Below, in pieces: positions 1 to 23,586 of a stretch of 23,586 nucleotides of DNA. Both the position numbers and the translations under genes were made by a program. The stretch is from a virus. How positions within the stretch are numbered: position 1 is the stretch's first letter; each line of letters opens with the position of its first letter. The notes under the pieces were generated by a model. The model was not told the DNA's origin. It searched no databases and was given only the letters and a program-made list of their open reading frames with translations. The DNA lies in the IMG/VR virus record IMGVR_UViG_3300034101_001412, positions 1 to 23,586 of that record; one strand, given 5' to 3'.

Positions 1-239
1 GTTACGGCGATAGAAGAGGCTAAAATTAACGCTCGTCTATCATTTGCTTGGATAATATTTCCATCAATATATCGAGAAGCGTATGATTGAAGAGCGCCTT
101 TTACAGCGGCTGTTTCTGTGTAAGTTATTGTTGGTGCGTAAGCTGTCCCGCTCGCACCTTGTTTCTTGAAAGTAAATGTGCGACCAGCGTCTGATATCAG
201 TCGCGTGACGTGGGTCACTGTCTGAGAAGCCAGGCTCAT
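1..239 (-). CDS. Head closure / head-tail connector protein (partial, runs off the window)
   Basis: The ATG at 239 opens a frame with no stop up to the left edge, giving 79 codons of N-terminus. It overlaps the end of the preceding gene by an ATGA junction, so the two are probably translationally coupled. The visible protein begins MSLASQTVTHVTRLISDAGR and later reads YASRYIDGNIIQANDRR. That layout, a short helix followed by beta-strand segments with 'ID(G)xxIQAxDRR', is what I associate with small phage head-closure or neck proteins that sit between connector and tail. Its place right after a connector-like gene supports this. The C-terminus is missing, so the family assignment is inference. 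Confidence 0.7.
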   Translation of the reverse strand, partial: MSLASQTVTHVTRLISDAGRTFTFKKQGASGTAYAPTITYTETAAVKGALQSYASRYIDGNIIQANDRRALILASSIAV

Positions 240-634
240 TTTACTTCAACCGGATCCATGATCGACTTGGGACGATCTGCGTCAGCAGAGACAGCGGCCA
301 TGTCAGAAATAGAAGTTCCGCCAGCGTAAGGTAACGCCGTTATAAAAGCAGACCCTTCTTTGTCCAAGGTGGCAGCAAGTTCGGAGAATTGTTTAGCCTT
401 TTCTCCGTAATTCATCGATATTCCATCGATACTCGTCGAAGTATATCGAGCAAATTTTGCGGCAAGACCTCTAGCAATCTCAGCGGCAGCTTCGTAATTG
501 TTCGAAGCCAAATTAACGGCCCAAGCAATCTCTTCATCTGTAGCAAGTTGATCTGTGGTGTCTGTGTCCCCAATAAGGAAACGAACCATATCTCGGTCAC
601 TTGCTGCTGGATTACCGCTATAGGTCCAAGTCAT
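236..634 (-). CDS. Head-tail connector (adaptor) protein
   Basis: This is a 132-residue protein. I start it at the ATG at 634, where AAGGG lies about nine bases upstream, rather than at the TTG at 664, which falls inside a perfect hairpin. The N-terminus reads MTWTYSGNPAASDRDMVRFL and continues IGDTD, followed by TDEEI and an alanine-rich helical region. The 'GnP..s..D.vRfLiGDTd' opening is typical of phage head-to-tail adaptor proteins of the gp6/gp15 type, which form a ring under the portal. It lies downstream of the capsid genes and overlaps the head-closure gene by four bases, the usual order. The C-terminal third (ALPYAGGTSISD) also fits, because such proteins often end in a P-Y-A-G-G-x-S segment. 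Confidence 0.8.
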   Translation of the reverse strand: MTWTYSGNPAASDRDMVRFLIGDTDTTDQLATDEEIAWAVNLASNNYEAAAEIARGLAAKFARYTSTSIDGISMNYGEKAKQFSELAATLDKEGSAFITALPYAGGTSISDMAAVSADADRPKSIMDPVEVK

Positions 635-651
635 ATTAGTATCCCTTAAGT

Positions 652-677
652 TTATCAGGGGCAAAAGCCCCTGATAA
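652..677. repeat. Perfect 11-bp inverted repeat with 4-base loop
   Basis: The arms ttatcaggggc and gcccctgataa are perfectly complementary around an aaaa loop. The hairpin sits directly between two connector-region genes. Neither strand has a run of T after the stem, so it is not a classic intrinsic terminator. It may act as an mRNA stability or processing hairpin upstream of the connector gene's ribosome binding site. It also argues against the TTG at 664 as a start codon. Confidence 0.75.
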
Positions 678-679
678 CG

Positions 680-919
680 TTACTTACCCTTTTTCTTTGT
701 TCCAGAGCCAAACAGGCCTTCGGCCTCGGTTTTAACTTCTGAAACAGGGTGAACTGTAAGTGAAGGTTCGTTGCTTGCGGCTTTATACTCGACAAAGTCG
801 CCTTCCAACCTACGAGCAAGAGTCCCTTCTGGCCAGCCAGAAGGGTCTACCTCAGCGCCCTGAGAATGTTCAATTCCAAAAGAACTGAACGGTTTCTTGC
901 ATATGAGTTTGGCAGACAT
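680..919 (-). CDS. Small hypothetical virion-region protein
   Basis: This is a 79-residue protein whose ATG overlaps the stop of the preceding gene (TAATG), with GGAG seven bases upstream. The protein starts MSAKLICKKPFSSFGIEHSQ and has a central GWPEGTLARRLEGDFVEY segment. The tail is charged and ends KKKGK. I do not recognise a family with certainty. Small proteins with a 'G...P.GtlarRl..G.v.' layout often lie between capsid and connector genes in siphophage-like heads, with a completion or connector role. There is no membrane segment or cysteine pair. The function is unknown; membership in the head operon is well supported by spacing and strand. Confidence 0.7.
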   Translation of the reverse strand: MSAKLICKKPFSSFGIEHSQGAEVDPSGWPEGTLARRLEGDFVEYKAASNEPSLTVHPVSEVKTEAEGLFGSGTKKKGK

Positions 920-1527
920 TAGTTATCTCCGTGGTTTGCCCAAGTAAAGGTCACAGTACCGTTGACCGTTAGGGTAGAATTCGCCGTGCTCCCAGCGTCT
1001 GGAACGGCAAAATTCAGGAACAAGTCCTTAGCGGTAGAAGTACCGTCGAAGATACCCGCAGCCATTTCAGTTGCAGTCGACTTACCCTTCATCGTACCGG
1101 CAGAAGTGGTCAAGGTGCAGGCCGTTGAAGGAATAATATCAGCTTCAGTGGAAGTCAAAGCCGCGTTATCGGTCTGAGTGGTTACGGTACCAAGAGACCC
1201 GACGACAGAGGCAGTAGCGCCAATGCCGGCTGCCGCCGTGATCGTTAGATCGGTCGTCGCCCCGAGAACCTGAATAACGCCGGCCGGGAAATCATACAGC
1301 TTTAAAGAGCCGTGACTGCCAGCCGTAGTAGCATCGGTCATCGTAATAGAGACGCCCGTAAGAGTCAGCTTGGTTTGATGAACGCCACCAGTGTGCTCAG
1401 TAAGAGCGACACCAGTGCCGTTAATAGCACCGGCTGAACCACCACCGAAGAGCTGCGCGACTGTTTCACTCTGCGGTTCATTCGGACGGTTAAGCGGGAT
1501 GCGCGAAAGATCACTCGCAATAGCCAT
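919..1527 (-). CDS. Virion structural protein, beta-rich (decoration-like)
   Basis: This is a 202-residue protein with a strong ribosome site (GAGGAGAG) before the ATG at 1527. It is rich in Thr, Ser, Ala and Gly and low in charge. There are alternating hydrophobic strands, for example HQTKLTLTGVSITMTDATTA and GSLKLYDFPAGVIQVLGATT. This composition is typical of beta-sandwich virion proteins. It follows the major capsid gene, so a head-surface or decoration role is plausible. It is separated from the capsid gene by a strong terminator, so it is probably made at a lower level unless read-through is efficient. I know of similar proteins beside phage capsid genes but cannot name a characterised one. 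Confidence 0.65.
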   Translation of the reverse strand: MAIASDLSRIPLNRPNEPQSETVAQLFGGGSAGAINGTGVALTEHTGGVHQTKLTLTGVSITMTDATTAGSHGSLKLYDFPAGVIQVLGATTDLTITAAAGIGATASVVGSLGTVTTQTDNAALTSTEADIIPSTACTLTTSAGTMKGKSTATEMAAGIFDGTSTAKDLFLNFAVPDAGSTANSTLTVNGTVTFTWANHGDN

Positions 1528-1541
1528 GATCGTCTCTCCTC

Positions 1542-1573
1542 AAAAAAGACCAGGTCTTTGGAACCTGGTCTTT
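1542..1573 (-). terminator. Intrinsic terminator after the major capsid gene
   Basis: On the minus strand an 11-bp perfect stem (AAAGACCAGGT / ACCTGGTCTTT) with a seven-base loop is followed by six T residues at 1547-1542. It begins seven bases beyond the stop of the capsid gene and ends just before the ribosome site of the next gene. It has all the parts of a rho-independent terminator. In a single-direction late operon it would attenuate transcription into the connector genes. Confidence 0.85.
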
Positions 1574-1579
1574 ATCTTG

Positions 1580-2524
1580 TTACGCCACGCAGGACGAGAA
1601 GAAGTAGCCCATCTCAGAGGCAACAACCTTCTGAGCGTAGGCCATTTCGCCTTCGATCCGATCGGCCGCCAGGCGCTCTTCGCGCCACTTCTTGATACGC
1701 ATGCCGCCGATTGAACCGGTATAGCCGGACCAAGCGAAGGTATAACCCGCAGTCGGGGTCATGAGCGACGGAGAAGGAGCCGAGTAGCACAACAGGGAGT
1801 TTTTGCCGCCGATGAAGGCCTGAGTATCAGACTGACCTTCAGCAGACGAGGTGTAGACACCCTGCATGACGAGAACACGCTCGATATTGAAGAAGCGAGC
1901 AAGCATCGCCAGGTCGATAGAATCGGCACTGGTATACTTGAACTGGTCACGAATAGTGGCATTGTCACGGAGAGCAGAGAAAACCTGCGCGCCCATAACC
2001 ATGGTATTCGGCATGAAACCAGTGTTCTGCAGAATCGACATCTTGCCAGCTTCCACGTCCTTCAACGGGGTGGAGTTGGCCGCCGACCAAAGGGTGCTCG
2101 GGGTGGAATCGGTACCCCAAACGCCGGTAGTGAAGAACGAGGAAGCCCAAGTACGCTCGCGGCTAATCAGCAGCTTCTGAGTAACGTACTCAGTCGCGGC
2201 GCGATCAAGCGAGAGAACCGAGTCAGCGTTCGCACGCAACTGGTCGTCGACGTCTTTATGGAACGCCGTAGGAACAGCCGAATAGCTATCCGTGGTGACA
2301 CGGAAACCGCCGCCGGCGCTCTCAGACGCAGGGCCACGAACCTTCGCTTCGTCGCGGAGGAAATCGCCCTTATTGAACTTGTAGAACAGGTCCGATTGAC
2401 GTTCAACACCTACGGTGGGGAACACTTTGTCGGCCACAAAGGAATTGCCCGATTGCACATAAGCAACCGAGATGTTGGTAAGCGGCGCGTTAACGTGAAC
2501 GTCGCCCGGAGTGGGAGTAGCCAT
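1580..2524 (-). CDS. Major capsid protein
   Basis: This is a 314-residue protein, a usual size for an HK97-fold coat protein without a long propeptide. It opens MATPTPGDVHVNAPLTNISV and continues with FVADKVFPTVGVERQSDLFY, an N-arm layout seen in phage coat proteins. A central helix contains RERTWASSFFTTGVWGTD, and a late segment reads GGMRIKKWREERLAADRIEG. Cement and scaffold genes lie immediately upstream and connector genes downstream, the normal position for the coat gene. A strong terminator follows it directly, which fits a very highly expressed gene. The ribosome site is GAGGA nine bases before the ATG. The fold assignment is from recognition and context, not from a structure search. 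Confidence 0.88.
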   Translation of the reverse strand: MATPTPGDVHVNAPLTNISVAYVQSGNSFVADKVFPTVGVERQSDLFYKFNKGDFLRDEAKVRGPASESAGGGFRVTTDSYSAVPTAFHKDVDDQLRANADSVLSLDRAATEYVTQKLLISRERTWASSFFTTGVWGTDSTPSTLWSAANSTPLKDVEAGKMSILQNTGFMPNTMVMGAQVFSALRDNATIRDQFKYTSADSIDLAMLARFFNIERVLVMQGVYTSSAEGQSDTQAFIGGKNSLLCYSAPSPSLMTPTAGYTFAWSGYTGSIGGMRIKKWREERLAADRIEGEMAYAQKVVASEMGYFFSSCVA

Positions 2525-2547
2525 GATCTATATCCTCACGTTCACGG

Positions 2548-2922
2548 TTACGGGATCAAACGGTTAAAGCCGAGCAGAACCGAGACAACATCGTTGTCAG
2601 AGGCACCAGTCAAAGCCTTACCAGCGACATACGTGCCAGAACCAGTGGCGGCAATCGCGTCACCATTAGCGTCGCACGATACTTCATCACCTGCGGTGAT
2701 CGTGCCGCCGGCAACGACTTTAGTAACGCCGGTGACCATCACGACAGCAGCCGACCCTGAAGCCGGGGCGTTCTGAAGGACGCCGATAACCTTGTCAGAG
2801 ACGGCAGCGCCGACCGTGACGGTATTGGCGCCGCTCACTTTAACGAACTTGTGAATCTTGGCCGAAAGATCAGCCGAAGCGGTCACGGTTCCGAGCGTAA
2901 AGCCGGGAATTTCATAAGCCAT
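2548..2922 (-). CDS. Capsid cement / head decoration protein (DUF2190-like)
   Basis: This is a 124-residue, low-charge, beta-rich protein, starting MAYEIPGFTLGTVTASADLS. It contains KFVKVSGANTV, the pattern DKVIGVLQNAPASG, and ITAGDEVSCDANGDAIAATG. 'viGvlqn.p.sG..a.V...G..kv.aGgtItaGd.v..d..G.a' is the signature I associate with DUF2190 capsid-cement proteins, which bind the outside of the mature capsid. It sits between the scaffold and the major capsid gene, as usual in phages with this protein. The ribosome site GGAGAG lies about eight bases before the ATG. Confidence 0.82.
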   Translation of the reverse strand: MAYEIPGFTLGTVTASADLSAKIHKFVKVSGANTVTVGAAVSDKVIGVLQNAPASGSAAVVMVTGVTKVVAGGTITAGDEVSCDANGDAIAATGSGTYVAGKALTGASDNDVVSVLLGFNRLIP

Positions 2923-2934
2923 GTTGGTCTCTCC

Positions 2935-3870
2935 TTACCGACGAGCAGCAGCGTCAGCGTAAAGCTGCGGGTTCATATCCAAAGCCTTGGCAATCGCCTG
3001 AGGCTCAGTCATCAAGGGGTGAGCCTTGCGAATCTCAGCCGCAGCCTGGGCAACAGCACTGTCACCAGTCGGAACAGAACCAGAGTTGCCGACCTCAGAG
3101 AAGAGGCGGCCTTTCTTGATCTGCTCATGTTGCGCGCCGTAGCCTTTGATGATTTCAGCGTAAGCCGATTCATCGGACTTCTTGACAGTCATGAGGCTCG
3201 AGGCGAGAGTTTCGGCTTGGCCGACACCGCGAAGATCAGACTTAATAACCGACAACATCTTTTCGTCGGTCATGTCTTGAAGCTGCTTCGTCAGAAGGTC
3301 AATCTTGGCCGCTTGCGAGTCAAGGGTCTTGCGAACCTCGTCAGAAGCGGGAGAGAAAGCCTTGCGCAACGAGTCGCGCTTATCAGCGTTCATGATATAA
3401 TCAGCGCGCATCTCAGGGGTCATGCCCTTGATGATGGTCTGTTCCTCGACGGTCAGCTCGGCCTTGGCGAGCCGGTCGAGGAGAGCATTGGTATTCGCAT
3501 CGTGACCCATGTCGGTCTCTCCACTCGGTTCGCCGGCCAATCCCGCCGGCAGGGCCGCGGCCAACCCGGCCGCAAAACTCTTTTCAACAATGCCGGGGTC
3601 TTCGTCGTCACCGGCTACAGTCATGATGAGAGCCTGATAGAACTGTTCAAAGGTCTGGTCAAGGAGACCATCCTTATCTTGCTCTTTACTGTTGATAATG
3701 GAATCAACGCTCTCACGAAGAGCAAGGACGAGCTGCTGAATCTCAGCTACGCCGTCTTCAACTTCGCCGTCCATCGCGGCTTCAGCGTCGGCCTTGTTAA
3801 AAGAAACAGTCTGACCGTCAGACTTGGTCAATTGGACCAATTCGATGACTTCGTCACGCTCATCGCTCAT
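2935..3870 (-). CDS. Capsid scaffold / assembly protein
   Basis: This is a 311-residue, strongly acidic, mostly helical protein. The first 100 residues hold a long helix region (VAEIQQLVLALRESVDSIIN). The middle reads LTKQLQDMTDEKMLSVIKSD, and the tail QAIAKALDMNPQLYADAAAR resembles the 'a...e.nP.LYa.y' C-terminus of many phage scaffold proteins. It overlaps the preceding gene by ATGA and lies just before cement and coat genes, the place of a scaffold. It should guide coat assembly inside the procapsid and then be removed, here probably by the XkdF-like protease. It lacks the usual 'VSLVDRPAN' N-terminal segment, which is found instead on the separate gene just upstream. Confidence 0.75.
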   Translation of the reverse strand: MSDERDEVIELVQLTKSDGQTVSFNKADAEAAMDGEVEDGVAEIQQLVLALRESVDSIINSKEQDKDGLLDQTFEQFYQALIMTVAGDDEDPGIVEKSFAAGLAAALPAGLAGEPSGETDMGHDANTNALLDRLAKAELTVEEQTIIKGMTPEMRADYIMNADKRDSLRKAFSPASDEVRKTLDSQAAKIDLLTKQLQDMTDEKMLSVIKSDLRGVGQAETLASSLMTVKKSDESAYAEIIKGYGAQHEQIKKGRLFSEVGNSGSVPTGDSAVAQAAAEIRKAHPLMTEPQAIAKALDMNPQLYADAAARR

Positions 3871-4676
3871 CGTAGCACCCTTCGGCTTGAGAATTGATCG
3901 TAAAGCTGTCCTAGTTTGGATCCTGCTTGTCCTGACGGGCCTGAAAGGAAATAAGCTCCAATCCCTGCACCGGCAAGACCTGCAACTCCCCTTGAACCTG
4001 CAGCCCTTCGCAAAGTATGTAGGCCTAGTTTTACCCCACTTCCTACGACTTTGCCAGTAACTTTTCCCGCACTACTTCCTACAGCTCCGAACAGAGAACC
4101 GAGCCTATTTCCGAAAGAACTAACAGAACCTGCATTCTTTCCACGGAGAGTATCAAAAGCTCCGCCCAAGACCCGTCCAGAAACCTTTCCGGTCACAGAA
4201 CCTACGAATGATCCAACCTTTTGACCGAAGGCTGGGGCTGTTCTATTGATTAAAGATCCAAGACCGCGACTCCTTGAGCCTATGTAAGCTCCAGCGCCGG
4301 CTCCTACACCAGCACCAAACAGGGTTCCAAGTAGCGCGCCGGTTGGTTCTCCACGCGTTTCTTGGATTATCTGACTTGTTCTTGCGAGGTAAGGGGCGCT
4401 AGTGTCTTGGCGACTTCTGTGAGTCCTAGCCGTGTAAGAAGAAGAATCTTCGCTGTGAGACACTGGATCATCACCGATGATAAAACGTCCTGCGTTCTTG
4501 AGCTTACGTTTGATCCCAGACTTCTTCTTATCAGATTCGCCAGTTACACCGTCGCCGTCACCATCACGACCTGCGCGGCCGTCGGCTTTCATGAGAATGA
4601 CTTTGGCGTGTTGATTCGCAGGGCGATCGACAAGACTTACTTCATCAAGCTCGATGTCGCTAAGAAATGTCGGCAT
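3867..4676 (-). CDS. Scaffold-type N-terminal segment fused to a DGDGDG motif and glycine-zipper domain
   Basis: This protein has 269 residues from the ATG at 4676 (AAGGGA upstream). Residues 1-30 contain LSDIELDEVSLVDRPANQHA, a segment known at the N-terminus of phage XkdF-associated or scaffold proteins. At about 31-48 follows DGRAGRDGDGDG, an excalibur/EF-hand-like calcium loop. Next is a basic Ser/Arg linker, then from about 110 a long Gly/Ala-rich stretch (GALLGTLFGAGVGAGAGAYI and more) with small-xxx-small spacing, a glycine zipper likely to insert in or associate with membranes. The stop overlaps the scaffold start. It looks like an insertion that split a scaffold gene: the head of the scaffold is here and the body is in the next gene. 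A promoter lies 40-70 bases upstream. The function of the glycine part is unknown. Confidence 0.7.
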   Translation of the reverse strand: MPTFLSDIELDEVSLVDRPANQHAKVILMKADGRAGRDGDGDGVTGESDKKKSGIKRKLKNAGRFIIGDDPVSHSEDSSSYTARTHRSRQDTSAPYLARTSQIIQETRGEPTGALLGTLFGAGVGAGAGAYIGSRSRGLGSLINRTAPAFGQKVGSFVGSVTGKVSGRVLGGAFDTLRGKNAGSVSSFGNRLGSLFGAVGSSAGKVTGKVVGSGVKLGLHTLRRAAGSRGVAGLAGAGIGAYFLSGPSGQAGSKLGQLYDQFSSRRVLR

Positions 4677-4714
4677 TTTCAACAGTCCCTTGAATAAGAC
4701 GATATATTGATAAC

Positions 4715-4743
4715 ATCATACCCTGCGCGTGGTTCAGTGTAAA
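4715..4743 (-). promoter_or_regulatory. Sigma70-like promoter inside the head operon
   Basis: On the minus strand TTTACA (4743-4738) and TATGAT (4720-4715) are separated by exactly 17 bases. Each hexamer matches the consensus at five of six positions. It lies in the 73-base gap between the XkdF-like protease gene and the glycine-zipper/scaffold genes, one of the few gaps in the operon. The start point would be near 4708, leaving a leader of about 30 bases. It would add transcription for scaffold, cement and coat proteins. Confidence 0.6.
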
Positions 4744-4749
4744 CAGTCA

Positions 4750-5241
4750 TTATGCCATGTTTTTACGTTTCCCTCGGCCACCAATAGAGAATGCGCCAAG
4801 TTCTCCCTTTTTGACCCTGGCCCACGTCTCATCGTCGCTGATATGCACGCCAATGAGCCAGGCCGACTTCTTCAGGTCGATCCCTAGGGCCTTCTGTAGC
4901 TCTGGACGTAGGACAACAGACTCTACAACCTCTCCGATGCTTACAGGCTTGCCATCAGCACCCATCTTGTGCATGATCCCACCGACTCGACCACTCTTAA
5001 TGAACTTGTGGGCAACCTTTACGAGTTCGGTTACAGGGAGGATATCTCCTTGACGATCTACGACAGGTTGTCCGTCTTCATCGGCGACAGAGGCAAATCC
5101 ATAGACGACCCGTTCCTCATCATCTGCCTTTACGATTGGAACTTCCATGGAGAAGTCTGCACTCTTTGCAAAAGGGTGCTTCTTCTCACGTCCGCCGAAT
5201 AGAGTTTTACCTGCGCAGGTTCTTTGATATGGGTTAGACAT
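4750..5241 (-). CDS. Head maturation serine protease, XkdF-like
   Basis: This is a 163-residue protein with a near-perfect ribosome site (AGGAGG) and a TAATG overlap with the gene before. After a variable N-terminus it reads VVYGFASVADEDGQPVVDRQ, then GDILP, a conserved opening of the phage prohead protease fold. His91 (GGIMHKMG) and Ser152 (GAFSIGG) are in the positions expected of the catalytic His and Ser in this herpesvirus-assemblin-like family. Such proteases cut scaffold and other internal head proteins during maturation. The gene lies upstream of scaffold and coat, as in relatives. The likely substrates are the scaffold and perhaps the glycine-zipper proteins encoded on either side. 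Confidence 0.82.
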   Translation of the reverse strand: MSNPYQRTCAGKTLFGGREKKHPFAKSADFSMEVPIVKADDEERVVYGFASVADEDGQPVVDRQGDILPVTELVKVAHKFIKSGRVGGIMHKMGADGKPVSIGEVVESVVLRPELQKALGIDLKKSAWLIGVHISDDETWARVKKGELGAFSIGGRGKRKNMA

Positions 5242-6599
5242 TAACGGCCTCCTGAAATCTTGTTACCAGCGTACTGTCCAGCCCAAAGACCGGCCAGTGA
5301 AGCCGAAGCATCAGACGCTAAACGACCTTTGAAACCCAGTGAGTTTTTCGCGGCTACTTTGAGACCAGCTCTGCTGCCTGCAATGTACCCAGCCAAGCCT
5401 CCAATAGACTCGCCAAGTTTAGGTTTAGTCTCTTTGAACCCAGTCTTCATTCTACGCAAGGCCTGTCTAATGTCCTTGCTTTGAGCAGCAAACCCGATCC
5501 GGCGCCCAAGAGATTCCCCTGCAAGGCCACCTGCGACATTGCCAATAAGTCCGCCAGCGATGCTTCCAACGCCGGCGGTTGTTAGTGCTCCAGCAGCCGT
5601 TCCAGCTGCAGACCCAAGAGCACTTCCAATAACATTGCCAATATCTCCGACCCTATTGGCGCGATCTTTCTGGGCTTTCAACCCTTGAAGATAGGCTCGA
5701 CGGCGAGGATTCTTCGACGGTTTACCATTCTCATTGAAGATCCCGTCACCGTCGCCGTCTGTTCCTTTGGCAGATTTGTTTAGAACTAAACGAACCGCCC
5801 GCAAGGTATTAGTTATTCCAAATTGCTGGTTTCTGTAGAATCCAGACAAAGCTGTAACCTTCTTTGAACCTCTATTTCCAGCAAGCGTGCGAACACTCTC
5901 AGCCACAACTTCTGTTGGAGCACTTGTACGCAATTTATCGCGACGAGTGGCTTCATCTATCTTTTTAGACGAGGAAAGATATTCCGTATTTTGACCGTGA
6001 ACAGATCTTGATGTATCTACCGCATGCCCAAACTCGTGCAAAATAGATCCATCTTTAAGATTTCTCACAAAAAGCTTCTTTCCAGTCTCGAAGTATACCC
6101 CTGCGGGGGAATACGGGTTTTTGTCATCAAGTACCCCAAAGGCAGGGTTTCTTTTTTGTTCAAAAGAAACGTTGGATAAAAGTTTCTTTGTCTTGGGACC
6201 AAGTCTAACTTTACCTTTGAAAGCTCCGGTAACGTATTTACGAGCTTTCTCGTTAAATATTCCATCTTTATCCGCGTCACGCCCTGCCCGACCATCCTTG
6301 TAAATAGTCACGGCCTTCTTCATGCGTCGAATCATTCGACCTTTGCGCGAGGGTTCTCCCATAACAGAAGGAACGTGCGCTGAATCAGCCGTCGGGCAAT
6401 CCTTCGTAACGTTGATGATGATGCTTACGGGAGCCTCTGTCGGCTTAACGTGGCTCGGTCTAGAAGGATCTTCAGCCAGCTGCTCTGCCCGACCAGCGTC
6501 AATATGCGCCTGTTGAACGCGCAATAGACGGTTCTTTAGACGTTGAGCCTGTTTACGTTTAAGCTCTTCAAGTTTGAGTGTTATCGGTAAGTCAAGCAT
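5241..6599 (-). CDS. Virion-associated putative zinc metalloprotease with calcium-loop motifs and glycine-zipper domain
   Basis: This is a 452-residue multidomain protein. Residues 1-45 form a basic helix (LKLEELKRKQAQRLKNRLLR). Residues 101-117 hold DGRAGRDADKDGIFNE, an excalibur/EF-hand-like calcium loop. Residues about 120-270 contain HEFGH at 188-192 followed by AVD and, 37 residues later, TEVVAES (Glu230, Glu234). This is the HExxH plus distant Glu pattern of gluzincin proteases, most like the lethal-factor-type families. A second loop, DGDGDGIFNE, is at 281-290. Residues about 320-450 are Gly/Ala-rich with GxxxG/GxxxA repeats (GSIAGGLIGNVAGGLAG). It lies between minor head and protease genes, so it is probably packaged in or on the head. 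Zinc binding and the substrate are inferred. Confidence 0.72.
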   Translation of the reverse strand: MLDLPITLKLEELKRKQAQRLKNRLLRVQQAHIDAGRAEQLAEDPSRPSHVKPTEAPVSIIINVTKDCPTADSAHVPSVMGEPSRKGRMIRRMKKAVTIYKDGRAGRDADKDGIFNEKARKYVTGAFKGKVRLGPKTKKLLSNVSFEQKRNPAFGVLDDKNPYSPAGVYFETGKKLFVRNLKDGSILHEFGHAVDTSRSVHGQNTEYLSSSKKIDEATRRDKLRTSAPTEVVAESVRTLAGNRGSKKVTALSGFYRNQQFGITNTLRAVRLVLNKSAKGTDGDGDGIFNENGKPSKNPRRRAYLQGLKAQKDRANRVGDIGNVIGSALGSAAGTAAGALTTAGVGSIAGGLIGNVAGGLAGESLGRRIGFAAQSKDIRQALRRMKTGFKETKPKLGESIGGLAGYIAGSRAGLKVAAKNSLGFKGRLASDASASLAGLWAGQYAGNKISGGR

Positions 6600-8003
6600 T
6601 TACCATTGCCCTTGCCAAGTGATTGACGCGTAAGCCGCCGTTGCGGTCCCGGTCACTGTCCGCGCCGCGATGGTCAATGTGTCCGGCGTCGTACCGTCGA
6701 AGCTATTGACCAAGGGCCGGTCAGAGAATGCCGTATTGCTCAGATTGCCAACCTTGGCCGAATTACTAGAACTGGCAAAAGTATCGCGGTCAATAACCAC
6801 TCCGCTCCCAAGAGATACTGCCGTCGCAGTCACGTCAAATTGCCCCATAGCATTGGCGTTCACAGCAGTCCAACTTGCTCCTGTTAGCGTGGCATTCCAG
6901 ATAAGTTGGTACTTGACTATAACAGACGTGTTATTATCGACATAAAGCGAAAGCGCCTTTGGGATAATCCAACCTCGGTTTGTAATCCCGCCGAACGTTG
7001 GTCCTGGCCTAATACTCAAAATTGGTTTGAGAGTTGTCGTCAGGCCAATGCCGACATCATTTTCAGCCGAATATTGAATGCCTATCGGCTCAAACCCGCC
7101 TTCGCTTGACACCTGACAACAAATTGCGTCCATCGTCGCAACTGCGCCAGCGGTGCCAGTGTTTACAATCTCCCATCTGACAGGGAGATTGGGGGTTGCC
7201 ATGTATGGCTGGTCTGATGTTAGATTGCTGTGATGGAAAAAATGAACGTAGTAAAGAAGACCATTGATTTCAAAGCCACAACGCACCGTACCGACGCCAA
7301 GATACTGAAGGTCCACAATAAATATTTGACCTTTTGTCATGTCCAAGGTCAGGCCACTTGGCCCACTTCCATTCATTGGATCTACGTTCCAACTAGCTTG
7401 GGCGACTGAAGTATCAACTATTGAGCCTGAAACACTTGAGCGCAGCACAAGCGCAATTCCCGCACTTGTATAGTTCAGAAAAATTCCATTGCTGTCGTCG
7501 AAATACCCCATGCGCTTGGCCACACCAGACGCCGGAACCGCCCCAGGAATGGCGGTGACGGACATTTGCAAGCTCTTGCCAGGGTTATACCGGGCATATA
7601 CTCGCGATTGCTGCACCGACCGCGCACCGCTTGCCGTCCCGCCGGTGGCCAGCGTCACGCGCTTTGTCGTCGTGCTATGCGTAACTGTGCCAGTTCCTGT
7701 GGTAGAAGTCACAAAATTGAAGGGGTTGATTTTGTATTCGTTGAAGCCGGAGATAAGCGTGAATGGCTCAGATATCCGCAGCCGGTTAAAGGCGTCGAAA
7801 GACATATCGACGTTGCGAGTTACGAGACCGTAAGTAGACGGAGAAACCAATGTATTTGCTATGCTAGCCGCTGTTCCTGAATCATCAGTAATGGTCGAAT
7901 TCACACGGGGAACCCCGTTAAATACAGGCCACGGATACGGGACCCCGTTACTGTCGATCAGCGATATTGCTCGTTGGAACATGCTATCATCGTTAAAAGG
8001 CAC
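6600..8003 (-). CDS. Large beta-rich virion protein (467 aa)
   Basis: I start it at the GTG at 8003 because AGGAGA lies seven bases upstream; the longer frame to 8042 would overlap the previous gene and lacks such a site. The protein contains MSFDAFNRLRISEPFTLISG near residue 80. This is the 'DAFgRLRvSepfTlf' motif I know from structural proteins of many environmental phages. The rest is rich in Thr, Ser, Gly and Asn with alternating strands and ends in YASITWQGQW. It has no recognisable enzyme motif. Placement between the minor head gene and the metalloprotease is unusual for a fibre- or spike-like protein. It may decorate the head or portal vertex. Adjacent genes abut it (TAAATG at the downstream end). 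Confidence 0.7.
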   Translation of the reverse strand: MPFNDDSMFQRAISLIDSNGVPYPWPVFNGVPRVNSTITDDSGTAASIANTLVSPSTYGLVTRNVDMSFDAFNRLRISEPFTLISGFNEYKINPFNFVTSTTGTGTVTHSTTTKRVTLATGGTASGARSVQQSRVYARYNPGKSLQMSVTAIPGAVPASGVAKRMGYFDDSNGIFLNYTSAGIALVLRSSVSGSIVDTSVAQASWNVDPMNGSGPSGLTLDMTKGQIFIVDLQYLGVGTVRCGFEINGLLYYVHFFHHSNLTSDQPYMATPNLPVRWEIVNTGTAGAVATMDAICCQVSSEGGFEPIGIQYSAENDVGIGLTTTLKPILSIRPGPTFGGITNRGWIIPKALSLYVDNNTSVIVKYQLIWNATLTGASWTAVNANAMGQFDVTATAVSLGSGVVIDRDTFASSSNSAKVGNLSNTAFSDRPLVNSFDGTTPDTLTIAARTVTGTATAAYASITWQGQW

Positions 8004-8014
8004 AGCAATCTCTC

Positions 8015-8992
8015 CTAGACGACACGAGCCGCGATTGTGCAACGACAGTTGATAGTCATGCTAGCTTCAGCGTTTGGATCTCCTGGAAGCATGATCGATC
8101 TGCCGTCAGGATATCTAAAAGCCTCTCCTATTGCCACACCTTCTTCGTTTAGCTTAGGGATCATCCTGTGCTCGTCTCTTACACGAGCATCTTTAGCGTG
8201 GACCCAGAAGCGCTTGAGTTGCAACCCCTGTTCTCTGAGCTTTTCGTCCATCTGCTCATAAGCCTCGTTCTGTCCCGCATTGACTGCGCGCAATGTCTCA
8301 GTCCTGGCGACGGTTAAGGCTCGATGGTTGGCCATCCTTGTAGAATATTGACCAACAAGCTTGTCTATCGTCTCTTGCGATAGCGGAATTCCCGTTTGAA
8401 CTGAATCTTTGACCTTGGCGTCAAAACGTCGGTCTCTGAGCTTGCGTTCTGTCGTCAGACTGCCGATAGTCCAGCCGATCGCTTTCGGATTCGCCGTCTC
8501 TAACGCCGTTCTATAGTTCATCACGGCTTGAGCCTGCCTAGTCGTCAACGGAAGCAACTCACGAATGCCCGTCGCTATCTTATCAGGACCATATCCGTTC
8601 TTTATACCGTTCGATATAGCCAATTGCACGACCTGCGCCGCTTGCTGCGTTATCTCAACGATGAACCTATTCTGAAAGTCCTTAGCGCGCCTAACAGACT
8701 TGTCATCAACTCGGTTAAAATCTACAGAGAACAGAAGCTTTTTGATCTTATTCTCAGGGATCTTGATTCCGTCATTCGCTGTCAAGATGGCAGACTTCAC
8801 GCGCAAGTCTATGAGCTTCCCTGACACTTGAGCAATGAACCTTGGGAGATTGCGATAGATCAAACCTTGGATGTCCTGTAATGACGCGTTACTTGGAATA
8901 GTAAAGGAGGCGAAAGCCTCCCTTAAACTACCAACTATAAGCCTCTCGTGGCTGGAGGCTAGCGTCTCAGGATCAACCTTCGAACTTGGCAT
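8015..8992 (-). CDS. Minor head protein (SPP1 gp7 / Mu F type)
   Basis: This is a 325-residue protein whose start overlaps the portal gene end by 20 bases. The N-terminal half is helical. The C-terminal half has the SPP1 gp7/Mu gpF signature: ARTET (229-233) with LRAVNAGQNEAY, then RFWVHAKDARVRDEHR (to 276), a PDGRSIMLPGDP segment, and INCRC (314-318) near the end. Proteins of this family bind the portal, are present in the head in few copies, and in SPP1 affect DNA ejection. The order portal then gp7-like gene is standard. All motifs are present and the length is usual, so it looks intact. Confidence 0.9.
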   Translation of the reverse strand: MPSSKVDPETLASSHERLIVGSLREAFASFTIPSNASLQDIQGLIYRNLPRFIAQVSGKLIDLRVKSAILTANDGIKIPENKIKKLLFSVDFNRVDDKSVRRAKDFQNRFIVEITQQAAQVVQLAISNGIKNGYGPDKIATGIRELLPLTTRQAQAVMNYRTALETANPKAIGWTIGSLTTERKLRDRRFDAKVKDSVQTGIPLSQETIDKLVGQYSTRMANHRALTVARTETLRAVNAGQNEAYEQMDEKLREQGLQLKRFWVHAKDARVRDEHRMIPKLNEEGVAIGEAFRYPDGRSIMLPGDPNAEASMTINCRCTIAARVV

Positions 8993-10460
8993 TTAACACA
9001 TCCACAAAGGATCGTGCACCTGAGGTCTTCTGTCCCTGGCCAAACGATTCTTTTGTGGTAGGGGCACTTGAATCGTCGAGGTATTCCTGTTGGCCGTCGG
9101 GAGAGCCATATGGATTCATCTCTGAGCCAGGGACAGAAGCTGCGAACATGTTTTGACTAGTCATCTCACGGAGTTGAACTGCCTCGGGAGAAGGTTCTGG
9201 GAGTCCAGCCTGTTCACGTAGCCAAGACTCGAGGTTCGTATCAGGGAACAACGGCATTCCCAAAGATGCAAGGGCCGTAAGCATTGGGGCAAGACGTTCA
9301 AGGTCAACTTGGTTAGAATTATCTGGAACGATGGACGGACGAGTACGTTGGTCCCAACCGTTCAATTCCCACAATTGAGCGACGCCTTGATCTGAGAAGG
9401 TCGAACCAACAGTGTCAAGGTATCCCTGAACTGAATCAAGGAATACGTCGACTTTTGTAGTAGCCAAAGCTTGCGTCCCACGGGCACCGTGTCCAAGCAG
9501 CACGAAATCAGTCGCCGTGGACATTGACATCTCTTGCATGTATCTCGTGATAGTAGCGCCTACATCGAACGATCTACGAGACCCGGTAGACAACAAAGAA
9601 ATGTCAAACAGGGGTTTGCCATCTTCCATGTCGCTAGGGATAATGACTCCCATCTGCTCGTCTTGGCGCAGATTCCGGATCATCGTCTTGTAGCTGTTGT
9701 ACGTCATTAGAGCATTGGCATCGCCAGCTTGCGCGGCCGCGATAAGCTTGGCAGGGAGCTTCGCTACTGGGATGCCGGCAAGGTCTCGCTCGATACCTAT
9801 GCCTTCAATCGATTCAAGCTTCTTCTTCATATACCATGCGCGATAAGCATTGCGCAAGATCGATCGACCTTCGGGATTGTTCTTGGTCTTCGTTGTACGG
9901 AACAGGAGAAGCTTATCTTTCGGCAGGAAGACAGTTCTACCAGACCAATCTTGCTGCCACATCCCTGTCCAGTTACCGTTCTCGTCCATCTCCCAACGAA
10001 GAAGCGTATCTTGCGCGCGAAGAGCAAGTTTATTCCAGCCGATAAGACCTTCCTGGGTTTGACGATACACGATCTCCAAAGGAGCAAAACCGTATGTCAA
10101 CATTGTCACTGCTTCAGCAACAACGTCCTCCCACGGGGTGTCGAGTTCTTCCATCTGTTTCTCGACGAAAACGACCCCTTGCTCAACTTGAGCTTCGAGA
10201 CCAGGGGGAATTGTCTTCGGAGGTTCTACGCGCCAGGCGACCTTGCGCATTGCTTGAGTTATGATGTGCAATACGCTACCGATCGTGGCATCGTTGTCGG
10301 CCATCTCACGGAAGATCTTCGCGCCAGATCGCCCTTGCAGACTCGACAGCAACTCGTCTTGTACATAACCAGAATATTGTTTAAGGCCAGACGTGCCGGC
10401 TTCTGCGCACAAGTCCTTGGTATCAGTTGAATCACCGAAGAGCTTTTGTACGTCACCCAC
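8973..10460 (-). CDS. Portal protein (DUF935 / Mu gp29-like)
   Basis: This 495-residue protein begins at a GTG (10460) with AAGGAG seven bases upstream. It contains MADNDATIGSVLHIITQAMR with KVAWRVEPP, then PLEIVYRQ, FLPKDKLLLFR and GRSILRNAYRAWYMKKKLES. These are features of DUF935-type portals such as Mu gp29. The portal forms the dodecameric ring through which the terminase pumps DNA and to which the connector attaches. It lies between large terminase and minor head genes, with 11 bases between it and the terminase stop. The C-terminal 60 residues are low-complexity and polar, as is common. Confidence 0.9.
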   Translation of the reverse strand: MGDVQKLFGDSTDTKDLCAEAGTSGLKQYSGYVQDELLSSLQGRSGAKIFREMADNDATIGSVLHIITQAMRKVAWRVEPPKTIPPGLEAQVEQGVVFVEKQMEELDTPWEDVVAEAVTMLTYGFAPLEIVYRQTQEGLIGWNKLALRAQDTLLRWEMDENGNWTGMWQQDWSGRTVFLPKDKLLLFRTTKTKNNPEGRSILRNAYRAWYMKKKLESIEGIGIERDLAGIPVAKLPAKLIAAAQAGDANALMTYNSYKTMIRNLRQDEQMGVIIPSDMEDGKPLFDISLLSTGSRRSFDVGATITRYMQEMSMSTATDFVLLGHGARGTQALATTKVDVFLDSVQGYLDTVGSTFSDQGVAQLWELNGWDQRTRPSIVPDNSNQVDLERLAPMLTALASLGMPLFPDTNLESWLREQAGLPEPSPEAVQLREMTSQNMFAASVPGSEMNPYGSPDGQQEYLDDSSAPTTKESFGQGQKTSGARSFVDVLNAKFEG

Positions 10461-10471
10461 GCGCTGTCTCC

Positions 10472-11938
10472 TTACATACCAAAGTCGCCAAGCCAGGCGC
10501 TAGCCATATGAAGATTTTCCATCTTGACCATAGGAACCCCACCAAACCCTGAAGCTGCCAAGATCAAAGCATCTGCTCTATCAGGACTAGGAAGCCCGCG
10601 TTTCCGCATGTCGTCCTTTGATTCAACCTTAATCTGACCTCGAGCGGTAAAACTATACTTTATTCCTGAAAGCTGTGCCAGCAGTTCTTCGTCATCAGGG
10701 AGTTGAATCTTTCCGTGCTCAAGACGCTCGCGTAAACCCCAAGCAAGTTCTGCACGAAGGTTCAGGAATCGCTCGCTATCTCTGGCAGGAAGACCTACGT
10801 TAATTCCTACAACGTTTATCCCAGCCTCTTCAAGTTGATCTGTTACACCTCCGCCGACACCGATGTCGTCAACACGAACCTCATTGACTTTGTGTTGCTT
10901 GGCGAGCGATATCACGAGACCGGTAGTCTCGGTTGTCTTTAACTTGTGACGAGTGGCCAGGAAGTCTATCACAGGCCCACGGGCACGGGCTATGACGGTC
11001 TCATCGTTGCCCATACGAGCAACGTCTACGCCGAGATTCGTCACTGGGCCTGGCTCTAGTTCAAGAGCCATCGACTTTTCGATCCACGACAGTGGAAACA
11101 ATACATCGTTGGATATATCAGGGAACTCTCCCAACACGCGAGCTTGCCACATTGGGGTGCCTTCACCCCAGATCCGACGTTTCTCTTCAACCCACTCAGG
11201 GCTAATGAGACCTTTGATACGTTTCCTCTTGTGTGTTGTGAAGTTCGGTGTATCGAAAGCACTGATCGTTATCTTGTTCGTGCCTGGGGACTTGAACTCG
11301 TCAGCAAAGGCCCCAGTTGGATCTGTTGGGTTTCCAATGGCCAGGAGACGACACGTCGGACTTGTGAGAACGCCTTCGGCTGATTCCCAGATCGGACGAG
11401 CCACGCCGCAGGCCTCGTCTAGGATCAGAAGGACCCATCCAGTATCTGAGTGCAGACCTTGAACTGCGTCCGGATCATTCGTAGAAAACCCAAAAGCGAA
11501 CCAACCATCTTGGATCTTAATCTCAGTCAAGAGGGGATTTAGACCTAACGGCAACTTGGAGTTCTTGATGATGCGCCTTATCTCTTGCCAAAGAACTTTC
11601 TCAACCTGTCTGAACGTCGGGGCTGTAGTGGCTACGATCGAGTTAGGGTGCGTAACGAGGAACCAAATAGCGGTCAAAGCAGCGGTGTAGGTCTTGCCTG
11701 CTCCGTGACAGGACCGAACAACCGTCCTCCTGTTAAGTTTAACTGATTCCAAGACCTTCTTTTGGATGTCCCAAGGGTGCTCTCCCAAAACGACGTCGCA
11801 AAAGAAGTTCGGGTCTTGTTGGCACCTGTTCAAGAACAACTGCGCCCGGGTCTTATGCGGATCGATAGCGATGCCAGAGTATTTGTGCGTTAGTTTGTCT
11901 GTCTCGTTGACAAACATGCGGTTAGCGGCAACAGGCAT
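10472..11938 (-). CDS. terL: Terminase large subunit (packaging ATPase/nuclease)
   Basis: This protein has 488 residues from the ATG at 11938, which has AGGAG eight bases upstream; a GTG at 11947 is possible but lies within that site's reach. The ATPase half has Walker A SCHGAGKT (76-83), Walker B LLILDEA (170-176) and the coupling motif AIGNPTDPTGAF (about 200-211). The nuclease half has GVDVARMGNDE (Asp305), VDDIGVGGGV (Asp357/358) and a late SPDRADALILA with a third acidic residue, the RNase H-like metal site. It packages DNA into the procapsid through the portal and cuts concatemers. Preceding and following genes fit the standard order. Confidence 0.95.
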   Translation of the reverse strand: MPVAANRMFVNETDKLTHKYSGIAIDPHKTRAQLFLNRCQQDPNFFCDVVLGEHPWDIQKKVLESVKLNRRTVVRSCHGAGKTYTAALTAIWFLVTHPNSIVATTAPTFRQVEKVLWQEIRRIIKNSKLPLGLNPLLTEIKIQDGWFAFGFSTNDPDAVQGLHSDTGWVLLILDEACGVARPIWESAEGVLTSPTCRLLAIGNPTDPTGAFADEFKSPGTNKITISAFDTPNFTTHKRKRIKGLISPEWVEEKRRIWGEGTPMWQARVLGEFPDISNDVLFPLSWIEKSMALELEPGPVTNLGVDVARMGNDETVIARARGPVIDFLATRHKLKTTETTGLVISLAKQHKVNEVRVDDIGVGGGVTDQLEEAGINVVGINVGLPARDSERFLNLRAELAWGLRERLEHGKIQLPDDEELLAQLSGIKYSFTARGQIKVESKDDMRKRGLPSPDRADALILAASGFGGVPMVKMENLHMASAWLGDFGM

Positions 11939-11943
11939 GTTTG

Positions 11944-12546
11944 TCACTCCTGGTTGTGATCTGCATCCACGGCGTCATGACCAAGATCCTTTGAAAAGTC
12001 CAGATCATCCATTCCGAGATTAATCATCAGCCCTCCTGACTGCCGCATCGTATCAGGGGAAACACCCGACATTGCTGTTGAGACTGCCTCAAGGAACGAG
12101 GCTATACCTTGAACCTTCAGATCGTTCTCTGCGTTAGGATCAACACTAACCTGTTTGATCGGGGCACGAACGTACTTCGTAGCCTCTTTAGCGCCTAGGT
12201 AACGAAGTTCGTCATCAACAGGGCGGTAATTGAGAACCTGTTTCGTTACAGGATCGATGTCTTCGATATACCCGGCGGCCATCTTCAGGAGGACAGCAAA
12301 AGGATCGATCCCAACAGATTCAGCGACGGCTCGCTGTTCTACAAGGATGTCTGTCCAGAAGGCCGTACGACCTCCTTCACGCTTCTTTGGAATTACGTCA
12401 GCCAGTGCCATGGTCCGTTCAACGGAATTAGGAGGAGTCCTAGCTTGAATTTCTTTGACCTCTTCCCGAACCTTCTTCGCGTTCTCGCGACGTTGCGCCC
12501 CTCGTTCGTCATCTAGGAACTCGTCAGCAAAGATTTTCTTGGTCAT
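11944..12546 (-). CDS. Probable terminase small subunit
   Basis: This protein has 200 residues from the ATG at 12546, chosen for the AGGAG eight bases upstream; an ATG at 12570 would add eight residues. The protein is charged and helical: a basic/acidic N-terminal coil (RRENAKKVREEVKEIQARTP), then GRTAFWTDILVEQRAVAESV, DPFAVLLKMAAG, and ELRYLGAKEATKYVRAPIKQ. The last two segments resemble the 'dP..vL..ia.g......lrl.Aa..l.kY..Pk..' region seen in phage proteins upstream of large terminase. No clear HTH is visible. The call rests mainly on position directly before the large subunit, so it is inference. Confidence 0.6.
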   Translation of the reverse strand: MTKKIFADEFLDDERGAQRRENAKKVREEVKEIQARTPPNSVERTMALADVIPKKREGGRTAFWTDILVEQRAVAESVGIDPFAVLLKMAAGYIEDIDPVTKQVLNYRPVDDELRYLGAKEATKYVRAPIKQVSVDPNAENDLKVQGIASFLEAVSTAMSGVSPDTMRQSGGLMINLGMDDLDFSKDLGHDAVDADHNQE

Positions 12547-12570
12547 GTCGTCTGCTCCTACAGAGATCAT

Positions 12571-12651
12571 TCATTCGTGCTTTCGCCTAAGCACAACACC
12601 AATATACATCCGAGCAATAATGAAAGCCAGGCTTAATAGAGCTTTTTTCAT
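12571..12651 (-). CDS. Possible 26-residue membrane micropeptide or leader peptide
   Basis: An ATG at 12651 opens a 26-codon frame: MKKALLSLAFIIARMYIGVV and a basic tail ending HE. It would form one short membrane helix with positive ends. Its TGA is directly followed by the alternative ATG at 12570 of the small-terminase frame, which would allow coupling. There is no good ribosome site, so this is a weak call. It could simply be chance in the untranslated leader. Confidence 0.25.
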   Translation of the reverse strand: MKKALLSLAFIIARMYIGVVLRRKHE

Positions 12652-12899
12652 TCGATATACTGTGACCTAAAAGCCACAGTGTGACATCCTTGGCACACAA
12701 CGTTCACGCGGGCACGGGCGGGAGGCCTCGTTCAGGGAGTTCGCGGCAATCTCCCCCGCCCATAGAGAAGATATATACTACGCGCGCGGGTATATAGGCC
12801 TAGAAATTTTCGTTTTTATTTTCAAGTGCTCAACGCGCGCAGGCAATCTTGTAAACCCCCTGTTTTTTTCATTATTGGGTCTTTGCCCCAAAAAGTAAA

Positions 12900-12961
12900 T
12901 TATTAGGTATTTATTGAGACTGTTATTAGGTTAAACCATTGAAATTATAACTGTTATTAGG
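12900..12961. repeat. Three direct TTATTAGG repeats
   Basis: TTATTAGG occurs at 12900-12907, 12923-12930 and 12954-12961; the last two share the longer ACTGTTATTAGG. Spacings are 23 and 31 bases. The stretch is almost free of G and C. Such short direct repeats can be protein-binding iterons, but low complexity could also explain them. Confidence 0.55.
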
Positions 12962-13033
12962 CTATTAGAAAAAAGAACTCGAAAAAAAAAAAAAATTTTT
13001 TTTCTCGCCCCCGGGGGTAATACTTTCAATAAA

Positions 13034-13060
13034 CTGGGCCTATCCGTGCTTTCGGCCCAG
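13034..13060 (-). terminator. Possible terminator hairpin after the accessory operon
   Basis: Arms CTGGGCC and GGCCCAG are perfectly complementary, with a 13-base loop. On the minus strand the stem is followed by TTTATT. It lies about 70 bases beyond the last accessory gene. The long loop and short T tract make it a weak terminator candidate. Confidence 0.35.
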
Positions 13061-13127
13061 GCTCATTCGGTCAATCTCATTGGTCTTTTCACCACAACGA
13101 AACTGGCACAGACGATCTCTGTCATCT

Positions 13128-13355
13128 TCATTCTTTCGCGGCGTCAATCATAATTCGCCAATTGGAAAAAGCCATCTTCGGCGGCAATGTACTAAACCTA
13201 ACCATCTCTGGCGTAGGCTCGTGCATTGCCGTAAGTACGGCGTCGGCATGCGATAGGTAGTTTGTCCAGTTAATAGACAAGATGCTATCTGGGTTATCCC
13301 CACACGATAGGCAAATCGCCCTAGCTATTTTCTCACGCATCGTCATTCCAATCAT
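13128..13355 (-). CDS. Small hypothetical phage protein
   Basis: This is a 75-residue protein; the start at 13355 has GGAGGGAGG just upstream and overlaps the previous stop as ATGA. It reads MREKIARAICLSCGDNPDSI near the start, then YLSHADAVLTAMHEPTPEMV and ends WRIMIDAAKE. The pattern 'mrekIARAi...g..pd......W..yl..AdavL.aM.ept..m......wr.MIdaA' recurs in phage small proteins annotated as hypothetical. No catalytic motif is visible. It is the last gene of the accessory chain. Confidence 0.75.
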   Translation of the reverse strand: MIGMTMREKIARAICLSCGDNPDSILSINWTNYLSHADAVLTAMHEPTPEMVRFSTLPPKMAFSNWRIMIDAAKE

Positions 13356-13951
13356 TTTCCTCCCTCCACTACGCTACCCACTGGCAAATCGAACGTCTTA
13401 TTCAAACTATCAACAAGTGGTGCAGGTAAGTTCTTTGTTTTGGATGATCCAATCCCATAGCACAAAGGCTCAATCTCCGGCCAGCCTTTGATAAGACTTG
13501 AGAGCGATGTAATACTACTCAAGTATGCCTTAGCTCTTGTCCCAGCCTCTTTCTTCTCCTTTTGTAAGTTCTCTTTAGTCACAGCAAGCGTAAAACCTTG
13601 CATTGACAATTCAGGGTCACTAACGCTAATTAACGTATAGTTAGTCGAGTAGTGCTTTCGCGAAGACGTTCGATAAGGTACTCGCACGGGATTCTTAAAT
13701 TTTCCGATGAGGTAAGAGGCGTCACCTGAAGAGTGCGTATGTATAACCACAGAACTTACTTCGCAAGCTATCCCTGCAGGAAGTCCATCCAAGATAGTTT
13801 GTTCGTGTTCAGAGATCGAAGATTTCAAAGCCTTTTCACAAAAGACATCGATCTCTTGTTCTACGGCTGCAATCTCTTTGTCAAACTTGTGTGCTACAAG
13901 TCTTTTTACGATCAAACTCCGATCGTCGTTCGTCAGTCTATGATAAGTCAT
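13352..13951 (-). CDS. Hypothetical protein, tentatively nucleotide-modification-associated (Nmad5-like)
   Basis: This is a 199-residue protein with GGAG about ten bases before the ATG. It begins MTYHRLTNDDRSLIVKRLVA and contains a helical AAVEQEIDVFCEKAL segment. A central beta-rich part has PVRVPYRT, and the C-terminal part reads SSLIKGWPEIEPLCYG then LPAPLVDSLNKTFDLP. The N-terminal 'LT..dR..I...l' helix and the late 'sl..lik.WPEi..l' motif remind me of phage proteins assigned to nucleotide modification associated domain 5. That match is from memory and weak. The gene overlaps its downstream neighbour, so it is expressed with the accessory chain. Confidence 0.65.
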   Translation of the reverse strand: MTYHRLTNDDRSLIVKRLVAHKFDKEIAAVEQEIDVFCEKALKSSISEHEQTILDGLPAGIACEVSSVVIHTHSSGDASYLIGKFKNPVRVPYRTSSRKHYSTNYTLISVSDPELSMQGFTLAVTKENLQKEKKEAGTRAKAYLSSITSLSSLIKGWPEIEPLCYGIGSSKTKNLPAPLVDSLNKTFDLPVGSVVEGGK

Positions 13952-14034
13952 CGTCTTTCTCCATTCTCAGATCAGTTTCTAGCCTCGTAGACGCGCCTTA
14001 ATCCCCTCGGCCCGCCTTTCCCTATGCCCCCGCC

Positions 14035-14469
14035 CTATTCCCCAGCTCTACGAGCTTCTTTTGCCCAAATCTCTTTAGCTGGCACTATTGTGCCCAACAT
14101 AGGCGCTGCTAAGCACGTCAAATAGACAGGAATCCACGGGCCGATGCTGATGCTTGACATCCCACCTTTATGTTCAAGTACAGTAACCTTAGCTTCGATA
14201 GTTCCATCTGCAAACATGTCGGAAATCCACTTATTTTCCTTCCCAACGATGTCTATCTTGAGGAAATAATCGCCTTGGTTTCCTGTCAATTCCAAACCAA
14301 GAGGGTGATAGTATTCCCCGTCGAATTCCTCGACAGTTTCAGACGTGGTAAGATTGAAGTCTCCATGTAGTGAATGTCTGAGCTTTATCAGAAATGTTTC
14401 TGTACTAAGCGCACACACGTCCCTATGCACCAGTTCGATTGACTGCCGCTCAAGCGTTTGTTCAGTCAT
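14035..14469 (-). CDS. Hypothetical protein
   Basis: This is a 144-residue protein overlapping the previous gene by ATGA, with AAAGGTG upstream of the start. It has an acidic N-terminal half (TSETVEEFDGEYYHPLGLEL) and a moderately hydrophobic segment GPWIPVYLTCLAAPMLGTIV near the C-terminus. That segment might be one membrane helix but contains prolines. The tail is KEIWAKEARRAGE. I recognise no family. About 80 bases without a gene follow before the next start, and I see no clear terminator there. Confidence 0.65.
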   Translation of the reverse strand: MTEQTLERQSIELVHRDVCALSTETFLIKLRHSLHGDFNLTTSETVEEFDGEYYHPLGLELTGNQGDYFLKIDIVGKENKWISDMFADGTIEAKVTVLEHKGGMSSISIGPWIPVYLTCLAAPMLGTIVPAKEIWAKEARRAGE

Positions 14470-14711
14470 ATTGCACCTTTACGATCGATTTCCCTGGCAT
14501 TCTGAGTCAGTGTGTACGCTTGAAACACACTATCAAACTCACGGAGAACCACATTTCCATTTTTATCCCACATCTGATAGTACTTACGAGTGGGACAATC
14601 TACAGAGTGTCTCATCTTTATCCCTTTAACTCCGCAAAAGGGGCAAACATAGTCACTTGTCCGAAGTACTTCCATTCTGCTCAAGGCAGTCTTTATTGTG
14701 TACTTTTTCAT
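14466..14711 (-). CDS. Small zinc-ribbon-like protein
   Basis: This protein has 81 residues from the ATG at 14711 (GGAG nine bases upstream; a TTG at 14717 is less likely). It contains VCPFCGVKG and, about 14 residues later, DCPTRKYYQMW, so three cysteines could form a partial metal site with a nearby His (MRHSVDCP). The N-terminus is basic (MKKYTIKTALSRMEVLRTSD). It is one of many cysteine-pair proteins in this region. The function is unknown. Confidence 0.65.
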   Translation of the reverse strand: MKKYTIKTALSRMEVLRTSDYVCPFCGVKGIKMRHSVDCPTRKYYQMWDKNGNVVLREFDSVFQAYTLTQNAREIDRKGAI

Positions 14712-14713
14712 GG

Positions 14714-15091
14714 TCAATGCTCCGTTTGTGGCTCGATATTCAAATAAACCCCGTCAGTGTCTTCATCTTGATTTCCCCACAACACGTCCAACACTCGGGC
14801 GTAATGCGTGTTTGCACATTCTTCGTCATGCACGAGTGGACCGCCTTCTTCCGAAGGAATACCTCCACAAAGTAAACATCTCGACGGCGTGCCATCTTGT
14901 TTATAAACAAGACTTGTGCGCATAAACATGTCGGCCACCCTACCGATCAAGTTCAGTATTACAGCGGCCTTTTCCTCGTTAAGATAACGTACAGATTCAG
15001 GGTCGCTGCGCAAAATATCTTCACTCCAGTGTGTCTTTCCATCCGTCCCAGAGCCGGGTAGCAGATAAACCCTATAAGGTGCCTCAGTCAT
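14714..15091 (-). CDS. Small cysteine-rich protein
   Basis: This protein has 125 residues from the ATG at 15091, which has AAGGAG eight bases upstream and overlaps the previous stop; the longer frame to 15226 lies inside the neighbouring gene. It begins MTEAPYRVYLLPGSGTDGKT and has a helical AAVILNLIGRVADMFMR. A probable metal-binding part reads SRCLLCGG then HDEECANTHYARVLDVLWG. The 'CxxC...H.xxC...H' set suggests zinc. This layout recurs in phage hypothetical proteins. There is no enzyme motif. Confidence 0.7.
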   Translation of the reverse strand: MTEAPYRVYLLPGSGTDGKTHWSEDILRSDPESVRYLNEEKAAVILNLIGRVADMFMRTSLVYKQDGTPSRCLLCGGIPSEEGGPLVHDEECANTHYARVLDVLWGNQDEDTDGVYLNIEPQTEH

Positions 15092-15338
15092 TTTTCGTCT
15101 CCTTGTTGGTTGAATGTAACGCTTCGTCGCGACGACGTTCCTCACGAACAGTCCCAATGAACCCAAGATCCAGGCCGCACTTGACACAAATAGCCTGACA
15201 AACACGGTTCTCAAAGTATTTTTCATGAGAACAGTTGATCATCTTCCAGAAATCTATAGCCCGGCAACCGACATAGATAAGTGCGACCAATCCACACGCG
15301 CTTACCATTAGTAGATCTGCTATTGTCCAGATGAACAT
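15084..15338 (-). CDS. Small membrane protein with cysteine cluster
   Basis: This is an 84-residue protein with an excellent ribosome site (AAGGAGG). Residues 1-30 form a membrane helix (TIADLLMVSACGLVALIYVG). A cytoplasmic or periplasmic part follows with NCSHEKYF, VCQAICVKCG, then a charged tail rich in Arg, Glu and Asp. The CSH...C...CxxC set could bind zinc. The next gene starts inside its end. I do not recognise a family, and I see no charge pattern that would mark it as a holin. Confidence 0.7.
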   Translation of the reverse strand: MFIWTIADLLMVSACGLVALIYVGCRAIDFWKMINCSHEKYFENRVCQAICVKCGLDLGFIGTVREERRRDEALHSTNKETKND

Positions 15339-15391
15339 TAGTCTTCCTCCTTAAAGTTCACACTTCCGTTTTGTCGTTTTATTGCAAGTCT

Positions 15392-15640
15392 TTACCCTGG
15401 CAACGGAGACCAATAGGCAGGCATTAACCCGCCTTCAATGTCCTCATTCCACCCAAGGAGGCCGCAATCGTGACCTATCGTCAAATCACCATTACAAAAC
15501 ATCCACACACCAAATTCATCGCCGTTCTCATTGGTTTCACTTCCCCAGTAAGCGACTGGGGCGTAATCCCAGCCGTCTCTCCAGAGTAAAATTTTGGTCC
15601 CGTTTTTACGCGCGGTCTCAATTGGTTGCCATTCAGTCAT
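15392..15640 (-). CDS. DUF551 family protein, copy 1
   Basis: This is an 82-residue protein. It starts MTEWQPIETARKNGTKILLW and ends PAYWSPLPG. The 'WqPIETAPkdGt.iLlw ... ThWmPLP' frame is the DUF551 signature common in phages of Gram-negative bacteria; the function is unknown. Its 5' coding end is nearly identical in DNA to that of another copy at 18124-18390, showing a recent duplication. The start overlaps the previous stop (ATGA), with AGG upstream. Confidence 0.88.
   Translation of the reverse strand: MTEWQPIETARKNGTKILLWRDGWDYAPVAYWGSETNENGDEFGVWMFCNGDLTIGHDCGLLGWNEDIEGGLMPAYWSPLPG
15539..15640. repeat. Direct repeat, copy A (pairs with 18289-18390)
   Basis: This 102-base stretch at the 5' end of one DUF551 gene matches 18289-18390 with three mismatches, and the last 61 bases are identical. 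The identity ends exactly at the start codon. It could serve as a site for homologous recombination that deletes or duplicates the 2.75 kb between the copies. Confidence 0.85.
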
Positions 15641-15801
15641 TTCAACCTCATTGCGTTAAGTTCATTCCACAATTGCCATATATGCTCGGCCAATTTGCCG
15701 CTTACTGTTACCTCGCGAGGCTTGTCTCCCATAGCAATGGCAACGGATGCGACAGCATTGACAAGCCTGGTTACGTCTCCTTCTTTAAGTTCAATCACCA
15801 T
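15637..15801 (-). CDS. Small hypothetical protein (54 aa)
   Basis: The ATG at 15801 has AAGGAG nine bases upstream, and the stop overlaps the DUF551 start as ATGA. The protein begins MVIELKEGDVTRLVNAVASV and ends HIWQLWNELNAMRLK. It is helical with no cysteine or membrane segment. It fills an otherwise empty 150-base space in the coupled gene chain with correct signals at both ends, which supports it as real. The function is unknown. Confidence 0.7.
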   Translation of the reverse strand: MVIELKEGDVTRLVNAVASVAIAMGDKPREVTVSGKLAEHIWQLWNELNAMRLK

Positions 15802-16073
15802 TCGTTCGTTCTCCTTCCAGAGTTATCGCACGCTTTACAGATAGGATTAGCTAGAAAGCGTCTCTCCTGTTCGTCCATCCGGGTATTTAGCTTGACTCTT
15901 ATTTCGTTTTGAGACTCAGATAGTCTTGAATCTTCACACACATACCCATCAGGGTTCCGATTGAACCTACATATCATGTAATCAGACAGAGTTTTATTCT
16001 TACTCTTCCCGCACACACGGCATTTATACTTAACCACACGGGTTTCTCTGACTTCACCCAAAATAGTTTTCAT
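15795..16073 (-). CDS. Zinc-finger-like small protein
   Basis: This protein has 92 residues from the ATG at 16073 with AAGGAGG seven bases upstream. It contains YKCRVCGKSKN, then MICRFNRN, GYVCEDSR and NPICKACDNSG. The two CxxC pairs, far apart in sequence, could form one metal site. The centre is a charged helix (QNEIRVKLNTRMDEQERRFL). It fits small phage DNA- or RNA-associated zinc proteins, but I cannot name a family. Confidence 0.7.
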   Translation of the reverse strand: MKTILGEVRETRVVKYKCRVCGKSKNKTLSDYMICRFNRNPDGYVCEDSRLSESQNEIRVKLNTRMDEQERRFLANPICKACDNSGRRTNEW

Positions 16074-16130
16074 CACTCGTCCTCCTTCTTCCTCGGTTGG
16101 TACATCAAAGCTATTTAAGCCTTAATTGCT

Positions 16131-16466
16131 CTAAGAACACACGGCGCTGTAAAAGCATTCACCAGAGCAATAGACATGACGGCCAGCTGTTTGACGAATA
16201 TCGTCTTCATGAACTTGCTTTCCGCAATGTTCGCATGTAGCCAACCCGCTAAATTCTACATATTCGCCAGTTCCTTTGGACGGGAATTGATCTTTAGTTG
16301 GATCAATTATGTTTCCTTCCGCATCTACGCACCACCAATGCGGCTGATCTGGCCAGATATGGTCAATGTAATGACCTCGAACCAAGCGAAGATGTGGGTT
16401 ATTCAAGATTAATGCTTCTGACATTTCTTTGCATTTGCCGCGATATTTGACGTAATCATCTGACAT
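16131..16466 (-). CDS. Hypothetical protein with C-terminal zinc ribbon
   Basis: This protein has 111 residues from the ATG at 16466 (AAGGAG seven bases upstream); the longer frame to 16598 is rejected because it lies inside the previous gene. The N-terminal part reads MSDDYVKYRGKCKEMSEALI. A central block has RGHYIDHIWPDQPHWWCVDA then IDPTKDQFPSKGTGEYVEF, a pattern I know from several phage proteins ('HWW....g.iiDPTa.QFp......Y'). The C-terminus has CEHCGK and YCSGECFYSAVCS, likely zinc-binding. The biochemical role is unknown. Confidence 0.72.
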   Translation of the reverse strand: MSDDYVKYRGKCKEMSEALILNNPHLRLVRGHYIDHIWPDQPHWWCVDAEGNIIDPTKDQFPSKGTGEYVEFSGLATCEHCGKQVHEDDIRQTAGRHVYCSGECFYSAVCS

Positions 16467-16641
16467 CTTCCGTCTCCTTCTTTCTCGGTTGATTTCCAGT
16501 GCACCGCGCACCGCAGCCTGTGTCTTTCTCGCAGCCATCCCATTCGTCGCGCCAATCGGAACAGGGCGGGAGCGGGTCGGGCCAGTTCCACTCACCATCT
16601 TCAGTAACGATTGGGTGGGAAAGTTTCCGTAGATCAGTCAT
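16456..16641 (-). CDS. Small hypothetical protein (61 aa)
   Basis: The ATG at 16641 has GGAG seven bases upstream and lies eight bases inside the end of the previous DUF551 gene. The protein begins MTDLRKLSHPIVTEDGEWNW with PDPLPPCSDWRDEWDGCEKD next, then CGARCTG. It is tryptophan- and cysteine-rich and soluble. Its end overlaps the next gene's start by 11 bases. I recognise no family. Confidence 0.65.
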   Translation of the reverse strand: MTDLRKLSHPIVTEDGEWNWPDPLPPCSDWRDEWDGCEKDTGCGARCTGNQPRKKETEDVR

Positions 16642-16855
16642 GCGGTGGCTCCGGCAGTGGCATCCAGTGGGTGGGCAGCGGATAGTCCAGCTCGTTGTGA
16701 TCTTCGTATAGCTGGTCAGCCATATCCCAGTAGTTTTCAATCCCGCTGTCACGACCGACGCAGTATTGCCTATCTACGCAGACCCCAAACCCGACGTAAA
16801 ACGTCAATATTGGCGCGTCTACGGGCGCGGTTTCAATTGGTTGCCAATTACTCAT
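16634..16855 (-). CDS. DUF551 family protein, divergent copy
   Basis: This protein has 73 residues from the ATG at 16855 (GGAGG seven bases upstream). It starts MSNWQPIETAPVDAPILTFY and ends LPTHWMPLPEPPHD, the classic DUF551 frame. The middle (CVGRDSGIENYWDMADQLYE) differs strongly from the two other copies in the window, so it is an older paralogue or came separately. The function is unknown. Confidence 0.85.
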   Translation of the reverse strand: MSNWQPIETAPVDAPILTFYVGFGVCVDRQYCVGRDSGIENYWDMADQLYEDHNELDYPLPTHWMPLPEPPHD

Positions 16856-17040
16856 TTCTTTTCCTCCCACCAGAAACCAAATACCCAACATCTCCCAAGC
16901 CCATGAAACCAGTGTCTTAAGGTTGGGGCATCATAAGCCTGACATACGCCCCCCTTACCCCAGGGGTATTTTCGTAGGTTACGACTCCAACACCATTTTC
17001 GGGACGCTCGATAATGTTCACAATCCTCACATCTTTTCAT
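16852..17040 (-). CDS. Cysteine-rich small protein, CxxC family copy
   Basis: This protein has 62 residues from the ATG at 17040 (GGAG eight bases upstream). It begins MKRCEDCEHYRASRKWCWSR and continues to GGVCQAYDAP, then LGRCWVFGFWWEEKK. The CxxC...C...C set with an aromatic tail resembles the two neighbouring proteins at 17027 and 17732, which also end in 'GCWf.gfF'. It is likely a divergent paralogue. Metal binding is probable; the role is unknown. Confidence 0.7.
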   Translation of the reverse strand: MKRCEDCEHYRASRKWCWSRNLRKYPWGKGGVCQAYDAPTLRHWFHGLGRCWVFGFWWEEKK

Positions 17041-17224
17041 GGCAACGGCTCCAGGATTCACCCTTCTTTTTGAAGAAACGGCCAATAAACCAACAACCGA
17101 AAAGACGCAAGTAACTCCGCTCTATTTCGGCGAATGCAGAAAGCAGCGGCAATCCTGTTAGTCTAGACGGGCGCAAGCATTCGCGACCTTTGAGGTAGAC
17201 GCAGTCGGTGCACAGTTTTTTCAT
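17027..17224 (-). CDS. CxxC small protein, paralogue of the 17732-18127 N-terminus
   Basis: This protein has 65 residues from the ATG at 17224 with GGGGAG upstream. It begins MKKLCTDCVYLKGRECLRPS, then TGLPLLSAFAEIERSYLRLF, GCWFIGRFFKKKGES. The first 50 residues align almost without gaps to the N-terminal half of the protein at 17732-18127, and the DNA is also similar. Four cysteines (CxxC, C, then GC) suggest a metal site. The hydrophobic GCWFIGRFF near the end could touch a membrane or partner. Confidence 0.72.
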   Translation of the reverse strand: MKKLCTDCVYLKGRECLRPSRLTGLPLLSAFAEIERSYLRLFGCWFIGRFFKKKGESWSRCHEKM

Positions 17225-17226
17225 CG

Positions 17227-17502
17227 TCACTCTCCCCACTTAAAAGCTTCACACTTCGCGCAAGTCTTTGCCGTGATTAAAGCCGTCGGGCCTTTCTTTG
17301 GCTTCATCATCCACGGCGGACGCGGCGTGTTGGCTGCCCATGTGCATTTCATCGCCGTGTCGCCCTCTGGTTCGGCATAATTGCACAGTGCGATTGACGG
17401 ACGCGGGAGCCAAGGTCTAGCCAGTTCCTTGCTTCGTTGCACAACTGCATCGACGAAAGCCTTCCGCTTTGCTGGGTCTTGTAATTCTGATAATTTTGTC
17501 AT
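17227..17502 (-). CDS. Hypothetical protein with C-terminal CxxC
   Basis: This is a 91-residue protein; GGGAGG lies before the ATG at 17502, which overlaps the previous stop. It begins MTKLSELQDPAKRKAFVDAV with VQRSKELARPWLP after it. The C-terminal half has proline/lysine-rich RPPWMMKPKKGP and KTCAKCEAFKWGE. A helical N-terminus plus a knuckle-like end could bind nucleic acid, but this is speculation. I recognise no family. Confidence 0.7.
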   Translation of the reverse strand: MTKLSELQDPAKRKAFVDAVVQRSKELARPWLPRPSIALCNYAEPEGDTAMKCTWAANTPRPPWMMKPKKGPTALITAKTCAKCEAFKWGE

Positions 17503-17711
17503 GGTTTACCTCCCAACCCACAATAGCCGAACATGCGCACTGGCGTTTCGATTTGATCGTTTTTATCGTGGTCCCACCGCCAAGCCATGCACTCCGACGC
17601 TATGCACAAGCTGTAACTTGGTGATCGTCCTGTGCCGTCTATAGAGCTATTTGACGCGTTACCGTCATCACACGTTGATGATGCCCTGACGTGCGGACAC
17701 CACTTATCCAT
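17499..17711 (-). CDS. Small phage protein of the 'CMAWRW...GYCGLGGKP' type
   Basis: This protein has 70 residues from the ATG at 17711 (AGGGAG upstream). It begins MDKWCPHVRASSTCDDGNAS, has CIASECMAWRWDHD in the middle and ends MFGYCGLGGKP. The 'WCPfvR......C.g..CMAWr......GYCGLaGkP' frame recurs in phages of Gram-negative bacteria; to my knowledge its function is not described. Conserved cysteines (CP, C, C, C, YCG) suggest a compact metal-binding fold. It is coupled to the next gene by ATGA. Confidence 0.8.
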   Translation of the reverse strand: MDKWCPHVRASSTCDDGNASNSSIDGTGRSPSYSLCIASECMAWRWDHDKNDQIETPVRMFGYCGLGGKP

Positions 17712-17731
17712 AGCTTCTCCCTCAGATACGA

Positions 17732-18127
17732 TCATAATTGATGCTCCCGACTTAACAAGTTAACGATTGTTCCTTCAGGCGGAGGAACATGGAACGTTAT
17801 CTTTCTTTTTTCTATGACATGGATTATGTCCGTAGTGGCCTCGACCTTCTCAACATCAAACGGCGCTTCAAAAACCGTCTGAACCCCATCCGTGCAAAAT
17901 GACATTCGCCATACAGAGCTTGTGGCCATTCCAATAGGCTGACCAGGTTGCTTGGTCGCCTCGGGCGCTTGCTTAAAAAATCTACCCGTAAACCAACAGC
18001 CAAAGATATTGTAGAACCATCGTTCGAGTTTTGCAGGTTGGCCGATTAATGGCAGTCCTGTTGTACGATCTGGACGGACGCACTGGCGGTCATCGAGGTA
18101 GGCACAGTTGGTGCATAGTTTTTTCAT
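17732..18127 (-). CDS. Two-domain protein: CxxC domain fused to an unknown beta-rich domain
   Basis: This protein has 131 residues from the ATG at 18127 (AGGGGA seven bases upstream). Residues 1-55 (MKKLCTNCAYLDDRQCVRPD with TTGLPLIGQPAKLERW and GCWFTGRFF) match the 65-residue protein at 17027-17224. A linker (QAPEATKQPGQP) leads to residues 67-131, which read MATSSVWRMSFCTDGVQTVF and then EKRKITFHVPPPEGTIVNLL. The second part starts with Met-Ala and has its own domain-like composition, so it probably arose by fusion of two small genes. The function of neither half is known. Confidence 0.72.
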   Translation of the reverse strand: MKKLCTNCAYLDDRQCVRPDRTTGLPLIGQPAKLERWFYNIFGCWFTGRFFKQAPEATKQPGQPIGMATSSVWRMSFCTDGVQTVFEAPFDVEKVEATTDIIHVIEKRKITFHVPPPEGTIVNLLSREHQL

Positions 18128-18390
18128 AGTTCGATCCCCTTCGTTGGCATAGGTGCCCAATGGGTGGGCATGTATCCGCCTTCAATATCCTCGTTCCACC
18201 CGAGGAAGCCGCAATCGTGCCCTAACGACAAATTGCAGTCGGCAAAATACCACCCGCCAAATTCATTCCCAAACGCGTTATTAATGTGACTTCCCCAGTA
18301 AGCGACGGGGGCGTAATCCCAACCGTCTTTCCAGAGTAAAATTTTGGTCCCGTTTTTACGCGCGGTCTCAATTGGTTGCCATTCAGTCAT
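18124..18390 (-). CDS. DUF551 family protein, copy 2
   Basis: This is an 88-residue protein starting MTEWQPIETARKNGTKILLW and ending THWAPMPTKGIEL. It is a close paralogue of the copy at 15392-15640: the first 30 residues differ at one position and the GWNEDIEGG.MP near the end is kept, while the middle has diverged. GGAGG lies nine bases before the ATG. The function of DUF551 is unknown. Confidence 0.88.
   Translation of the reverse strand: MTEWQPIETARKNGTKILLWKDGWDYAPVAYWGSHINNAFGNEFGGWYFADCNLSLGHDCGFLGWNEDIEGGYMPTHWAPMPTKGIEL
18289..18390. repeat. Direct repeat, copy B (pairs with 15539-15640)
   Basis: This is the second copy of the 102-base direct repeat described at 15539-15640. The 61 bases ending at the start codon are identical, and three mismatches lie in the rest. 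Outside the coding start the flanks do not match. Confidence 0.85.
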
Positions 18391-18393
18391 CTA

Positions 18394-19173
18394 TCAATCC
18401 TCCAACAGCAAATCCATATCCTTACCCATTGCTTTGATAGCGGCTTTGCATTCCTCGCCTGTTGTAAAGTAAATTACTCCTTGAGTTCTGCAATACTGCT
18501 CAAGCCCTACCTTCCATCCTAGCTTGTGGTCGTGCTTCGCATTCCACATTCCATTTTTAGCTACCCCGGGCATATTTCGGTACTTCACCAAGGCTTTCTG
18601 CTTGGCGAGGGCGCGTTCGGCTGGGTGATGCGTGCCGAAAAGATTGCCGACCTCTGCGTGTCGTTGCGCGTCAGCAAGATATTCAAATTTGACTGGCTCA
18701 ACTTCGCCGCCGTGGGTAATCCGCCAGTATAATTCATTGGTTTTAGGCCATTCTTCCTTTACCGGCTCCGAAGTTTTGATCGGGTTTTGATCCTCGGTTG
18801 CGCGCAGAGGCACACCCTTTGCTTCCCCTGGCGACTCTCTAAGGTAGAGAGTCATGCTATGCCTTCCTCTTGCGTCATCCCACATGATCTTCATGGACTT
18901 AAAAAAGCCACTATCATCATCCGTCCACCCCAACAGACGAACCTTTGTGCCGTTTTTGGTTGTGAAAATGGGACGATCCACGAGGTCAAATCCCCCTTCT
19001 CCGCCCTCCGGAGTTTTAATTGGTTCTTGGTCTAATGCTCTGAAATTGGCGCACGGAGATACCTCCAACCCCAGCGCTGCGCGAAGCTCATCGGCGTCAA
19101 TTTGTACCAGATGCAGGGCATCTGCGGCGTGATACTCCGTAATTCTGGCTATAAGTGTGATCTTGTTAGTCAT
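18394..19173 (-). CDS. Hypothetical protein, possibly composite
   Basis: This protein has 259 residues from the ATG at 19173 (GGAGG seven bases upstream). The N-terminal part reads HAADALHLVQIDADELRAAL. Next is DLVDRPIFTTKNGTKVRLLG, similar to a small domain ('dl.rPIqTrdGrkvRvl') found alone in many phage proteins. The two parts are joined by similar links, EPIKTPEGGEGG and NPIKTSEPVKEEW, as if segments were strung together. The C-terminal 110 residues (ELYWRITHGGEVEPVKFEYL to the end) hold a region rich in His and Lys. No enzyme motif is visible. Confidence 0.7.
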   Translation of the reverse strand: MTNKITLIARITEYHAADALHLVQIDADELRAALGLEVSPCANFRALDQEPIKTPEGGEGGFDLVDRPIFTTKNGTKVRLLGWTDDDSGFFKSMKIMWDDARGRHSMTLYLRESPGEAKGVPLRATEDQNPIKTSEPVKEEWPKTNELYWRITHGGEVEPVKFEYLADAQRHAEVGNLFGTHHPAERALAKQKALVKYRNMPGVAKNGMWNAKHDHKLGWKVGLEQYCRTQGVIYFTTGEECKAAIKAMGKDMDLLLED

Positions 19174-19505
19174 TTCCACTCCTCCGATAATGCGTCTTTC
19201 AGTTCATCCGTGTATCTAACGCCATCGTCACTTCCACATTTGGCTTTGGCGATGATGGAGCGAGCTTGACCTAATGCGAGCAAGAAGCCGTCGTCCTGGC
19301 GCAAAACCGTTTGTCGATCAGCTTCGGTGAGCAAAAACTCCAGCGCCTCCAACAGCTCAGGCGCGGCGGCGATTAGTCGGGCGTTTAGTAGCGTTTCTTG
19401 TTCGGTTCCAAAAACGGTACATATGGAGGGGTTTACAGTTCGCTGGTTGCGAACAAGAACCTCAAATTCCCCTACAGTCCATGGTCCTGGTGTGTGCTTG
19501 TTCAT
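19170..19505 (-). CDS. 'HTPGPW' family phage protein
   Basis: This protein has 111 residues from the ATG at 19505 with GGGG upstream and an ATGA overlap. It begins MNKHTPGPWTVGEFEVLVRN and has NARLIAAAPELLEALEFLLT in the middle. 'kHTPGPW.v......nArLIAaAPELLeAL' is one of the most common signatures among small proteins of phages and prophages of proteobacteria; its function is not known. A helical C-terminus follows (ALGQARSIIAKAK). The neighbours are tightly coupled. Confidence 0.85.
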   Translation of the reverse strand: MNKHTPGPWTVGEFEVLVRNQRTVNPSICTVFGTEQETLLNARLIAAAPELLEALEFLLTEADRQTVLRQDDGFLLALGQARSIIAKAKCGSDDGVRYTDELKDALSEEWK

Positions 19506-19846
19506 TTCCCCGCATCCTCTCTCATCATCCGCGAGTGCCGCTTGACCGTAGTCAAGCTGAGGTTCAGATGCGCCATAATCTGTCGGGTATTCATCCCCGC
19601 GCCACGACAAGCTTTAATCGCCGCGTAATTGGCGTCGCCTAGGCGACGATTCCCAGCATTCCCGCTAGCCCTGGCGCGTGCACGTGCTTCCTCCGCCTTG
19701 TTGGGCGTGCAATCGGGCGGAGCTGGTTGGTAGGAAACAGTAACCCCGGTTAGCCGCTCAATCTCCATAAGCCCCCGTGCCGGCATGGCCGGGCACTTGG
19801 TAATCACGCCGCCACGAGCGAGGTATGCCTCAATGGATTCGCTCAT
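19502..19846 (-). CDS. Small HTH protein, possible transcription regulator
   Basis: This protein has 114 residues from the ATG at 19846. It begins MSESIEAYLARGGVITKCPA, a 'yLArGG.vt.cP' start seen in phage proteins. The centre is a basic, Ala/Arg-rich stretch (EEARARARASGNAGNRR). The end has a helix-turn-helix: NTRQIMAHLNLSLTTVKRHS (about 86-105), a good fit to a LuxR/sigma-type HTH with 'LslTTVKRH'. It may bind DNA and control accessory or late genes. The ribosome site is weak (GGTGG), and coupling to the previous gene is likely. Confidence 0.7.
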   Translation of the reverse strand: MSESIEAYLARGGVITKCPAMPARGLMEIERLTGVTVSYQPAPPDCTPNKAEEARARARASGNAGNRRLGDANYAAIKACRGAGMNTRQIMAHLNLSLTTVKRHSRMMREDAGK

Positions 19847-20352
19847 TTTCCACCATCCATCACGATTCTGCAAGCAGCGCGTACTAATGCAGCATATGAG
19901 CTTCTGGCCCCGTATTTTTCCTTGATTGCTGCAAGGGCCTCTTTCTCAGTTCCCCAAAAACAGCCGAGTTGCACCATGGCATGAGTGCCGTGGTTGACTG
20001 CGTACCCAATGCGGCCATCGTCCCCGACCGGACCGAACGAGATAATCCCCTTGGCCCTGCGCAGATCGGCCTTGCTCAGGCTGGCCCCGGTCAGGTCGGC
20101 CCCGCGCAGGTTGGCCCCGCGCAGGTTGGCCGCGAACAGGTTGGCCGCGAACAGATCGGCCTTGCTCAGGCTGGCCCCGCGCAGATCGGCCTTGCTCAGG
20201 CTGGCCCCGTGCAGGTTGGCCTCGCGCAGGTTGGCCCCGGTCATATTTGCATTGGTCAGATCAGCCCCGTGCAGGTTGGCCCTTGCCCCGCCCTCATCTA
20301 CCAACCATAGCGCGTGCCGCTTGAGCACTTCGTTTAGTTCTTCTCGCTTCAT
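19843..20352 (-). CDS. Pentapeptide-repeat protein, short copy
   Basis: This protein has 169 residues from the ATG at 20352 (GGGAGG upstream). After MKREELNEVLKRHALWLVDE come about 15 A(N/D/S)LxG-type pentapeptides, which fold into a right-handed square beta-helix. The C-terminal domain reads FGPVGDDGRIGYAVNHGTHA then MVQLGCFWGTEKEALAAIKE; this is a known partner of phage pentapeptide proteins. Some pentapeptide proteins mimic DNA and bind gyrase, but this is not shown here. It is a paralogue of the 224-residue protein at 20810-21484 with about 11 fewer repeats. It starts inside the end of the hydrolase gene. Confidence 0.88.
   Translation of the reverse strand: MKREELNEVLKRHALWLVDEGGARANLHGADLTNANMTGANLREANLHGASLSKADLRGASLSKADLFAANLFAANLRGANLRGADLTGASLSKADLRRAKGIISFGPVGDDGRIGYAVNHGTHAMVQLGCFWGTEKEALAAIKEKYGARSSYAALVRAACRIVMDGGK
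20062..20286. repeat. 15-base tandem coding repeats (pentapeptide array, short)
   Basis: There are about 15 units of 15 bases, each encoding one pentapeptide, with consensus close to caggttggcccc on the plus strand. The period keeps other frames open, which explains long spurious frames on both strands here. Confidence 0.85.
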
Positions 20353-20813
20353 TTTCCTGCCTCCCAAAAGCACGTCTGGTTAACCCGCCCGGCCTTCGGG
20401 AGCTTATGCTTCCACGGCTGGGGGTTGCGCCCGCAGACGTCAAAATGTGTTGCCTTGAAAGGTGCGGGAACGAGGTCCGTATAAGCCAGCGCGGCGGCGT
20501 CAACCGACGCTTTCCAGGCTTTCATATCGTCAATCTTGTTGCGCTTTGCATACCATGGGTATTGCTTGGGTTTTGCGATCACCTCGCAAACCGAGTTTCC
20601 GCCAAATGGCGTGCCAATCCTGGCGAGCGTCGCATGGGCAATTGCTGTCGCCTCCGGCATGTCGCGCCCACGCGTCTCATGATAAACGACCTTGGCAAGA
20701 CACTTAATCTCTTGCGGGTCGGCCAAGTGTAGTGCCGTCGTGCCCTCGCCGTCCGGGCCGACAAGGCGCATGGCGAATAGCGCGGCAAGGATGGTGGCAT
20801 CGATGGGGGTCAT
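20349..20813 (-). CDS. SleB-type cell wall hydrolase, copy 2
   Basis: This protein has 154 residues from the ATG at 20813 (GGAG eight bases upstream). It contains CLAKVVYHETRGRDMPEATA (Glu46 is the expected catalytic acid), IAHATLARIG, SVCEVIAKPKQYPWY and FKATHFDVCG. These are the blocks of the Hydrolase_2/SleB family, which cuts peptidoglycan glycan strands. It is a likely endolysin or virion muralytic enzyme. A short hydrophobic N-terminus (ATILAALFAMRLVG) might anchor or export it. It differs from the copy at 21481-21945 at 11 of 154 positions by my count. Two almost identical lysins in tandem are unusual. Confidence 0.88.
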   Translation of the reverse strand: MTPIDATILAALFAMRLVGPDGEGTTALHLADPQEIKCLAKVVYHETRGRDMPEATAIAHATLARIGTPFGGNSVCEVIAKPKQYPWYAKRNKIDDMKAWKASVDAAALAYTDLVPAPFKATHFDVCGRNPQPWKHKLPKAGRVNQTCFWEAGK

Positions 20814-21484
20814 GGGTTCGTCTCCATTACCGCCCGGCACGCGGACCTAACGACCGCCGCGTAGGTGCTACCCCGGCCGTACTTCTCCCTAATTGCTGCG
20901 AGGGCTTCTTTCTCAGGCCCCCAGAAGCAGCCGAGCTGCACCATGGCATGAGTGCCGTGGTTGACTGCATAGCCGATGCGGCCCTGATCACCCACAGGAC
21001 CGAACGAGATAACCCCCTCGGCCCCGTGCAGGTCAGCCTTGGTCAGGCTGGCCCCGTGCAGGTTGGCCTCGATCAGATTGGCCCCGGTCAGATCGGCCTC
21101 GGTCAGACGGGCCCCGTGCAGGTTGGCCCCGAACAGGTCGGCGCCTTGCAGGTTGGCCCCGTGCAGGTTGGCCTCGGTCAGATCGGCCTTGGTCAGATTG
21201 GCCCCGAACAGGTAGGCCTCGCGCAGGTCGGCGCCTTGCAGGTTGGCCCCGGCCAGGTAGGCGCCTTGCAGGTTGGCCCTGGACAGGTCGGCGCCGGTCA
21301 GGAGGGCCCCGCACAGGTTGGCCCTGGACAGGAGGGCCTCGGTCAGGTTGGCCTTGCTCAGGTTGGCCCCGTACAGGTTGGCCTTGGTCAGGTTGGCCTT
21401 GGTCAGGTTGGCCCTCGCTCCGCCTTCGGCTACCAACCAGAGCGTATGCTGATTGAGCACTTCGTCCAGTTCTTCTTGTGTCAT
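20810..21484 (-). CDS. Pentapeptide-repeat protein, long copy
   Basis: This protein has 224 residues from the ATG at 21484 (GGGAGG upstream). It starts MTQEELDEVLNQHTLWLVAE, then has about 26 pentapeptides (ARANL TKANL TKANL YGANL and so on), and ends with the same FGPVGDQGRIGYAVNHGTHA domain as its paralogue. The repeat number is the main difference between copies, as expected from slippage in a 15-base repeat. It lies between two hydrolase copies and overlaps both by four bases. The role is unknown; an immunity, gyrase-binding or structural function would all be guesses. Confidence 0.88.
   Translation of the reverse strand: MTQEELDEVLNQHTLWLVAEGGARANLTKANLTKANLYGANLSKANLTEALLSRANLCGALLTGADLSRANLQGAYLAGANLQGADLREAYLFGANLTKADLTEANLHGANLQGADLFGANLHGARLTEADLTGANLIEANLHGASLTKADLHGAEGVISFGPVGDQGRIGYAVNHGTHAMVQLGCFWGPEKEALAAIREKYGRGSTYAAVVRSACRAVMETNP
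21029..21418. repeat. 15-base tandem coding repeats (pentapeptide array, long)
   Basis: There are about 26 units of 15 bases within the long pentapeptide gene. Many units differ by one to three bases, and some neighbouring blocks are nearly identical, which suggests recent expansion. Confidence 0.85.
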
Positions 21485-21945
21485 TTTCCTGCCTCCCAAA
21501 AACATGTCTGGTTAACCCGCCCGGCCTTCGGGAGCTTCTTTTTCCACGGCTGGGGATTGCGTCCACAAATGTCAAAATGTGTCGCAGCGAAAGGCGCTGG
21601 CACGAGGTCCGTATAGGCCAGCGCGGCGGCCTCAACTGACGCTTTCCACGCCTTCAGATCGTCAATCTGGTGGCGCTTTTTATACCAAGGATATTGCTTA
21701 GGTTTGGCGATCACTTCGCAAACGGAGTTTCCCCCGAAGTGCGTGCCAATCCTGGCGAGCGTCGCATGGGCAATTGCTGTCGCCTCCGGCATGTCGCGAC
21801 CTCGCGTCTCATGATAGACGACTTTGGCCAGACACTTAATCTCTTGTGGGTCAGTCAGGTGCAGCGCCGTCGTGCCATTGCCGTCCGGGCCGACAAGGCG
21901 CATGGCGAATAGCGCGGCAAGGATTGTGGCGTCGATTGGGGTCAT
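21481..21945 (-). CDS. SleB-type cell wall hydrolase, copy 1
   Basis: This is a 154-residue protein; the ATG at 21945 overlaps the previous stop. It has the same blocks as copy 2: CLAKVVYHETRG with Glu46, SVCEVIAKPKQYPWY, and FAATHFDICG. It is followed by its own pentapeptide gene, so the pair [hydrolase-pentapeptide] is repeated in tandem. Replacements relative to copy 2 are mostly on variable positions (KRHQIDDL against KRNKIDDM), so both copies look functional. The short N-terminal hydrophobic stretch may act as a signal anchor. Confidence 0.88.
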   Translation of the reverse strand: MTPIDATILAALFAMRLVGPDGNGTTALHLTDPQEIKCLAKVVYHETRGRDMPEATAIAHATLARIGTHFGGNSVCEVIAKPKQYPWYKKRHQIDDLKAWKASVEAAALAYTDLVPAPFAATHFDICGRNPQPWKKKLPKAGRVNQTCFWEAGK

Positions 21946-22247
21946 TTCAGTGTTTCCAGAAATTCTTCCATTTTGTGAAGGTTCTGTGTCGTAAGATCAA
22001 CGTCGACCCGCGTTGTTTTAATCCCAGCAATAATCAGTCTCTTAATTTCGGCCCAAGCTTCTTCTTCTGTTTCATAATAATCTATGGTACTTCCTTGAAA
22101 CTTTCTCCCAGCAGAGTTTTTACCAGTCAACGCATTTCCGTCGAGGTTCAACACCGTTACTGGATCAACGGTGCATTTAACAAACAGATCGCGATTATCA
22201 ATCGACGATGTATTAAAATGCCACGTTATCTTGTATACTATTTTCAT
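21942..22247 (-). CDS. Hypothetical protein
   Basis: This is a 101-residue protein with AGGGA upstream of the ATG at 22247 and ATGA overlaps on both sides. It begins MKIVYKITWHFNTSSIDNRD, a beta-rich start, and has a C-terminal helix (YYETEEEAWAEIKRLIIAGI). No known motif is seen. The helix-containing end 'eTeEEAwaeikrliiagi' resembles small phage proteins that assist other enzymes, but no family can be named. Confidence 0.68.
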   Translation of the reverse strand: MKIVYKITWHFNTSSIDNRDLFVKCTVDPVTVLNLDGNALTGKNSAGRKFQGSTIDYYETEEEAWAEIKRLIIAGIKTTRVDVDLTTQNLHKMEEFLETLK

Positions 22248-22459
22248 AGCTCTTCCCTCAATGCTAGTTCAATGTTGTCCAAATCAAAGTCGTTCAGTCT
22301 ACGTTCAATGAACTTGGCCGGTGTACCTTGGCGCGTGAGGATTTCAATGTCCTCAAAATACGCTCTATCGTATCCTACGTCCGGCTCCGCCGGGTAAGCA
22401 TTCGCCATCACTAGGACCGGGAAGCCTCCGCAGACGGTTGTTTCAATTTTTACTTTCAT
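22244..22459 (-). CDS. Small hypothetical protein
   Basis: This is a 71-residue protein beginning MKVKIETTVCGGFPVLVMAN, with AEPDVGYDRAYFEDIEILTR after it and a helical, acidic end (DNIELALREEL). It overlaps the next gene by ATGA. 'mkikieteV.gg.pV.v.a.....ep.vG...y.edieI.t..G.pa.fie.rl...d...Ie.al.e' is a layout I have seen for phage hypotheticals. The function is unknown. Confidence 0.72.
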   Translation of the reverse strand: MKVKIETTVCGGFPVLVMANAYPAEPDVGYDRAYFEDIEILTRQGTPAKFIERRLNDFDLDNIELALREEL

Positions 22460-22489
22460 TTGTCAACATCCATCAATGTAATCCTCATC

Positions 22490-22711
22490 TTATTTCTGTA
22501 AGTGATATCCACGCGCAGAGAAACAAGACTTGCTGCAGAACTTCCCATTCGGGACTTTCTCCCCAGAAAGAGAATCGTCGCGCACATAGGCATACTGAAA
22601 CCTTCTTGCATCTTTACCACACTCATCACACTCTCCATCGTCAACTTGTTTACGATACAGAGAAACTCGTCCGAAAGCATCGTGTGATATCTGTCTCCAA
22701 CCTTTACTCAT
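22490..22711 (-). CDS. Small zinc-binding protein
   Basis: This is a 73-residue protein beginning MSKGWRQISHDAFGRVSLYR. It contains ECDECGKDARRFQY and, 20 residues on, KFCSKSCFSARGYHL; two CxxC pairs point to a treble-clef or zinc-ribbon site. It overlaps the end of the preceding 51-residue gene by eight bases. It was chosen over a competing frame at 22456-22680 because of these motifs. Confidence 0.72.
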   Translation of the reverse strand: MSKGWRQISHDAFGRVSLYRKQVDDGECDECGKDARRFQYAYVRDDSLSGEKVPNGKFCSKSCFSARGYHLQK

Positions 22712-22859
22712 GATCTTTGTTCCATACCTTTAAAGTTCTTGCCTGTTTCTTAAAGAAAGCCCCGATCTTTTGACCTATCGCAAGTCCGAGCAATCCTCCG
22801 ACTACAGGGACGGCTACGGCTGAAAAGGCTAACCAGCCCAAGATTTCCTCCCATTCCAT
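22704..22859 (-). CDS. Small membrane protein (51 aa), holin-like candidate
   Basis: The ATG at 22859 has GAGGT seven bases upstream. The protein begins MEWEEILGWLAFSAVAVPVV and continues GGLLGLAIGQKIGAFFKK, one hydrophobic stretch of about 25 residues with a basic tail (KKQARTLKVWNKDHE). Acidic N-end, single membrane helix and basic C-end is a common pattern for small holins or pinholins, but also for other phage membrane peptides. It follows a small lipoprotein gene and overlaps it by 31 bases. Confidence 0.6.
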   Translation of the reverse strand: MEWEEILGWLAFSAVAVPVVGGLLGLAIGQKIGAFFKKQARTLKVWNKDHE

Positions 22860-23029
22860 GATCTTACCTCACAGCTAGCTTTTGCTCGATCGTCGCCTTG
22901 TCTCTTATAAGCCTTGACAACAGAGTCTCCGGCTCTAAGACATTCTAACATCTCGGCGAATGGAGAAGGTTGTTCGATGCTTCTACATCCGCTCAAACAC
23001 GTCCAGATAACAAGAACATACACAGTCAT
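22829..23029 (-). CDS. Small lipoprotein (possible spanin-like or lysis-associated)
   Basis: This is a 66-residue protein beginning MTVYVLVIWTCLSGCRSIEQ. The LSGC segment is a lipobox with Cys15 as the acylated residue after a short hydrophobic signal. The rest is charged (LRAGDSVVKAYKRQGDDRAK). Short lipoproteins near phage membrane proteins are often outer-membrane spanin subunits, but this one is not proline-rich and its partner is not evident. It overlaps the previous gene as ATGA. Confidence 0.6.
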   Translation of the reverse strand: MTVYVLVIWTCLSGCRSIEQPSPFAEMLECLRAGDSVVKAYKRQGDDRAKASCEVRSWNGRKSWAG

Positions 23030-23223
23030 TTCTCAGTCTTTCGCTTTGCTTTTGTCAAGATCGCAGAGAATACCGCCACAGCCAAAGTTCCAGCTGCGTG
23101 GTATATTACGTCTAAGGTCGCATTCCAAGGCTTTTCCAGAGGTTTCTCCATTCTTTCCACTCTGGGTCTTGGGCGTTTTTCCAAATCAATGACGCGTTTT
23201 GTTCTACTTCTCTTCTTGTCCAT
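23026..23223 (-). CDS. Small membrane protein
   Basis: This is a 65-residue protein with GGAG six bases before the ATG at 23223. The N-terminal 30 residues are strongly basic (MDKKRSRTKRVIDLEKRPRP). A single hydrophobic segment follows (DVIYHAAGTLAVAVFSAILT), then a basic tail. It could be an inner-membrane lysis or anchor protein. Its first 112 bases lie inside the nuclease gene in another frame. Confidence 0.6.
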   Translation of the reverse strand: MDKKRSRTKRVIDLEKRPRPRVERMEKPLEKPWNATLDVIYHAAGTLAVAVFSAILTKAKRKTEK

Positions 23224-23537
23224 TCTTCACTCCACCAAGACGTTCTTTCGCGCGCGGCGACAAAAACCCTGTACGGTCCAATCCCAACAAGGACACCAGC
23301 CCTACCACCATGCCGGCTATGACGATCCAGAAAATTGAATTGATCAGGACGTAGGCCAGGGCGCCAGGGAGTTGAGTCACGTATCGGCCAAGAGTCCTTC
23401 CATTTGAACTCAACCAATCCGCAGTTTCCGTCAGCCAATAAAAGCGCATCTGGTACTCCTCCTTTTGTTATGTCTGTTAGGCGTTCCGCGCCTGGGAATA
23501 GACTGGCGACCTCTCGCCATAGTTTACTCTCAGTCAT
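23112..23537 (-). CDS. VRR-NUC-like nuclease
   Basis: This protein has 141 residues from the ATG at 23537; a TTG at 23546 is possible but badly spaced from AAGG. It contains TKGGVPDALLL (Asp30), LVEFKWKD (Glu43, Lys45) and GLRPDQFNFLDRHSRHGGRA (Gln66). This is the 'G.PD......G....iE.K.......lrp.Q..fl......g' order of VRR-NUC/PD-(D/E)xK nucleases, seen alone in phages. It likely cuts branched or nicked DNA. A second frame with a strong ribosome site lies within the gene. The start overlaps the end of an unseen upstream gene. Confidence 0.8.
   Translation of the reverse strand: MTESKLWREVASLFPGAERLTDITKGGVPDALLLADGNCGLVEFKWKDSWPIRDSTPWRPGLRPDQFNFLDRHSRHGGRAGVLVGIGPYRVFVAARERTSWWSEEWTRREVEQNASLIWKNAQDPEWKEWRNLWKSLGMRP
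23204..23449 (-). CDS. Possible overlapping membrane-protein gene inside the nuclease gene
   Basis: An ATG at 23449 has AAAGGAGG eight bases upstream and opens an 81-residue frame lying within the nuclease gene but in a different frame. Residues 34-56 form a strong membrane segment (INSIFWIVIAGMVVGLVSLL), and the end is charged (RAKERLGGVKNGQEEK). The stop overlaps the start of the next small membrane protein by 20 bases, continuing the coupled chain. The ribosome site comes from codons of the conserved nuclease motif KGGVPD, so chance is possible. Nested membrane genes are known in phage lysis regions, for example Rz1 inside Rz. Confidence 0.45.
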   Translation of the reverse strand: MRFYWLTETADWLSSNGRTLGRYVTQLPGALAYVLINSIFWIVIAGMVVGLVSLLGLDRTGFLSPRAKERLGGVKNGQEEK

Positions 23538-23586
23538 CACCTTCAACCTTTTTATCTTCTGGCAGAAGAGACTTCAAGAAGTTCAC
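23530..23586 (-). CDS. C-terminal end of an upstream gene (partial)
   Basis: A frame open from the right edge ends at the TGA at 23532-23530, overlapping the nuclease start by eight bases. The visible end reads VNFLKSLLPEDKKVEGDD. The coupling fits the pattern of the region. Too little is visible to name a product. Confidence 0.5.
   Translation of the reverse strand: MNFLKSLLPEDKKVEGDD

What the first reader, a model, noticed from the sequence alone, without database searches (positions are those of the whole stretch)
3867..6599. Repeated 'calcium loop + basic linker + glycine zipper' cassette in two head-assembly genes
Two genes flanking the XkdF-like protease share one architecture: DGRAGRDxDxDG or DGDGDGIFNE loops, a short basic linker, then 100 or more residues of Gly/Ala-rich GxxxG segments. 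The sequences outside the motifs are unrelated, so this looks like a mobile or repeatedly inserted cassette in proteins that end up inside or on the head. Glycine zippers can insert in membranes. A cargo carried in the head, freed by the head protease and delivered with DNA is a testable idea. I know of no described system of this kind.
Basis: partly seen in the sequence, partly recalled or inferred. Interest (0 to 1): 0.8.

Follow-up and report, generated by a model that had tools for sequence, protein, structure and literature searches.

The report
Glycine-zipper effector modules in phage heads
Two genes beside a phage's head protease carry the same inserted module, a short calcium-type loop followed by a long glycine-rich membrane-type stretch, and an unrelated phage carries the same module around a different enzyme, suggesting a reusable part that helps proteins packed in the phage head cross the host membrane.

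Summary
Both genes flanking the XkdF protease carry DGRAGRDxDxDG-type loops. Each ends in 140-160 residues of GxxxG repeats, with 12 GxxxGxxxG triplets each against about 2.1 and 1.2 expected. The larger protein also holds a zinc-peptidase-like motif (HEFGHAVD). The smaller one is the N-terminal leader of the scaffold gene with the cassette inserted: in 30 relatives one intact gene aligns to both that leader and the following gene, p311. None of 29 syntenic relatives carries the cassette. A scan of IMG/VR found one other real occurrence, in an unrelated phage and again in two neighbouring genes at XkdF. There the order loop, enzyme, KSA(K/R)GTDGDxDG loop, glycine zipper recurs, but the enzyme is an inorganic pyrophosphatase of the polyvalent-protein type. 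So this is a modular insertion in head-operon cargo proteins, next to a slot that in relatives holds Zeta toxin, GNAT and HNH domains. Best reading: polyvalent-type effectors carried in the head, with the zipper helping them across the host membrane as in the T6SS effector Tde1. Packaging, cleavage, calcium binding and membrane activity are inferred. No sign of autonomous mobility was found.

The parts
3867..4682 (-). gz271: scaffold-gene leader + Ca-type loop + glycine zipper (271 aa)
   Evidence: leader aligned to scaffold genes of 30 relatives
4584..4682 (-). leader FLSDIELDEVSLVDRPANQHAKVILMKA (start codon TTG as listed; an ATG lies two codons on)
   Evidence: same leader begins intact scaffold genes of relatives, e.g. 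L117 KLEDLEVEEVSLVDRPANKHAKVVLTK
4536..4583 (-). loop DGRAGRDGDGDGVTGE
3870..4352 (-). glycine-zipper region of gz271 (aa 111-271)
   Evidence: weak PF05433/PF13441/PF13488 below cut-off
2935..3870 (-). p311: body of the scaffold-like protein, split from its leader; ATGA overlap with gz271
4750..5241 (-). XkdF-type head maturation protease (Peptidase_S78_2)
   Evidence: E 3.8e-21
5241..6599 (-). zn452: loop - zincin-like region - loop - glycine zipper
6249..6296 (-). loop 1 DGRAGRDADKDGIFNE
   Evidence: 13/16 identical to the loop of the L207 704-aa protein
5775..6248 (-). putative zincin-type metallopeptidase region; HEFGH at 6024-6038 followed by Asp at +3, PTEVVAES at 5895-5918 as possible third ligand
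   Evidence: sequence motif only; no family hit, fold prediction uninformative
5730..5765 (-). loop 2 GTDGDGDGIFNE, preceded by KSAK
   Evidence: matches KSARGTDGDHDGMIHD before the second zipper of the L207 704-aa protein
5244..5663 (-). glycine-zipper region of zn452 (aa 313-452)
   Evidence: PF13488 17.7 bits, below cut-off 25
6600..8042 (-). virion structural protein (phrog_1645)
   Evidence: 298 bits
8015..8992 (-). MuF head morphogenesis protein
   Evidence: PF04233 E 1.7e-13
1580..2524 (-). major capsid protein (phrog_1005 / Phage_cap_E)

Best explanation
The two genes encode cargo proteins of the phage head of the 'polyvalent protein' type, made by inserting a modular cassette (Excalibur-like DxDxDGxx[N/G/H][E/D] loop, spacer, glycine zipper) into the variable slot around the XkdF protease. 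In zn452 the cassette is attached to a zincin-like peptidase. In gz271 it is attached to the assembly leader of the scaffold protein. Proposed steps: (1) the leader or neighbouring scaffold brings the protein into the prohead (inferred); (2) the XkdF protease may cut at hydrophobic-Lys-Ala/Ser junctions just before the module, as HK97 protease cuts K103/S104 (inferred); (3) the protein leaves the head with the DNA (inferred from gene neighbourhood and the polyvalent-protein precedent); (4) the glycine zipper inserts in the host membrane and lets the attached enzyme cross, as the GxxxG repeats of the T6SS effector Tde1 do (inferred by analogy); calcium outside the cytoplasm may fold the loops and trigger this (speculative). 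Shown here: module anatomy, insertion into a gene that is whole in relatives, recurrence with a swapped enzyme in an unrelated phage, and co-location with XkdF in every real case found.
For: Same plan in an unrelated phage (G001/L207): 704-aa gene = DGRAGRDADGDGKLNE, glycine zipper, InPase PF18823 (E 5e-17), KSARGTDGDHDGMIHD, glycine zipper; the neighbouring 1080-aa XkdF fusion = KADGRKGRDGDGDGKLNE + Gly/Ala stretch, then KADWDESKHPRDDNGRF + Gly/Ala stretch. It was found by loop pattern alone over IMG/VR, so its position at XkdF is an independent observation. The InPase domain has tblastn matches in 467 phage records, several annotated as DarB-like, portal or minor head proteins. Relatives' slots carry Zeta toxin, GNAT, HNH and a weak PARP match. 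30 relatives have one gene aligning to both the gz271 leader and p311. Zipper periodicity is far beyond composition. A loop+zipper survey of all loci then held returned only these two phages. HK97 K103/S104: PMC10275583. Tde1: PMC10240207.
Against: No experimental or proteomic proof that the products are in virions. The zinc-peptidase call rests on motifs only; no HMM supports it. The Lys junction test is weak in the window itself (gz271 1 site, p=0.24; zn452 none). Hydropathy peaks are modest (1.25-1.27 over 21 residues), marginal for ordinary transmembrane helices. Gly/Ala stretches in the L207 1080-aa protein show no significant GxxxG periodicity except the C-terminal one. Only two phages carry the exact cassette. 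DarB-like proteins of other phages have Gly/Ala-rich patches, but without significant periodicity.
Confidence: 0.5

Rival explanations
1. DNA-ejection channel: the zippers form the membrane channel or plug through which the genome passes (a T7 gp14/gp16-like role), not an effector translocator.
For: Ejection proteins of podophages are internal and insert in membranes (PMC8954989); zn452's zipper also hits a tape-measure family weakly (phrog_23574, E 0.0043).
Against: Relatives with the same head operon lack the zippers altogether, so a channel needed for every infection is unlikely to be made by them; the loop and zipper sit beside swapped enzymes.
Confidence: 0.15
2. Assembly role: the glycine-rich modules are internal scaffold or inner-capsid binding parts, or anchor proheads at the host membrane during assembly; no injection takes place.
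For: gz271 carries the scaffold gene's leader and precedes the scaffold body with an ATGA overlap; P1 DarA/Hdf line the inner head surface (PMC12810830).
Against: Absent from all 29 syntenic relatives; attached to enzymatic domains that have no obvious assembly role.
Confidence: 0.2
3. Low-complexity linker drift: Gly/Ala-rich spacers between domains, without membrane function, joined at short linker motifs.
For: W.E..HPR...GRF linkers recur in many cargo proteins and are rarely followed by zippers (1 of 84), so the linkers are a general device.
Against: GxxxGxxxG excess of 5-10 fold over shuffled composition in both window genes and both L207 704-aa zippers; the same enzyme-loop-zipper order occurs in two phages.
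Confidence: 0.12

Closest known systems
Phage polyvalent proteins (DarB/DdrB, MuF fusions; Iyer et al. 2017, PMC5512222)
   Same: Effector-type enzymatic domains encoded among head genes; zincin-like HExxH domains are the commonest domain of this class, and the InPase domain of the sister phage matches DarB-like families; swappable domains.
   Different: The Ca-type loop + glycine-zipper module is not mentioned in that paper ('glycine', 'transmembrane' and 'calcium' do not occur in it); here the proteins are short and built around the XkdF/scaffold genes.
Glycine-zipper effectors Tde1 (T6SS, PMC10240207) and TelE (T7SS, PMC10434224)
   Same: Tandem GxxxG repeats joined to, or forming, an antibacterial effector; membrane permeabilisation shown for those.
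   Different: Different delivery route; no sequence relation shown; membrane activity untested here.
Excalibur / EF-hand-like DxDxDG calcium loops (PF05901)
   Same: DxDxDGxx[N/G/H][E/D] spacing like DxDxDGxxCE.
   Different: No Cys; only E 0.34 to PF05901; always paired with a zipper or enzyme in head genes.
T7 ejection proteins gp14/gp16
   Same: Internal virion proteins with membrane-inserting parts.
   Different: No homology found; this is a variable accessory, not a conserved core component.

Membership tests
Phage polyvalent proteins | encoded with virion/head genes | tested here: met
   between MuF and capsid genes, beside XkdF
Phage polyvalent proteins | recognised effector or enzymatic domains, several per protein | tested here: inconclusive
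   window: only HEFGHAVD...PTEVVAES motifs, no HMM hit; sister-phage protein: InPase E 5e-17
Phage polyvalent proteins | packaged and injected | not testable with these tools
   needs virion proteomics
Zincin metallopeptidase | HExxH, downstream Glu ligand, phage-type Asp 3 residues after HExxH | tested here: inconclusive
   HEFGH-A-V-D and E in PTEVVAES present by sequence; no family or fold support. The Asp+3 feature is described in PMC5512222
Glycine zipper (PF13488/PF05433/PF13441) | Pfam gathering score | tested here: not met
   14.9-17.7 bits vs cut-offs 24.2-28.9
Glycine zipper (motif sense) | tandem GxxxGxxxG beyond composition | tested here: met
   12 vs 2.1 and 12 vs 1.2, 0 of 2000 shuffles
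Excalibur calcium-binding domain PF05901 | DxDxDGxxCE with Cys, family score | tested here: not met
   no Cys; E 0.34, 11.7 bits vs 22
Mobile DNA element | repeated DNA copies, terminal repeats or integration gene | tested here: not met
   no long direct repeats in 3867-6599; loops 29/48 identical at DNA level
XkdF protease substrate | cleavage at hydrophobic-Lys-Ala/Ser junctions | not testable with these tools
   junction enriched in L207 1080-aa protein (6 vs 1.1, p 0.001) but not in the window cargo genes; K-rich junction before W.E..HPR...GRF linkers 28/73 vs 10%

The most novel reading that the evidence does not exclude
A portable 'calcium loop + glycine zipper' delivery module used by phages to move head-packaged enzymes across the host membrane: processed by the head protease, held inactive in the head, switched on by calcium outside the cytoplasm, and swapped between enzymes (peptidase, pyrophosphatase) across unrelated phages.
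Probability: 0.2. Interest if true: 0.85.

Novelty: new variant of a known kind. Interest (0 to 1): 0.6.

Why it matters
How phage-carried effector proteins get from the head into the host cytoplasm is poorly understood for long-tailed phages. If the glycine zipper is the translocation part, it would link phage cargo proteins to the glycine-zipper translocation mechanism proposed for T6SS effectors and give a sequence handle (DGRAGRDxDxDG / GTDGDxDG loop plus GxxxG repeats near XkdF) for finding new virion-delivered effectors. It also shows concretely how a cargo module can be inserted behind the scaffold gene's leader peptide.

Tried and rejected
Pattern and tblastn searches with the two whole proteins found no relatives in IMG/VR or 50,697 phage records. 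Scan of 84,980 GTDB species for DGR[A/K..]GRDxDxDG: 18 stretches, all read as off-frame, GC-rich chance or TSP3-type proteins, none phage-like by inspection. Broad RAGRDxDxDG scan: mostly chance frames plus a RAGRDGDGDGRYSE family in another phage group, no zipper seen. GTDGDxDG scan: only the already known sister phage is relevant. AlphaFold without an alignment: pLDDT 43.6 and 39.1, uninformative, so no fold search was run. Search of 385 genomes of one bacterial class for PF14550: four hits, no cassette, though the fetched loci are only about 3 kb. Idea that HPR...GRF linkers generally precede zippers: rejected, 1 of 84. Idea that DarB-like proteins generally carry true zippers: not supported, periodicity not significant in 7. 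Frame error splitting gz271/p311: judged unlikely, the genes meet in a clean ATGA overlap. L169 loop match: chance, in a 17-aa frame. Not resolved: L113/L124 each have a 544-aa ORF with 6 GxxxGxxxG in the slot, but no loop.
Full report
What is there. The window is a 23.6-kb virus record whose head genes run on the minus strand: terminase, Mu-type portal, MuF, a virion structural protein (phrog_1645), zn452, XkdF protease, gz271, p311, cement protein, capsid. The loops and glycine regions are real. Three of the four DxDxDG-type sites in all six frames lie in these two genes. The zipper periodicity exceeds shuffled composition 5-10 fold. Apart from the loops the two proteins are unrelated and the loop DNAs have diverged (29/48), so there was no recent duplication.

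zn452 has the order loop, region with HEFGHAVD (HExxH plus Asp three residues on) and PTEVVAES, loop, zipper. That motif set resembles what Iyer et al. describe for phage-type zincin domains of polyvalent proteins (PMC5512222), but no HMM or fold supports it here, so it stays a motif-level inference. gz271 starts with FLSDIELDEVSLVDRPANQHAKVILMKAD, the leader of the scaffold-like gene in relatives. In 30 relatives one single gene aligns to both this leader and p311. The simplest reading is that a cassette was inserted behind the leader and the scaffold body continues from a new start with an ATGA overlap. 'Scaffold-like' itself is inferred from position and coiled-coil character, not from a curated family hit.

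Presence and absence. Eighty capsid relatives (47-69% identity) and 43 portal relatives were fetched. In the 29 loci that hold both XkdF and capsid, none carries the loop+zipper combination. The slot does vary: it holds a Zeta toxin domain fused to XkdF (L004), GNAT acetyltransferases, HNH and a weak PARP match.

The second phage. Scanning IMG/VR for the loop alone returned one further real occurrence, a 24.4-kb virus record. It has the loop in two neighbouring genes, both at its XkdF protease. The 704-aa gene repeats the plan of zn452 closely, DGRAGRDADGDGKLNE ... enzyme ... KSARGTDGDHDGMIHD ... zipper, but its enzyme is an inorganic pyrophosphatase (PF18823, E 5e-17) of the type found in DarB-like and portal/MuF polyvalent proteins. 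It also has an additional zipper before the enzyme. The 1080-aa XkdF fusion has a loop followed by a Gly/Ala stretch, and then the same position is taken by another linker, KADWDESKHPRDDNGRF, again followed by a Gly/Ala stretch. The closest annotated relative of this protease (Brevundimonas phage Polewnik, 50%) lacks the whole insertion. The basic linker of the window is not conserved in this phage.

Linkers and junctions. It is preceded by K plus 0-3 small or acidic residues in 28 of 73 distinct cases against 10% at other Trp in the same frames. The calcium-type loops sit behind similar hydrophobic-Lys-Ala/Ser junctions in L207 (6 vs 1.1 expected in the 1080-aa protein) and in gz271 (LMKADGRAGRD). 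HK97 protease cuts K103/S104 (PMC10275583), so these could be processing sites. This is an inference: in the window's cargo genes the count is not significant.

Most likely working. Head-carried, polyvalent-type effector proteins with a glycine zipper that acts on membranes. The nearest tested analogue is Tde1, whose N-terminal GxxxG repeats permeabilise the membrane and are needed for delivery of its DNase into prey (PMC10240207). TelE is a zipper toxin of T7SS (PMC10434224). Calcium gating is speculative. I put 0.5 on the head-cargo and membrane-translocation reading as a whole.

Novelty. Virion-borne polyvalent effectors are known, and glycine-zipper effectors are known. A loop+zipper module joined to swapped enzymes at XkdF was not found in the papers searched (the Iyer paper has no occurrence of 'glycine', 'transmembrane' or 'calcium'; searches turned up no such phage system, in a library that lacks most subscription papers). 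Hence a new variant of a known kind, supported by two independent phages and open to direct tests.

Noticed in passing
window:19843-20840 and 20810-21945 (-): Tandem duplication of a two-gene unit: a cell-wall-hydrolase-like protein (MTPIDATILAALFAMRLVGPDG...) followed by a pentapeptide-repeat protein; mean column identity is 84% and the copies differ in the number of pentapeptide repeats. Functions judged by eye.
   Followed up: partly
window:6600-8042 (-): The head operon holds a phrog_1645 virion structural protein related to cyanomyophage and HMO-2011 structural proteins (33-39% identity), an unexpected mosaic piece between MuF and zn452.
   Followed up: partly
L215-L294 (IMG/VR loci): W.E..HPR...GRF is a widespread linker motif in phage proteins, up to three per protein (L239), often preceded by K[A/G/S][D/E]; it may mark processing junctions of head proteases.
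   Followed up: partly
L126, L172, L176, L187: A separate small phage protein family carries RAGRDGDGDGRYSEARGRDARGRYTS-like sequence (near a helicase gene in L126 and L187), same loop letters, no zipper seen.
   Followed up: no
L004:7070-8620: XkdF protease fused to a Zeta-toxin kinase domain (PF06414 E 1.7e-19) via an ESQHPR-type linker.
   Followed up: no
window:23112-23546 (-): Possible VRR-NUC-type nuclease (FPGAERLTDITKGGVPDALLLADGNCGLVEFKWKDSW); judged by eye only.
   Followed up: no
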